64,000 bases of DNA from an uncultured Pelagibacteraceae bacterium (GTDB taxonomy: Bacteria; Pseudomonadota; Alphaproteobacteria; Pelagibacterales; Pelagibacteraceae). The DNA lies in contig CACHGA010000001.1 in the NCBI GenBank assembly GCA_902579285.1, positions 124,001 through 188,000 of the forward strand, given 5' to 3'. Shown in pieces: positions 1 to 64,000 of this stretch. A program made the translations under genes and the position numbers. A model generated the notes under the pieces. That model was not told the origin of the DNA. It searched no databases and saw only the letters and a list, made by a program, of their open reading frames with translations. Each line of letters opens with the position of its first letter. The first letter of the stretch is position 1.

Positions 1-150
1 CTCATGTGTCCCCCAATTATTACACAAACAAGCTTCTAAAAAATTTACTAAAAAAGCTTATATTATTTTTTTTCAAGTAATAGTTTTTTACCCCTATGTA
101 AAGAAAATAATTCAAGATTGTCGCATTGCAATATTCACAATAGTGACTAT

Positions 151-732
151 ATGACAACAATAATGAAAGCAATTAAAACACCTCAGGGTTTAAAAATAAC
201 AGACTTCGAAGACAGGTCTCTCTTGATAGTGGATGATGATGATCCATTAAGGATGAGGCTCTCAAGAGCAATGGAGAAGAAGGGTTTCCAAGTTAAAGAC
301 GCTAAAACTGTTGAAAATGCTATCAAAATGGTGATATCACACCCTCCAAAATTTGCATTAGTTGACCTAAGACTGGAGGACGGAAACGGTCTTGATGTTG
401 TGAAAGAAATTAACAAGGTGAAAAAGGATAGCAGAGTTGTGATGTTAACGGGCTATGGGAACCTCCCTACGGCTGTGGCAGCAGTAAAATCTGGTGCCAT
501 CGACTATATGGCTAAGCCGGTAGATGCTGATGATGTAGAGGCAGCCTTACTCGCAGAACCCGAATCAAAGGCCAAACCGCCTGAAAATCCAATGTCAGCA
601 GACAGAGTAAAATGGGAGCATATTCATCGGGTATTTGAACTCTGTAATAGAAACGTATCTGAAACTGCAAGAAGACTTAAGATGCACAGAAGAACTCTTC
701 AAAGAATCTTGTCGAAAAGATCCCCTCGTTAA
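151..732 (+). CDS. regA: RegA/PrrA/ActR-family redox response regulator
   Basis: Receiver domain (LLIVDDDD, LVDLRL, KPVD) followed by the Fis-like HTH NVSETARRLKMHRRTLQRILSKRSPR typical of RegA/ActR. ORF opens at 118; ATG at 151 (or 163) is the more likely start. Confidence 0.9.
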   Translation: MTTIMKAIKTPQGLKITDFEDRSLLIVDDDDPLRMRLSRAMEKKGFQVKDAKTVENAIKMVISHPPKFALVDLRLEDGNGLDVVKEINKVKKDSRVVMLTGYGNLPTAVAAVKSGAIDYMAKPVDADDVEAALLAEPESKAKPPENPMSADRVKWEHIHRVFELCNRNVSETARRLKMHRRTLQRILSKRSPR

Positions 733-1274
733 ATTCTAAATCTCAAAATTTTTGGGATTAATATTGTTAAAATAAGAACTTTAAATAACTCCGCTAAAAG
801 AAAAGGCTGTGCACCTAATTCAAAAATTGGCTTATCCCAACCAATTAATGATCCTAACCAAAGTAACCCAAATGAATATATAAAAGATACTGCAAAACAC
901 AATTTTACAAAGTTCTTTAAAAAATTATTATCAAATTTAAAAAATCCAGTTAGATAAACAGTAATTAAAAAACCAAGCAAGTAACCCATGGTAGGTCCAG
1001 TAAAATATACTATGCCCATTCCTTTTTCAGGGGTTCCAGCAAAAACTGGTAAACCCACTATTCCCTCCATGAGATATAGTGATACCGTGAACAATCCAAG
1101 TTTCCAACCAAACAAAATACCAATTAGCATTACAACAAACGTTTGCATAGTCATTGGAACTGGCCAAAAGGGTATTTTTATTTTTGAAGAAACAGCTAAA
1201 AGCAATGTAGCTAAAACAGCTAAAAATAAATTTTTAACTAGTGAATTTTCCTTAAAATTTTTTATAAGTTCCAT
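729..1274 (-). CDS. bioY: BioY-family biotin transporter S component
   Basis: Hydrophobic 181-aa protein with BioY-like FWPVPMTMQTFVVMLIG and GPTMGYLLGF segments. Confidence 0.85.
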   Translation of the reverse strand: MELIKNFKENSLVKNLFLAVLATLLLAVSSKIKIPFWPVPMTMQTFVVMLIGILFGWKLGLFTVSLYLMEGIVGLPVFAGTPEKGMGIVYFTGPTMGYLLGFLITVYLTGFFKFDNNFLKNFVKLCFAVSFIYSFGLLWLGSLIGWDKPIFELGAQPFLLAELFKVLILTILIPKILRFRI

Positions 1275-1307
1275 ATCATTATTATTACTTTTAAATTAAA
1301 TAAAAAT

Positions 1308-2234
1308 CTACCTATTTGTTAATTTTAAAAATATATCTTCAAGATCGCCGTCTTCTGTTGAAATATCAACAATTTCTGCACTTTTTTTTACAACATTTAT
1401 TATTTGATCAAATTTGAATTTATTTTTATCGTAGGAAGCTTCAATCTGGGTTCCATTCTTTGTGAATTTTACACCATTAAGCACTATTTCATCAAATTTA
1501 TCCAAATTACTTACTTTAAATTTAATTTTTTTAGTTTCGATTCTATCTAATAATTTTGAGGTACTATCTAAAGCTACCAGATTTCCTTTATTGATAATTC
1601 CAATTCGATCACACATATCCTGAGCTTCATATAAATTATGTGTAGTTAATATTATAGTGACTCCGATTTTGTTCAGTTCAGAAACATTTTTCCATAAATT
1701 TTGTCTTAGTTCTACATCAACACCCGCTGAAGGTTCATCTAAAATCAGTAGTGGAGGTTGATGAACCATTGCTTTTGCAATTAATAACCTTCGTTTCATA
1801 CCTCCAGAGAGACTTCTCGCATAAGAGTTTGCCTGTTTATCTAATGACACCATTTTTAAAATTAAATCGGTAATCCTATCTTTTTCTTTTACACCAAACA
1901 GACCTGCCTGAAGTTCCAACAATTTCCTTGGACTAAAAAAAGCATCTAAATTTACTTCCTGTGGCACTATTCCAATCGAAGCTTTTACTTGCCTTGGATT
2001 TTTGTCTAAATCAAAACCCCAAACATCAACTTTACCACTAGTTTTTTCAACCAAACCACCTAGAATATTTATAAATGTCGTCTTCCCTGCTCCATTAGGG
2101 CCTAAAAGTCCAAAAATTTCCCCCTGTTTCACTTTTAGATTTAATTTATTTAGAGCTAAGATTGAATTATTAGCTGAACTATTTTTTGAATAAATTTTTG
2201 TAAGATTTTCAGCAGATAGAATAACTTTTTCCAT
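1308..2234 (-). CDS. ABC-2-type transporter ATP-binding protein
   Basis: Walker A GPNGAGKT, signature LSGGMKRR, Walker B LLILDEPSAGVD, H-loop TTHN. Confidence 0.9.
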   Translation of the reverse strand: MEKVILSAENLTKIYSKNSSANNSILALNKLNLKVKQGEIFGLLGPNGAGKTTFINILGGLVEKTSGKVDVWGFDLDKNPRQVKASIGIVPQEVNLDAFFSPRKLLELQAGLFGVKEKDRITDLILKMVSLDKQANSYARSLSGGMKRRLLIAKAMVHQPPLLILDEPSAGVDVELRQNLWKNVSELNKIGVTIILTTHNLYEAQDMCDRIGIINKGNLVALDSTSKLLDRIETKKIKFKVSNLDKFDEIVLNGVKFTKNGTQIEASYDKNKFKFDQIINVVKKSAEIVDISTEDGDLEDIFLKLTNR

Positions 2235-2278
2235 AATATATTATTATTATATCATGAAAAATATTAAGATATCATTAA

Positions 2279-5044
2279 TTGATGAACAAAATTAAAAAAA
2301 CTGATCATTTCTATTTGGTAGATGGATCTGGATATATTTTCAGAGCTTATTACGCATTACCTCCTCTTTCTAGAAAAAGTGATGGACTACCAACCGGAGC
2401 AGTAATTGGTTTTAGCAACATGCTTTTTAAACTTTTAGAAGATTCAAGATCAGATGACTCAAAAAATAAACCAACACATTTTGCAGTTATTTTTGACTCA
2501 GCAAGAAAAAATTTTAGAAACGAGATTTATAAAGATTATAAAGCTAACAGGTCTGAGGCGCCAGACGATCTTGCACCACAATTTGAATATATTAGAAAAG
2601 CCGTAGAAGCTTTCAATGTACCATCCATTGAACAATTAAATTATGAAGCAGATGATCTTTTAGCCACCTATGCTAAACAAATTCTGAAAACTGGTGCAAA
2701 AGTTACAATCATTTCTTCCGACAAAGATTTGATGCAATTGGTCTCAAAAGAAATAAGATTATTCGATCCAATGAAAAGCAAAGTAATTGGAGAAAAGGAA
2801 GTAAAAGAAAAATTTGGTGTTAAACCACAACAAGTAATTGATGTACAGTCCTTAGCAGGTGATTCCTCAGATAATATTCCTGGCGTCCCTGGAATTGGGA
2901 TTAAAACAGCGGCAGAATTAATTAACAAGTACAAAAACCTTGAAACATTATTAAAAAAAGCTGATGAAATTCCTCAGAAAAAAAGAAAAGAAACACTTAT
3001 TCAAAATAAAGAATTGGCATTAATTAGCAAAAAGCTTGTAACTTTAAAAGATGATGTTCCAGTCAAAGAGCAAATTGAAGAATTTACAATTAAAGAAGTT
3101 AAAAAAGAAAAACTATATAAATTTTTAAGAGATATGGAGTTTAATAGACTTTTGAGTCAGGCAATAAGTTTTTATGGAGAGCCAGAAAACAAACTAGAAA
3201 ATAAACAAATTAAAAAAAACAAAATTGATGTAAAAAAATACGAAACTATAATAACAGAAAATCAATTAGAAAGTTGGATTAATAACCTTAAAAATCAAAA
3301 CATAATTTCAGTAGATACAGAGACATCATCTCTAAACCCAATTGAGGCTAATTTAGTCGGAATTTCTTTTTGTTACGAAGAAGGAAAAGCATGCTACATA
3401 CCACTAAAAAATAAAGATAAGAAATGTTTAAACCCCGAAACTGTTTTAAAGAAAATCAAACCTTTACTTGAAGATCCAAGTATTAAAAAAATTGGCCAAA
3501 ACATGAAGTATGACTACATAGTATTTAAAAAAAATAAAATTGAAGTTAACCCAATAGAAGATACCATGTTAACGTCATATACTTTAGATGCAGGTTTGAA
3601 CCGACATAATCTAGACACTCTAGCAGAAATTCACCTAGGGCATAAAACAATTTCTTTTAAAGATTTAGTAGGCAGCGGAAAAAAACAAATTACTTTTTCA
3701 GATGTTGATCTAAATAAGGCTACAGAATATGCTGGAGAAGATGCCGATGTAACATTTAGATTGTATCAATTACTTAAAAAAAGACTAGATCATGAAAAAC
3801 TTACAAAGATTTATGAAATTTTTGAAAAGCCGATGGTTGAACTACTTGCAAGTATTGAAATTAATGGAGTCAAAGTCGATAAAGAACACTTAAAAAAATT
3901 ATCTAAAAATTTTACAGGAAAAATATCAAAAATAGAAAAAGAGATTTTTTCGATAGCCAAAAGAGAATTTAATATCGGATCTCCAAAGCAACTTGGAGAA
4001 ATTATCTACAATGATCTTAAAATCGCAAATTTAAAGAAAACAAAAAAAGGTAGCTTAGCAACTAGTGCAAAAATTTTAGAAGATCTCGCTTTTAAGGGTC
4101 ATAAATTTCCTAGTCTAGTACTAGATTGGAGACAACTTTCGAAACTGAAAAACACATATACAGACGCACTTCAAGAACATATTAATCCTAAAACAAATAG
4201 AGTTCACACTTCTTTTTTGCTTGCCGCAACAAATACTGGAAGGCTTGCTTCTAGTGATCCAAACTTACAAAATATACCAATTAAATCTGAAGACGGAAGA
4301 GAAATAAGAAAAGCATTCGTTCCAGAAAAAAATAATATTTTAATATCTGCAGATTATAATCAGGTTGAGATGAGAATATTAGCTGATTTAGCAAATGTTA
4401 AAGAACTAAAAAAAGCTTTTACCAACAACGAGGATATTCATAGCCTTACAGCCAGCCAGGTTTTTGATGTTTCTATAAAAAAAGTGGATTCAAATTTAAG
4501 AAGAAAAGCAAAAGCAATCAATTTTGGAATCATTTACGGAATAACACAGTATGGTTTAGCAAAACAAATTTCAGTTTCAAACAATGAGGCATTAGAATTT
4601 ATAAATTCTTATTTTAAAAAATTTCCAGAAATAAAAGAATATATGAGATCTACAGTAAAGTTTTGTCAAAAAAACGGGTATGTTAATAATATTTTTGGAA
4701 GAAGAATTCACTTAAGAGGTATAAATGATAAAAACTTCACTGTTAGAAGTTTTCAAGAAAGAGCAGCAATCAATGCACCAATCCAGAGTTCTGCAGCTGA
4801 TATAATTAGACTCGCAATGATAAAACTTAATGGATTAATAAAATCTAAAAAATTAGATAAAGCTAAAATGCTTTTACAGATACACGACGAATTAGTATTC
4901 GAATGTCAAAAAAATCACCAAAAAGAAGTAGAAAAAATCCTCAAAAAAACAATGGAGTCAGTTTCAAGCTCTGAACATCACATGTTTACAATTCCTTTGG
5001 ATGTAAACATAAATTCAGGAAATAACTGGGATGAGGCACACTGA
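2279..5044 (+). CDS. polA: DNA polymerase I (5' nuclease, 3'-5' exonuclease and polymerase domains)
   Basis: 921 aa; 5'-nuclease LVDGSGYIFRAYYAL, exo motif SVDTETSSLNP, polymerase motifs SADYNQVEMRILA, RRKAKAINFGIIYG, QIHDELVFE. Confidence 0.97.
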   Translation: MMNKIKKTDHFYLVDGSGYIFRAYYALPPLSRKSDGLPTGAVIGFSNMLFKLLEDSRSDDSKNKPTHFAVIFDSARKNFRNEIYKDYKANRSEAPDDLAPQFEYIRKAVEAFNVPSIEQLNYEADDLLATYAKQILKTGAKVTIISSDKDLMQLVSKEIRLFDPMKSKVIGEKEVKEKFGVKPQQVIDVQSLAGDSSDNIPGVPGIGIKTAAELINKYKNLETLLKKADEIPQKKRKETLIQNKELALISKKLVTLKDDVPVKEQIEEFTIKEVKKEKLYKFLRDMEFNRLLSQAISFYGEPENKLENKQIKKNKIDVKKYETIITENQLESWINNLKNQNIISVDTETSSLNPIEANLVGISFCYEEGKACYIPLKNKDKKCLNPETVLKKIKPLLEDPSIKKIGQNMKYDYIVFKKNKIEVNPIEDTMLTSYTLDAGLNRHNLDTLAEIHLGHKTISFKDLVGSGKKQITFSDVDLNKATEYAGEDADVTFRLYQLLKKRLDHEKLTKIYEIFEKPMVELLASIEINGVKVDKEHLKKLSKNFTGKISKIEKEIFSIAKREFNIGSPKQLGEIIYNDLKIANLKKTKKGSLATSAKILEDLAFKGHKFPSLVLDWRQLSKLKNTYTDALQEHINPKTNRVHTSFLLAATNTGRLASSDPNLQNIPIKSEDGREIRKAFVPEKNNILISADYNQVEMRILADLANVKELKKAFTNNEDIHSLTASQVFDVSIKKVDSNLRRKAKAINFGIIYGITQYGLAKQISVSNNEALEFINSYFKKFPEIKEYMRSTVKFCQKNGYVNNIFGRRIHLRGINDKNFTVRSFQERAAINAPIQSSAADIIRLAMIKLNGLIKSKKLDKAKMLLQIHDELVFECQKNHQKEVEKILKKTMESVSSSEHHMFTIPLDVNINSGNNWDEAH

Positions 5045-5054
5045 TGCCTAAATT

Positions 5055-5082
5055 TTGACAATTTATTTTAAACTATTATAAA
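5055..5082 (+). promoter_or_regulatory. Putative sigma70-type promoter for the chvI/chvG operon (TTGACA, 16-nt spacer, TATAAA)
   Basis: TTGACA at 5055-5060 and TATAAA at 5077-5082 in the polA/chvI gap; AAAGGA-type SD follows before ATG 5101. Confidence 0.5.
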
Positions 5083-5100
5083 CTCTAAAGGAAACTAACA

Positions 5101-5799
5101 ATGTCAAAAACAATTGCATTAGTTGATGACGATCGAAATATTCTAACCGGGATAAGTATGGCCTTGGAGAGAGAGGGCTTTAAAGTACAAACTTATATAG
5201 ACGGTGAGAGTGCCTTAGTTGGCCTATCTAGAAATCCTCCAGATTTAGCAGTTGTAGATATTAAAATGCCAAGAATGGACGGAGAGGAGCTATTAAAGAA
5301 AATTAGAAAAAAAATGTCTATACCAATCATATTCCTCACTTCTAAAGATGAAGAAGTGGATGAGCTTTTAGGATTAAAGCTTGGGGCAGATGATTTTATT
5401 AAAAAGTCAGGGGGCTTTTCGATAAAAGTTTTGATTGAAAGAATTAGAGTTCAGCTTAGAAAAAAAACAAATGTTAGCGATGATTCAAAAAATTTAATAG
5501 CTCACGGAAAATTAAAACTTGATCCAAATCAATTAGAATGTGAGTGGAATGGACAATCATTGCCTGAAAAATTAACCACAACTGAGTTTTTGATTGTAAA
5601 AGAGCTTGCTAAAAGGCCAGGTGTTATAAAGGAGAGAGCACATCTAATGGATATTGCGTATAAAGAGAATACTGACATAGAAGACAGAACTATAGATAGC
5701 CATATAAAAAGAATAAGAAAAAAATTCAAAAAAGTTGATGAGAAATTTTCTTCAATAGAAACTCGGTATGGCAGTGGTTACAGGTGGAATATTAATTAA
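5101..5799 (+). CDS. chvI: Two-component response regulator, ChvI-like (OmpR family)
   Basis: Receiver (ALVDDDRN, VVDIKMPRMDGEELL) plus winged-helix C-terminus (RTIDSHIKRIRKKF, RYGSGYRW); followed by its kinase. Confidence 0.88.
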   Translation: MSKTIALVDDDRNILTGISMALEREGFKVQTYIDGESALVGLSRNPPDLAVVDIKMPRMDGEELLKKIRKKMSIPIIFLTSKDEEVDELLGLKLGADDFIKKSGGFSIKVLIERIRVQLRKKTNVSDDSKNLIAHGKLKLDPNQLECEWNGQSLPEKLTTTEFLIVKELAKRPGVIKERAHLMDIAYKENTDIEDRTIDSHIKRIRKKFKKVDEKFSSIETRYGSGYRWNIN

Positions 5800-7343
5800 T
5801 GAAGTTAGTAAAGAGCTCTTCGTCTATTCTAAGAAAATTCTTATTATTTAATTTTTTTGTATTTCTTTTTTTGGGATCTCTCACATTTTTCTATCTAAGC
5901 GGTATTCAACCCAATTTAGTAAAACAACGTATGGAAAAGCATACAATAATTATTAATAATACTTCTAATCACCTTGAAAGGTTGAGTATAGAATTTAGTA
6001 AAGAAAGTTTAAAAAACTTTTTATTGTCAACACGATTTCTATTCCAAAATCTTGAAAGAGTACAATTTTATAATATCACAGGAGATTTAATAGCAGATAC
6101 AAATGTTTTAGATCTTGATCAAAGTGTTTTTACAAAAACCGAAGTCGTTATGGAGGAAGAAATTAAAGATAATGATGCCAAAAAATTATCAGATGAGAAT
6201 ACTTTAAAAAATAATTTTAACACAGGTACAAATGTAAATAATTTAAAAGAAATTATTAGTAATAAAAAAAATGATGAACCCACTGTACTAGAAGTACAAG
6301 AAGGTGATAATCTATTTATTAAAACTTTAGGCGATGCTAATATCGGCGGAAAAGTTGTTGGTTACATATTAGTAACAGAACAAACAAATGAAATATTAAC
6401 AGCTGTTGAAGAAAGAAAAAACTTTATAATAAGAACTGTTTTAGCAATTGCTATAGTAATTCTTATTTTTTTAATATTTTTAAATAGATACATACTAAAA
6501 CCTATTGGTGGTCTTGTTGCATATACTGAGTCTATAAAGGCAAAAGACGAGTCAATGGGAAAAATAGAGAAATTTTTAAATAGAAGTGATGAGCTGGGTT
6601 TGCTTTCAAGATCATTAAATAATATGACTAAAGACTTGCAATATAGGACACAAAAGGCAGAAAACTCTTCTGCTGATCTAGCTCACGAAATAAGAAATCC
6701 TCTGGCTTCATTAAAAGGAGCTTCAGAGCTACTTGATAATACAACTGATAAAATGGAAAGAACTAAATTAATTAAACTTCTGAGTCATGATGTTGAAAGA
6801 ATTGAAAGATTAATAACAGACTATTCTCAAATGCTTAAAGATGAAGCTTCTCTCTCAAGAGAAAAAATGAAAGTTTTAGATATAAATAATTTGTTAAAAA
6901 ATGTTATTGATGAATTCAATAATACTAATGCTGTAATGGAAAAAAATATTAAATTTGTAATAAACAGAAAAAACTTGAACGGAAATAGTTTACAGCTTTT
7001 TGGTATAGAAAATAGATTAGAACAAGTTTTAGCTAATTTATTAGATAATGCAGTTTCTTTCAGCCCAAAAAATAGCACAATAGTAATTGATGTTAATGGT
7101 AGCAAAGAAATTATATCTTTAAAAATAAAAGATTTAGGTCCAGGTTTTAATGAAATAAATACAGAAAAAATTTTTAAGAGATTTTATAGTAATAGGCCTG
7201 AAAAATTTGGAGAACATTCTGGTCTGGGTTTAAATATTGTAAAAAGTATTGTAGAGATGCACGGTGGAAAAGTAAGAGCAATTAACAGGTTAGACGCTGA
7301 CACAGGTGCTGAAGTTGAATTACAGCTTCCAAAAAGAGGATAG
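5799..7343 (+). CDS. chvG: Sensor histidine kinase, ChvG-like
   Basis: TM helices, HAMP, H-box DLAHEIRNPLASLKG, N-box NLLDNAVSFSP, G-box HSGLGLNIVKSI; overlaps chvI stop. Confidence 0.88.
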   Translation: MKLVKSSSSILRKFLLFNFFVFLFLGSLTFFYLSGIQPNLVKQRMEKHTIIINNTSNHLERLSIEFSKESLKNFLLSTRFLFQNLERVQFYNITGDLIADTNVLDLDQSVFTKTEVVMEEEIKDNDAKKLSDENTLKNNFNTGTNVNNLKEIISNKKNDEPTVLEVQEGDNLFIKTLGDANIGGKVVGYILVTEQTNEILTAVEERKNFIIRTVLAIAIVILIFLIFLNRYILKPIGGLVAYTESIKAKDESMGKIEKFLNRSDELGLLSRSLNNMTKDLQYRTQKAENSSADLAHEIRNPLASLKGASELLDNTTDKMERTKLIKLLSHDVERIERLITDYSQMLKDEASLSREKMKVLDINNLLKNVIDEFNNTNAVMEKNIKFVINRKNLNGNSLQLFGIENRLEQVLANLLDNAVSFSPKNSTIVIDVNGSKEIISLKIKDLGPGFNEINTEKIFKRFYSNRPEKFGEHSGLGLNIVKSIVEMHGGKVRAINRLDADTGAEVELQLPKRG

Positions 7344-7394
7344 GACAATCAATTCCTTGATTGATATAAATTTAATTGCTAAAAGATTTAAATT

Positions 7395-8684
7395 ATGAGT
7401 AATGATTTTAAGGTCAAAGACATAAATCTAGCCGAATTTGGTCGAAAAGAAATATCTATAGCAGAGTCAGAAATGCCTGGTCTTATGGCTTTAAGAAAAG
7501 AATTTAAAGAAAAAAAACCTCTTAAGGGAGCAAATATTTTGGGATGTCTTCATATGACAATTCAAACAGCGGTTCTTATTGAAACTCTCGTTGAGTTGGG
7601 TGCAAGCGTAAGATGGTCCTCTTGTAATATTTTTTCTACTCAAGATCATGCAGCTGCAGCGATAGCAAAAGCAGGTATACCAGTATTTGCATGGAAAGGC
7701 GAAACGGAAAAAGAATATTGGTGGTGTGTGGAGCAAACTATAGAGGGTGATAAAAATTGGAAGCCAAATATGATTTTGGATGACGGTGGAGATTTAACTG
7801 GCCTAATGCATAAAAAATACAAGAATCTTTTAAAAAATGTTAAAGGTGTTTCTGAGGAAACTACAACCGGGGTTTTAGCTTTAAAAAAAATGGAATCTAA
7901 TAATGAATTACTTATCCCAGCTATTAATGTAAACGACTCTGTAACGAAATCAAAATTCGATAATTTATACGGTTGTAGAGAAAGCTTAGTTGATGGAATC
8001 AAGCGAGCCACAGATGTGATGATGTCAGGCAAGGTTGCAATTGTTGCAGGATTCGGAGATGTTGGTAAAGGTAGTGCAGCATCTTTACGCCAAGCAGGTG
8101 CCAGAGTTATGGTGACGGAAACAGATCCGATTTGTGCATTACAAGCAGCAATGGAAGGTTACGAAGTTGTTCTTATGGATGAAGCAATTAAAGATGCCGA
8201 CATAGTGGTCACAGCAACTGGAAATAAAGATATAGTCACAGCTGATCATATGCGAGAAATGAAAGATAGAGCCATATTGTGTAATATTGGTCATTTCGAC
8301 AATGAGATTCAAGTTGAAGCTTTGAAAAACTATAAATGGGATGAGGTTAAGCCTCAAGTTCATGAAATAGAATTGCCAAGTAAAAAAAGAATAATATTAT
8401 TGGCAGAGGGAAGACTGGTTAATCTTGGTTGTGCAACAGGCCACCCAAGCTTCGTAATGAGTGCATCATTCACTAATCAAGTAATCGCACAAATTGAACT
8501 TTGGAATAATTCTGATAAATACGAAAAAAAAGTTTATGTTTTACCAAAACATCTAGACGAAAAAGTTGCAATGCTTCATTTAGATAAAGTCGGAGCAAAA
8601 TTAACAAAAATGTCAAAAGATCAAGCAGATTACATTAGCGTTAAACCATCGGGACCATTTAAACCAGATACTTATCGCTACTAA
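7395..8684 (+). CDS. ahcY: S-adenosyl-L-homocysteine hydrolase
   Basis: 429 aa; [38 protein letters not shown]-binding motif and C-terminal [13 protein letters not shown]. Confidence 0.98.
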
Positions 8685-8695
8685 ATTAGTAGCCA

Positions 8696-9151
8696 ATGCT
8701 AAAATATAATTTATCTCAAATAGATACTATATCGAAAAAGATTTTATCATTTTTATCAAAATCAGATTGTATATTTTTGTCTGGGGAATTGGGATCTGGA
8801 AAAACTACTTTTGTAAGAAGTTTAATTCATCAACTCCAAGAAAAAAATAAATTAAAAAAAACAGCAGTCACAAGCCCAACTTTTAATTTACTAAATGAGT
8901 ATGAAATTCAAAATTTAAAGATTATGCATTATGATTTATATCGTTTAAAAAATAATAAAGAGATAAATCAGCTCGGAATTTTTAGGGAAGATGAAAAGGT
9001 AGTATCGATTATAGAATGGCCTGAAAAAATAGAAAAAAAAATCAAAGATAGGTTAGAAATCACTTTCTACTATCAAGACGAAGCTGAAAGTCGAAAAATA
9101 AATATTAAAGGTTATGGAAAATGGAAAGATTTTAAATTAAATGCAATATAA
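8696..9151 (+). CDS. tsaE: tRNA t6A biosynthesis ATPase TsaE
   Basis: Walker A LSGELGSGKTTFVRSL, TSPTFNLLNEY, HYDLYRL. Confidence 0.93.
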   Translation: MLKYNLSQIDTISKKILSFLSKSDCIFLSGELGSGKTTFVRSLIHQLQEKNKLKKTAVTSPTFNLLNEYEIQNLKIMHYDLYRLKNNKEINQLGIFREDEKVVSIIEWPEKIEKKIKDRLEITFYYQDEAESRKINIKGYGKWKDFKLNAI

Positions 9152-10106
9152 ACTGCAAAAGATTAAAAATGATGCATCTTTTCGAGAGTTTTATAGATTG
9201 TATAAAGGAAAAAAAACCTCAGTTATTGTTACAGCATCTAAAGAAAAATTTAAAAACCTAATCGCCTACACTGCTGTAAACAAATTTTTAAGAGGAAATG
9301 CAATTCATACTCCAAAACTAATTAGCGAACATTTCAATGAAGGGATTATTGAGATAGAAGATTTTGGAAACAAAACTCTTTTAGATAATGTAAAAAAATC
9401 CAAAAACAAATTTATTTACTACAAAAAATGTATAGATGTAATATTAAAATTACAAAAAATAAAACCATTAAGAAAAATAAAAATAAGAAGAAATAAATAT
9501 TTAAAACTCAATTTATACAACCAAAGTAATTTACACAAAGAGTCAGATTTATTTTTTGATTGGTATCTTTCTGGAGTAATAGGTAATAAAAAATTAATAA
9601 AATACAAAAAAAAAATAAGAAACGAACTAAATAAGCTTTATAAAAAAATTTTTTTTAATAATAAATTTATTGTTCATAGAGATTTTCACGTATCAAATAT
9701 TATGCCAGTAAAAAATAAACTTGGTATTATTGATACTCAGGATGCTATAATAGGAAATCCCATGTATGACGTTGCATCTTTAATAGACGATGTAAGAACT
9801 AAAGTTCCTTTACAAACCAAAAAGAGAACTTTCCAATATTATTTAAAAAATTGCTCTATAAGAAAAGAACCAATGCACTTATTACAAAATGATTTTGACA
9901 TTCTGTCAGTTCAGAGAAATTTAAAAATTTTGGGTATTTTCTATAGACTTTATAAAAGGGACAAAAAACCTCAGTATTTAAAATATTTACCTTATACCTG
10001 GAAATTAATTGAATTAAGAATGAATAATAAAATTTTTAAAAATTTGAGGATTCTACTTTTGAAAGTAATAAATACAAAAATGCGAAATAAAAAAAAATTT
10101 AAATGA
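9141..10106 (+). CDS. APH-family phosphotransferase, AmgK-like (N-acetylmuramate kinase candidate)
   Basis: VHRDFHVSNIMPV and LGIIDTQDAIIGNPMYDVASLIDD kinase motifs; located between tsaE and a MurU-like nucleotidyltransferase. Confidence 0.75.
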   Translation: MQYKLQKIKNDASFREFYRLYKGKKTSVIVTASKEKFKNLIAYTAVNKFLRGNAIHTPKLISEHFNEGIIEIEDFGNKTLLDNVKKSKNKFIYYKKCIDVILKLQKIKPLRKIKIRRNKYLKLNLYNQSNLHKESDLFFDWYLSGVIGNKKLIKYKKKIRNELNKLYKKIFFNNKFIVHRDFHVSNIMPVKNKLGIIDTQDAIIGNPMYDVASLIDDVRTKVPLQTKKRTFQYYLKNCSIRKEPMHLLQNDFDILSVQRNLKILGIFYRLYKRDKKPQYLKYLPYTWKLIELRMNNKIFKNLRILLLKVINTKMRNKKKFK

Positions 10107-10798
10107 AAATAAAAAAAGCAATAATATTAGGAGCTGGTTTTGGAAAAAGAATGCACCCAATTACCAAAAAAATACCTAAACCTTTAGTTAAAATTAACAA
10201 CATAACTTTACTTGAAAATAGTATTAATTTTCTTAAATCGATCGGTGTTAACCATATTGTAATTAATACACACTTTAGGCATAAACAAATATCTGATTTT
10301 ATTGGAAAAAAAAAGTTTTCTTCCAAAATTGATTTAGTCATAGAAAAAAGAAAAATACTAAATACAGGGGGAGGAATCTTAAATGCCTCAAAAAAATTCA
10401 AAAAACAAATATTTTTTGTTTTAAATCCAGATACACTATGGAGAAAAGGATATAAAAATGAATTTAGAAAACTTGAAAAAGTCTATAAAAAAAATAAAAA
10501 ACCAATAATGCTTTTAGTATCAAAAAGTAAGAGCTATGACAAATCGTTTAAAGGTGATTTTAATTTAAATTCTAATAATGAAATTTCAAGACAAAAAAAT
10601 AATAAATTTATTTTTACTGGAGCTCAAATTATTAGCAGATCGGTTTTCAAAAATAAAAAAATCAAACCTTTTTCGATGAATATTGTTTGGAATGATTTAA
10701 TAAAAAATAAGTATTTAATTGGTATTAAAAGCAGCCAAAAGTTTTTTCATATAAATAATTATAAAATATATAAAAAATTATACAAAAAAAAATTATAA
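10103..10798 (+). CDS. Nucleotidyltransferase, MurU/GlmU-like
   Basis: AIILGAGFGKRMHPITKKIPKPLVKI signature; overlaps the AmgK-like gene. Confidence 0.8.
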   Translation: MKIKKAIILGAGFGKRMHPITKKIPKPLVKINNITLLENSINFLKSIGVNHIVINTHFRHKQISDFIGKKKFSSKIDLVIEKRKILNTGGGILNASKKFKKQIFFVLNPDTLWRKGYKNEFRKLEKVYKKNKKPIMLLVSKSKSYDKSFKGDFNLNSNNEISRQKNNKFIFTGAQIISRSVFKNKKIKPFSMNIVWNDLIKNKYLIGIKSSQKFFHINNYKIYKKLYKKKL

Positions 10799-11506
10799 AT
10801 TAGATATTATTTTTTTCTCTCTGGATTTGTCTAAATATTTTGCAGATAAGACTTTTAAAGAACTATCAAAGTCTATTAGCAGAGGATTTCCCGTTGGTAT
10901 CTCAAACAAATTAATACTTTTATCTGAAATGTTAAAAATTTTTTTCCCCAAAGCTCTAATAGTATTGCCATGGGCTGAAAGAATAATATTTTTATTTTCT
11001 TTTAAATGTTTCTCAATGTTTTTTTCAAAATATGGGATTACACGATTATAAGTATTCTTTAATGACTCAGTATCAGGAACTTTTTCTAAATTTTTATACA
11101 ATGGATCTTTTTGTGAATTAAAATCAGAATTTTTATCAAGTTTAGGAGGAGGAATATCCCAAGATCTTCTATATTCATTAAATTTATTTTCACCTAATTT
11201 TTTCTTGGTTTCTTCTTTATTTAAGCCAGTTAAAGCTCCATAGTGTCTCTCGTTAAGTTCCCAAGCTTTAGTATATTTGTAATTTTTTTCTAGAATTTTT
11301 ATTACCACCTTAAGAGTATTTATTGCTCTTTTAAGATAAGAGGTAAAACACATATCAAAATCTATATTTAATTCTTTTAACAATTTTCCGGATTTCTCTG
11401 CTTCCCGTACACCCCTTTCTGAAAGATCTACATCAACCCAGCCAGTGAAACGATTTTCTGCATTCCAGGTACTTTGTCCGTGTCTAATTGCTATGAGTTT
11501 TCCCAT
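10793..11506 (-). CDS. gpmA: 2,3-bisphosphoglycerate-dependent phosphoglycerate mutase
   Basis: IRHGQSTWNAENRFTGWVDVDLSERG, ELNERHYGALTGLNK. Confidence 0.96.
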   Translation of the reverse strand: MGKLIAIRHGQSTWNAENRFTGWVDVDLSERGVREAEKSGKLLKELNIDFDMCFTSYLKRAINTLKVVIKILEKNYKYTKAWELNERHYGALTGLNKEETKKKLGENKFNEYRRSWDIPPPKLDKNSDFNSQKDPLYKNLEKVPDTESLKNTYNRVIPYFEKNIEKHLKENKNIILSAHGNTIRALGKKIFNISDKSINLFEIPTGNPLLIDFDSSLKVLSAKYLDKSREKKIISNL

Positions 11507-11541
11507 TGAATATAATGTACCTATTATATTAAATTATTTGT

Positions 11542-11856
11542 ATGAAAGGTATAAAATTCTTTTACATTACTTGCCCAAAGAAAAAAGAGGCTCATAAAAT
11601 AGCTGGATATCTTGTAAAAAATAAATTAGTTGCTTGTGCTAATATTATTCACAATGTTGACTCGGTATTTACTTGGAAAGGAAAAGTTACGAAGGCAAAA
11701 GAAATTCTTATTGTTGGTAAAACTATGAATAAAAATGTACAAAAAATAATTAAAAGTGTAAAAAAACTTCATAGTTATGAAGTTCCATGCGTTATTTTTT
11801 TTGATATTAAAAATGGAAATACAGATTTCTTAAAATGGATTATAAAATCCGTATAA
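11542..11856 (+). CDS. cutA: CutA1-like divalent cation tolerance protein
   Basis: 104 aa; YLVKNKLVACANI and SYEVPCVIFFDIKNGNTDFLKWI. Confidence 0.85.
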   Translation: MKGIKFFYITCPKKKEAHKIAGYLVKNKLVACANIIHNVDSVFTWKGKVTKAKEILIVGKTMNKNVQKIIKSVKKLHSYEVPCVIFFDIKNGNTDFLKWIIKSV

Positions 11857-12233
11857 TTCGTTATTTGTATTATTTTTCTCTTTTAGGGCTATTAATTTTA
11901 TACCTTTTCCCAGGAAGTCTAATTGGCTATTTTCTTTATGGCGATTTAGGAAGACAACCAGACCTTATTCCAAATCCATTAGGTTCATCAATTAATCATG
12001 CTTTGGCATTTTTTTACTTAACAATATTAGGTTTAATAAGTTATTTAAATGAAACAAGTTTTACAAAAGTCTTAATTTTTCTTATTGCATTATCATTATT
12101 TTCAGAATTATCACATCTAGTAATTCCCAATAGGTCGTTCCAATATTTAGATATTTTTGGAAATTTGCTTGGAACATTAGTGGCTATTGTTATAATATTT
12201 TTATATAAAAAGTTTATATATGGAAAAATTTGA
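11835..12233 (+). CDS. VanZ-like small integral membrane protein
   Basis: Four predicted TM segments, INHALAFFYLTILGL and FSELSHLVIPNRSFQYLDIFGNLLGT typical of VanZ-like proteins. Confidence 0.7.
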   Translation: MDYKIRIIRYLYYFSLLGLLILYLFPGSLIGYFLYGDLGRQPDLIPNPLGSSINHALAFFYLTILGLISYLNETSFTKVLIFLIALSLFSELSHLVIPNRSFQYLDIFGNLLGTLVAIVIIFLYKKFIYGKI

Positions 12234-12528
12234 CGAAAGAAAAAAATCCTTTGAGAAAAAGTTTGCTCATGATGAAGAATTAAAATTTAAAGTTGCCTCA
12301 AGAAGAAATAAATACCTTGGTCAATGGGCGTCTCAAAAACTCGGTTATGATGAGAATAAGGAAAAAGAATATATTCAATCAGTTATCAAAGCAGATTTTC
12401 AAGAGGCAGGCGACGAGGATGTTTTTAGAAAAATAAAAGCAGATTTAAAAGATCATAGTATTTCAGATGAAGATATAAGAAACAAAATGAAAGAACTTGA
12501 TGAAAAAGCTAAGTCTGATTTTATTTAG
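12220..12528 (+). CDS. DUF1476 family protein (alphaproteobacterial F1-ATPase inhibitor subunit zeta candidate)
   Basis: N-terminus FDERKKSFEKKFAHDEELKFKVASRRNKYLGQWAS matches the DUF1476/zeta pattern. Confidence 0.85.
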   Translation: MEKFDERKKSFEKKFAHDEELKFKVASRRNKYLGQWASQKLGYDENKEKEYIQSVIKADFQEAGDEDVFRKIKADLKDHSISDEDIRNKMKELDEKAKSDFI

Positions 12529-13021
12529 CATATCAATTTTATTTTCGTTTCAGAAACCACTTTTTTCACAAGATAATTTAATACATGGAATACCAATAGT
12601 TCTTGACGGCGATACTATCAAAATAAATAATAAAAAAATCAGATTTTCTGGAATAGATACGCCTGAGAGTTATTATCGTGGAAAAAAACAAGCGTGTTAT
12701 TTAAACGAAAAAAAAATCTTCTGTGGAGACATTGCAAAAAAAAAGCTTAAGGAAAAAATAAAAAACAACCCAGTATTTTGTAAAACAGAAAAAAATAAAG
12801 ATTTTTTTAAAAGACTTCTAGGTGAATGTTTTATTGATGGAGAAAGTTTATCAAAATTTATGGTGAGAAATGGTTATGCTTTTGATTTCAAAAAATACTC
12901 CAAAAATAAATATGCCAAAGACGAAAAATACGCTAAAGATAATAAATTAGGTTTCTGGACAATGAACTTTGAATATCCTTGGGTATGGAGAGATAAAGTT
13001 AGATCAAATATAATCAAATAG
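12500..13021 (+). CDS. Secreted thermonuclease-like (SNase) protein
   Basis: Signal peptide, VLDGDTIKINNKKIRFSGIDTPESYYRGKKQ, LSKFMVRNGYAF. The 12497 start is TTG; ATG at 12500. Confidence 0.85.
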   Translation: MKKLSLILFSISILFSFQKPLFSQDNLIHGIPIVLDGDTIKINNKKIRFSGIDTPESYYRGKKQACYLNEKKIFCGDIAKKKLKEKIKNNPVFCKTEKNKDFFKRLLGECFIDGESLSKFMVRNGYAFDFKKYSKNKYAKDEKYAKDNKLGFWTMNFEYPWVWRDKVRSNIIK

Positions 13022-13620
13022 TGATTCGAAAAACAAATTTTTTTTTATTAATTTTATTATTCTTTCTTGCTGCTTGTTCGTCCGTTCCAAAAAACACAAA
13101 AAATAGTTGTGCTATTTTTGAAGATCGGTACTTGTGGTATAAGCACACAAAGAAAGTCGAGGAGAAATGGGGTGTTCCAGTTTATATTCAGCTAGCATTT
13201 GTAAAAAAAGAAAGCGATTTTAATTGGTTAGCTAAACCTCCGCGTCATAAATTATTTAAAGTTATCCCATATAAGCGCAAATCAAGTTCTTTTGGTTACT
13301 CACAAGCAATAAAAGGAACTTGGGAACAATATAAAAAAGAAACTGGAAATAAATACGCTACAAGAGCTAGATTTAAAGACTCTGTTGATTTTATTGGGTG
13401 GTACGTAAATAAAACGCACAAGTTGTTAAAAATACCTAAGAATGATGCCTATAGACAATACTTGGCTTATTACAAAGGGTGGGGTGATTATAAAAATTAC
13501 TCCAAAGATCAAAAAGCCATTATCTATGCTAAATCAACTAAAGATATTGCTTCAAAATATCGAAAACAACTTACAATGTGCAGAGATCAACTTAATAGAA
13601 AAAAATATATTATTTACTAA
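13021..13620 (+). CDS. Lipoprotein with lytic-transglycosylase-like domain
   Basis: Lipobox LAACSS; VKKESDFNW and SSFGYSQAIKGTWEQYK resemble SLT catalytic-fold motifs; GTG start overlapping the upstream stop. Confidence 0.65.
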   Translation: MIRKTNFFLLILLFFLAACSSVPKNTKNSCAIFEDRYLWYKHTKKVEEKWGVPVYIQLAFVKKESDFNWLAKPPRHKLFKVIPYKRKSSSFGYSQAIKGTWEQYKKETGNKYATRARFKDSVDFIGWYVNKTHKLLKIPKNDAYRQYLAYYKGWGDYKNYSKDQKAIIYAKSTKDIASKYRKQLTMCRDQLNRKKYIIY

Positions 13621-16600
13621 ATTCTTTGTTTAATTGAATATCTACTTCATCCATTCTTTTAGAATTTTTGCAAAGCAGTAAATAAAATACAGGTGTTGTA
13701 AACAAAGTAAGAAAAGTACTTATCAGCATTCCTCCAAATATCGTACAGCCTACTGCCAATCTTATTCCCTCTCCAGCTCCTGGACCAATATTACCCACAA
13801 TTAATGGAACCATAGCTATAAGCGTAGATAAACTCGTCATCATAATTGGTCTAAATCTTCTCTTACACGACTCAACAATAGCAGCTTCAACACTTTTACC
13901 TTTAACTCTTAATTGATTTGCCCAATCAACAATTAAAATACTATTTTTTGTAGCAATACCGATTAATACAATTAAAGCTATCTGAGAAAAAATATTTATT
14001 GTACTTCCAAATAATAAAATAAATATAAGTCCACCTAAAGCAGCAAGTGGCACAGTCAACATCACTACAAAAGGTTGCCTCCAAGCGTTAAAAGTACCAG
14101 CCATTACAAGATAAGCACTTACTAATGCTAAACCAAAAATTATTAATAATTCACTCGAAGCTTCTTTTAGATCTAAAGATTTCCCTTTATAAAAAATTCC
14201 AGCTGTTGGAGCTTGTTCATCTATGGTTTTTTCAATAAAGTTCAATGCTTCATTTAGGGTATAGCCTCCTACTAACCTAGCAGTTAAAGTAACTGATTTT
14301 GATCTTTGGTATCTAGTCAATATTTTTGGTGATCCTCTTTCTTCAAAACTTACAACGTTTGCAAGCGAAATTAGTTTGCCTGTCGTTTCTGAACGTACAA
14401 AAATTTTACTTAAGGTCTCGGTATTTCTTCTATCTTTAATATCAGCTTGTAAAATTATTGGGTATTCTTTCCCAGATTCATTTAAAGTTGTAACACTTTT
14501 ACCTGAAAATAAAGTTTCAATAGATTTTCCAATTGATTGATTAGAGAGCCCAAGATCTTTTGCTTTATTTTCATCTATTACGAGTTTAACCTCTGGTTTA
14601 TTTTTTGTATAATCAGATGTTATGTCAGCTAGTCCTCTATTTTTTCTAAGCTCTTTCATTACATTATTTTGCCATTTATAAAGAGTTTCGTATGAGGATC
14701 CTGTCATTGTGACAACAACTGGCTTTTGGTAATTGCTCACTCGAACTGAATTTGGTGTTAAAGGAAAAGCCATAGTTCCTGGTACAGTAACAATTTTTCC
14801 TATGGCTTTTCTAACAATTGTTTGTGCAGAATCTTTTCTATCTTTCCAATTATCCAGTAAAGCAATGATAATAAAACTATTATAAGACTGTGCAGATCTA
14901 CCAAAACCTGGAACTCTCATTATTAATTTTTGATAAGGTTCTTTTTCATCCTGTAACAAAGGTATTAGCCTTCTTTCTACTTTTTCAGCTTTATCGACCG
15001 TATATTCAAATGATGATGACTCGTCAGTTTTTCCGAAAACTAAATAAACACCTCTATCAGGATTTTTTTCTAATAATGTTTTGGGAGTGAAACTAAAAAG
15101 AAATCCCGCTAAAGCAACAACAAAAATCATAAACCAAACAATGGTTTTTGGTTTTCTAATCCAATAATTCAAGGTATCTGAGTAGAATTCTTCAAAAGAT
15201 TTAAATATTTTTTCAAATCGAGTAACGATTTTTGATTGAGATTTTTTTTTGTTAAGTAGCTTTGAACCCAACATCGGTGCAATAGATAGAGCGGTAAATG
15301 TACTTATGACAATTGTAATAGAGAGAGTTATTGCCATCTCTCTAAATAAAGTCCCACTTATTCCGCCAATAAATAGCAGAGGAGCAAAAGTTGCTAGCAA
15401 TATTATGCTAGTTGATAAAATAGCAAATATAACATTCTTCGATCCATTTGCGGCAGCAGCCAGTGGAGTATCTCCTTGTTCTACTCTATGGTAAATTGAC
15501 TCTGTCATAACTACACTGTCATCAGTTACAATTGCTACACTTAAGATAATAGCCAGAAGAGTAAATACATTTATTGTCAGTCCAAAAATCCACAAACCAA
15601 GACATGCTCCAATTAAACTAACAGGTAGCGTGACAGCTGGTACAATAGTAGCTCTTACATTTCCTAAAAAGAGATAAATAATTCCTACAACTAATAATAA
15701 AGCTAAAATTATTGATTGATAGCACATTTGTATAGCTTCTTTGATATAGGTTGCTCTATCGAAACTCACAGATAATTTAAGACCTTTAGGTAATGTTCTT
15801 CTTACCTCTAAAATTTTTTTTCTTATATTATTTGATAGCGTTACAGTGCTTTCATTTGTTCGAGCATAAATTCCAATGCCAACTGTATTTTCATTCAATA
15901 CATCGGGACTTTGAGCCTTAAAAAGAGTCTTTTCAGATATAGGACCATATTTAACTTCACCTAAATCGCCTAAAGTTATCGTCTTTCCTTTTATTTTTTT
16001 TATAGGAAGTTTTTTAATTGATTTAATATTGGTATAAGTTTTTCCTAGATCAAGAGTTAAATCAACGTTATTAGCTTCAATAGTGCCTGCTGGTACTGCA
16101 ATATTATTTTTTCTTATTGAGCTTTCAACTTCTCTAACATCCAAATCATTTGCTATAAGTTTTACTGGGTTTAAATAAACTCTTACAGCTTTTTCGTTTA
16201 TTCCTCCAACAATTACTCTTCCAGTACCTGGAACTGAACTGAATGCGTCTACTAAGTTACGTTTTACATAATCACCTATATCTAACGAGTTCCATGAAGT
16301 ACTACTAACTGAGAGCCACATACTAGTTGAAAATCCAGCTGAAGCTTTCCTTACCTCTGGAGCTTTACTATCTTCAGGTAAATTATCTATGATTCTTGCA
16401 ATTCGCTCTCTTATATCGTTAGCAGCATCATCAATGTCTATACTGGTAAAAAATTCTATTTTAATTGTACTTCTTCCAATTTCGGATATCGTATCAATTG
16501 ATCTGATACCCTCTGCTCCCCCAACTGCTAATTCAATTGGTTCAGATATCTCTGAAGCAATTATAGACGGACTTGCACCCGTATATTTTGTTGATATTAC

Positions 16601-16741
16601 AACTTCAGGAGGCTGAAGATTTTTTGGAAGTTCTCTGGTGCTTATTTCAAAGAAAGTGTAGAGACCAAAAACAACTAATAAAAGTGAGAATACAGAACTT
16701 AAAACCGGCCTTTTAATATTAAGCAAACAAAAATTGTGCAT
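13610..16741 (-). CDS. RND-family efflux transporter permease (AcrB/MexF-like)
   Basis: 1043 aa; FGLTINVFTLLAIILSVAIVTDDSVVMTE, GIATKNSILIVDWANQLR, RFRPIMMTSLSTL. Confidence 0.95.
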   Translation of the reverse strand: MHNFCLLNIKRPVLSSVFSLLLVVFGLYTFFEISTRELPKNLQPPEVVISTKYTGASPSIIASEISEPIELAVGGAEGIRSIDTISEIGRSTIKIEFFTSIDIDDAANDIRERIARIIDNLPEDSKAPEVRKASAGFSTSMWLSVSSTSWNSLDIGDYVKRNLVDAFSSVPGTGRVIVGGINEKAVRVYLNPVKLIANDLDVREVESSIRKNNIAVPAGTIEANNVDLTLDLGKTYTNIKSIKKLPIKKIKGKTITLGDLGEVKYGPISEKTLFKAQSPDVLNENTVGIGIYARTNESTVTLSNNIRKKILEVRRTLPKGLKLSVSFDRATYIKEAIQMCYQSIILALLLVVGIIYLFLGNVRATIVPAVTLPVSLIGACLGLWIFGLTINVFTLLAIILSVAIVTDDSVVMTESIYHRVEQGDTPLAAAANGSKNVIFAILSTSIILLATFAPLLFIGGISGTLFREMAITLSITIVISTFTALSIAPMLGSKLLNKKKSQSKIVTRFEKIFKSFEEFYSDTLNYWIRKPKTIVWFMIFVVALAGFLFSFTPKTLLEKNPDRGVYLVFGKTDESSSFEYTVDKAEKVERRLIPLLQDEKEPYQKLIMRVPGFGRSAQSYNSFIIIALLDNWKDRKDSAQTIVRKAIGKIVTVPGTMAFPLTPNSVRVSNYQKPVVVTMTGSSYETLYKWQNNVMKELRKNRGLADITSDYTKNKPEVKLVIDENKAKDLGLSNQSIGKSIETLFSGKSVTTLNESGKEYPIILQADIKDRRNTETLSKIFVRSETTGKLISLANVVSFEERGSPKILTRYQRSKSVTLTARLVGGYTLNEALNFIEKTIDEQAPTAGIFYKGKSLDLKEASSELLIIFGLALVSAYLVMAGTFNAWRQPFVVMLTVPLAALGGLIFILLFGSTINIFSQIALIVLIGIATKNSILIVDWANQLRVKGKSVEAAIVESCKRRFRPIMMTSLSTLIAMVPLIVGNIGPGAGEGIRLAVGCTIFGGMLISTFLTLFTTPVFYLLLCKNSKRMDEVDIQLNKEFSK

Positions 16742-16742
16742 A

Positions 16743-17627
16743 TTATTTTAGTATTGGTCTTACAACCATTCCGTCCGCTAGTCTTGCCAAACCTTCTTTT
16801 ACTATTTTGTCGTCTGTATTTAGGCCTTCAATAATTTCAAGGTTTCCATCTTTTCGAATTCCTGTAGTTACTTCTGTTTTTTGAATTTTATTATTTTCTA
16901 AAATTTTATAGACGAATTTTTTTTCGTCTTCAAAAATAATACTAGTATCAACTACTGAAATGGCTTCTTTTTCGTCATAAAGAAGCTCAATATCAAGTAA
17001 AGATCCAGGTAAAATTTCAAGGTCTTTATTGTTGATCTGTGCTCTGGCTAATATACTTCTAGTTTGTGCATCAACCCTTGAAGTACGAGAAACAATAACA
17101 CCATTATACAATTTATCTTTATATGCTAAAAATTTTGCATTGACTCTTAATCCTTTTTTTAATTTAGCAGCAAAAATCTCAGGAATTTGTAAATCGCATA
17201 ATATCTTTTTAGAGTCATCAAGCGTAAGCATTATTGAGTCCGTTCCCAATATTGATGAACTTATGCCTCGTGTACCAACAGTGCCTGAAAAAGGTGCAAT
17301 AATATTTTTATCTTGTAGTTTTGCAATTATATCTCCTTTTTTTGCAGCTTTAAATTTTAATGGTTCTAATAATTCACTTTTTTTAATCTTAAAAGAAGTT
17401 GTTTTGCTGCTCAAAGCAGTACAATAACTTTCAATTGTTTTACTAAATTCTTTTACTTGAACTATTTCAACCACTACTCCTGGCGGTGGTCTTTTTCCAA
17501 ATTTCTTTTTAAAGTAAACACCCATAGCTGTTCTACCTCCTATTACGGTAGCAACTACTATGAAGAATATTAAAATTCCAATTGTAACTTTCTTAGATCT
17601 TTTCATATTTTTCCATATTCCGACCAA
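16743..17627 (-). CDS. RND efflux periplasmic adaptor (MFP) subunit, short form
   Basis: N-terminal TM, lipoyl half KKGDIIAKLQDKN followed directly by IIAPFSGTVGTRG; upstream of the RND permease. Confidence 0.88.
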   Translation of the reverse strand: MVGIWKNMKRSKKVTIGILIFFIVVATVIGGRTAMGVYFKKKFGKRPPPGVVVEIVQVKEFSKTIESYCTALSSKTTSFKIKKSELLEPLKFKAAKKGDIIAKLQDKNIIAPFSGTVGTRGISSSILGTDSIMLTLDDSKKILCDLQIPEIFAAKLKKGLRVNAKFLAYKDKLYNGVIVSRTSRVDAQTRSILARAQINNKDLEILPGSLLDIELLYDEKEAISVVDTSIIFEDEKKFVYKILENNKIQKTEVTTGIRKDGNLEIIEGLNTDDKIVKEGLARLADGMVVRPILK

Positions 17628-18442
17628 GAGCCATCATAAACAACTGCACTTTTACCACTAATGATAGAATATGCCATACCTAAAACACACGCAGTCATAC
17701 CCGAACCGCATGTAAAAACAATTGGCTTAGTAATATCTATATTATTTTTAATGAAAATCTTGCTTAATTCGTCTTTGGATTTAAAAGTGTTTGTTTCAGC
17801 ATTTATACAATCTTTAAAAGGTAGATTTTTTGATCCAATAATGCAGCCTCTTCTGAGCCCAGTTCTTGGCTCATCAACTTTTCCTTCAAATCTTTCACGG
17901 CTTCTGGCATCAACAGTTTGAAACTGATTTTTATTAATGTTTTCATCAATTTGTTTTTTATTTTTTATCAAATCAATTTTTTCTTTTATTTTGTATTTAT
18001 TTTTAGGATTTAATTTATCAATATTACTAAATTTTCCTAAAACCTGATCTGTTTTATTATCTGTAGATCTATTTTCTGATAGCCATTTTTTCATTCCACC
18101 ATCTAAAACTGAAACTTTTTGATGACCAAAATATTTTAAAGCAAACCACAATCTACATGAACTATAAGTATCGCTATGATCATAAACAATTATATGATCA
18201 TCATTTTTAATTGCGAACGACCAAAGCATCCTTGTCCAATAATCTGAATTTGACATCATGTGTGGGTACGGCGAATCTTTATCCGAGTGTTCATCTACAT
18301 CCCAGAAAATAGCACCCTTAATATGTTTTTCTTCAAATTCTTTTTTGGCATTCCTTTTGGAAGTCGGCATATGCCAACTTGCATCAAATATTTTTACTTT
18401 ATTTAAATTTTGATCAAGCCAATCAGTAGATACTAAATTCAT
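17603..18442 (-). CDS. sseA: 3-mercaptopyruvate/thiosulfate sulfurtransferase (rhodanese)
   Basis: Two rhodanese domains; active-site loop FTCGSGMTACVLG. Confidence 0.93.
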   Translation of the reverse strand: MNLVSTDWLDQNLNKVKIFDASWHMPTSKRNAKKEFEEKHIKGAIFWDVDEHSDKDSPYPHMMSNSDYWTRMLWSFAIKNDDHIIVYDHSDTYSSCRLWFALKYFGHQKVSVLDGGMKKWLSENRSTDNKTDQVLGKFSNIDKLNPKNKYKIKEKIDLIKNKKQIDENINKNQFQTVDARSRERFEGKVDEPRTGLRRGCIIGSKNLPFKDCINAETNTFKSKDELSKIFIKNNIDITKPIVFTCGSGMTACVLGMAYSIISGKSAVVYDGSWSEYGKI

Positions 18443-18891
18443 ATAAAACTCTTTCTTTTCAAATAGTATTGATGATATTCTTCTGCAGGTTGGTAGAGTT
18501 TCTCTTTTGATACTTTGGTAACAACTTTACCTTTTAACTTATCATTGAACTCATTTTTAATTTTTTCTGCAATTTTCTTCTGGTTTTCATCTGTATAAAA
18601 AATCTCTGATCTATATTGGGTTCCAATATCTGGACCCTGTTTATTTAGTTGTGTAGGGTCATGAATTTTAAAAAAAAATCTTACTAAATCGTCATAAGAG
18701 ACTAATTTTTCATCATAATCTACTTTGACAGTTTCAGCATGATTTGTTGATCCAGAACAAACTTTTTCATAAGTCGTGTTCGGGTCATCTCCTCCACAAT
18801 ATCCAACCTCAGCTTTTTTTACCCCATCAACTTTTTCAAATTCTAATTGAGGGGACCAAAAGCAACCTAGACTAAAATAAGCAGTTTTCAT
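18439..18891 (-). CDS. msrA: Peptide-methionine (S)-S-oxide reductase
   Basis: YFSLGCFWSPQLEFEKVDGVKKAEVGYCGG, HDPTQLNKQGPDIGTQYRSEIFY. Confidence 0.95.
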   Translation of the reverse strand: MKTAYFSLGCFWSPQLEFEKVDGVKKAEVGYCGGDDPNTTYEKVCSGSTNHAETVKVDYDEKLVSYDDLVRFFFKIHDPTQLNKQGPDIGTQYRSEIFYTDENQKKIAEKIKNEFNDKLKGKVVTKVSKEKLYQPAEEYHQYYLKRKSFI

Positions 18892-18938
18892 TTTTTCAAA
18901 ATTCTAATATGTTATTTCAATAATTTAAAGGTGGTAAA

Positions 18939-19823
18939 ATGCTCTCAAAATCTCAATTAGCAATTCTTTACATGATCGCTAGTGTCGCTTGTTTCAGTAT
19001 CATGGATATAATTGTAAAATATTTAAAAGACGCACCATTTGGTCAAGTTCTTTTTATGAGATTTGCTTTTGGTATGATCCCAATAATTCTATTAATTCCT
19101 CGTGAGAAAGTTTTTACTTTTTATAAAACAAAAAGACCGGGATTACATGCTTGGAGAGCAATATGGGGTGCAATAGCAATTGTTGCTTTGTTTATTGGAA
19201 TTAGAAACGTACCACTTGCTGATTGTATATCACTAACTTTTTTAGGTCCTGTTTTTGTAACTATTTTATCTTCACTTTTTCTAGGCGAAAAAATAAGAAT
19301 GACTAGAATTTCAGCAATTATTCTTGGGATTATTGGTGGATTAATTATTATTAAACCAACCTTTCATGAGTTTAATTTATTTTATTTTATGCCTTTAATT
19401 TTTGCTTTTGGTTTTGCTCAAGTTGCTTTATCTATTAAATCACTTTCCAAAACTGAACCAAATTATTTAATAGCTTTTTATTTTTCACTATTGTCAATGT
19501 TAATTGGCTTAGCAACTATAGTTAATGGTTGGATATGGCCATCCCTATATGAAACTTTTTTATTTGTAGTATTAGGTTTAGCAGGAGGATATGCAAATAT
19601 TTTACTAACTCAGTCATTGAGAATGGCAGATACAGGCCTTGTAACTCCTATTAAATACTTGTCACTCGTTTTTGCTGCTTCTGCTGGATATTTCATATTT
19701 GGAGAAGCTCTAAAACTAACTACATTAATTGGTGCAGCATTTATAGTTGTTGGAACATATATAATTTTTAAAAGAGAGCAAACACTCAAAAAACAAGTGG
19801 TCCCACCAAGATATGAAACCTAA
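18939..19823 (+). CDS. EamA/DMT-family transporter
   Basis: ~10 TM segments, two EamA repeats (PLADCISLTFLGPVFVTILSSLFLGEKI; LVTPIKYLSLVFAASAGYFIFGE). Confidence 0.9.
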   Translation: MLSKSQLAILYMIASVACFSIMDIIVKYLKDAPFGQVLFMRFAFGMIPIILLIPREKVFTFYKTKRPGLHAWRAIWGAIAIVALFIGIRNVPLADCISLTFLGPVFVTILSSLFLGEKIRMTRISAIILGIIGGLIIIKPTFHEFNLFYFMPLIFAFGFAQVALSIKSLSKTEPNYLIAFYFSLLSMLIGLATIVNGWIWPSLYETFLFVVLGLAGGYANILLTQSLRMADTGLVTPIKYLSLVFAASAGYFIFGEALKLTTLIGAAFIVVGTYIIFKREQTLKKQVVPPRYET

Positions 19824-20430
19824 GTGGTGGAATAAATCTAGAAGCTATTTGATAAAGAAAGATAAAGTAATTTCTAAACTAATTAAATCTTACAAAGGTC
19901 ATTTAACCACTAGGAATAATTTTTTTTATTCGTTAACACGGTCAATTATTTCTCAACAAATATCTGTAGCAGCAGCTGAATCAGTTTTTTCAAAATTTGA
20001 AAAAAAATGTAAAAATAAAATAAATCCAAAAACTGTCCAAAAGCTATCTATTCAAGACCTAAAAAAATGTGGATTAAGTAAAATGAAAGCGATCGGTATT
20101 AAAAGTTTGGCACAAAAAATTTTAGATAAATCTTTTAACCCCAAATTGATAAAGAAAATGACCGATGAAGAAGCTATTATTTATTTATCATCCTTAAGAC
20201 AAATAGGAAGGTGGTCAGCTGAAATGGTTTTAATTTTTTTCTATAACAGACCAAATATATGGCCAGTACAAGATATCGGATTACTTAGAGCAATTTCAAA
20301 TAACTATAAAAAGAAATACCTTCCTCCAAAAAGCTTTATTAGTAAGTTACAGAAAAAATTTTCTCCTTATTGTACTCTCGCAGTGATGGCTTTGTGGTAT
20401 TCAGTAGATAATGAACCAGTTCAATATTAA
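19813..20430 (+). CDS. DNA-3-methyladenine glycosylase II (HhH-GPD)
   Basis: RSIISQQISVAAAESVFSKF, HhH-GPD region LRQIGRWSAEMVLIFFYNRPNIWPVQDIGL. Confidence 0.88.
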   Translation: MKPKWWNKSRSYLIKKDKVISKLIKSYKGHLTTRNNFFYSLTRSIISQQISVAAAESVFSKFEKKCKNKINPKTVQKLSIQDLKKCGLSKMKAIGIKSLAQKILDKSFNPKLIKKMTDEEAIIYLSSLRQIGRWSAEMVLIFFYNRPNIWPVQDIGLLRAISNNYKKKYLPPKSFISKLQKKFSPYCTLAVMALWYSVDNEPVQY

Positions 20431-20473
20431 ATTCCTTCATTTACATCTACAATAAAATGATTTAATTTTTTAT

Positions 20474-21001
20474 ATGGCACAAAAACTTTTCATCTCTTGG
20501 GACGAATATAATTCTATAGTCGAGAAATTGGCAATTCAAATTCATGAAAAATATAAACCCGATCTTCTAATTGGAATAATGAGAGGTGCGGCACCCATTA
20601 TCGATGTCTTAAGCAGAGTTTTTAAAATAAAGTGTGCCTATTTAGCTGTAGAGTCATATTCTGGAAAAGGTATTGAGGACAAACAAGGAGAATTAACTTT
20701 TTCGAGAGAAATGAGTTCGACTGTTCAAAATATGGGTGGGAATCTACTTCTATGTGACGACTTATCTGATACAGGCGTTACTTTAAACAGAAGTATAGAT
20801 TGGCTTAGAAAATACCCGCCACTTAAAGGAAAAATCAAATCAATAAAAACTGCAGTTTTATGGAAAAAGGCTAAATCGACTTTTAATCCTGATTTTTGTG
20901 CTGTCACATTAAAAGATAATCCATGGATTGTTCAGCCATTTGAAAAGTATGAAGAAATAAGAATAGAAGAATTAAAAAACAATATAAAAAAAGGGGGCTA
21001 G
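20474..21001 (+). CDS. Phosphoribosyltransferase (purine-type)
   Basis: PRPP loop LLLCDDLSDTGVTL; IGIMRGAAPIIDVLSR. Confidence 0.8.
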   Translation: MAQKLFISWDEYNSIVEKLAIQIHEKYKPDLLIGIMRGAAPIIDVLSRVFKIKCAYLAVESYSGKGIEDKQGELTFSREMSSTVQNMGGNLLLCDDLSDTGVTLNRSIDWLRKYPPLKGKIKSIKTAVLWKKAKSTFNPDFCAVTLKDNPWIVQPFEKYEEIRIEELKNNIKKGG

Positions 21002-21023
21002 AAAAATATTCTAGCCCCCTTTA
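20991..21023. terminator. Bidirectional intrinsic terminator overlapping the phosphoribosyltransferase stop codon
   Basis: AAAGGGGGCTAGAA-AAATA-TTCTAGCCCCCTTT inverted repeat between convergent genes, flanked by A/T tracts. Confidence 0.85.
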
Positions 21024-21036
21024 AGTCTTGAAAAAT

Positions 21037-22395
21037 TTAAACTGAAAAACTTATTACACTTAGAACAGCAACCAACCAAATTGCTGGATGAGTTTTAGCA
21101 GCATTACCACTAAATAGTTTTATAAGCGCATAAGCTATAAATGCCAAAGCTATACCATTGCTGATACTATATGTTAAAGGCATAGTAATCATTGCAAGGA
21201 CTGCAGGAGCCGATTCTGCGATGTCATTCCATTCAATATCTGTAATATTTCTAACAAAAAGAACAGCAACATAAACAAGTGCAGCACCATCTATTTCTTT
21301 TGGTAAGCTTGTTGCAAGAGGTGCAAATCCTAAGCACAAAAGAAATAAAACACCAATTACTAACGATGTCATTCCTGTTCTGCCACCAGCTTTAACTCCA
21401 GCTCCAGACTCTACATAACTCGTAACTGTTGAAGTTCCTACAAGACTTCCCGCAACTGTTCCAACACTGTCTGCCAACATAGCTTTTTCAATGTCTTTTA
21501 CTTTTCCTTTGCCATCTACTTTTCCAGATACATTTGCTACTGAAGTTAATGTTCCTGCTGTATCAAAAAAGTCTATAAAGAAAAGGGTAAATATTACAGT
21601 AATTCCACTTGCTGCAAAAACTTTTCCAGTGCTAATACCCTCAAACGCATCAAAAAGATAACTCATGGATGGGGGTGCAGAAAAGATTCCGTTAAACCTA
21701 GCAAGAGATGCACCGTCTTTTATTGTGGAACCAGTCCACTCCCACATAGGTAACCAAGCTAATAAACTAAAAAACAAAATACCTATAATGATATTTCCTC
21801 TTACTTTCATTTTTTCTAAAACAATCATTGCAACAAAAGCAAGACAACCCAATAAAACAATTGGATTTTTGATATCGCCAAGAGTAACTAAAGTTACAGG
21901 ATGATCTCCGACAACGCCCATTATTTCTAAACCAATAATAGCAAGGAAGAGACCAATACCAGCCCCTATACCAAGTTTTAAACTTTTTGGAATAGAATTA
22001 ATAATCCACGCCCTAATCGGCGTTAATGATATTGCTAAGAAAAATATACCCGCAACTAAAACTGTTGCAAGCGCTTCTGCAGGAGTATATTTCATTCCAC
22101 CAACAACTCCAAAAGCAATAAAAGCATTGATACCCATGCCTGGTGCCAATCCTACCGGCCAAGTTTTACCGTAGAATGCCATTATGAAACATGCAATCGC
22201 TGTAGCGACTATTGTTGCAGTGAACACTCCTCCGAAATCAAAAAAACCCTTTTCAGTTCCTGCAAATTCACCGGAAAGAATAAAAGGATTTAAAAACATT
22301 ATATAAGCCATTGTTAAAAAAGTAGTTACGCCGGCAATTACTTCTGTTTTAAAATTAGTTTTATGTTTTCTATACTCAAAATATTTATCCATCAT
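21037..22395 (-). CDS. NCS2-family (AzgA/PbuG-like) purine permease
   Basis: 452 aa; FGKTWPVGLAPGMGINAFIAFGVV, GTSTVTSYVESGAGVKAGGRTGMTSLV. Confidence 0.93.
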   Translation of the reverse strand: MMDKYFEYRKHKTNFKTEVIAGVTTFLTMAYIMFLNPFILSGEFAGTEKGFFDFGGVFTATIVATAIACFIMAFYGKTWPVGLAPGMGINAFIAFGVVGGMKYTPAEALATVLVAGIFFLAISLTPIRAWIINSIPKSLKLGIGAGIGLFLAIIGLEIMGVVGDHPVTLVTLGDIKNPIVLLGCLAFVAMIVLEKMKVRGNIIIGILFFSLLAWLPMWEWTGSTIKDGASLARFNGIFSAPPSMSYLFDAFEGISTGKVFAASGITVIFTLFFIDFFDTAGTLTSVANVSGKVDGKGKVKDIEKAMLADSVGTVAGSLVGTSTVTSYVESGAGVKAGGRTGMTSLVIGVLFLLCLGFAPLATSLPKEIDGAALVYVAVLFVRNITDIEWNDIAESAPAVLAMITMPLTYSISNGIALAFIAYALIKLFSGNAAKTHPAIWLVAVLSVISFSV

Positions 22396-22401
22396 AGATT
22401 T

Positions 22402-22459
22402 TCTCCTGTTTTTTGCTCATTTATAAAGCTTTTCAGGCATTTAAAAAGTTCAAAATGAG
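22402..22459 (-). promoter_or_regulatory. Candidate structured 5' leader (two nested stems plus possible pseudoknot to the SD) of the NCS2 permease
   Basis: On the minus strand: CTCATTT (22459-22453) pairs AAATGAG (22422-22416); CTTTT (22448-22444) pairs AAAAG (22433-22429); loop CCTG (22437-22434) complementary to CAGG (22408-22405) in the SD CAGGAGA. Confidence 0.35.
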
Positions 22460-22553
22460 TTTGATTTAAATTTAAAGTTGTATGTTGTTTATAACTTATT
22501 TTGTTATATTTGAAAAATTGATCGTAAAGCAATGCAAAAACTGAAAACCAGAA

Positions 22554-22850
22554 ATGAAATTTTTTTTTAGTATAATTTTTATATTTTTTCTAATCTCAGG
22601 TTGTAAAACAGTTACAGATAAGGTCGATAAAGCCTCCGAAAAAGAAACAAAAAAACTCAGTAAATTTTTAAAAAAAACTGAGTCGGAATTAAAAATAGAG
22701 TTTGGAAAACCTGATTCTGTCGAGCTATTGAGTAATAAAAATAAAATTTTAATTTATAATGAATCAAAGTTTAAAATTAAATGTGAGAGAAGGTTTGAAG
22801 TAGATCAAAAAAACATAGTAGTTGCTTTTAATAGCAAAAATTGTTTCTAG
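22554..22850 (+). CDS. Small lipoprotein, unknown function
   Basis: Signal peptide with lipobox FLISGC; 98 aa. Confidence 0.65.
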   Translation: MKFFFSIIFIFFLISGCKTVTDKVDKASEKETKKLSKFLKKTESELKIEFGKPDSVELLSNKNKILIYNESKFKIKCERRFEVDQKNIVVAFNSKNCF

Positions 22851-24916
22851 CTGACTTTTCCTGATATTTTAAGTGCAAATGCATAATCAAAAGCTATATC
22901 TTCAATAACATTTTTTCTACCCGTTCTGCTGCCGTGGCCAGCCTCCATTTCAGTTTTAAGCAATAATAAATTATTTCCAGTTGTTTTAGCACGAAGCTTA
23001 GCGCAGAACTTTGCAGGTTCGTCAAAGAGAACTCTCGAGTCAGATAATGAAGTAGTAATTAAAATATTGGGATAGTCTTTTTTTTCAATATTGTCATACG
23101 GAGCATATGAACGTATGTATTCGAAATGATCTTTATTATTTTTTGCATCACCGAATTCTCTGAGCTCTCCAACTGTTAAAGGCAAAGAGTGATCCATGTT
23201 TGTTGTAAGATTATCAACGAACGGAACAGCCATTATGGCGCCAAGAAGTAAATGTGGAATTTGATTGACTACATTTCCCACAAGAAGACCTCCAGCACTC
23301 CCACCAAATGCAATTATTTTTTTTTTGCTTGTATATTTTTTTTCTATTAGGAAATTGGCGCAACTTATAAAATCTTTAAAAGTATTTTTTTTATTCATCA
23401 TTTTTCCATCACGCCACCATTTCATTCCACGTTCCATACCACCGCGAATATGGCAAGTTACCCAAATTATATTTCTATCTATTAGAGAAAATTTTGATGT
23501 TGAGAAAGCAGGCCACATGGAACTTCCATAACTCCCATACCCATATAACAAAACATGTGCACTACCATCTATTTTTGTTTTTTTGTGATAAGTAATGGTC
23601 ATTGGAATTTTCTGGCCATCATGACTATCACACTCAAGACGTTCCACAATATAATCATCTCTATTATGTCCAGAGGGAACTATTTGTTCTTTAACGATTT
23701 TTTTTTCTTTTGTTCTAATATTATATTCGTAAGTTCGAGAGGGAGTTTTAGGAGATTCATAACCAATCCTTATCACATCGGTATTTTTATCTTTTTGCAT
23801 AAGCGAAATTCCTGGAGAAATTACTTTTTCGTCAGTAAAAATTAATTCTTCTTCTGTACCAGTCTCTATGTTTCTTACTAAAACTTTTGATAAGGCGTTT
23901 GAGATTTCTGACCTAATTATCCACTTTTTTAAAAAAGTTAACCCACCTATTAAGGTTCCACTTTTAGCTGGTACAAAATCTTTCCAATCATTCATTTTGT
24001 CGTTAGGGGATCTTAAAATTTTAAAATCTTCAGCATCTTTATTTGTATGTATATACCAATAGCCATCAAAACTATCTAAACTGTAGAGAATTCCATCTTC
24101 TCTTTTTAAAATCAATTTTGGTTCAAACTTTTTTTCGTCTTTATGAAAATAGTATGTTTCACTCGTGGTATGCTCACTTGTTTCAATCGTATAATATTTT
24201 TCACAAGAAGTTGTATCTATAGAACACGTAAAGCGCTCGTCTTTTTCTTCAAAAATTAAAATATCCTCTGAACTTGGGGAGCCCAGTCTGTGTTGTAAAA
24301 TTTGTCTCGGTCTTTTTTGACTATCATGTTTTCTATAAAAAAAAGATTTATCATCGTATGACCACACAATTCCACCAGCTGTATCTTCGATCTTCTCAAT
24401 TATTTTATTGTCCACTATTCTTCTTACAAATATTGTAAAATATTCTCCGCCTTTATCATCTACTGAAAAAGCTAAAAATTCATCATTATTTGAGACTGCT
24501 AAATCTCCAGTGCTAAAAAATTTTTTACCTTTTGCCTCCAGGTCTCCATCAAAATAACATTCAACTTTATCACTACCAATTTTTTTTCTTAATTTTTTAG
24601 AGTAGTTGCCTTCTTTTGTAGTTTTTGTCCAGTAATCATATTTTTTATCTTTAAAGGGAAGACTTTCGTCATCTAATTTAATTCTTCCCTCTATTTCCTT
24701 AAAAATTTTTTTTTGTAAATTTTCAGTGTCCCTCATAATTTCTTTTGTGTATGAATTCTCTTCTTCAAGATATTTTCTCACTTCGGGGTTTAATTTTTTT
24801 GTATCTCTTAAGATTTCAAGGCAATTATCTTGATGTATCCAGGAATAATCATCTTCCCATGAGTATCCATGACAATTTTTCTTTTCAGTTTGCTTCCTTA
24901 ATTGTGGTATTTTCAT
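22847..24916 (-). CDS. ptrB: Oligopeptidase B / prolyl oligopeptidase family (S9A)
   Basis: GGSAGGLLVGNVVNQIPHL serine motif, HGYSWEDDYSWI, EAGHGSRTGR histidine region. Confidence 0.93.
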   Translation of the reverse strand: MKIPQLRKQTEKKNCHGYSWEDDYSWIHQDNCLEILRDTKKLNPEVRKYLEEENSYTKEIMRDTENLQKKIFKEIEGRIKLDDESLPFKDKKYDYWTKTTKEGNYSKKLRKKIGSDKVECYFDGDLEAKGKKFFSTGDLAVSNNDEFLAFSVDDKGGEYFTIFVRRIVDNKIIEKIEDTAGGIVWSYDDKSFFYRKHDSQKRPRQILQHRLGSPSSEDILIFEEKDERFTCSIDTTSCEKYYTIETSEHTTSETYYFHKDEKKFEPKLILKREDGILYSLDSFDGYWYIHTNKDAEDFKILRSPNDKMNDWKDFVPAKSGTLIGGLTFLKKWIIRSEISNALSKVLVRNIETGTEEELIFTDEKVISPGISLMQKDKNTDVIRIGYESPKTPSRTYEYNIRTKEKKIVKEQIVPSGHNRDDYIVERLECDSHDGQKIPMTITYHKKTKIDGSAHVLLYGYGSYGSSMWPAFSTSKFSLIDRNIIWVTCHIRGGMERGMKWWRDGKMMNKKNTFKDFISCANFLIEKKYTSKKKIIAFGGSAGGLLVGNVVNQIPHLLLGAIMAVPFVDNLTTNMDHSLPLTVGELREFGDAKNNKDHFEYIRSYAPYDNIEKKDYPNILITTSLSDSRVLFDEPAKFCAKLRAKTTGNNLLLLKTEMEAGHGSRTGRKNVIEDIAFDYAFALKISGKVS

Positions 24917-24926
24917 ATATAAAATT

Positions 24927-25439
24927 ATGAATTATTTTTTACTCATTGGAATAGCTTTAGTTTCTTTATACCTTTTATTGAATTTTTTTGCTAAAGCAAG
25001 TAGCAAAAAAATCGCAAAGGGTATTCGATTTATTATTTTCACAATAGGAATTATTTTCGCTATCGCGCTATTTTTTGTTGGAAGGTATGCATTTAGTATT
25101 CCCATTTTGTTGCTTTTGGTCCCTCTGATTAAATTAAAGGGTATAGGGGGACTTTTTCAACTATTTCAATTGTGGAGATTAATAAATTATCTCCGACAAA
25201 CAGGACGATATTCTTTTTCATCTGGTACTAATTATTCAAAAGCTTCTTCAAGCATTTCTTTGGACGATGCATACAATATACTAGGGTGCAAAAAAGGATG
25301 TTCAAAAGATGAAGTATTGTCTAAATACAAAAAAATAATGTCAAAACTTCATCCTGATCGTAATGATACTGATACAACTAAATTAGCACAGATGGTTTCT
25401 GAGGCAAAAGAAACTATTTTAAAAAATGATTTTAGTTAA
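24927..25439 (+). CDS. Membrane-anchored DnaJ-domain protein
   Basis: N-terminal TM helices, J-domain core KKIMSKLHPDRN (HPD). Confidence 0.87.
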   Translation: MNYFLLIGIALVSLYLLLNFFAKASSKKIAKGIRFIIFTIGIIFAIALFFVGRYAFSIPILLLLVPLIKLKGIGGLFQLFQLWRLINYLRQTGRYSFSSGTNYSKASSSISLDDAYNILGCKKGCSKDEVLSKYKKIMSKLHPDRNDTDTTKLAQMVSEAKETILKNDFS

Positions 25440-26356
25440 CCTAAGATTTCTTTTGCTTTCAGAAGAGTTTTTTCAAATGATATTCTTTCAGATCCCAAGG
25501 TATTATGTGAAGTAGAATTTTTTTCACCTTCTGGCTCTATTACATACATTCTTTCAGAATATTTTCCATAAGCCATTACTGGCGAGTCCATAAATAAAGT
25601 TAAAGCCTTTACCCCTAAGGCGACAGATAAATGAGCGAATCCTGTATCACTTCCTACATAACAATCACAATTCTTAATAATTGGTAAAGTTTCTTTTATA
25701 GTCAGCTCTTCAAATGACTGGCAATTTTTACCAATTTCTGATTTTTTAAACTCATTAATCAACTGAATATCATTTTTTCCACCAGCAACATAAAATTTAC
25801 ACTTTTTAATTTTTGATAACTCCTCACAAAATTTAATATAATTATTTATATTCCATCTTTTTGTTGGGCCAGATGCCGATATACCAAGACAGATATGTTT
25901 AAAATCCTTATTAAAATTATCAATCGTACTTTTAATTTTTAAGTTTGGCTCTGTTGAAACAATATTTCCAGTAATATTTTCAGTAAAAATTTTTGCACTA
26001 TGAACAATGTTATCTTTAGATCTAAATAAAGGGTATTGATAAATTGATTTTATCCCTGAGAGTTTTGCAACTAAATAATATCTTAATGAACTGTTGAAAA
26101 TAAATACTTTATCAAAGCTTCTTTTTTTTAATTCATTGGAAAGTTTAAAAATACCGCTCAATCCATCTTTCTCACTATCTAAAGTAATAATCTCATCAAT
26201 ATGGCTGTCCTCCCCCATTATTTGTTTAGCCCTAGACGTTTCTTTAGCCAATAAACTTATCTTGGTATTAAATTTTTTTGAAATCGCATGAATATAAGGT
26301 AAAAAAATTACCATATCCCCGATTCCGTATCTTTGTTGAATAATAAGAATTTTCAT
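25436..26356 (-). CDS. Glycosyltransferase family 9 (heptosyltransferase-like)
   Basis: RYGIGDMVIFLPYIHAI N-terminus, DCYVGSDTGFAHLSVALGVKALTLF. Confidence 0.85.
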   Translation of the reverse strand: MKILIIQQRYGIGDMVIFLPYIHAISKKFNTKISLLAKETSRAKQIMGEDSHIDEIITLDSEKDGLSGIFKLSNELKKRSFDKVFIFNSSLRYYLVAKLSGIKSIYQYPLFRSKDNIVHSAKIFTENITGNIVSTEPNLKIKSTIDNFNKDFKHICLGISASGPTKRWNINNYIKFCEELSKIKKCKFYVAGGKNDIQLINEFKKSEIGKNCQSFEELTIKETLPIIKNCDCYVGSDTGFAHLSVALGVKALTLFMDSPVMAYGKYSERMYVIEPEGEKNSTSHNTLGSERISFEKTLLKAKEILG

Positions 26357-26402
26357 TCTTTTTTAATTTATAGTACGTTTATACATAAATTTAGGTAAAA
26401 AA

Positions 26403-27293
26403 ATGTCAGAAATTTTCAAAGGTGTATTTGCTGCATCAATGTCTGTTTTAAAAGCAGATTTGAGCCTCGATATTAAAGAAACTATAAATCATGCAAAGCT
26501 TAATCTTGATAACCAGGGAGTAGGGTCAGCTTTTTTTGGTAGTACAGGATGCGGACAATTAATTTCAGTTGATGAAAAGAAAAATTTTATAAGTGCACTG
26601 TCAAAAGAAAGTTTTTCAGAAAAAATCTTAATTGGAACATCAACCAATAGTTTAAAAGATACGACTGAAATTATGAAACACTCAATAGGGTTGGGATTTA
26701 GTAATTTTTTAATTATGAATGTTGCTTATTATAAAAATAGCGACAGTGGTGTATTTAATTTTTATAAAAACATTATAAGAGAAGTTCCAGACTCTAAAAT
26801 TATTCTTTATAATTTTTCCACATTAAGTGGCTACACTTTTACTTCGGATATAACAAAAAAACTTAAAGAATCTTTTCCCAAAAATATAATTGGCATGAAA
26901 GATAGCACTGGAAATCTTTGGGAAAATTTTAAAATGGAGAATTTTTCAATGTTTGTAGGTAGTGAGAAAAAATTATTAGATGGATTAAAAGTTGGAGCGG
27001 CTGGGTGTATATCAGCAACAACAAATTTTACAGGAAAAATCGCAAAAAAAGTTTTTGATGATTTTAATAAAAGCGGGGACTCGTCGAGTGATCCAAAACT
27101 CAAGGCACTAAGATCAGCTTTTGATGAAACAGGAAATTTAATTTCAGCGCTTCACACCATAAAGAGTCTAGAAAATAAAATTTTTTCAAACTTATTACCG
27201 CCCCAAGTATTACTTAGCGATGACAAAAAAGAAAAGCTAATTAAAAAATTAAAGGAACTTGGTGCGTTAACGAACAAAAATATTGCCGCATAA
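26403..27293 (+). CDS. Dihydrodipicolinate synthase/N-acetylneuraminate lyase family aldolase
   Basis: FGSTGCGQLISVDEK, Schiff-base region IIGMKDSTGN, VGAAGCISATTNF. Confidence 0.87.
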   Translation: MSEIFKGVFAASMSVLKADLSLDIKETINHAKLNLDNQGVGSAFFGSTGCGQLISVDEKKNFISALSKESFSEKILIGTSTNSLKDTTEIMKHSIGLGFSNFLIMNVAYYKNSDSGVFNFYKNIIREVPDSKIILYNFSTLSGYTFTSDITKKLKESFPKNIIGMKDSTGNLWENFKMENFSMFVGSEKKLLDGLKVGAAGCISATTNFTGKIAKKVFDDFNKSGDSSSDPKLKALRSAFDETGNLISALHTIKSLENKIFSNLLPPQVLLSDDKKEKLIKKLKELGALTNKNIAA

Positions 27294-28489
27294 TGTTAAA
27301 AATTTTTTTAAACAGTATTATAAAAAAAGATGGTTTTATTTTAGAAACATCGGATAAGAAAAACTACATTATTGGAAAACCAATAAAAAAAATTCCTGTT
27401 AAATTTAAATTAAAAAATAAATCAATTGAATATAAGATGCTTTTGTTTCCAGATTTTTATTTTGGTAAAGGTTATACCGATGGAGATATTGTAATCGAAA
27501 ACGGAACTATTTCAGATATATTAGATATAGCTTTAAAAAATATAGGAAGGAAAGATATCAGTAGATTTTCTAAAACTATAAATAAAATAAGAGGCACTTG
27601 GAGATATTTAACAAACTTTAATACCAGAAAAAGTAGTAGAGCAGCTGTTGCAGCACATTATGATATTGGATCTGCCGACTTTTATAAAATGTTTATAGAT
27701 ACTAAACATTTTCAATATAGTTGTGGTTATTGGCCACAAAAGGATATGTCTCTTGAGGACAGTCAAGAGTCGATGATCAACCACATGATAAAAAAATTAA
27801 ATATTACTGACAAAGATACAGTTTTAGATATCGGATCAGGATTTGGTGGTTTAGCTTGCGCTATAGCCGAAAAAACAAGAGCAAGAGTTGATGGAATAAC
27901 TTTATCTAAAGTTCAACTAGATTTTTCTAAAAGGTTTTGTCGAGAAAAAAAATTGGACAATCTTTGTCAATTTCGTATTGAGGATTATAGGGATACAAAA
28001 AATAAGTATACCAAAGTTATATCAAAAGGAATGCTTGAGCACGTAACGAGAAAATTTTACAAAACATATTTTAAAAAAATATACGATATCCTTGAACCTC
28101 AAGGAAAAGCATTGGTGCACACTATAGGAAGCGTGGATGGACCTAGAGATCCACAAGCCTGGATAACAACTTTTATATTTCCTTCAGGATACACACCATC
28201 TTTTAGCGAATTAATGCCTGCAATTGAAAATTCGAAACTAGTATTAGGAGATTTAGAGGTCTTACCAGGTATACACTATGCATCTACCTTAGCGGAATGG
28301 AAAAAAAGATTTATTAAAAATAAGGATATAGTTTTAAAAAATTATAGTGAAAAATTCTACAGACTTTGGCTATTTTATTTGAGTTCATGTGAATACGCAT
28401 TTAGATGGACTGATCAATGTAATTTTCAGATACTACTTGATAAAGATATAAACATTGCTCCAAGAACAAGAGGCTATATATACTCTTAA
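27293..28489 (+). CDS. Cyclopropane-fatty-acyl-phospholipid synthase family methyltransferase
   Basis: AAHYDIGSADFYKMFIDTKHFQYSCGYWP, VLDIGSGFGGLACAIA, EHVTRKFYKTYF. Confidence 0.93.
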   Translation: MLKIFLNSIIKKDGFILETSDKKNYIIGKPIKKIPVKFKLKNKSIEYKMLLFPDFYFGKGYTDGDIVIENGTISDILDIALKNIGRKDISRFSKTINKIRGTWRYLTNFNTRKSSRAAVAAHYDIGSADFYKMFIDTKHFQYSCGYWPQKDMSLEDSQESMINHMIKKLNITDKDTVLDIGSGFGGLACAIAEKTRARVDGITLSKVQLDFSKRFCREKKLDNLCQFRIEDYRDTKNKYTKVISKGMLEHVTRKFYKTYFKKIYDILEPQGKALVHTIGSVDGPRDPQAWITTFIFPSGYTPSFSELMPAIENSKLVLGDLEVLPGIHYASTLAEWKKRFIKNKDIVLKNYSEKFYRLWLFYLSSCEYAFRWTDQCNFQILLDKDINIAPRTRGYIYS

Positions 28490-28515
28490 GAAAATGCTAT
28501 TACTCAAAATAGCAG

Positions 28516-29604
28516 ATGAGAAAAAAGAAAAAATTTAAAAAATCAAAAAAAAAGGTCAAAAAATTAAAAAAAAGAATTATCAAAAGAACCCATAAAAAAA
28601 GAAAAATTATAAGCAAAAAGCGAAAATCGAAAAAAAGGTCCCATTCGAAGAAGATTTTCTCAAAAAAATTATTACCTAAAGGAATATTTAAATCTATAAA
28701 ACCTAAGTTTAAACTTAATTTTGGCTCATTTTTTAAAAAAATTACATCACCGTTTTTAAAAAAAGTAGAAGTTTACAAAAAAAGAAAATATCAATTACAA
28801 ATTAAACAAAAAAGGGAAATTGAAAACGAGAAAAAAGCTCAATTTAATTTAAGAAAGGACCTTTTGCAAAAAGAAATTAATGAAGAAAAAGCATTGGCAA
28901 AGGTTAGGGCTGTAGAATTAAGAAATTTTTTAAGAGAAGAGCAAAAAGCAATTAGAGAAAAAGAGAAAGAAAAGCAAAGAAAGTTTTTAGAGGAGGTAAA
29001 ACTTGAAAAAACTCTTGAAAGTTTTAGGAAACGGGAATTAGAAGAAATTAAAGCTATTGAAAAATATACATTAAATATAGAAAAAGAAGACTATAAAGAT
29101 TTTCAAAAAAGAATTGACCAGGTTAGAGAAAAATACAAGGCTCTTAGAAATGACCGCTTAAGAAAAAGAGTAGAAGAACTAGGCGTAACTTTATCAGATC
29201 AAGCTTCAGTTGCAGAAATTAGACAAAAGGAAAAAGAATATATTGAAAAAAGAGAGTTAATAGAAACTAGTTTAGAGAGTTTCTCAAGAAGTTGTAATTC
29301 ACTTGTTTATCAAATTAATAAAAGATATTTGCCAAAAAATGCTGACCTTATAAGAGTTATAAATTTGGTTTACGAACAATCAGAAATTATTATTAGAGAA
29401 GATCAAGAGCAAAACGAAAATTTTTTAATTTTAATTTATGTCAAAGACCAAGATTCAAAAAAAGAAATTATAGTTGAAGATAAAATTAAAAGTGAAACAA
29501 GGGAGTACAGTAGATCTGCTATATTTAAATTTGGAGATGATTTAACGGACAGTCTTATTTTATATTTGGAGAGAATCAGACAACAACTAAAAAAAGCTAG
29601 TTAA
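28516..29604 (+). CDS. Hypothetical lysine-rich coiled-coil protein
   Basis: Long ORF with extremely basic N-terminus (MRKKKKFKKSKKKVKKLKKR...) and Glu/Lys coiled-coil middle. Confidence 0.75.
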   Translation: MRKKKKFKKSKKKVKKLKKRIIKRTHKKRKIISKKRKSKKRSHSKKIFSKKLLPKGIFKSIKPKFKLNFGSFFKKITSPFLKKVEVYKKRKYQLQIKQKREIENEKKAQFNLRKDLLQKEINEEKALAKVRAVELRNFLREEQKAIREKEKEKQRKFLEEVKLEKTLESFRKRELEEIKAIEKYTLNIEKEDYKDFQKRIDQVREKYKALRNDRLRKRVEELGVTLSDQASVAEIRQKEKEYIEKRELIETSLESFSRSCNSLVYQINKRYLPKNADLIRVINLVYEQSEIIIREDQEQNENFLILIYVKDQDSKKEIIVEDKIKSETREYSRSAIFKFGDDLTDSLILYLERIRQQLKKAS

Positions 29605-30679
29605 TAAGATCGTCTAGTTTTTTAATTTCACCAATTTTAAATATAACGGCATCCTCTTTTTTAAAGCCAAATTTTTCAGCATTAGCTTTAAATCTTACTG
29701 GAGGTTCCCAGATTGGTTCTAAACTCAAGATTGCCGTACCCCAATGCATTCCAATAACCTTTTTTACTCTTAAATCTTTCATTAATGACAAAAGCTCTTC
29801 AGGATTTGCATGAGCTGTAGATTTATCTTTGACGGGAATAATTGGATAGAAATTGTAGGCACCCAAATTTCCAAACCCCAAATCAATTGGACCATATTTT
29901 TTACCTAAATCTTTGTAAAAAGGTGCTGGTCCAGTATCACATGCAAAAAAGATTTTTTTACCTTTGTATTCGATTAAAAAACTCCCCCAAAGAGTTCTAT
30001 TATTATTTCCATCTCCCCAAATCCACCTCTTCGACCAATGTTGGCTAGGAAGCATTGTAATTGTAATTTCATCATTTATTTTAATTTTATCAAACCAATC
30101 CATTTCTTTAACAGTATCTTTTTTATATCCATTTCTGGTGAAATATTTTCCAAGTTTTAGAGGAACAAGGACTTTGGCATTCTTATAAGGAAAATTTTTT
30201 ATTGTTCGTATACTCATATGATCATAATGATTATGAGTTAGTAAAAATAAATTTATTTTAGGAATTTCTTTAAGGGTTAATGGAGAATCTATAAATTTTT
30301 TGGGACCAAATATCATAGGTCCATAGTTTTTTTCAAAAACTGGATCAGTAATAATTGTAGTGTCCCCAAGCTTAATTATGAAACTCGCATGATCGAGCCA
30401 CATAACATAGGAGTCAAATTTATGTTTCTCAAGATCCTTTAAAACTAATTGTTTATCAATTACGTGTTCAGGTGGATAATCAATTTTAAGTTTCTTTTTT
30501 TCTTCTCTAAAAACTTTCCAATCCCACTTAAAATTAGGATCTCTTTTTGGACCTCCCTCCAAGTTTCTAAAAGCATGTAATTTTCCATCTTTGTAAATAT
30601 GGTGGTATGGTTTTTTATCCATTGCGCTTAAATTATTAAAAGAAAAAAAGAGAAGTATAAATAGGTAATATTTTATCAT
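29597..30679 (-). CDS. MBL-fold metal-dependent hydrolase (NAPE-PLD/RomA-like)
   Basis: Signal peptide; LTHNHYDHMS, DHASFIIKLGDTTIITDPVF, FFACDTGPAPFYKDLG, GMHWGTA. Confidence 0.88.
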   Translation of the reverse strand: MIKYYLFILLFFSFNNLSAMDKKPYHHIYKDGKLHAFRNLEGGPKRDPNFKWDWKVFREEKKKLKIDYPPEHVIDKQLVLKDLEKHKFDSYVMWLDHASFIIKLGDTTIITDPVFEKNYGPMIFGPKKFIDSPLTLKEIPKINLFLLTHNHYDHMSIRTIKNFPYKNAKVLVPLKLGKYFTRNGYKKDTVKEMDWFDKIKINDEITITMLPSQHWSKRWIWGDGNNNRTLWGSFLIEYKGKKIFFACDTGPAPFYKDLGKKYGPIDLGFGNLGAYNFYPIIPVKDKSTAHANPEELLSLMKDLRVKKVIGMHWGTAILSLEPIWEPPVRFKANAEKFGFKKEDAVIFKIGEIKKLDDLIN

Positions 30680-30777
30680 TCGGTGTCTTCTTTATCGTGT
30701 TTTGATTTGAAATTCACGATTAAAAAAGACACCAGAAATGCGGCACATCCAAGCAGTAAAAGACCAATAGTTATCAT
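30676..30777 (-). CDS. Small single-TM protein, 33 aa (not in supplied ORF track)
   Basis: ATG at 30777; translation MITIGLLLLGCAAFLVSFLIVNFKSKHDKEDTE*; stop overlaps the MBL gene start in an ATGA. Confidence 0.6.
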   Translation of the reverse strand: MITIGLLLLGCAAFLVSFLIVNFKSKHDKEDTE

Positions 30778-30797
30778 CTTTTAAAAACTGTGCTTAA

Positions 30798-31016
30798 TTA
30801 GGATTTTTTAGCTACTTTAGGACAGTTTTCTTTTGAAATTCTTTTTCCAAAAGCGTCATCACTCATAGTTCTATCTACAGACCATATGAATGATTTTTCG
30901 TAAGCACCAGTTAACTTATCGGGATTTGTACACTTTGTACCCAAAACGTAACGGTTACTACAGTTTGCTAGAAACAATCCACATACTAAAACGATTATAA
31001 TATTTTTCATATTCAA
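30798..31016 (-). CDS. Small lipoprotein, unknown function
   Basis: Signal peptide with lipobox LFLANCS; 72 aa. Confidence 0.65.
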   Translation of the reverse strand: MNMKNIIIVLVCGLFLANCSNRYVLGTKCTNPDKLTGAYEKSFIWSVDRTMSDDAFGKRISKENCPKVAKKS

Positions 31017-31064
31017 AGATTTAAATATTATTTTTGTTTTAAGAGGGGCTGAATTTTGTTTTTT

Positions 31065-31865
31065 TTATGCGTCTAAAATAATTCTATGCATCATTCTTCT
31101 TCCTTGAAAAGGGGTGGCGGAGTGAATGACAGAATGGTTATCCCAAATAACTATAGTATTTTTTTCCCAAAAAAAGCTATTTTGAAACTCTTTTTTCGTT
31201 TGGTGGTTGAATAAAAATTTTAAAAGTTCTTTGGAATTTTCTTCGCTTAAGTCTTTTATGGCAATTGTGTGACCTGGACTTAGATAAAGTGCTTTTCTAC
31301 TTCCAACTTTTTTAACTATTGGATGTTCGGCTATAAAATCTTTTGACTTTCCAGTTCCTCTTTCAGCTTCTCGCTCAAGCCTTGTTACAGATATCGGTCC
31401 TGCTGAACTAAATATACCTACAAGATTTTGAATTTTATCCTTAGTTTCTTGATCTAAAGCTTCATAGGATGCTAATTGTGAGGCGAAAAGTGTTTGACCC
31501 TGATCTCTTTTAACTATTTTACCCATAAGACAAGTGTATTTTGGTGTTTTTTCTAGATAACTACTATCTGTGTGCCACCCTTCACCATAAGACTTTCCTT
31601 TATCATCTTCTTTTCTTTCAACAACGGTGATGCCTTTATAATTTTCTAAGTCTTTTAACATCGGGTACTCTTTAATTTTGCCTAGTTGTTCCGCAAATTT
31701 TAAATATTCTCCTGGTTCAAGATTTTGGTCTCTGAAACAAACAAAACCATAGTTGTTGAGTGTTTCTTTGATCTGATCAATAATTTTTGGTTCTGTTAAT
31801 TTAAGATCGATGGAAATGGAAGCCCCAATGTTATTTTTAAATGGCTCTACTTTTATATTCATCAC
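31065..31865 (-). CDS. TauD/TfdA-family Fe(II)/2-oxoglutarate dioxygenase
   Basis: EGWHTDSSYLEKTPKYTCLMG (HxD), distal His in SATPFQGRRMMHR; substrate not assignable. Confidence 0.87.
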   Translation of the reverse strand: MMNIKVEPFKNNIGASISIDLKLTEPKIIDQIKETLNNYGFVCFRDQNLEPGEYLKFAEQLGKIKEYPMLKDLENYKGITVVERKEDDKGKSYGEGWHTDSSYLEKTPKYTCLMGKIVKRDQGQTLFASQLASYEALDQETKDKIQNLVGIFSSAGPISVTRLEREAERGTGKSKDFIAEHPIVKKVGSRKALYLSPGHTIAIKDLSEENSKELLKFLFNHQTKKEFQNSFFWEKNTIVIWDNHSVIHSATPFQGRRMMHRIILDA

Positions 31866-32479
31866 TCACTACTAAAATAGATATCTCGGTAATATGCAAT
31901 AATTTTTTGTTTTGAGTTATTCGAGTCAGAAAATATAGCAATAAAGTTTGTAAAAGAGATTCCGTGAGTTTCTTCAAGTAATTCCTTTATATTTATCTTT
32001 CTTGTATGCCATTCACCACTTTTGTTATTTGAAATAACATAATCTCTGCTTCCTTTTGTCCAAGGACTTTGTTGAAGAAAACCTTCTTCCAAAAATGATG
32101 AGTGTGCCAAGCTTACTAATTTGGCACCGATTTTTTTTCCATGACCAACCATAACTCTAGCTGCCCAATCATGACCATCTTTTGTCTTTTGATCTATATC
32201 TGTAAAATCTTTTTCAATTTTAAAAGTAATATTTAAAAAAGGCATTTCCTTAAGAAGCTCTTTATCTATTTCCATCCCAAGGCCTGTCGCAGTACCATCA
32301 GCTTCAGCCTTTAAATACCAACCTTTGTCATCTTGATCATTCGTATAAAGAGTTTTTTTTCCAAATCCTCTTTTTTTTAATAATTTCATACCCTCATCGC
32401 TGAAATCGATTCGGAATTCTTTCGAATTGGCAGTTGTAAAAACTAACAATGAACACAAAAAATATGTAAAAAATCTCAT
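31862..32479 (-). CDS. DUF3047-like secreted protein
   Basis: Signal peptide; ending and spacing (WHTRKINIKELL, IAIFSDSNNSKQKIIAYYRDIYF) resemble DUF3047. Confidence 0.6.
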   Translation of the reverse strand: MRFFTYFLCSLLVFTTANSKEFRIDFSDEGMKLLKKRGFGKKTLYTNDQDDKGWYLKAEADGTATGLGMEIDKELLKEMPFLNITFKIEKDFTDIDQKTKDGHDWAARVMVGHGKKIGAKLVSLAHSSFLEEGFLQQSPWTKGSRDYVISNNKSGEWHTRKINIKELLEETHGISFTNFIAIFSDSNNSKQKIIAYYRDIYFSSE

Positions 32480-32538
32480 GAATTACATTATTTAAATTAA
32501 AATTTGTAATTTAGCAAATACACCGTATATATAAATTA

Positions 32539-33570
32539 ATGGATACATTACTAATTACACTTATAGTTGTTTTATTAGCTTTAAATATTGCTGTAATATT
32601 TTTCTTATTGCGTAACAAACAGCAAAAAACAGAGGATCCTACTCAGACATTCAAAAATGAATTTAATTCTTTTAAAGATAGCTTCAGTCAATCTTTTGGA
32701 CACATGTCAAAGGATATTGCAAAAGATATGACAGGAGCTTTAACTAAAGTAGACGAGAAGGTTGGAGTATTTAATAAACAAGTAGAAGCCATGAACAAAA
32801 GCCAAGATAATTTCAGTAGAATTCTTGCCGGTGTAAAACAATACGGAATTCTTGCAGAATTCTCTTTAGCTTCATTATTGAAAGATTTATTGCCCGCTTC
32901 ACAATTTATCGAAAATGTAAAAATGAAACCAGAGGAAACTGGTGACACCGTAGAATTTGCAATTAAACTTCAAGATGTTCTTGTTCCCGTCGATAGCCAT
33001 TGGCCAATAGAAAAATTTAAAGAGATAGATAATGCTTACCAAGTTAAAGACAAAGAAGCTTTAGCAGAAGCCAGAAAAGATTTAGCATCAGCTTTTAGAA
33101 ATAAAGCTAAATCTGTAAGTTCAAAATATATTGCGCCACCAAAAACAACTGATTTTGCAATTGTATACGCTCCAACTGAAGGATTATTTGCTGAACTTTC
33201 AAGTTACAGAGATCCGAAAACTAAAGAGCTTTTGCTTGAGGAACTTAGAACTAAATATAAAGTTACAATAGCTGGTCCTAATACATTATCAGCACTTTTG
33301 CAGTCATATCACTTGGGGTTTCAGACTCTCAAAGTTCAAAAGCATGCGACACAAATTTATAGTGATCTAAAACTAATCTCTAGAAGATTTGAAAAACATT
33401 TTGATAGTATTATTGATTTAAGAAAAAAGTTAGATCAAGCCATGACTTCAACTGATAGTTTTGGAAGAGATGCCCGATCTATCATGAATACACTTAATAA
33501 CATTAAAGATCCTGGAACAGTAAAAGAGACAGTTGAAGAAAATTCTGATAAAATCAAAGTCTTAAAGTAA
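32539..33570 (+). CDS. rmuC: DNA recombination protein RmuC
   Basis: N-terminal TM, long coiled coil, VPVDSHWPIEKF, FAIVYAPTEGLFAEL. Confidence 0.87.
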   Translation: MDTLLITLIVVLLALNIAVIFFLLRNKQQKTEDPTQTFKNEFNSFKDSFSQSFGHMSKDIAKDMTGALTKVDEKVGVFNKQVEAMNKSQDNFSRILAGVKQYGILAEFSLASLLKDLLPASQFIENVKMKPEETGDTVEFAIKLQDVLVPVDSHWPIEKFKEIDNAYQVKDKEALAEARKDLASAFRNKAKSVSSKYIAPPKTTDFAIVYAPTEGLFAELSSYRDPKTKELLLEELRTKYKVTIAGPNTLSALLQSYHLGFQTLKVQKHATQIYSDLKLISRRFEKHFDSIIDLRKKLDQAMTSTDSFGRDARSIMNTLNNIKDPGTVKETVEENSDKIKVLK

Positions 33571-33583
33571 ATAAATTTCCTAA

Positions 33584-35005
33584 ATGTCAAACTTTGTATT
33601 TTATGATTTCGAAACAAGTTCATCAAATAAACAGTGGGGACAAATCATTGAAATTGGAGCAATATTAACAGATGATGACCTAAATGAATTAGACAGGTTC
33701 GAGTCCAGATCTAGAATATCACCAGGAATTATTCCTGAGGCTATGGCACTTATTGTTACTAATACATCACCGAAAAAACTAAAAACAACTAATCTTTCTC
33801 ATTATGAAATGATTAGACAGTTTGTTGAAAAATTAAAAAGCTGGGGTAAAGTTACTTTTATTGGCTGGAATAACATTGAGTTTGATCAAATTTTTTTAAG
33901 AAATACTTTATTTCAAAATTTAGAATATCCATTCACCTCTACAACAAATGGTAACAATGAGGGAGATTTACTGAATTTAGCCAGAGCAGCAAACCTCTAT
34001 TATCCAAATACGCTAAAAAATGCTACCAATAAAAAAGGGAACCTGGAATACAAACTTGATACTGTGGCTCCACTAAACGGCATAGATCATGCAGCTCATA
34101 CAGCCGTAGGTGATTGCAGCGCAACTTTAGAAATTGCAAGAATAATAAAAAAAAAATCTCCTAGTGTTTGGAAAAGCAGCCTTTTAACATCTAATAAAGA
34201 AGAGAGTCTTAAAATAATTAAAAATGAAAAACTTTTTTGTTCAAATGAATTTTACTATGGCAAAGTAGTTCCGTTTGTTCAAACTTTTGTGTGTCAGCAT
34301 CCAGTATATCAATGGCCAAAGACTTTTGATCTAAAGCATGATCCAAATATTTATATTGATATGCCAATACAGGTTTTAAAAGAAGAGTTGAAAAAGCCAC
34401 CAAAGATTTTACGAACATGCCGTCACAACAAGCATCCAATTGTAATGAATCCATCGTATATAGATCATTTTGAAGAATATAAAATGATAGGCATAAATAA
34501 ATTAAAGGAAAGGGCAGAAATTATTAAAAAGAACAAAAAGTTTGCTGAGAAGGTAGAATTAATATTACGAGATGAAGTTCAAGAGAAAACAGAAACTAAA
34601 TCACAAGAGGATATTTGCGAAGAGGAGAGTTTATATAATTTTCCACCACCAGAGGACAATCGTATATTAAGTGGGTTTCACGAAGCAGACTGGAATAACA
34701 AATTGTCGTACTTAAATAAATTTAAAGATAAACGTTTTCACTATTTTGGAAAAAAATTGCTTTATCAAGAAAAACCAGACCTTTTACCAAAAGAGGATTA
34801 TGATGAAATTCACAGCACAATTGTAAAAAGAGTTCTTTCCACTGAAGATGAAAAAAAATGGAACACAATTCCGAGAACTTATAAGGAGATTGATGATTTA
34901 AGGGCAAAGTTTGAAAAAAATAAAGATACAGAAAAGCTTAAAATGCTGGAGGAGATTAACGTCTACGTTGAAGAGTTAGAAAAACTTTACTCTAAGCGTA
35001 GTTGA
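33584..35005 (+). CDS. sbcB: Exodeoxyribonuclease I
   Basis: DEDDh exonuclease motifs FVFYDFETSSSNKQWGQIIEIGAIL, GWNNIEFDQIFLRNTLF, DHAAHTAVGDCSATLEIA. Confidence 0.88.
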   Translation: MSNFVFYDFETSSSNKQWGQIIEIGAILTDDDLNELDRFESRSRISPGIIPEAMALIVTNTSPKKLKTTNLSHYEMIRQFVEKLKSWGKVTFIGWNNIEFDQIFLRNTLFQNLEYPFTSTTNGNNEGDLLNLARAANLYYPNTLKNATNKKGNLEYKLDTVAPLNGIDHAAHTAVGDCSATLEIARIIKKKSPSVWKSSLLTSNKEESLKIIKNEKLFCSNEFYYGKVVPFVQTFVCQHPVYQWPKTFDLKHDPNIYIDMPIQVLKEELKKPPKILRTCRHNKHPIVMNPSYIDHFEEYKMIGINKLKERAEIIKKNKKFAEKVELILRDEVQEKTETKSQEDICEEESLYNFPPPEDNRILSGFHEADWNNKLSYLNKFKDKRFHYFGKKLLYQEKPDLLPKEDYDEIHSTIVKRVLSTEDEKKWNTIPRTYKEIDDLRAKFEKNKDTEKLKMLEEINVYVEELEKLYSKRS

Positions 35006-35035
35006 CATTAATCAAAAAAACATTATCAAACAGAT

Positions 35036-35356
35036 ATGGCATTAGTTAAAAGTACAGATGAAAATTATAAAGAATTAATAGCATCAAAAGGTAAGTTGAC
35101 ATTAATTAAATTTACGGCTGATTGGTGTGGGCCCTGTAAAGCTATAAATCCAATTCTAGAAACTATCTCAGAGAAAATGGCAGATAAAATTGTGATAGCA
35201 AATCACGATGTAGACTCACAGCCAAATTTTGCAACTGCTAATGCTATTCGTTCTATTCCAACTCTCTTTTTATATAAAGATGGTTCACACGTTGACACAC
35301 TTGTTGGCGGAACTGATCAGTCAAACATTGAAGCATTTATAAACAAACACCTTTAA
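35036..35356 (+). CDS. trxA: Thioredoxin
   Basis: FTADWCGPCKAINPILE active site, cis-Pro region IRSIPTLFLYKDG. Confidence 0.93.
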   Translation: MALVKSTDENYKELIASKGKLTLIKFTADWCGPCKAINPILETISEKMADKIVIANHDVDSQPNFATANAIRSIPTLFLYKDGSHVDTLVGGTDQSNIEAFINKHL

Positions 35357-36609
35357 TTTAAACTTAAGGCGTTTCCTGCACCGTATGTACTTCCCCAAAG
35401 TACAATTATTTTTTTTTCTTTAGATGAGACTATCTTTAACGCATCTTTAATATTTTTAGCTTCAACCGTTTTAAAACCTTGCTTTTCAGAAATTTTTTTT
35501 AAATCAAATGAACTTAAGGCATTTGACTCCTCTGGGATTTTAAAAGTAACTATCTTTTTGAAAATTCCTTTAAAATTTTTTATTAACTTATCTGGATTTT
35601 TATTTTTTAAAATTCCGCATATACCATAGATGGGTAATTTAATTTTTTTTAAATACCTTGCTAAATTTTTGGTAGATTCGTCACTATGGCAAGTATCAAT
35701 CAAAAACTTTTCAGTTTTATAGAGTTTTTTTGTCAATTTACCTCTTACAAATTGACAACGGCCTTCAAATTTAATTTTTTTAATTGTTTGCTTTATTTTT
35801 TTTGCATCTACTCCTAGATCAATGGCTACTTTTATAGCCAAACCAACATTTTCCCACAAACCATCAGAATGAATATTTTTAGAATTAAGTAAGATTAAAT
35901 TATTTTGATCTTTATAAAATTTTTTATTATTTTTACTTATAATGCTCCACGAACCATAGTATTTTTTAACACTTGAGTTCTTTTGTAAAATTTTTTTTAT
36001 TATTCTTAAAGTTTTTGGTTTTTGCTTTCCGGTATAAATAGTGGTATTTTCACTTAAATAACCAACTTTCTGTTTACATATTTCACCTATACTTTTCGGC
36101 TTAATCCACTCAGTGTGTTGCTTATTTATTTGTGTACAGATTTGAGCTAAAGGGGCTTGCCATAGATTTGTACTGTCCTTTCTAAAAAATAATCCAGCTT
36201 CAATTAGATTAAAGGAGTTGGAATCTGATTTAGTTGCAGCCAAAATAAATATACAGGTAAGCAACTCAAATAAAGTGAGCCTTTGTTTTGTTTTTTCGAT
36301 AATTTTCTTATATTTTTTTATTTCAGCGAGTGAAATAAACCGATTCCCCAACCAAATTCTTGATCTTACATCGTACAAATGAGGACTAGTAAACGTATTT
36401 ACTTTTTTATTATCTGCTTCTAAAAAGTATTTTAATGATGTTAAAAAACTGTTTTTACCATCGCTTCCTATAACATTGATTACATTATTAAGTTCGTCTT
36501 GAGGATCATGAAGTATAGATAAAACTTTCTTGATCCTTTTAAGATCTAAATTAATTCTTTTGCTATACTGCTTTTGAAGTTTCTGATAAAGTTTTTTCGA
36601 TGCTCTCAT
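35353..36609 (-). CDS. folC: Divergent FolC-like folylpolyglutamate/dihydrofolate synthase
   Basis: FTSPHLYDVRSRIWLG conserved; altered P-loop GSDGKNS and EAGLFFRKDSTN; downstream of accD. Confidence 0.8.
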   Translation of the reverse strand: MRASKKLYQKLQKQYSKRINLDLKRIKKVLSILHDPQDELNNVINVIGSDGKNSFLTSLKYFLEADNKKVNTFTSPHLYDVRSRIWLGNRFISLAEIKKYKKIIEKTKQRLTLFELLTCIFILAATKSDSNSFNLIEAGLFFRKDSTNLWQAPLAQICTQINKQHTEWIKPKSIGEICKQKVGYLSENTTIYTGKQKPKTLRIIKKILQKNSSVKKYYGSWSIISKNNKKFYKDQNNLILLNSKNIHSDGLWENVGLAIKVAIDLGVDAKKIKQTIKKIKFEGRCQFVRGKLTKKLYKTEKFLIDTCHSDESTKNLARYLKKIKLPIYGICGILKNKNPDKLIKNFKGIFKKIVTFKIPEESNALSSFDLKKISEKQGFKTVEAKNIKDALKIVSSKEKKIIVLWGSTYGAGNALSLN

Positions 36610-37528
36610 CTATAGTTTCACTTGGACTATCAGCTATAGATTTAATTTTCGGTTTTTTCAACAAGACTCTTGCAATTTTTGTAACACCATCTTTTATTTC
36701 TAATCTACTTGAAAAGATTATATCTACTAAGGCGTCTAGGGATGATCCTTGTCCAAAATTTTCAGGTAACTGTTCGCCAGATTTTAGATTTGCTGTAACT
36801 CTTTTTCCACTAAATAAAATGTCATGTGAACCAGGTGATTCTACACATAAAATATCATGATTATTCCACATAACATAAGTTCCTCCACTTAATTTAGAAC
36901 AAGCCACACCAATTGATAAAATTCCTGCTTTCTTTAATTCAGAATAAGCTATTTGTGTCTTAACCATACCACTAGCTAACGCAGGGACTCCACCAGTGAC
37001 GGCCATTCCTCCACTTTGTAAAATAGAAATAAATATATCAGCTTTAATTTCAATTGCTTTAACGGCTGCTGAAACAAAATGTTCACTCTCTTTCGGTGTC
37101 ATTGCGCTACCACCGAATTTCCACTCGGAACAAACTACTACAGCTGTTAAACCATTTATTTTACCTGAGGCACATGCAAAAGCAGAGTCAAGTCCTGTAG
37201 CTTCTTCATATTTTTTTCTTTTTGAGATATATGGTTTATTATTTATTTTAAAATTTAATGGATCAGAGTCTGCTGGTGGACATGGAATTTCTTCATACAA
37301 AGAACTATCAAATATATTTTTTAATCTTAGTTTTGCAGGGTAATCAAAGTGATAGTTACAAGAACATATAAATTGTAAGCCCTCTAAATCTTTTTTATAT
37401 TGTAATTTTTTGCATGATGGACAGTTTATCCAATCTGCATTTTCTTGCTCATTTCTAGAAGGTCTTTTCCTGGTGTATTTTTTTAGTGAATCACCAAATT
37501 TTTTAATTTTATCTTTTATCCAATTCAT
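36563..37528 (-). CDS. accD: Acetyl-CoA carboxylase carboxyltransferase subunit beta
   Basis: Zinc finger CPSCKKLQYKKDLEGLQFICSCNYHF; QSGGMAVTGGVPALASGMVKT. Confidence 0.95.
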   Translation of the reverse strand: MNWIKDKIKKFGDSLKKYTRKRPSRNEQENADWINCPSCKKLQYKKDLEGLQFICSCNYHFDYPAKLRLKNIFDSSLYEEIPCPPADSDPLNFKINNKPYISKRKKYEEATGLDSAFACASGKINGLTAVVVCSEWKFGGSAMTPKESEHFVSAAVKAIEIKADIFISILQSGGMAVTGGVPALASGMVKTQIAYSELKKAGILSIGVACSKLSGGTYVMWNNHDILCVESPGSHDILFSGKRVTANLKSGEQLPENFGQGSSLDALVDIIFSSRLEIKDGVTKIARVLLKKPKIKSIADSPSETIDESIEKTLSETSKAV

Positions 37529-38325
37529 ATAATTTTATTTTTTAAAACTTTTACCATTTTATTTAATTTTATGACAGGATTTTGACGATTTTTAATAGAA
37601 TCACTAATTCCCTTGCACAATGCGCTTCCTACTACTAAACCATCGGCTTTTTTAAAAGAACCAATGGTTTTATTAGTAATACCAAATCCAATTACCATAT
37701 TTTTTGATTTATTGATTCTTTTAATTTTGAAATAATTTTTTAAAATTCTCTTTGGAGAAACTTTTAATTTTCCTCCTGTGGTTGATAACATACTTATCAA
37801 ATAATTTAGATCATGGGAGTCTCTTATAATTTTTTTCATTCTTTCTTTTGATGTTGTAGGCGATATAAGTTGAACGAAAGTAATTGAATTTTTTCTGCAT
37901 AATTTTGCAAATTTTTTATTATCAGGCCAAGGAAGATCTACAATTATCAAACCATTCACACCAGCTTGTTTACATTTTTTTACAAACTTATTTTCTCCAT
38001 AACTATAGACCATTTGATAATATCCCATAAGAATACAAGGTTTTGCATTTCTACTTTTTTTATAATTTTTGACAATTTGAAAAGCATCTTTAAGCTTAAA
38101 CCCATTTTTTAAAGCCCTGTAAGTACTGTTTTGAATTTGTGGACCATCTGCAGTTGGTGCATTAAAAGGAAAACCTATCTCTACAATATCTGCATACTGG
38201 GATATAGATTTTAAAATTTCTAATGATTTTTTTTTAGAATTATCACCCGCAACTGTATAGGTTAATAGAGCAGGCCTGTTTTCTCTTTTACATTTTTCAA
38301 AAGCTAAACTAATTTGAGACTTCAT
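37525..38325 (-). CDS. trpA: Tryptophan synthase alpha chain
   Basis: ADIVEIGFPFNAPTADGPQIQNSTYRAL, GVNGLIIVDLPWPD. Confidence 0.95.
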   Translation of the reverse strand: MKSQISLAFEKCKRENRPALLTYTVAGDNSKKKSLEILKSISQYADIVEIGFPFNAPTADGPQIQNSTYRALKNGFKLKDAFQIVKNYKKSRNAKPCILMGYYQMVYSYGENKFVKKCKQAGVNGLIIVDLPWPDNKKFAKLCRKNSITFVQLISPTTSKERMKKIIRDSHDLNYLISMLSTTGGKLKVSPKRILKNYFKIKRINKSKNMVIGFGITNKTIGSFKKADGLVVGSALCKGISDSIKNRQNPVIKLNKMVKVLKNKII

Positions 38326-39557
38326 CTTATATAATTACCCAAACGTTTTTTTATAATGTCCCTATCTTTAAGACTATCTCCACAACTATTAACCACTATA
38401 ATATTTGACTCGTCAAGTTTTGGAGCAATTTTAATTGCTTCAGCAAAAGAATGTGCAGGTTCTAAGCTTGGAGAAATTTCCTCAAGTTCAGTAACAAGTT
38501 TATATGCAGAAAAAGCCTCTTCGTCGGTTGCAACAGTATACCTTGCTCTACCAACATCTTTTAAAAAACAATGAATCGGTGAACATGACGGATAATCTAA
38601 TCCGCTCGAACAACTTTCTGTCTCACTTATTTGTCCATCATTGTCTTGCACACAATAAGCTGCTGCTCCATGAAGAATTCCAATTTTTGAATTTTTGCTC
38701 AAAGGCGCAGCATGAAGTTTACTATTTTTTGGTCCACCAGCCTCTACCCCAATAAGTTCTATGTGTTTTTTATTATAATCAAAAAACTCGCTCCAAAAAC
38801 CATATGCGCTAGATCCTCCACCAACACAATTAATTAATTTTAATTTGTTTGGAATTTCGCCAAACTCATCTTCTAATTGGACTTTTAGTTCTCTGGAAAT
38901 TTGCGCTGTACTCCACCCACAAATTTTCACAAATATATTTGGGCCCACTAAACTACCAATGCCCATGTGAACTTTGTCACAATTTGAGACCCAATATCTA
39001 ATACATTCACTAACAGCATCTACTAATGTTCTACTTCCTGAGGTAACTGGAACAATCTCAGCGCCGTTTTTTCTTATTGCATCGCAATTTGGCTTTTGTC
39101 TCTCTATATCTCTAGTCCCCATGAAGACTTTACATCCAAGACCAAATTTTTTTGCGACCATAGAAAACATTTTTCCGTTATAACCAGCCCCAGTATCTGT
39201 GCAAATATACTTTTTTTTGGCTTTTTTGCACAACATCGCATGTGTAATAGCGTTATAGATTTTATGAGCTCCTCCATTGGCATCTGAAACCATTTTTGCA
39301 TAAATCTGAGCACCACCTAAATGATCTGTAAGATTTTGTAATTTGAAAAACCTTGTAGGCGATCCAACATAATTTTCATATAAATCATCTCTTTCTTTTA
39401 GAAACTTTTTATCTTTTCTACATTTATCGAATAATTTTGATAAATCATCTATAGGTTTTTTCAATGTTTCGGCTACGTAATTGCCACCAAATTTTCCACC
39501 GTAAAAACCATTTTTATCGTGTTGATCAATTAAGGGTATTCCTTTTTTAACTTTCAT
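38322..39557 (-). CDS. trpB: Tryptophan synthase beta chain
   Basis: Overall TrpB architecture: GGNYVAETL, NCVGGGSSAYGFWSEF, LGGAQIYAK region, SSGLDYPSCSPIHCFLKDVGRARYTVATDEEAFSAY. Confidence 0.93.
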   Translation of the reverse strand: MKVKKGIPLIDQHDKNGFYGGKFGGNYVAETLKKPIDDLSKLFDKCRKDKKFLKERDDLYENYVGSPTRFFKLQNLTDHLGGAQIYAKMVSDANGGAHKIYNAITHAMLCKKAKKKYICTDTGAGYNGKMFSMVAKKFGLGCKVFMGTRDIERQKPNCDAIRKNGAEIVPVTSGSRTLVDAVSECIRYWVSNCDKVHMGIGSLVGPNIFVKICGWSTAQISRELKVQLEDEFGEIPNKLKLINCVGGGSSAYGFWSEFFDYNKKHIELIGVEAGGPKNSKLHAAPLSKNSKIGILHGAAAYCVQDNDGQISETESCSSGLDYPSCSPIHCFLKDVGRARYTVATDEEAFSAYKLVTELEEISPSLEPAHSFAEAIKIAPKLDESNIIVVNSCGDSLKDRDIIKKRLGNYIR

Positions 39558-39578
39558 TATTAAAATGTGTTTATATTA

Positions 39579-40235
39579 TTATTTAGCCGACTGTATAATT
39601 TTTTTAATGTTTTGACTAGCATCTCCACTTTCATAGATTGGTCTTCCTATTACTGTAAATGCTTTATCATCATTTTTTGAAATCTTACAAAACTCCGAGT
39701 AACTCATAACTCTTTTTTGGTCATCTTTTTTATCTTCAAGACCTCTAATTCCAGGACAAAAAATCTTTAAGTTTTTTGACAAAGATCTTATAGACGAATA
39801 TTCCTGTGCAGAGGCAACTATGCCACTAAGCCCTGATTTTATACCTAGGTCTGCTAAATGTTTAACCTGTTCTTGAGATGCAGATTGAGAGGTCAACACT
39901 GTAACACCTAACAACTCTAAATTTCCTGCAGCCTCTTTGGCTGCTCTAAGCATATTCGCGCCCCCACTAGTGTGAATTGTTAAATATTTTGCAGTTTTTA
40001 ATGAAGCAATACTTGCTACAGTTTTCTTAACTGTATTAGGAACATCGTGGACCTTTAAGTCTAAAAATATTTCAAGACCAAATCCTGCAAGTTTTTCTAA
40101 TCCTTCTTTTCCACAGATCGCAAATAGTTCATTAGTAATCTTAAGTCCAGCAGCATCATTTTTTATTTTTTCAGCAACATCGACGGCTTTACCAAAATTT
40201 GAAAAATCTAAAGCTACAAAAATATTTTTTTTCAA
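39579..40235 (-). CDS. pyrF: Orotidine 5'-phosphate decarboxylase
   Basis: VALDFSNFGKAVDVAEKI, IFLDLKVHDVPNTVKKTV, CPGIRG, VIGRPIYESGD. Confidence 0.95.
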   Translation of the reverse strand: MKKNIFVALDFSNFGKAVDVAEKIKNDAAGLKITNELFAICGKEGLEKLAGFGLEIFLDLKVHDVPNTVKKTVASIASLKTAKYLTIHTSGGANMLRAAKEAAGNLELLGVTVLTSQSASQEQVKHLADLGIKSGLSGIVASAQEYSSIRSLSKNLKIFCPGIRGLEDKKDDQKRVMSYSEFCKISKNDDKAFTVIGRPIYESGDASQNIKKIIQSAK

Positions 40236-40528
40236 TTTTTTATCCTATCTTCATTAATTCTTTTTTTTAGCTCCATAGACATCTTGAAAGATATAGATTT
40301 TTTTTGAGGAGATTTAAACCTATCTCCAGTTCGGGGATTAATAGCTATTTTTTCCTTAAGCTCTTTTGAAGAAAATCTTCCAAAACCTCTTAATTCTGTA
40401 CTTTTACCGTTTTTTATACCCTGAATGATTGTGTCAATCGTTATCTGAAAAATCTTATCGAGATATTGTTTTTTAAGATTTTGATGAATTCTTTTAGATA
40501 ATTTTGAAATTATCTCAGATCTCACCAT
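40232..40528 (-). CDS. ihfB: Integration host factor beta subunit / HU-family protein
   Basis: 98 aa; ELRGFGRFSSKELKEKIAINPRTGDRFKSPQKKSISFK; adjacent to rpsA as in proteobacterial ihfB. Confidence 0.88.
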   Translation of the reverse strand: MVRSEIISKLSKRIHQNLKKQYLDKIFQITIDTIIQGIKNGKSTELRGFGRFSSKELKEKIAINPRTGDRFKSPQKKSISFKMSMELKKRINEDRIKN

Positions 40529-42285
40529 TATTTTTCTTCTTTATCCTTTTTTTTATCTTTTTTTTTAGACCCAAGGACTTTTCCAAATATTGATTTTAAA
40601 GATTGACCACTTGATTTTCCTTCTTTACCAAACTTTTTAACTGCCTCTTCATTTTCGATCCTCTCTTTCTCTTTAACTGAAAGCACAACTTTGCTTTGTT
40701 CAGGCTTTAACTCAACAATCGCACAATCTAATCTATTCCCAGGCTGAAATATTGTTTCTCGTTGATCTTGAACATTAAGAGCTAAATCGCTTTTCTTTAT
40801 TGTGGTAATTAAATTTTCATTATTTCCAATAACTACTTTTATCCCTTTTTTTGGCAATATCTCTTTTACAGATACTGTGATTATGCTTCCAACTTTTAAT
40901 TTTTCATCTTTAAAATAGTCAAAAGGTGATTTTTCTAATTGTTTAATTCCTAATCTGATTTTTTCTTTTTCTCTATCTACTTCTAATATTTTCGCTTTAA
41001 TAGAATCATTTTTTTTAAATTTTTTTAAACTCTGATCGCTCTCATTCCAAGCAATATCTTTATAATGTATCATTCCTACCAGCTCAGAGTTCTCGATTGA
41101 AACAAACAAACCAAAATCTGTAATATTATTTACTTTACAATTCACTGTTGACTCCACGGGAGATTTTTTCATAAAAATATTCCAAGGATTATCTAAAGTT
41201 TGTCTGTAACTTAGAGAAATCCTTCTTTTAGATGTGTCAATCTCGATAATTTTAACTTTAATTTCCTGAGACGGAGACAAAACTTTACTTGGTTGAATAT
41301 TTTTTTTCGTCCAAGAAATCTCCGATTGGTGTACAAGACCTTCAAGATTATCATCTAACTTAACAAAGGCCCCATATTCTACACACTTTGTAACAATCCC
41401 TTTGTAAACTTCATTTATTTTGTATTTTTTTTCTAAATTTTCATAGGGATCTTTATGCATTTGTTTAATACCGACACTAATTCTTTTAGTCTCATTATCA
41501 ATTTTAATTATTTTGCATTTTATCGTTTGACCTACTGATAAAAGATCTGATGTTTTTTTAACTCTTGAATAAGATAAATCAGTTACATGCAATAATGCAT
41601 CGGCTCCGTTCAAATCAATAAATGCTCCCCAATCTAGAATAGCTTTACATTTACCTTCAACAATATCCCCCTCTTTTATTTTTGAAAGAATTTTATCTAT
41701 ACCTTCGTTTCTGCTTTTCTCAAGAATTGCTCTTCTAGATACCACAAGGTTTCCTCTTGCTTTGTCGCATTTGACCACTAAAAATTTTAGAGGTGTATTC
41801 ATTAATTTATCTATTTCAAAATTTTTTAATGGACTTGTCGCGATTTGTGACCCTGGCAAAAAGCATAAACAAGAATTGACATTTACTACCATGCCACCTT
41901 TAACTTTATTTGTTATAATACCCTCAACTTCTTCTTGGGTCTCAAAAGCTTTTTCCATTTTCTTCCAAGTACTCATTCTTCTTGCTTTTTCTCGACTTAC
42001 AACAATCTCACCAGATTTAAAAGATTCTATCCTTTCCAAATAGACATCAACTTTTGAACCAACTTTTAAATCTTGAAATTCTTTAGAAATTTTAAATTCT
42101 TCAATAGGAATTATACCTTCGGACTTTGCTTTAAGATCTACAAAAACAAATTTTTTCCCGATTTCACTTATAGTTGCTTTAATTATGTTTCCTTCCTTTA
42201 AATCTCTTTTTTTTAAATCTTCTTTTAAGAGCGCATCAAATTCTTTGGCGGCGGGGTTTTTTGTGGAATCTGTTTTAATTTCCAT
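40528..42285 (-). CDS. rpsA: 30S ribosomal protein S1
   Basis: 585 aa with repeated S1 domains (GDIVEGKCKAILDWGAFIDLNGADALLHVTDLSYSR). Confidence 0.96.
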   Translation of the reverse strand: MEIKTDSTKNPAAKEFDALLKEDLKKRDLKEGNIIKATISEIGKKFVFVDLKAKSEGIIPIEEFKISKEFQDLKVGSKVDVYLERIESFKSGEIVVSREKARRMSTWKKMEKAFETQEEVEGIITNKVKGGMVVNVNSCLCFLPGSQIATSPLKNFEIDKLMNTPLKFLVVKCDKARGNLVVSRRAILEKSRNEGIDKILSKIKEGDIVEGKCKAILDWGAFIDLNGADALLHVTDLSYSRVKKTSDLLSVGQTIKCKIIKIDNETKRISVGIKQMHKDPYENLEKKYKINEVYKGIVTKCVEYGAFVKLDDNLEGLVHQSEISWTKKNIQPSKVLSPSQEIKVKIIEIDTSKRRISLSYRQTLDNPWNIFMKKSPVESTVNCKVNNITDFGLFVSIENSELVGMIHYKDIAWNESDQSLKKFKKNDSIKAKILEVDREKEKIRLGIKQLEKSPFDYFKDEKLKVGSIITVSVKEILPKKGIKVVIGNNENLITTIKKSDLALNVQDQRETIFQPGNRLDCAIVELKPEQSKVVLSVKEKERIENEEAVKKFGKEGKSSGQSLKSIFGKVLGSKKKDKKKDKEEK

Positions 42286-42937
42286 ACTTGTCTAAAATTT
42301 TCCTATCCATAATTTTGCACATTTTATTTACCATCATTGTTATATTTCTTAATTTTCCGGTGTCCACAATTACCGCATCACGGCTTTTTAGTAAAGGACT
42401 GTTTTTTCTTGAAACATCTCTCAAATTACGGTTTTGCAGGTCTTTTTTAACATTCTTAAAAATTATCTTTTTATTTTTTTTCTTTAATTCTTTATATCTT
42501 CTTTTAGCAGCAATATTTAAACTACATACAAAAAAAAATTTTAAATCTGCTTTAGGCAAAATTACTGTACCAATGTCTCTTCCTTCTATACAAACTTTTT
42601 TATGTTTTGACGCAAAATCTTTTTGAAACTTTTTTAAAACATCTCTAATTTTTTTTTCTTTTGCGATAATAGATGTGTATTCTGAAATTTTTGATGAATG
42701 AAGACCAATATTATTTAACTTATTATAATTAAGTTTTTTAAATTTTGATTTTAAAAATTTGACTTTATTTTTTGGTTTATGTTTTAAAAGTTGATGACTT
42801 GCAAATCTATAGAGAAGTCCAGATGACAAAAATTTAAGTCCATATTTTCTTGAAATTATTTTGGCACCTGTTGTTTTACCACTAGCACCTGAGCCGTCTG
42901 CAGCTAAAACAAATTTATGATTATTTTTTAATTTCAT
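42275..42937 (-). CDS. cmk: Cytidylate kinase
   Basis: AADGSGASGKTTGAKIISRKYGLKFLSSGLLYRF, CIEGRDIGTVILPKADLKFF. Confidence 0.94.
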   Translation of the reverse strand: MKLKNNHKFVLAADGSGASGKTTGAKIISRKYGLKFLSSGLLYRFASHQLLKHKPKNKVKFLKSKFKKLNYNKLNNIGLHSSKISEYTSIIAKEKKIRDVLKKFQKDFASKHKKVCIEGRDIGTVILPKADLKFFFVCSLNIAAKRRYKELKKKNKKIIFKNVKKDLQNRNLRDVSRKNSPLLKSRDAVIVDTGKLRNITMMVNKMCKIMDRKILDKYGN

Positions 42938-44264
42938 AAGTTCCGCCTAATCTTTTTATAATCTTTAGAAACGATGGTGAGGATGTTTTTACTGTCTCAA
43001 ATCCATTTATAATAATTTTAACACCGGTGCTAAGAGCAAGTATTGCACAAGCCATTGCTATTCTGTGATCGTTAACTGATTTAACTTTTAAAAAATTATT
43101 TTTTTTAATAAAATTTCTTCCACCATAAATAGTCATTGAATTGTTTGAGGACTTACATTTAATTCCTATTTTAATTAAAATTTTTTTCATCTCTATAATT
43201 CTATTAGACTCCTTGTTAGCAAGTTCGCTTATCCCTGAAAATTTTGAAGTTCCTTTTGTAAGGGCAGCAATTACGAACATTATTGGATATTCATCGGTTG
43301 CCGTTAAGTAATGTGATGCGTTCGTTTTTAACGAAATCAATTTACTACTCTTGATTAAAATATCGCCTATGTATTCATTATTAATATTTTTTCTTTTAAT
43401 TATTTTAATTTTAGCCCCATGTTTTTTTAAAATATTATAAAATCCTAATCTTTTTGGATTTATACAAACATTTTTAATTCTTAGATTTGATTTATTATTT
43501 AATATACATATTGCAGCAAAAAAAGCTGCAGAGGAAGGGTCAGAAGGAACTTTGATATTGAAGGAATTTAACGGTTGTTTACCACAAATTTTAATAACAT
43601 TTTTTTTATCTTTGAACGAAATATTTTTAGAATTTTTAGTTAATAAATTTTCTGTATGATCCCGCGTTTTAAAACTTTCATGAACTGTTGAAGTTCCGTA
43701 AGAATTTAAAGCACCTAATATTGCAGCGCTTTTCAATTGAGCAGAATTTCCTGCTACGTATTTAATTGCTACTGGAAAATTTGAGGATCTTAATTTTAAT
43801 GGTAAATTAATTTTATTTTTTGGGAATATTTCTGCTCCAAATTCACTCAACAAAGAAATGAGTTTAGACATATTTCTTTTTTTTAGTGAACTATCTCCTG
43901 TGAGATTAACTTCGAGATCTGGAGTTGTGGAAATTATTGAACTTATCAAACGAAGCCCAGTACCACTATTACCTAAATTTAATAAAGTATTTTTTTTAGC
44001 ATAATACGATCCAAGACCCTTACCAAAAACTTCATACTCGTTTTTACTTTTTTTTATAATTTTACAGTTTAATTTTCTCAGACAATTTATTGTTGAGAAA
44101 ACATCTTCACTCAAAAGGGGATCAAATATTTTTGAAACACCTTGACTAATTGATCCAATTAAAAATGCTCTTATAGATATAGACTTATCTGAATCTACGT
44201 TTATAACTTTATTGAATTCACTAATTTTATTATTGATTACAACAGAGTAGCTTTTAACTGCCAT
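42921..44264 (-). CDS. aroA: 3-phosphoshikimate 1-carboxyvinyltransferase
   Basis: DKSISIRAFLIG, NLGNSGTGLRLISSI, DHRIAMACAILAL. Confidence 0.95.
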   Translation of the reverse strand: MAVKSYSVVINNKISEFNKVINVDSDKSISIRAFLIGSISQGVSKIFDPLLSEDVFSTINCLRKLNCKIIKKSKNEYEVFGKGLGSYYAKKNTLLNLGNSGTGLRLISSIISTTPDLEVNLTGDSSLKKRNMSKLISLLSEFGAEIFPKNKINLPLKLRSSNFPVAIKYVAGNSAQLKSAAILGALNSYGTSTVHESFKTRDHTENLLTKNSKNISFKDKKNVIKICGKQPLNSFNIKVPSDPSSAAFFAAICILNNKSNLRIKNVCINPKRLGFYNILKKHGAKIKIIKRKNINNEYIGDILIKSSKLISLKTNASHYLTATDEYPIMFVIAALTKGTSKFSGISELANKESNRIIEMKKILIKIGIKCKSSNNSMTIYGGRNFIKKNNFLKVKSVNDHRIAMACAILALSTGVKIIINGFETVKTSSPSFLKIIKRLGGTYEIKK

Positions 44265-44269
44265 ACTTT

Positions 44270-45025
44270 TTAATTTTCATAAGAACCAAAATACAATTCT
44301 TTAGCCTTTTCAGATTTTAATATGTCTTTAGGTTTTCCTGAGGCAATTATAGTCTGTTCACCAATAACCATGGCTCTATCTACAATCTCGAAAAGATTCT
44401 GTACCTGGTGATCTGTTACAACAACTCCACATCCATAAGATTGCAACTTTAAAATAAATTTTTGAATATCCTGCACAACAATGGGGTCTAAGGCCGCCAT
44501 AGGTTCATCTAATAATATTACTTTTGGATTATTAATTAATGTTCTAGCAATTTGTAATCTTCTTACTTCACCCCCAGATAGTGAATTTGCATTAATATTT
44601 CTTAAATGTTGCAAATTAAATTCAGTGAGTAATTTTTCTACCATTAATTTTTGTTTGTCAGTTTCTTTAATTGAAATTTGACAAATACCTAATAAATTAT
44701 CAAGTACTGTCATGTCGAATACACTTCTGTATTGGCTTAAGTAAGCAATCCCAAGTTTCGCTCTTTCATGAATTGGTTTTGAAGTAATATCTTTCTGACT
44801 TAAAAAAATTGTACCACCATCAACTTTATATTGACCGATTATTGAACCATAAAGTGTAGATTTTCCAGATCCGTTAGGTCCAATTAAACCAACAATCTCA
44901 CCAGGATACAATTCTAAATCTATTTTTTTTAATATTGGCCTTCCATTGAAAGATTTACTTAAGCTTTTAACCTGCAAAACTGGTTTGTTTTTTTTAAATT
45001 TAATTATTCTAAAATTTTTTTTCAT
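44270..45025 (-). CDS. lptB: LPS export ABC transporter ATP-binding protein LptB
   Basis: GLIGPNGSGKSTLYGSIIG, LSGGEVRRLQIARTL, LLDEPMAALDPI; adjacent to lptC. Confidence 0.93.
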   Translation of the reverse strand: MKKNFRIIKFKKNKPVLQVKSLSKSFNGRPILKKIDLELYPGEIVGLIGPNGSGKSTLYGSIIGQYKVDGGTIFLSQKDITSKPIHERAKLGIAYLSQYRSVFDMTVLDNLLGICQISIKETDKQKLMVEKLLTEFNLQHLRNINANSLSGGEVRRLQIARTLINNPKVILLDEPMAALDPIVVQDIQKFILKLQSYGCGVVVTDHQVQNLFEIVDRAMVIGEQTIIASGKPKDILKSEKAKELYFGSYEN

Positions 45026-45628
45026 TTAATAATTAACTTTTATATTAACTTTGCTTTCATTGTACATACTAATTTTCATTTTTTTGTCTATAAGATCAAC
45101 ATTTAGCTTATCAGCTGCCACATTCCCCAATGGACCTTCTCCTAATACGTTTCCTTGAACAATTAAATAGTTTTCAGAATTTACAAAGTTAGCTTTATCT
45201 GAGAATAATTTATTTTCTAAATAGTACATCTCAACATTTTCTTCAAACTCCATATCATTTGATATATTATCAAAAATACCTTTGTCGCTTAAAATCTTTA
45301 AAGTAGTGCCGTCTTTAAAAAAAAATCTACAAACTATTTTCTTCATATAAATAATATTAGACTCATTTGTAGCAAATTCAGCATACTCAGCGTTCAATAC
45401 AAAATCGTTATCGTTAGAGTCTTTGCCTTCGTAAGTAATATTTTCGAAAGTGTTAAAACCCTCTTTTTCGATTACATCTTTCTCAATTTCCTTTTCAACA
45501 ACTTTATCTAATGAAACATTTTTATTTCCGCTGTAAAAATATGTAAAAAAAACTATTAATAATCCAAAAGATATCAATGAAATTTGTATTAATGTTTTTC
45601 TTTTAATTTTGTTTTTACTTAATGCCAT
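45026..45628 (-). CDS. lptC: LPS export protein LptC-like
   Basis: N-terminal TM, beta-jellyroll-like repeats; position between kdsD and lptB. Confidence 0.78.
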   Translation of the reverse strand: MALSKNKIKRKTLIQISLISFGLLIVFFTYFYSGNKNVSLDKVVEKEIEKDVIEKEGFNTFENITYEGKDSNDNDFVLNAEYAEFATNESNIIYMKKIVCRFFFKDGTTLKILSDKGIFDNISNDMEFEENVEMYYLENKLFSDKANFVNSENYLIVQGNVLGEGPLGNVAADKLNVDLIDKKMKISMYNESKVNIKVNY

Positions 45629-46574
45629 GAGTGAGTAGATGGTGAATATGACAAATACCTTTTATTTTGCCCGAACTAGAAGAAACAATTAGTGATGTAA
45701 TTTTTTTTTGGTTCATAACAGAAAGTGCTTTATATGCAGTAGTATTTTCATCTATTTTAAATGGATTTCTTGTTGCAATTTTTTCAATTTTATCATTTTT
45801 AGAAAACTTTGCTAAACCACGCCTGCAATCTCCATCAGTTGCAATTGATATTAATTTATTTTTTTTCATAACTAAAACTAATCCTAGTTTTTTAGCGCTT
45901 ATAACTTTTGCTGCATCACCAATAGTTTTATTTTTATCTATAGTTGGAATTTTTTTTCCGCTTGTCATAATATCTTTAACTAAAAGAAGGTTTTTTCCAA
46001 GACTGCCACCTTTGTGATACCTTTTAAAAATCTCTTTGGAAAATTTTTTCTTGTATTGAATTGCAGCACATAAAGAATCACCTAATACCAAAGTCATAGT
46101 TGTACTTGATGTTGGAACAATCGATGAAATATCTGCTTCTTTTACTTTTGGTAATAATAATTTTATGTCACTTGCTTTTAATAAAATACTGTCTTTCAAA
46201 CTCGCAATACCAATTACTTTAATTGAGAATCTATTTGCATAGTTCAACATATCAACTAGTTCTTCTGAATTTCCTGAATAAGAAAAAATTAAAAGGACAT
46301 CTTTTTTTTCAATCTGACCCATGTCACCATGTCTTGCTGTACCCGGATCACAAAAAAAACTTGAGACCCCAATACTTGATAATGTTGCAGATATTTTTCT
46401 TGCTATTAAACCAGATTTACCAACCCCTGCACAAATTACTTTACCTTTACAAGTTGCAAGTACATCAACCGCTTTAGCAAATGATGAGTTGAAAACTTTA
46501 TTGATTTTTTTCAATTCAGAAATTTGAACTGCTGCCGATTTTTTTCCAATTTTTATGTAATTTTTTTTACTCAT
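45615..46574 (-). CDS. kdsD: Arabinose-5-phosphate isomerase (KdsD/KpsF)
   Basis: SIS domain KVICAGVGKSGLIARKISATLSSIGVSSFF, tandem CBS domains. Confidence 0.94.
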   Translation of the reverse strand: MSKKNYIKIGKKSAAVQISELKKINKVFNSSFAKAVDVLATCKGKVICAGVGKSGLIARKISATLSSIGVSSFFCDPGTARHGDMGQIEKKDVLLIFSYSGNSEELVDMLNYANRFSIKVIGIASLKDSILLKASDIKLLLPKVKEADISSIVPTSSTTMTLVLGDSLCAAIQYKKKFSKEIFKRYHKGGSLGKNLLLVKDIMTSGKKIPTIDKNKTIGDAAKVISAKKLGLVLVMKKNKLISIATDGDCRRGLAKFSKNDKIEKIATRNPFKIDENTTAYKALSVMNQKKITSLIVSSSSGKIKGICHIHHLLTHGIK

Positions 46575-47197
46575 TAATGTTCAAAAATATCAAATTTAAA
46601 TCCAGATTGGTCTAATTTAATTCTTGTATCTAAAAACTTAATACAGCTCTCATATAAATCCATTCTCTTTTCTCTGATTAGCATTTTTTCTAATTCTGCT
46701 TTTATTTTATGAAGAAATATTACATCGTTAGCTGCGTACTCTAATTGTTTGGTACTAAATTCGTTTATATCTTTATTCCAATCGCTGCTACTAGCTCTTT
46801 TATCTAAATTTTTATTACAAAATTCAAAAACTAAGTTTTTAAGACCATGTTGATCTGTATAAGTTCGAACAACTTTACTAGCAATTTTAGTATCAAAAAT
46901 ATTTTTAATTTTGCACTTAAGGAAAAATTCTAATGCGCTTTTATCAAATCTTAAAAAGTGACCAATTTTTAAAATTTTATCGTTTTCTAAAATCGAGACT
47001 AAATTTGGTGCTTTATATGTTTTTCTATCAGGCTGAATTACGTAGACCTCTCCATTTGCATCACAAATTTGTATTAAACTTAATTTGTCTCTTTCAGGTA
47101 TTTTTAATCCGGTAGCTTCAGTATCTATAGCAATACTATCTTTTATCTGTGAGACAATTTCTTTAGGCAAATCGTTTGAAAATTTATTAATCTTCAT
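46574..47197 (-). CDS. Ribonuclease D-like 3'-5' exonuclease (no HRDC domain)
   Basis: SIAIDTEATGLKIPERDKLSLIQI, IGHFLRFDKSALEFFL, LEYAANDVIFLHKI. Confidence 0.9.
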   Translation of the reverse strand: MKINKFSNDLPKEIVSQIKDSIAIDTEATGLKIPERDKLSLIQICDANGEVYVIQPDRKTYKAPNLVSILENDKILKIGHFLRFDKSALEFFLKCKIKNIFDTKIASKVVRTYTDQHGLKNLVFEFCNKNLDKRASSSDWNKDINEFSTKQLEYAANDVIFLHKIKAELEKMLIREKRMDLYESCIKFLDTRIKLDQSGFKFDIFEH

Positions 47198-47215
47198 ATA
47201 CTTATTCTAATTACC

Positions 47216-48160
47216 ATGAATAATTACCCAATAGCAACAATTCTAGGCGGTGGTGGTTTTATAGGACGTTATCTTGTCAGAAATTTGACCAGAAAGAACT
47301 TCAGATGCATTATTCCAACACGTAATCCCTTTACAAAAACGTATTTAAAGACTCAAGCGCCTCCAGGAGCCATAGAGATAATCAAATTTGGTCAAAATAA
47401 TTTCGATGAGATTAAAAATGCAATTGAAAACTCAGACGTAGTCATAAATCTTTGCGGCATATTATTTGAAAACAGAAAACAAAAATTTAATACGGTTCAT
47501 GCTGAACTCCCTGAAAGTATTGCAAAGTTATGTAAGAAATCAGATGTAAAAAAATTTGTACATGTTTCAGCAATAGGCGCGAACAAAGACTCTAAGTCTA
47601 AATACCAACAATCTAAATTTATGGGAGAAGAAAAAGCAATAAATAATTTTGATAAAACAGTAATAATTAGACCGAGTGTTGTAATAGGAAATGAAGATAA
47701 TTTTACAAATTTATTTGCTAAACTAAGTTTGTCTCCGATTATACCAGTTGTTAACACCAGTTATAAATTTGAACCAATTTTTGTGAACGATGTGGCAAAA
47801 GCAATTTTAAAGGCAATAGAGACGAAAAATAATGAAGGTAAAATTTATGAATTGGGTGGCGGTAGAGTTATCAGTTTTGGTGATATGATTAAATTAATTT
47901 TAAAAGTAATTGGAAAAAAAAGAATAGTTGCTGATGTACCAATGACGCTTGCAAAAATACAAGGATCCTTATTAAGCTTACTGCCAATTGATCCAGTAAT
48001 AACAAAAGATCAATGCATAATTCTTTCTGAAAAAGATAATGTAGTTTCAGGCGATCACTTAACCCTTGAAGATTTAAACATTAAGCCATCTGATATTGAA
48101 AAAGAAATGGAAAAATGGCTGTGGCGTTACCGATCAGGTGGAGAATTCGCAAAAGTCTAG
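47216..48160 (+). CDS. NDUFA9-like NAD(P)-binding protein (complex I-associated SDR)
   Basis: ATILGGGGFIGRYLVRNLTRKNF, VHVSAIGANKDSKSKYQQSKFMGE, IIRPSVVIGNEDNF. Confidence 0.88.
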   Translation: MNNYPIATILGGGGFIGRYLVRNLTRKNFRCIIPTRNPFTKTYLKTQAPPGAIEIIKFGQNNFDEIKNAIENSDVVINLCGILFENRKQKFNTVHAELPESIAKLCKKSDVKKFVHVSAIGANKDSKSKYQQSKFMGEEKAINNFDKTVIIRPSVVIGNEDNFTNLFAKLSLSPIIPVVNTSYKFEPIFVNDVAKAILKAIETKNNEGKIYELGGGRVISFGDMIKLILKVIGKKRIVADVPMTLAKIQGSLLSLLPIDPVITKDQCIILSEKDNVVSGDHLTLEDLNIKPSDIEKEMEKWLWRYRSGGEFAKV

Positions 48161-49056
48161 GGTACTAACAAGTTAAAAGATTTATCACTTTTTCTAATTA
48201 TTAATTTGTCTTCAAAACCAAAGTCCTCACCATCTATTTGTGAGAGAACTTTATTTTCAAGTTTATCAATTTCTAACTTATCAAGCTCTTTAGTAATAAT
48301 ACTTTTTGCTCTACTTAAATCTCCTTTTGATAATATTAGCCAAAGGTAATATAAAATTTTAATTCTTGAAAGATCTTCAAATATATAAGCAATAACTTTA
48401 TTATCAAAAATATTTGTTTTTTTCGTAATAGAGTGTGGTCCTGCATAATATTTTGAATTTGTTACAAGTACCCAATCGGCTTTAATTATTTTTCCATCGA
48501 CATTAACTTTCATCTTTTTATTTTTTAGAAATATAAAATGTTGCAGACCTTTAAGCGCAAAAATTATCTTACCTAAATATTTTTTAATTTGAGAGTCTAT
48601 TGAATGCACAATCTCTGAGTCAAAACCAATCCCAGCCATAAGAAAGAAATATTTATCATTAATTTTTGCAAGATTAATTTTTTTGGTGTTTTCTGAAACA
48701 AGTACTTTGTAAATTTCTTTAGCTTTTTTTTCTATTTGTGTTTCAATCTGAAGTATATTTGCTGTTCCTGCAGGTATGTAACCGATAATAGGCTTATCAA
48801 TGTCTTTATACTTATTTATGATCTGATTTATTCCAAAACATACTGAACCATCACCACCTGCAATTACGACTCTATCTGTGTTATTTTTTGATAATTCACT
48901 AAAAACTTTTTCAGCATCTTTTTCAGAGCTGGTTTTAAATAACTCTACCGAATGATCTATTTTAAGAAGCTCTATTACTTTGTTGATAAGCTTTAATTTT
49001 CTTCCACCTGCTGCGTTAGCATTAAAAATGATGGAAAATTTTAATTTTTTATTCAT
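48157..49056 (-). CDS. Diacylglycerol/lipid kinase family protein
   Basis: IFNANAAGG, VVIAGGDGSVCFGINQII, GYIPAGTANILQIE. Confidence 0.88.
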   Translation of the reverse strand: MNKKLKFSIIFNANAAGGRKLKLINKVIELLKIDHSVELFKTSSEKDAEKVFSELSKNNTDRVVIAGGDGSVCFGINQIINKYKDIDKPIIGYIPAGTANILQIETQIEKKAKEIYKVLVSENTKKINLAKINDKYFFLMAGIGFDSEIVHSIDSQIKKYLGKIIFALKGLQHFIFLKNKKMKVNVDGKIIKADWVLVTNSKYYAGPHSITKKTNIFDNKVIAYIFEDLSRIKILYYLWLILSKGDLSRAKSIITKELDKLEIDKLENKVLSQIDGEDFGFEDKLIIRKSDKSFNLLVP

Positions 49057-49058
49057 TT

Positions 49059-49077
49059 TTTAACATTTCTGTAACAT
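49059..49077. promoter_or_regulatory. Candidate Pho box (11-bp-spaced direct repeat TTTAACAT-ttc-TGTAACAT)
   Basis: Half-sites 49059-49066 and 49070-49077 in the DAG kinase / PlcP-like divergent region; same 11-bp phasing as the pstS upstream repeat. Confidence 0.6.
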
Positions 49078-49116
49078 ATTTATGATTCAACTAAAAGAAG
49101 AGATTCGTTTTATAAA

Positions 49117-49929
49117 ATGAAACAAATAAAATCTAGCGCCGAAGGAAAAATACTTACATTTAAAAGTATATTCATCTCAGATGTTCATCTAGGAACAGTT
49201 GGTTGCCAAGCAAATAAACTCTTAGAATTTTATAAACACACAAGATCAGAAAATCTTTATTTGGTGGGAGACATCTTCGATATTTGGGCTCTCAAAAAAA
49301 GTTTTTTTTGGCCACAAGAACACAATGATGTCATTCAAAAAACTCTTAGAAAGGCAAGACACGGTACAAAAGTAAAATATATTACAGGAAACCACGATGA
49401 GATTTTTAGAAAGTTTGTTCCAATAAATTTTGGTGATGTTGAGTTAATAAACAAATGTATACATGAAACAGTTGATAAAAAAAAATATGTGGTAATTCAT
49501 GGAGACCAGTGGGATGGTGTTATGAAATATGCACCCTGGTTATCTAAAGTGGGTGCCATCGCTTATAATTTATTATTAAGACTAAATAATTTAGTAAATT
49601 TTATTAGAAACATTTTTGGCAAGGAGAAGTGGTCGCTTGCAAAATTTTTAAAAAATAAAGTAAAGAATGCAGTTAAATATATAGGTGATTATGAAAAAAC
49701 TGTATCTAGCTACGGTAAAAAGAAAAATGTCGACGGAATTATTTGTGGACATATTCATAAAGCTTCAAATCAAAATTTTGATGGAGTGAACTATTTAAAT
49801 TGTGGTGATTGGGTAGAGAACTGCACTGCTCTTGTAGAGCATCTAGATGGAAAAATGGAAATTATTAAGTGGGATGAAATTAGACAAGAAGTGGTAAATT
49901 ACAGAACTCAGCTTAAAGAGGTAGTTTAA
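49117..49929 (+). CDS. PlcP-like metallophosphoesterase (phospholipid remodelling / UDP-2,3-diacylglucosamine hydrolase family)
   Basis: FISDVHLGTVGCQANKLLEF, GDIFDIWALKK, ITGNHDE, VIHGDQWDG, CGHIHKA; followed by Agt-like GT. Confidence 0.85.
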   Translation: MKQIKSSAEGKILTFKSIFISDVHLGTVGCQANKLLEFYKHTRSENLYLVGDIFDIWALKKSFFWPQEHNDVIQKTLRKARHGTKVKYITGNHDEIFRKFVPINFGDVELINKCIHETVDKKKYVVIHGDQWDGVMKYAPWLSKVGAIAYNLLLRLNNLVNFIRNIFGKEKWSLAKFLKNKVKNAVKYIGDYEKTVSSYGKKKNVDGIICGHIHKASNQNFDGVNYLNCGDWVENCTALVEHLDGKMEIIKWDEIRQEVVNYRTQLKEVV

Positions 49930-49934
49930 CATTT

Positions 49935-50969
49935 ATGAGAATATTAATTATTACGGATGCTTGTCCGGAACATGTTTTAAATGGTGTGACCAGATCTTAT
50001 TCAAGATTAGAAATTGAATTAAAAAAAATGGGTCACAAAGTCAGCTACATTAAACCTACTCAATTTTTCACAGTTCCAATGCCCAAATATAATGAAATCA
50101 AATTAGCCATAAATGTATGGAAGGTTGGTAAATTAATTAAAAAAGAAATGATCGAAGCACAAAATAATAATGAACAGTTTAGAATACATATTGCTACAGA
50201 GGGACCTTTAGGACTATCAGCTAGAAGATATTTAGGTAGAAATAAGATAAAATTTACTTCAAGTTTTCACACTAGATTTGATAAATATCTAAAATTATAT
50301 CTCCCTATAATACCCGAAAAAATATCCCAAAAATTTTTAAGTAACTTTCACAACAAAGCTGAAAGGGTATTAGTCACTACAGAGTCGATGAAAAAAGAAT
50401 TAAGCGATATAGGGGTAATTAATGACAAAATGGTTGTTTGGACAAGAGGGGCAGATCATTTAGGAGAACCAAAGAAAATGACATTAAATTACAACAAACC
50501 AATTTTTGTTTATGTAGGAAGGATCGCATTGGAAAAAAATATTAAAGATTTTTTAGACCTTGATTTACCAGGTAAAAAAATATTAGTTGGTACAGGCCCC
50601 CATTTAAAAAAACTCACAAAAGAGTATCCTGATGCTAAGTTTGTTGGTCAAAAAACGAACGGTGAATTAGCTTCTTATTTTGCATCAGCTGACGTTTTTG
50701 TTTTTCCATCAAAAACGGAAACATTTGGAATTGTATGTATAGAGTCTTTGATGGCAGGAACACCCGTAGCAGGTTACGCTGATTGCCCAGGTACAATGGA
50801 TATTTTTAAATTAGCTAATGGAAAATCAATTGGTTGTCTTGATAAAGATTTAAAAAAAGCGGCTTTGACAGCTTTAAAAGCAGATAGAGACAACTGTAAA
50901 GAATTTGCTAAACAATTTACTTGGAAGAGATGTGCAGAGATATTTATCAATAACACTGCAGTAAACTAA
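49935..50969 (+). CDS. GT4 glycosyltransferase, Agt-like (glycosyl-diacylglycerol synthesis candidate)
   Basis: IITDACPEHVLNGVTRSYSRLEIELKKMGH, FSSFHTRFDKYL-type region, FPSKTETFGIVCIESLMAGTPV. Confidence 0.83.
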   Translation: MRILIITDACPEHVLNGVTRSYSRLEIELKKMGHKVSYIKPTQFFTVPMPKYNEIKLAINVWKVGKLIKKEMIEAQNNNEQFRIHIATEGPLGLSARRYLGRNKIKFTSSFHTRFDKYLKLYLPIIPEKISQKFLSNFHNKAERVLVTTESMKKELSDIGVINDKMVVWTRGADHLGEPKKMTLNYNKPIFVYVGRIALEKNIKDFLDLDLPGKKILVGTGPHLKKLTKEYPDAKFVGQKTNGELASYFASADVFVFPSKTETFGIVCIESLMAGTPVAGYADCPGTMDIFKLANGKSIGCLDKDLKKAALTALKADRDNCKEFAKQFTWKRCAEIFINNTAVN

Positions 50970-51016
50970 GACATATCTCCCCTTTAAATTAACCTTACTT
51001 CAACTATAATTAATTA

Positions 51017-52222
51017 ATGGATTTACTCTTTATATTAATAGGCGCAGGTCTTGCTATATTTGTTATATTCGTATCTTTTAAAAGCATCGGAGCAGGTATA
51101 GCCGCAAAATCAGAAATAAATAGACAAAAAGACAAACTAAAATCAGGTGATAAAGAAGAGGGGATAGAAGACATCACCAATGAAAATATTGAAAAAACTA
51201 ATGAGCAAGTAAAGATTATAAATCAAATCGATGATCTAATTTTAATTGTAGATAAATTTAAAAATATCAAATTTTTTAATAATAGTGCAAAAAAAAAATT
51301 TGGAGCAAATAATTTAAATAAGCACGTAGCTACATTATTGAGAGTTCCTGATTTACTCCAAAATATTGATTTAGTGCTTTTAAAAAAAGAGACAATTACT
51401 ATGGATTTAGAATTATCCTCTCCCTCATTTCAGTTCTTTAAAGTTCATCTATTCTCTGGACCGACCTCATATGTCGATGATCCTGATTCAGTTGTTTTAT
51501 TTCTAAAAGATTTAACTGATATTATAAAAGCGCAAAGGTTTAAATCTGATTTTGTAGCTAATGTCAGCCATGAACTTAAAACGCCTTTAGTTTCTATTAA
51601 AGGATTTTTAGAAACTATAAGCGGACATGCGAAAGATGATTTAGAAGCTCAAAAAAAATTCATACCGATAATGCTTGAGCAAGCTGATAGGATGGAAAGC
51701 TTAATTAAAGATTTACTTTCATTAAGTAGAATTGAGTTAGAGGAACATATACAGCCTCAAGATAAAGTAAATTTAAAAGAAATTTTAAGTAACGTTGAAG
51801 ATATCCATCAAAAAAATTTAAAATCTTTTGAATTTAAAAATAATATAAAAGATGATTTCTTTATTAAAGGCGATCATGAAAAATTAATTGAAGTTTTTTC
51901 AAATATTATTGATAACAGTATAAAATATTCAGAAAAAAATAAAAAAATTGAGGTTAATTGTAAGCAAGGTAACGGAAAAGTTATAGGAGACTCTTATACC
52001 GTGTCCATTAAAGATAATGGTATTGGGATTCCAACTGAACAACTTCCGAGAATTACTGAAAGATTTTTTAGAGTTGATGCCGCTAAAAGTAAAAAAGTTG
52101 GTGGCACTGGATTGGGAATGGCGATCGTGAAGCACATTGTTAATCAGCATAGAGGTGAGTTAGAAATAAAAAGCGAGGCTCAAAATGGCACCGAAATAAA
52201 GGTCCATTTTTCAAAATTTTAG
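51017..52222 (+). CDS. phoR: Phosphate regulon sensor kinase PhoR
   Basis: H-box FVANVSHELKTPLVSIKGFLETI, FSNIIDNSIKYSE, GGTGLGMAIVKHIVNQHRGEL; upstream of pst operon. Confidence 0.92.
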   Translation: MDLLFILIGAGLAIFVIFVSFKSIGAGIAAKSEINRQKDKLKSGDKEEGIEDITNENIEKTNEQVKIINQIDDLILIVDKFKNIKFFNNSAKKKFGANNLNKHVATLLRVPDLLQNIDLVLLKKETITMDLELSSPSFQFFKVHLFSGPTSYVDDPDSVVLFLKDLTDIIKAQRFKSDFVANVSHELKTPLVSIKGFLETISGHAKDDLEAQKKFIPIMLEQADRMESLIKDLLSLSRIELEEHIQPQDKVNLKEILSNVEDIHQKNLKSFEFKNNIKDDFFIKGDHEKLIEVFSNIIDNSIKYSEKNKKIEVNCKQGNGKVIGDSYTVSIKDNGIGIPTEQLPRITERFFRVDAAKSKKVGGTGLGMAIVKHIVNQHRGELEIKSEAQNGTEIKVHFSKF

Positions 52223-52285
52223 CAAATATTACAGTTTTATTAAATTTTGTCTTGAGATAGACGGCAAAATAGTTAAAGTTTTAGT

Positions 52286-52897
52286 ATGACTAGATTAATG
52301 AATTATATAAGTCTGGTTTTATTAAGTTTAATTTTTACAACTGTTAAAGCAGATGTAAATTTAATTGAGAAAACTTTGCGTTCTCAACCTCTTACAGTTT
52401 TTGATCTTGGACTTCTAAGACTGAAAAACGATCTTAGGCAAGCTAAAAACGATTTAGTACTTGAAGTAGATAGTAAAAATGTATCGACAATTTATACTGA
52501 AGCTTTATTTTCAAGACGATACGATGGAATTCAATTAATTGTGTCAGCACCGATGAGCACTCATTTAAATGCTAACTCTTACATTGTGGACTCAATTAAA
52601 TGTAGAAAAATTTTTGAAAAAGTTAAAAATAATCTTTTAAAAGGACAAAACGAGAGCAATATGATTCACTCACAAGCTGCATCTTATTTAAGTGAAGTAT
52701 TCACCGCTCCAACACAATGGAATGCTTGGAGATATGATAAAGGTTTTACTCAAAAATTAGTTAACTTTGTACAACTAGAAGTTACATTAAAGCCAACTCA
52801 ATCCTACGCAGTTAAAAATAAAGTAAGACCTTTTAGTTGCGGAGGGTCTTTATCCTCTGATTATGAGCAAATCGAGATAACTAGAAAGTTCAACTAA
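52286..52897 (+). CDS. Secreted protein of unknown function located between phoR and pstS
   Basis: Signal peptide (SLVLLSLIFTTVKA); 203 aa; no domain recognised. Confidence 0.7.
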   Translation: MTRLMNYISLVLLSLIFTTVKADVNLIEKTLRSQPLTVFDLGLLRLKNDLRQAKNDLVLEVDSKNVSTIYTEALFSRRYDGIQLIVSAPMSTHLNANSYIVDSIKCRKIFEKVKNNLLKGQNESNMIHSQAASYLSEVFTAPTQWNAWRYDKGFTQKLVNFVQLEVTLKPTQSYAVKNKVRPFSCGGSLSSDYEQIEITRKFN

Positions 52898-52919
52898 AAA
52901 GTTATCATTTTAATAAATT

Positions 52920-52938
52920 TGTAACACATCTGTAATAT
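52920..52938 (+). promoter_or_regulatory. Candidate Pho box upstream of pstS (TGTAACA-catc-TGTAATA)
   Basis: 11-bp-spaced direct repeat, ~70 bp before the pstS ATG. Confidence 0.7.
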
Positions 52939-53004
52939 TTAAGAGTCCTTTTAATTCTATGAGTCTTATGTTTGTTAATTAATTAATAAATGAAAGGATA
53001 AACA

Positions 53005-54009
53005 ATGAGAAAACTATCAATCGCTTTGGCTTCATTAGTTGCAATGTTAGTTGTAACTTCTGCTCAAGCTAGAGATCAGATTAAAATCGTTGGTTCTTCA
53101 ACTGTATTCCCGTATGCAACAATCGTTGCTGAAAGATTTGGTTCGTCTGGTAAATTTAAAACACCAGTGATCGAGTCAACAGGAACAGGTGGTGGAGCTA
53201 AATTATTCTGTGCCGGAGTTGGTACAGAGCACCCAGACGTAACAAATGCATCTAGAGCTATGAAGGCTAAAGAGTATGCGCTATGTCAAAAAAATGGTGT
53301 TGAAGAAATTGTAGAAATTACAGTTGGTAACGATGGAATAACTTTAGCTTATTCTAAAGATGCTAAACCAGTAAACTTTACAAAAAAACATTTATGGGCA
53401 GCATTAGCAAAAGAAGTTGCTAAAGATGGTGCGTTAGTACCAAATCCATATAAAAATTGGAGTGATATCGACTCATCATTACCAAACTACCCTATCAAAG
53501 TTATGGTACCTCCAGGAACATCAGGAACAAGAGATGCTTGGAATTCATTAGTAATGAAAAAAGGTATCGATGATGCTTCTAAAAAAGCTGGCGCTAAATA
53601 TAAAGCGTTAAGAGAAGATGGTGCGGTAATTGAGGTTGGTGAAAACGACTCACTAATTATCCAAAAATTAGCTGCGGACAAAGAAATGTTCGGTTTCTTT
53701 GGTTTCAGTTATTTCTTAGCTGCAAAAGATAAATTGCAAGCTGCAAGCATTGAAGGTGGTCAACCAAGTCTATCTTCGATTCAAGATTACAGTTACGCAG
53801 TTGCAAGACCTTTATTCTTCTACGTGAAAAAAGCTCACGTTGGAGTTGTACCTGGCTTACATGAATTCGTAAAAGAGTTCACAAGTAAAAAAGCTATGGG
53901 CACAAAAGGTTATTTAACTGATATTGGGCTAGTACCTCTAGATAGCAAGTTATACAAAACTTCTAGAACTAACGCTACAAAGTTAGTTAACATGCCTGCT
54001 AAGAAGTAG
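53005..54009 (+). CDS. pstS: Phosphate ABC transporter substrate-binding protein
   Basis: Signal peptide; IKIVGSSTVFPYATIVAERFG, PPGTSGTRDAWNSLV. Confidence 0.96.
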   Translation: MRKLSIALASLVAMLVVTSAQARDQIKIVGSSTVFPYATIVAERFGSSGKFKTPVIESTGTGGGAKLFCAGVGTEHPDVTNASRAMKAKEYALCQKNGVEEIVEITVGNDGITLAYSKDAKPVNFTKKHLWAALAKEVAKDGALVPNPYKNWSDIDSSLPNYPIKVMVPPGTSGTRDAWNSLVMKKGIDDASKKAGAKYKALREDGAVIEVGENDSLIIQKLAADKEMFGFFGFSYFLAAKDKLQAASIEGGQPSLSSIQDYSYAVARPLFFYVKKAHVGVVPGLHEFVKEFTSKKAMGTKGYLTDIGLVPLDSKLYKTSRTNATKLVNMPAKK

Positions 54010-54023
54010 TAGTATCAATTCAA

Positions 54024-54052
54024 CAAAAAGGGGGTATTTTACCCCCTTTTTT
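54024..54052 (+). terminator. Intrinsic terminator/attenuator between pstS and pstC
   Basis: AAAAAGGGGGTA-TTT-TACCCCCTTTTTT, perfect inverted repeat with T-tract. Confidence 0.9.
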
Positions 54053-54069
54053 ATCTTTGAAAACTCAAC

Positions 54070-55446
54070 ATGAATTTAATACTTGTAACTTTTATTATTC
54101 TCTTAGCTTTCACAAGTTATTATTTCGGTAGAAAAAAAGCCTTAGTTATTCAATCATCACAAAGACTTACGGCATTACCAAAATTTTATGGATATTATTT
54201 AGCTGCGTGGTGTGCTGCACCAGCACTAATAATTTTTGTCCTATGGTCAGTTTTTGAACCATCAATCGTTAAAACATTTATTTTACAAGATTACACCGAC
54301 CAAAATTTAACTAAAAATGAGCTTCAGCTAATTTACACAAAAGTTAAAGCATTAGCCGTAGGAACTTACACGGGAAATATTACTAATTTTTTAGATGAGT
54401 CTGCCAATAAGTATATTCAACTAAAAGGAATAGCCAACAGTGCTAAAGTAGCAATTATTTTAGCAATTTTAATTTTCTCTCTGAGTTTTGCATATAGATC
54501 TGTTCAGAAAAATGATCGAATGAGAGAACCAGTAGAAATTTTTCTTAAATGGGTATTATTTGTTGCATCATTAGGCGCAGTTTTAGTTACAATCGGAATA
54601 ATTTTTTCACTTTTATTCGAAGCGATTAGATTTTTTCAAGCAGTAAAAATCTTTGACTTTATATTCGGAACTCATTGGTATCCTGCTAAAACTTTTGTAA
54701 GAGATGGCCAGCCAGATCCTGAATTAATGAAGGATGCTTTCGGAGCTGTACCTTTATTTGCCGGAACTTTTTTTATTGCTTTTATTGCTATGTGTGTTGC
54801 CATCCCCATAGGTTTGTTAAGCGGGATTTATCTATCTGAGTATGCCGGAAGAGGCGTGAGAAAATATGCGAAACCTATTATTGAGATTTTAGCTGGTATT
54901 CCAACAGTGGTATACGGTTTTTTTGCAGCTTTAACCGTCGGTCCTTTTGTTAAAGAAATAGGTAACGCTATGGGTTTAGAAGTTTCATCGGAGAGCGCTT
55001 TAGCTGCAGGAGCAGTTATGGGAGTAATGATAATTCCTTTTATTTCAAGTTTAAGCGATGACGTTATAACAGCAGTACCGCAAAATTTAAGAGATGGAAG
55101 TTACGCAATGGGCGCAACAAAATCTGAGACTGTAAAAAAAGTAATTTTTCCAGCAGCCTTACCTGGTATTGTAGGTTCGATACTTTTAGCAGTATCGAGA
55201 GCGGTGGGAGAAACAATGATTGTTGTAATGGCCTCAGGACTAGCGGCTAATCTTACAATGAATCCACTTGAATCAACCTCAACCATTACAGCGCAAATCG
55301 TAGTAATTTTAATTGGAGACCAACAATTCGGAGATCCAAAAACTCAATCAGCTTTTGCCTTAGGAATATCTTTATTTATAGTAACTTTATTCTTAAATGT
55401 AATCGCTCTTTCAGTTGTTAAAAGATATAGGGAAAAATATGAATAA
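54070..55446 (+). CDS. pstC: Phosphate ABC transporter permease PstC
   Basis: IPIGLLSGIYLSEYAGRGVRKYAKPIIEILAGIPTVVYGFFA, MGATKSETVKKVIFPAALPGI. Confidence 0.95.
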   Translation: MNLILVTFIILLAFTSYYFGRKKALVIQSSQRLTALPKFYGYYLAAWCAAPALIIFVLWSVFEPSIVKTFILQDYTDQNLTKNELQLIYTKVKALAVGTYTGNITNFLDESANKYIQLKGIANSAKVAIILAILIFSLSFAYRSVQKNDRMREPVEIFLKWVLFVASLGAVLVTIGIIFSLLFEAIRFFQAVKIFDFIFGTHWYPAKTFVRDGQPDPELMKDAFGAVPLFAGTFFIAFIAMCVAIPIGLLSGIYLSEYAGRGVRKYAKPIIEILAGIPTVVYGFFAALTVGPFVKEIGNAMGLEVSSESALAAGAVMGVMIIPFISSLSDDVITAVPQNLRDGSYAMGATKSETVKKVIFPAALPGIVGSILLAVSRAVGETMIVVMASGLAANLTMNPLESTSTITAQIVVILIGDQQFGDPKTQSAFALGISLFIVTLFLNVIALSVVKRYREKYE

Positions 55447-56710
55447 TTATAAGAAAAATTTATTAAAAAAAAGATATAACGCTGAAAGAAGATTTCAATG
55501 GTATGGCAAAATAGCTATAGGATTAGCTTTAACCTTTTTAGCAGTTTTTATGTTTCAAATATTTTCAAAAGGTTACTCAGCTTTCCAAAAAACTTGGATA
55601 GTAACTGAAGTTCATTATGATAAAGAATTACTTTTAATCGATGCAGAAAGCCCATCAAAAGATGATTTAGAAAATGCAGACTATTATGATGTTGCTTATA
55701 AAGCTATGACCTCATTAGATCCTGGACTTCCTGAAGAAGAGGATCGTCAATTGATTCAAATGGTTTCGTATAAATACGAGACAGAAGTTAAAGATCTACT
55801 TTTAAAAAATCCAGACTTTCTAGGTAAAATAGTACCCATAAAATTAACAGCTTCTGATGATGTTGATCAAGTTCATAAGGGAAATTATCCAAGAGATATC
55901 CCTGAAAAGAATAGAAGAGTAAATGATTATCAGCTGCAGATTTACGATATGCTTAATGAGAGAGGAGATATTTTATCAGAGTTTAATATTAGTTTCTTTA
56001 CAAATCCCGACTCAAGAGAGGCAGAACTAGCAGGTATAGCTAGCTCGTTTATGGGAACAGTTTTTAGTATATTAGTATGTTTAGCGTTTTCATTTCCTAT
56101 TGCAGTGCTAGCAGCAATTTATCTCGAGGAATTTGCACCAAAAAATAAATTTACAGATTTTATAGAAGTAAACATTAACAATTTGGCAGCCGTTCCATCG
56201 ATAGTATTTGGTTTGCTAGGTCTGGGTATTTTATTAGCAGTTTTTAATTTACCAAGGTCGACACCACTTGTCGGAGGAATTACTCTGTCACTTATGACAC
56301 TACCAACAATAATTATTGCTGCAAGAGCATCATTAAAAGCTGTACCACCAAGTATAAGAGAAGCTGCTTTAGCGATGGGTGCAAGTAATATGCAAACGAC
56401 CATGCATCATACTGTTCCACTATCAATGCCCGGAACCTTATCTGGAACGATAATTGGCTTAGCTCAAGCTTTAGGAGAAACAGCCCCTTTAATTTTAATA
56501 GGAATGGTTGCTTTTGTTAATACAATTCCTGGCACGCCAGTTGATCCTGCTGCAAGTTTACCAGTACAGATATATATATGGTCAGAAAGCGCTGAGAGGG
56601 GTTTCGTTGAAAAAGTATCTGCATGTATTATGGTGCTTCTAGCTTTTTTAATTTTAATGAACTTGGCAGCTCAAATAGTTAGACACAAATTTGAAAAGAA
56701 ATGGAGTTAA
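55439..56710 (+). CDS. pstA: Phosphate ABC transporter permease PstA
   Basis: FPIAVLAAIYLEEFAPKN, NNLAAVPSIVFGLLGLGIL, MGASNMQTTMHHTVPLSMPG; ATG at 55439 preferred over the track start at 55415. Confidence 0.95.
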   Translation: MNNYKKNLLKKRYNAERRFQWYGKIAIGLALTFLAVFMFQIFSKGYSAFQKTWIVTEVHYDKELLLIDAESPSKDDLENADYYDVAYKAMTSLDPGLPEEEDRQLIQMVSYKYETEVKDLLLKNPDFLGKIVPIKLTASDDVDQVHKGNYPRDIPEKNRRVNDYQLQIYDMLNERGDILSEFNISFFTNPDSREAELAGIASSFMGTVFSILVCLAFSFPIAVLAAIYLEEFAPKNKFTDFIEVNINNLAAVPSIVFGLLGLGILLAVFNLPRSTPLVGGITLSLMTLPTIIIAARASLKAVPPSIREAALAMGASNMQTTMHHTVPLSMPGTLSGTIIGLAQALGETAPLILIGMVAFVNTIPGTPVDPAASLPVQIYIWSESAERGFVEKVSACIMVLLAFLILMNLAAQIVRHKFEKKWS

Positions 56711-57466
56711 ATGAGTAAAATTATAGCAGAAAATGTAAATGTATATTACGGATCTAAACAGGCATTATTTGATGTCTCTATAGATATTGCAGAAAAAGAG
56801 GTTACAGCTTTAATTGGACCATCTGGATGTGGAAAGTCTACTTTCTTAAGATGCTTGAACAGAATGAACGATGTTATAGATATTTGTAGAGTTGAAGGTA
56901 GTATTAAAATGGATGACCTAGAACTCAACTCAAGAAAATTAGATGTTGTGAGACTTAGGGAAAACGTTGGTATGGTTTTTCAAAAACCCAATCCGTTCCC
57001 TAAAACAATTTATGAAAATGTAGCTTATGGACCTACTATTCACGGTATTGCACAGAGCAAAGAAGAAATGGATCAAATAGTTGAAACAAGTCTGAAAAAA
57101 GCTGCCCTGTGGAACGAAGTTAAAGATAGACTTGATGAAATCGGAACTGGTTTATCAGGAGGTCAACAGCAACGACTATGTATTGCAAGAGCTATATCTG
57201 TAAGCCCAGAAGTGATTCTTATGGATGAACCATGTTCAGCGCTTGACCCAATAGCAACAGCTCAAATTGAAGAACTTATAGATGATCTTAAAAAAGAGGT
57301 TACAATTGTAATAGTTACCCACTCAATGTCACAAGCAGCTAGGGTATCTCAAAAAACAGGTTTCTTTCATTTGGGAAAACTTATAGAATTTGGATCAACA
57401 GAAAAAATATTTAAAAATCCTGACAAACAACAAACTCAGGATTACATTACAGGAAGGTTTGGTTAA
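56711..57466 (+). CDS. pstB: Phosphate ABC transporter ATP-binding protein
   Basis: [51 protein letters not shown]. Confidence 0.98.
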
Positions 57467-58146
57467 TGAGTGAAAAACCGCACATTGTAAAATCTTACGA
57501 AGAGCAACTTCAGTTATTAAAAGATACAATAGTGAAAATGGGAACGGGTGTTGAGAAACAGCTAGAAAACGCTATTCAATCTTTAGTTAAAAAAGACATT
57601 AACTTAGCAGAAAAATCTATCAAAGATGACGAATTGACTGATAAATATGAAATAAATATAGAAGAGCAAGTTGTAAATTTGATTGCCTTAAGGCAACCTA
57701 TGGCAATAGATTTAAGAGAAACAGTTGTTGCTTTAAAAGTTTCTTCAGACTTAGAGAGAATTGGTGATTTAGCAAAAAACATCTCAAAACGATTAAGTAA
57801 AATTGGAACCGATTTACCTAATGATATAACTAAAAATTTCGAAATAGCTGGTCTAAAAGCATCAAAACAAGTTAATGCAGTTTTAAATTCGTATTTACAT
57901 AGAGCTAAAGATACAGCAGAAAATGTTTGGAATTCTGATGAAGAAATAGATCAAATGACTAATGCTAATATGGAAGCTGCAGTAAAGCATTTAGAAAAAA
58001 ATAAAAACGATATACAAAAAATAACCCAACTACTTTTCATGCTTAAAAATATAGAGAGGATTGGAGATCATGCAACTAATATTGCAGAGCAAGTTTATTT
58101 TCTGATTACAGGAGATTATTTAGAGGGAGACCGACCAAAGGGATAA
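57466..58146 (+). CDS. phoU: Phosphate signalling complex protein PhoU
   Basis: Two PhoU repeats: VALKVSSDLERIGDLAKNI, FMLKNIERIGDHATNIAEQVYFL. Confidence 0.96.
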   Translation: MSEKPHIVKSYEEQLQLLKDTIVKMGTGVEKQLENAIQSLVKKDINLAEKSIKDDELTDKYEINIEEQVVNLIALRQPMAIDLRETVVALKVSSDLERIGDLAKNISKRLSKIGTDLPNDITKNFEIAGLKASKQVNAVLNSYLHRAKDTAENVWNSDEEIDQMTNANMEAAVKHLEKNKNDIQKITQLLFMLKNIERIGDHATNIAEQVYFLITGDYLEGDRPKG

Positions 58147-58829
58147 TGAGGGCAAATTTATTCATAGTTGAAGATGAAATGCCCATCGTAACTTTGCTTA
58201 AATACAATTTAGAAAAAGAGGGTCACAAAGTTGATTATGCAGTCAATGGAGAAGAAGCTATTAGAAATATAAAGGAGAAAAATCCTGATTTAATTTTATT
58301 AGATTGGATGTTGCCAGATATCTCAGGTGTTGAAGTCTGTAAAAATTTGAAAAGAAGCAATCTTCACAAAAATATCCCAATCATTATGTTAACAGCCAAA
58401 GGTGAAGAAGAAGACAAACTAAAAGGATTTGAAACAGGAGCAGATGACTACGTAACTAAGCCATTCAGCCAAAAAGAACTTATTGCAAGAGTTAACGCTT
58501 TACTAAAGAGATCTAAACCAAGTGTTGCCGCTGATGTTGTAGTATTTGAGGATCTAAAAGTAGATAGAGTTCAACGAAGAGTTTATAGAGCAGATAAGCA
58601 AGTTATAGTTGGTCCTACAGAATTTAAACTAATTGATTTTTTAATAAAGAATCCAAAAAGAGTATATTCGCGTGAGCAACTTTTAAATTCTGTATGGGGA
58701 GATGATATTTATGTGGAGTCCAGAACTATAGATGTTCATATTAGAAGACTAAGAAAAGCAATAAATATTGATAGCAAGAAAGATCTTATCAGAACAGTTA
58801 GATCTGCCGGTTACTCATTAGATGCCTGA
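58146..58829 (+). CDS. phoB: Phosphate regulon response regulator PhoB
   Basis: FIVEDEMPIVTLLKYNL, LLDWMLPDISGVEVC, RTVRSAGYSLDA. Confidence 0.95.
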   Translation: MRANLFIVEDEMPIVTLLKYNLEKEGHKVDYAVNGEEAIRNIKEKNPDLILLDWMLPDISGVEVCKNLKRSNLHKNIPIIMLTAKGEEEDKLKGFETGADDYVTKPFSQKELIARVNALLKRSKPSVAADVVVFEDLKVDRVQRRVYRADKQVIVGPTEFKLIDFLIKNPKRVYSREQLLNSVWGDDIYVESRTIDVHIRRLRKAINIDSKKDLIRTVRSAGYSLDA

Positions 58830-59335
58830 AGATCTTTTGGCTTTATAAATGAAATTAATTTTCCTTTAACTTTTGATAACCTCTCCCAATCATTGAAATT
58901 AAAGTTTACTTCGGCAACGGCTGCAGTAGGAAATTTTCTTTTTAAATTTTCAAATTGATCAGAATTTTCTTTAAGACAGATTCGATTTATTAGTTCACTC
59001 ATTGAAGGTTCATGATTGATTAAAAGTAAAGTTTTATAATTATCACCTGTTTGTTTTAAGATACGAATAATTTCATCCTCACTAGCGTGATAAAGCGCCT
59101 TTTTTTTAATAATTTTTTTAAAACTGATTTTTTCTGACAATATATCTAATGTTTGCATTGTCCTTTTAGAGGATGAGCAATAAACTAAATCAAATTTTAA
59201 TTTCTTTTTAATAAAAAATTCACAAATTAATTTTGCTGAATTTACTCCCCTTTTATTCAATGGCCTGTCATGATCATCTAAATCTGGAAAATCCCAACTA
59301 GATTTAGCATGTCTCATCGCATATAATTTAAACAT
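58811..59335 (-). CDS. SixA-like phosphohistidine phosphatase
   Basis: YAMRHAKSSWDFPDLDDHDRPLNKRG, LLLINHEPSMSELI. Confidence 0.88.
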   Translation of the reverse strand: MFKLYAMRHAKSSWDFPDLDDHDRPLNKRGVNSAKLICEFFIKKKLKFDLVYCSSSKRTMQTLDILSEKISFKKIIKKKALYHASEDEIIRILKQTGDNYKTLLLINHEPSMSELINRICLKENSDQFENLKRKFPTAAVAEVNFNFNDWERLSKVKGKLISFIKPKDLQASNE

Positions 59336-59357
59336 ATTTTTAATTTAACATTTATAT

Positions 59358-61484
59358 ATGTCGAAAGCATCATTTTCAGAAAACGCTAATATTAGCAATC
59401 AACTCATAAACAGAGAATTATCTTGGCTTCAGTTTAATGATCGTGTTTTAGAAGAGTCAAAAGATAAAACAAATCCTCTATTTGAAAGAGTAAAATTTTT
59501 ATCAATCGCAGGTACAAATTTAGATGAATTTTTTATGGTAAGAGTCGCTGGACTTTTTAATCAAATTAAAGATGGTTTTGACGAATTAAGCGCAGATGGA
59601 TTAACTGCAGAGGATCAATTGAATAGGGTCGTATTAAAAACTAAAGATCTATTAAAGAAGCAAAACGAAGCGTTCCTAGAGCTGAAAAAAGAGCTATCAA
59701 AAGAAAAAGTTTTTATTCGAAAAATGTCAGAACTAAACAAGAAGAATCTTATTTATCTGAAAGAATATTTTCAGGAAACAATTTATCCTATAATAACACC
59801 TACTGCCATCGACCCATCACATCCCTTCCCTTTCATACCGAATAAAGGCCAAGCAATTTTATTAAGAATGAGCAGAATTAAAAAAAAAAGAGAACTAAAC
59901 GCAATTATAGTTATACCAAGAGCGCTTCCAAAATTTATATCGCTAAACAATTTTGAAACAATAAATGAATTTGTCACAATTGATGACTTAATTTGTGAAT
60001 TTGCCAATGAAATATTTCCAGATCATAATATTGAGGCAAGTTTGCAGTTTAAAATAATTAGAGACAGTGAAATCGAAATAGACGATGAGGCCGCTGATCT
60101 TGTGAGATATTTTGAAAAAGCAATAAAGAAAAGAAGAAGGGGAAACGTAGTTAAACTTGAAGTACTTACTAATTCAAATAAAAAACTTTTAAATTTTATT
60201 TCAAAAAAATTTAAAATGAATGAAGATCATATTTATGAGGTTGAAGGATTAGTTGGAATACAGGATATAGATGAAATTTGTAAGAAGAAAGATCCAAAGC
60301 TGAGATTTAAAAAATTTAATCCTAGAGAAGTTGAAAGATTGAAAGAATTTGATAATAAATTTTTTTCAGCTATAAGAAGCAAAGATTTTGTTGTACACCA
60401 TCCTTTTGAAACATTTGATGTAGTAATTCAATTTTTAGAAGCTGCAGCAAAAGATCCCAAAGTTATCGGTATCAAACAAACTTTGTATCGAACCACTCCT
60501 GACTCTCCTATTGTAAAAGCACTTAGTAGAGCAGCAGAAAACGGAAAAGTTGTAACAGCTGTAGTAGAAATAAAAGCTCGATTTGATGAGGAAGCTAATA
60601 TTGAATTATCTAGGAAACTAGAGAAAGCTGGCGTTCAAATTGTTTATGGATTCGCAAAATACAAAACGCATGCAAAGGCAAGTTTAGTTTTAAGAAAAGA
60701 AGGAGTTAAAACGCGAAGCTATGTTCACTTAGGTACAGGAAACTATCATCCAATTAATGCAAAAATTTATACTGACTTATCACTGTTTAGCTCTAATCAA
60801 GACCTGGCCAAAGATGTTGAAAAATTTTTCAATTATGTAACTGGTTATGCAAAACCAAAAAAATTAAATAAAATCTTTATGTCACCAATAAATAGTAGGA
60901 ATTTCTTTGAAAAAAAAATTGAAAATGAAATTGCAAATGCAAATAAAGGAAGACCTGCAGAAATATGGGCAAAAATGAATTCTCTTGTAGACCCTGGAAT
61001 TATTAAGAAATTTTACGAAGCTTCAAACGCAGGCGTTAAAATAAATTTATCAGTAAGAGGCGTATGTTGCTTAAGACCTGGAATTAAAGCTCAATCTGAA
61101 AATATAAAAGTAAAAAGCCTTATTGGCAGATTTTTAGAACACTCAAGAATTTATTGTTTTGCAAATGGTAGTTCTATGCCCTCTAGAGAGAATCAGGTAT
61201 ATATTTCATCTGCAGATTTAATGCCTAGAAATTTAGATAGAAGAATTGAAATTATAATTCCAATAGAAAACAATACTGTGCATGAGCAAATTTTAGATCA
61301 AATTATGTTAGCCAACTTTAAAGATAAATCAGAAACATGGTATTTAGATAGCTTAGGAAACTATCATAAAGAACAAGAAAAAGGCTTTTCAGCACATACC
61401 TATTTTATGGAAAACTCAAGTTTATCAGGTCGTGGTAAGTCACTTTTAAAAGCTAAACCTCAAAATTTAAGATTGGTGAAATGA
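59358..61484 (+). CDS. ppk: Polyphosphate kinase 1
   Basis: NRELSWLQFNDRVLEE, VVEIKARFDEEANIELSRKLEKAGVQIVYG, THAKASLVLRKEG, HLGTGNYHP. Confidence 0.97.
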   Translation: MSKASFSENANISNQLINRELSWLQFNDRVLEESKDKTNPLFERVKFLSIAGTNLDEFFMVRVAGLFNQIKDGFDELSADGLTAEDQLNRVVLKTKDLLKKQNEAFLELKKELSKEKVFIRKMSELNKKNLIYLKEYFQETIYPIITPTAIDPSHPFPFIPNKGQAILLRMSRIKKKRELNAIIVIPRALPKFISLNNFETINEFVTIDDLICEFANEIFPDHNIEASLQFKIIRDSEIEIDDEAADLVRYFEKAIKKRRRGNVVKLEVLTNSNKKLLNFISKKFKMNEDHIYEVEGLVGIQDIDEICKKKDPKLRFKKFNPREVERLKEFDNKFFSAIRSKDFVVHHPFETFDVVIQFLEAAAKDPKVIGIKQTLYRTTPDSPIVKALSRAAENGKVVTAVVEIKARFDEEANIELSRKLEKAGVQIVYGFAKYKTHAKASLVLRKEGVKTRSYVHLGTGNYHPINAKIYTDLSLFSSNQDLAKDVEKFFNYVTGYAKPKKLNKIFMSPINSRNFFEKKIENEIANANKGRPAEIWAKMNSLVDPGIIKKFYEASNAGVKINLSVRGVCCLRPGIKAQSENIKVKSLIGRFLEHSRIYCFANGSSMPSRENQVYISSADLMPRNLDRRIEIIIPIENNTVHEQILDQIMLANFKDKSETWYLDSLGNYHKEQEKGFSAHTYFMENSSLSGRGKSLLKAKPQNLRLVK

Positions 61485-62986
61485 AACCAGAATTTAAAAA
61501 TCTTTTTAAATTTCAGTCTAATAAAAAGTCTAAACAAGCCATAATAGATCTTGGATCAAACTCAGTAAGAATGCTCATATATGACAATTTTAAAATTTCT
61601 CCAATTCCAGTTTTTAATGAAAAAGCAGTCTGCAAACTTGGAAAAAATTTAGATAAATCTAAAAAATTAAATCCTGATGGAATTAAAAGTTCTTTAAAAG
61701 TTTTAAATAGATTTAAAGAAATTTTAGATATTTCAGACGTTCAAGATTTAGAAATTATTGCTACAGCAGCTTTTAGGGAGGCTACTGATGCAAAAGAATT
61801 TTTAAGAGAAATTGAAAAAATATTTAATAAAAAACCACTAGTATTATCTGGCGAGGAAGAAGCAAGAACATCAGCAAACGGTGTAATGGTAGGATTTGAT
61901 GAAGTAGATGGACTAGTTGCAGATTTAGGAGGGGGAAGTTTAGAACTTGCCAGAGTTTCTAAAAATCAAATTTTCGAAACAACCTCTTTACCTCTTGGAG
62001 TATTAAGACTTGAAAATAATCCTATTATAAAAAAAAGAAATTTGGGAAAATATGTTAGAAAACTTTTAAGAGATGAAAAATGGCTTTCTAAAAAAAAATT
62101 TAAAAATATTTATTTGGTAGGAGGGACTTGGAGATCATTATTTAAATATCATCTCTTTAAAGAAAAACACCCATTACATATTTTGCATCAATATAAGCTC
62201 TCAAAAGATGTAGCAGTAAAATACTTAAATAGAATTTCAAAATTTAATAAATCATCTTTGAAATCAATGGAATATATTACTAAATCTAGAACTCCCTATT
62301 TACCTTTTAGCTCTATAATACTAAACGAAATAATTGAAGCAGCAAGCCCCTCAAAAGTTATTTGCTCAATCAGTGGACTGAGAGAGGGACATATGAATAC
62401 AATTATAAACCAAGGAATGAGCGAGGATGAAATTTTCAAATTAAAAACTGATGGTATATCTTTTAAAAAAGGGGACTATGGAAAGAGTTTTGAGAAATAT
62501 TTTAATTTTATTTCACCATTATTTGAAGACAACGAATATTTTAATCGAAGATTACTAACCTTGGCTTGTATCTTAAGTAAAATGGATTGGGGCCTAGGAG
62601 CTTTTCAAAAAGCAGAGTTAGTTTTTATGGAAGTGTTAAATACTCCATTACTAAAACTAAAACATAAAGATAGGGTAAAAGTTGCATCAGCAAGTTTTTG
62701 GAGACATTGTGGCTTAAAATATAACCCGGATTATCAGTTTCTATCCTTATTAAATAACAACGAGATTTTATCCTCAAAGCAAGTGGGATCTGCTTTAAGA
62801 TTAGCAGAGTCACTTACAAGCATGTCTTCTTTGTTGTTAGATGAATTTAAAATTTATAAAAGAAATAAGACTATTTTTTTGAAAATACCTAACAATCATA
62901 GCGATATAGTCTCAAAACAAGTAACTAAAAGACTTAAAAATTTAGCAAAAGAGATGAATGTCGACTCTAATATCATTTATTCTTGA
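61481..62986 (+). CDS. ppx: Exopolyphosphatase/guanosine pentaphosphate phosphatase
   Basis: AIIDLGSNSVRMLIYD, ATAAFREATDAKEFL, VADLGGGSLELARV. Confidence 0.95.
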   Translation: MKPEFKNLFKFQSNKKSKQAIIDLGSNSVRMLIYDNFKISPIPVFNEKAVCKLGKNLDKSKKLNPDGIKSSLKVLNRFKEILDISDVQDLEIIATAAFREATDAKEFLREIEKIFNKKPLVLSGEEEARTSANGVMVGFDEVDGLVADLGGGSLELARVSKNQIFETTSLPLGVLRLENNPIIKKRNLGKYVRKLLRDEKWLSKKKFKNIYLVGGTWRSLFKYHLFKEKHPLHILHQYKLSKDVAVKYLNRISKFNKSSLKSMEYITKSRTPYLPFSSIILNEIIEAASPSKVICSISGLREGHMNTIINQGMSEDEIFKLKTDGISFKKGDYGKSFEKYFNFISPLFEDNEYFNRRLLTLACILSKMDWGLGAFQKAELVFMEVLNTPLLKLKHKDRVKVASASFWRHCGLKYNPDYQFLSLLNNNEILSSKQVGSALRLAESLTSMSSLLLDEFKIYKRNKTIFLKIPNNHSDIVSKQVTKRLKNLAKEMNVDSNIIYS

Positions 62987-63098
62987 AAATTAATAAATCT
63001 TTAACTTAATTTTAATATTTTTTTAGCATTTCTATATTATTAATTAATTATGAGACTTCCTTAATATTTATTTTAATTAATTTATTACGTTTCCCTCA

Positions 63099-63131
63099 AA
63101 ATACGCTCGGTAAAATTTATCGAGCGTATTT
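63099..63131. other. Strong intergenic hairpin (11-bp perfect stem AAATACGCTCG/CGAGCGTATTT)
   Basis: Inverted repeat 63099-63109 / 63121-63131; no adjacent T-tract. Confidence 0.6.
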
Positions 63132-63214
63132 CATTATAAATAAAATATATATCTCTTTATAAGATATAATGTTTAAAATCATCATTATCCCCGTTAAATC
63201 TTGTTAATTCACTA

Positions 63215-63257
63215 CTTTCTCCCTCTTATTTAAGAGAAGGGAGAAAGACAATTTTTT
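63215..63257 (+). terminator. Hairpin with downstream T-tract, possible terminator
   Basis: CTTTCTCC-CTCTTA-TT-TAAGAG-(AAG bulge)-GGAGAAAG followed by TTTTTT at 63252-63257. Confidence 0.65.
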
Positions 63258-63261
63258 GATA

Positions 63262-63471
63262 TTAATTATTTATAGATGCAGGAGACTTCTCTGCATTTTT
63301 CTTAGCAAGCTTTTTTGCTTTTTTTTCTGCAACCTTTTTTTCTAAACCAGCAATTTTAATATTAACTTTTGACAATTTTTTTTCTTTGGCCTTAATTTTA
63401 TTTTTCAGTCTATCAATTGCTTTTAAAATTTTTGTTTTTTTCTTCTCATTTTTTTTTAGTTTTTTTCCCAT
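63262..63471 (-). CDS. Small lysine/alanine-rich (histone H1-like or coiled-coil) protein
   Basis: 69 aa, MGKKLKKNEKKKTKILKAIDRLKNKIKAKEKKL...; SD-like GAGGT upstream. Confidence 0.55.
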   Translation of the reverse strand: MGKKLKKNEKKKTKILKAIDRLKNKIKAKEKKLSKVNIKIAGLEKKVAEKKAKKLAKKNAEKSPASINN

Positions 63472-63607
63472 TTTTACCTCCAGATTATTAGATGATAAAT
63501 TTAATCACAGAATTCATAAATCTAAAAGTTAATTTTATACAACCTGTAGTTTACAAATTTTTAATATTTTTTAATTAAACTTATCCGATTGGCAAGTTTT
63601 GTATTTT

Positions 63608-64000
63608 TCAATTTTTCACTAAAAATAACTTTTTAACAATAAATACAGCAATTAACATTCCTACAAGTTCAGCTAAGATATAATAAGGAGTGTTTAAATA
63701 ACTAATACCAGTAAACGATTCTGTAAAAGTTCTAGCAATCGCAACAGCTGGATTTGCAAAAGAAGTAGACGAAGTAAACCAGTAACCAGCTGTAATATAA
63801 AGACCAACACTAGCAGCAACAGCAATTTTTCCTGACTTCATAGAGCCAAAAATTATTATTATAAGCCCTAATGTTGCTATTACTTCAGATGTGAATATGT
63901 AAATTCCATCTCTTGATTTAGTAGATAATTCATAAATGTCATGTTCAAAAAAGAAATTGGCTAAACCAACACCAATCAAGCAACCAATCAATTGAGCAAT
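63608..64000 (-). CDS. MIP-family aquaporin/aquaglyceroporin, N-terminal part outside window
   Basis: C-terminal half with FANPAVAIARTFTESFTGI (second NPA box); frame stays open to the window edge (IAQLIGCLIG...). Confidence 0.8.
   Translation of the reverse strand: MAQLIGCLIGVGLANFFFEHDIYELSTKSRDGIYIFTSEVIATLGLIIIIFGSMKSGKIAVAASVGLYITAGYWFTSSTSFANPAVAIARTFTESFTGISYLNTPYYILAELVGMLIAVFIVKKLFLVKN

Follow-up and report, generated by a model that had tools for sequence, protein, structure and literature searches.

We describe here a probable phosphorus (P)-starvation lipid-remodelling cassette, situated in a SAR11 genome on its Pho island, in which a diacylglycerol (DAG) kinase gene (DAGK) appears, from comparison among genomes, to be a genuine, conserved, and jointly inherited partner of plcP and agt. 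The PlcP/Agt reading of this pathway is right and is largely published; what is new is the partnership with DAGK, the behaviour of the three genes as a cassette, and the lineage-specific wiring of their promoters. The regulatory consequence of that wiring is something that we infer.

SAR11 are among the most abundant marine bacteria, and lipid remodelling sets the minimum phosphorus need of their cells. A DAGK within the remodelling module, together with promoter wiring that varies, would offer a testable account of how these cells avoid a futile cycle in which PlcP makes DAG and DAGK reverts it. The same account would cover the rebuilding of phospholipid when phosphate returns.

The locus and its genome

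The window, by which we mean the whole 64-kb stretch of DNA that was analysed, comes from a 0.89-Mb (892-kb) genome that is about 80% complete and belongs to the SAR11 Pelagibacteraceae. Among the best 80 PlcP relatives listed, all were records of Pelagibacteraceae/Pelagibacterales (SAR11). The genes run in the order DAGK (minus strand), a 60-bp spacer, plcP, agt, phoR, a 203-aa open reading frame (ORF; u203), pstSCAB, phoU, phoB, sixA (minus strand), ppk, and ppx, with the phoR-pstSCAB-phoUB island directly 3' of plcP-agt (Table 1). The genes later in the island were named from their position together with their translation.

Neither Pfam nor NCBIfam has a family that matches the 203-aa protein, whose ORF lies between phoR and pstS and is preceded by an inverted Pho-like box (52227-52244, minus strand).

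Table 1. Features of the DAGK-plcP-agt locus and the adjoining Pho island (positions in the window)
Feature	Position	Strand	Basis or remark
Diacylglycerol/lipid kinase (DAGK_cat; YegS/DgkB type)	48157-49056	-	Pfam, PDB relatives, alignment motifs; divergent from plcP
Pho-type box TTTAACA-TTTC-TGTAACA (TTTAACA-N4-TGTAACA)	49059-49076	+	PWM, conservation; faces plcP
-10-like element TATGAT, presumed plcP promoter	49081-49086	+	Sequence and relatives; inferred
Paired GANTC (GATTC-N13-GATTC)	49084-49106	.	plcP promoter
plcP, metallophosphoesterase, predicted phospholipase C	49117-49929	+	Metallophos domain, invariant active-site motifs, LpxI elsewhere in genome
agt, GT4 glycosyltransferase, predicted DAG glycosyltransferase	49935-50969	+	Pfam GT4/GT1 domains, EX7E motif, gene order as in HTCC7211
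phoR sensor kinase	51017-52222	+	TIGR02966, E 2.7e-89
Conserved 203-aa protein (u203), probably exported	52286-52897	+	Same place in most relatives
Three-unit Pho-type box, pstS promoter	52909-52937	+	Same 11-bp phase as plcP box
Paired GANTC (GAGTC-N13-GAGTC)	52943-52965	.	pstS promoter
pstS, pstC, pstA, pstB, phoU, phoB	53005-58829	+	ORFs and translations; pstS by Pfam/NCBIfam
Near-identical block, DAGK-plcP-agt and start of phoR	48100-51145	.	Comparison across species of the genus

PlcP and Agt

The first-pass annotation had placed an Agt-like GT4 gene 5 nt after a PlcP-like gene, and both the coordinates and the Pfam domains agree with this. The plcP product carries the Metallophos domain (E 6e-11), and its motifs SDxHLG, GDI.D, GNHD, HGD, and GHIH, which make up a calcineurin-type metal site, were invariant in 10/10 relatives aligned. 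The agt product carries Glycos_transf_1 and Glyco_transf_4 along with the EX7E motif. In relatives too agt comes after plcP, an order equal to that of the published plcP-agt of HTCC7211. We take the cassette enzymes to be of the PlcP/Agt remodelling type, their individual steps being predicted by homology to HTCC7211 proteins that others have tested.

Here, some care over names is warranted. The best NCBIfam and PDB matches of the phosphoesterase are LpxH, and a paper on HIMB59 gives such an island gene that very name, which would place it in lipid A synthesis rather than in the role of PlcP. Yet its LpxH scores lie far under the NCBIfam curated cut-offs (51.8 bits vs 134; 41.6 vs 190), and the gene is both accessory and Pho-linked. 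In addition, LpxI is encoded in its own genome and in the genus, including the plcP-less genome G015. On the low scores and the presence of LpxI we reject the LpxH assignment, to which we give next to no probability.

The DAG kinase as a partner of plcP

Annotation of the divergent gene as a predicted diacylglycerol kinase agrees with its domain and motifs: Pfam returns DAGK_cat (E 4.8e-21), the closest solved relatives in the PDB are DgkB, BmrU, and YegS, and the GGDG, GTAN, and DG(E/D) motifs are kept in the family alignment. No NCBIfam cut-off was reached by this protein, the best being TIGR00147 (109 vs 118.65 bits). In several g3 relatives (L038, L045, and L039) the DGE motif reads DGD.

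A survey of the family (247 genomes) found plcP in 111 genomes and DAGK in 113. The divergent arrangement of the two genes, whose conservation had been singled out for checking, is kept at 104/112 plcP loci of the family, where the gap measures 59-116 bp. Of the remaining eight loci, four begin no more than 50 bp from the end of a contig. A fifth, in G058, is also close to a contig end and has a DAGK fragment elsewhere, on a separate contig. G047, G092, and G051 are clear exceptions to adjacency. The whole island order (DAGK divergent from plcP, then agt, phoR, u203, pstSCAB, phoU, and phoB) is kept in g1, g3, g4, g7, g9, and g12.

When the sample was taken across the class (~384 genomes), plcP was present in 139, this type of DAGK in 98, and both in 76, a co-occurrence with an odds ratio of 12 (p 1.5e-22, related genomes being non-independent). 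The two are divergent neighbours in 62 of the 76 genomes having both.

Is the DAGK perhaps a bystander, carried along with plcP-agt but taking no part in remodelling? In some g5, g12, and g4 loci (g5, G059, and G166:C81) DAGK does stand beside phoR or pstS without plcP, and three plcP-agt loci have no DAGK. The first of these observations also means that the link of DAGK to the Pho locus does not run through plcP alone. What speaks against a bystander is that DAGK and plcP are divergent neighbours in 62 genomes of the class sample and that DAGK is absent together with plcP-agt from genus-mates: in G015 and G024 the neighbouring epimerase gene is followed directly by phoR, and DAGK, plcP, and agt are all missing there. 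To these must be added a jointly homogenised block of sequence (described below), which, with the adjacency and the joint absence, is hard to explain by hitchhiking alone. We consider a bystander improbable, and continue with DAGK as a probable partner of plcP-agt.

Exchange of the cassette

Across species of the genus (L137-L152), DAGK-plcP-agt shows 14-17 differences in 2.9 kb (>99.4% identical). The left flank of this near-identical block falls to ~80% identity in most species of the genus, and the right flank to ~66% from roughly 51,145 onward in several (L140, L143, and L150). A near-identical block set between divergent flanks argues for recent exchange of DAGK-plcP-agt as a unit, and the three genes would thus behave as one cassette. 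In G191 (L085), all three are found together but away from pst.

The pst operon appears to have a history of its own. In three g4 genomes (L066, L069, and L071) the stretch from u203 to ppk has 93-99% nucleotide identity to the window, and their DAGK, plcP, and agt are 66-76% identical to it, which suggests that the operon was exchanged between genera, in a second exchange beside that of the cassette.

Two further observations concern the same region. From phoR through ppk (51017-61484), identity to this other genus (g4; the same three loci) reaches up to 99%, and some genus-mates have a different pst allele (PstS 67%).

The Pho-type box

The repeat upstream of plcP had been reported to share the 11-bp phase of the repeat before pstS, and indeed the plcP box matches the unit that is repeated three times before pstS. 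The degenerate pattern TTWAAYANNNNTGTAAYA has four occurrences in the 892-kb genome, and a 3.9-kb stretch of the Pho island holds three of these; its reversed control has 0. The plcP box sequence has one exact copy in the genome. With a position weight matrix (PWM) built solely from the pstS boxes of relatives, the plcP box scores 20.9 of a maximum of 22.2 bits, and a search with this matrix found a box within 160 nt upstream of only pstS and plcP among the 63 genes of the window.

Conservation of the repeat at plcP orthologs, on which the first-pass annotation had staked its reading, is complete among the distinct plcP upstream regions of the family (38/38). The box also precedes plcP in three loci without DAGK (L075-L077), so it belongs to plcP. 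Furthermore, TATGAT keeps its position with respect to the box in relatives from five genera. Judged by these comparisons, the repeat is a real Pho-type box and not a product of chance.

A different OmpR-family regulator, such as CtrA with its TTAA-N7-TTAA type sites, might be thought to bind the repeat in place of PhoB, given that the plcP box is also readable as TTAA-N7-GTAA. However, the genome has just four matches, three of them inside the Pho island; pstS is preceded by three copies of the plcP box unit; and phoB lies within the operon. Pelagibacter is, moreover, reported to be without ctrA (PMC2877005). We reject CtrA as the binder on the rarity of the box, its Pho-island location, and this reported absence, and rate binding by a regulator of this kind as very improbable. 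PhoB remains our preferred candidate.

Of the four genome matches to the pattern, the one outside the island (TTAAATATTGCTGTAATA, 32581-32598, 11.6 bits) is not near any Pho gene examined. Classical CTGTCAT boxes, looked for in 60 class-wide DAGK/plcP spacers, were found in 12/60 and 15/60 (two strands) at p<=0.02, with a mean best score of 8.7 vs 7.6 for simple letter shuffles, an enrichment on both strands that is weak per locus.

The spacer can also be read, at 49082-49120, as a 12-codon upstream ORF (MIQLKEEIRFIK) with a stop that overlaps the plcP ATG. Short upstream ORFs resembling this one occur in g7 and g9, and g4 has an in-frame extension. We prefer to see TATGATTC as a putative -10 element rather than as the start of this ORF, because the pstS promoter is arranged in much the same way but lacks an ATG.

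Promoter geometry and a proposed switch

It had been suggested that one site may control both the release and the recycling of DAG. The single box present here fits poorly with this: it faces plcP, points away from DAGK, and begins 3 nt before the DAGK start codon. A box so placed is not upstream of a DAGK promoter, and any effect of PhoB on DAGK should therefore be negative. From this geometry we propose, tentatively but as a serious possibility, that the single box hardly activates DAGK and may block it in this lineage.

The alternative is that the single box switches on the genes on either side of it, raising DAG release and recycling in parallel. One activator site can serve two divergent genes, P. 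putida DagK is induced by P starvation (PMC5082522), and a DAGK-directed box does exist in most loci of one genus (g3). The spacer of our own lineage, in contrast, has no DAGK-directed box (best opposite-strand score 5.9 bits vs 20.9), and its one box sits, as noted, against the DAGK start codon with its face to plcP. We think co-activation unlikely, and the idea that one site controls both is, in that sense, probably wrong here. The rise of P. putida DagK in P starvation is the opposite of the DAGK repression predicted for this locus.

The wiring is not the same everywhere. A single plcP-directed box, 2-25 nt before the DAGK start codon, is the arrangement in g1, g4, g7, g9, g12, and part of g3. 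Most g3 loci have two boxes, the plcP one and an opposite-strand box ~66 nt upstream of DAGK, and the second, DAGK-directed box implies that both genes would be co-induced there.

For the lineage of the window, and with DAGK taken as a partner that is hindered rather than activated, the sequence of events would be as follows. Low phosphate would lead PhoR/PhoB to activate plcP-agt from the box at 49059-49076, with TATGAT as the -10. PlcP would strip the head groups from phospholipids to leave DAG, which Agt would glycosylate to phosphorus-free glycolipids, and DAGK would return DAG, its putative substrate, to phosphatidic acid. Since the box overlies the point at which the DAGK transcript presumably starts, PhoB would not activate DAGK and would probably hinder it. 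During starvation, release would be ON and recycling OFF; on refeeding, the reverse would apply.

GANTC sites

The window contains two GANTC-N13-GANTC pairs, and these fall exactly in the plcP (49084) and pstS (52943) promoters. If the 98-aa ORF at 22554-22850 is taken to be a gene, the window has no GANTC outside ORFs other than the four sites of these pairs. A GANTC lies 23-26 nt after the box in 37/38 distinct plcP promoters of the family, many of which also have one at +7. In most g1/g3/g4 pst promoters, GANTC sites whose middle base varies stand at +5 and +23; no such pair is present in those of g7, g9, and g12.

The genome as a whole has 11 GANTC-N13-GANTC pairs vs 3 for the reversed control, so the pair alone is not specific for Pho promoters and was discarded as a genome-wide Pho signature. 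A CcrM-like methylase and GcrA are encoded in the genome. We treat the paired GANTC after a Pho box as a lead, not a result.

There is a likeness to the Caulobacter elpS promoter (PMC5172544), which brings Pho control and CcrM GANTC sites together in one promoter, and at which P starvation changes GANTC methylation in a PhoB-dependent setting. The systems differ in that MucR is involved in Caulobacter, whereas the case in SAR11 consists of the sites, GcrA, and the CcrM-like methylase alone. By extension, SAR11 Pho promoters might be composite, a Pho box being followed, with constant spacing, by one or two GANTC sites that CcrM/GcrA read, and lipid remodelling might be coupled to DNA methylation or replication state; the plcP box would then also shut DAGK, acting as a reciprocal switch in most lineages and rewired to co-induction in one genus. 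We find this larger scheme doubtful.

Relation to published systems

The claim that PlcP/Agt pairs are known to swap lipids under P starvation is backed by publication for marine heterotrophs, SAR11 itself among them (PMC4796936). In that work (Sebastian et al. 2016), a plcP mutant is complemented by PlcP of HTCC7211, MGDG and GADG are the products of its Agt, and plcP gene clusters, including those of SAR11, have predicted Pho boxes. GTcp has been reported to use UDP-Glc, UDP-Gal, and UDP-GlcA with DAG (Wei et al. 2021, PMC8231724). Our locus shares with the HTCC7211 type 2 arrangement, as set out in these papers (PMC4796936, PMC8231724), the order plcP then agt, a predicted Pho box, a SAR11 host, and a DAG intermediate. 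It differs from the former account, the main text of which has 0 mentions of DAG kinase, in that here DAGK is linked and apparently co-transferred, and the box geometry is described.

In P. putida BIRD-1, the published study (PMC5082522) counts both PlcP and DagK, which are PHO-dependent there, in lipid renovation, as we would here. There, however, both rise in P starvation, along with ornithine lipid genes, and the passages on this strain describe no shared divergent plcP/DagK promoter.

The text, as distinct from the figures, of the open-access papers searched held no statement of a DAGK-plcP pairing. A 2015 SAR11 lipid study by Carini reportedly described an up-regulated gene cluster of four genes.

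The flexible phosphate islands of HIMB59 (PMC10734472) resemble ours in that DGK, "LpxH," and "RfaG" share one P island with pst, phoR-phoB, ppk, sixA, and ppx. That paper sees no direct P function in the glycosyltransferase or DGK and names the phosphoesterase LpxH; our analysis suggests that such published sets of "LpxH + RfaG + DGK" be re-read as remodelling cassettes.

Finally, the SAR11 clusters of DAGK, metallophosphoesterase, and glycosyltransferase that were found only in HTCC7211 are jointly over-represented at P-poor BATS (PMC3686209), and this joint over-representation lends metagenomic support to a joint role.
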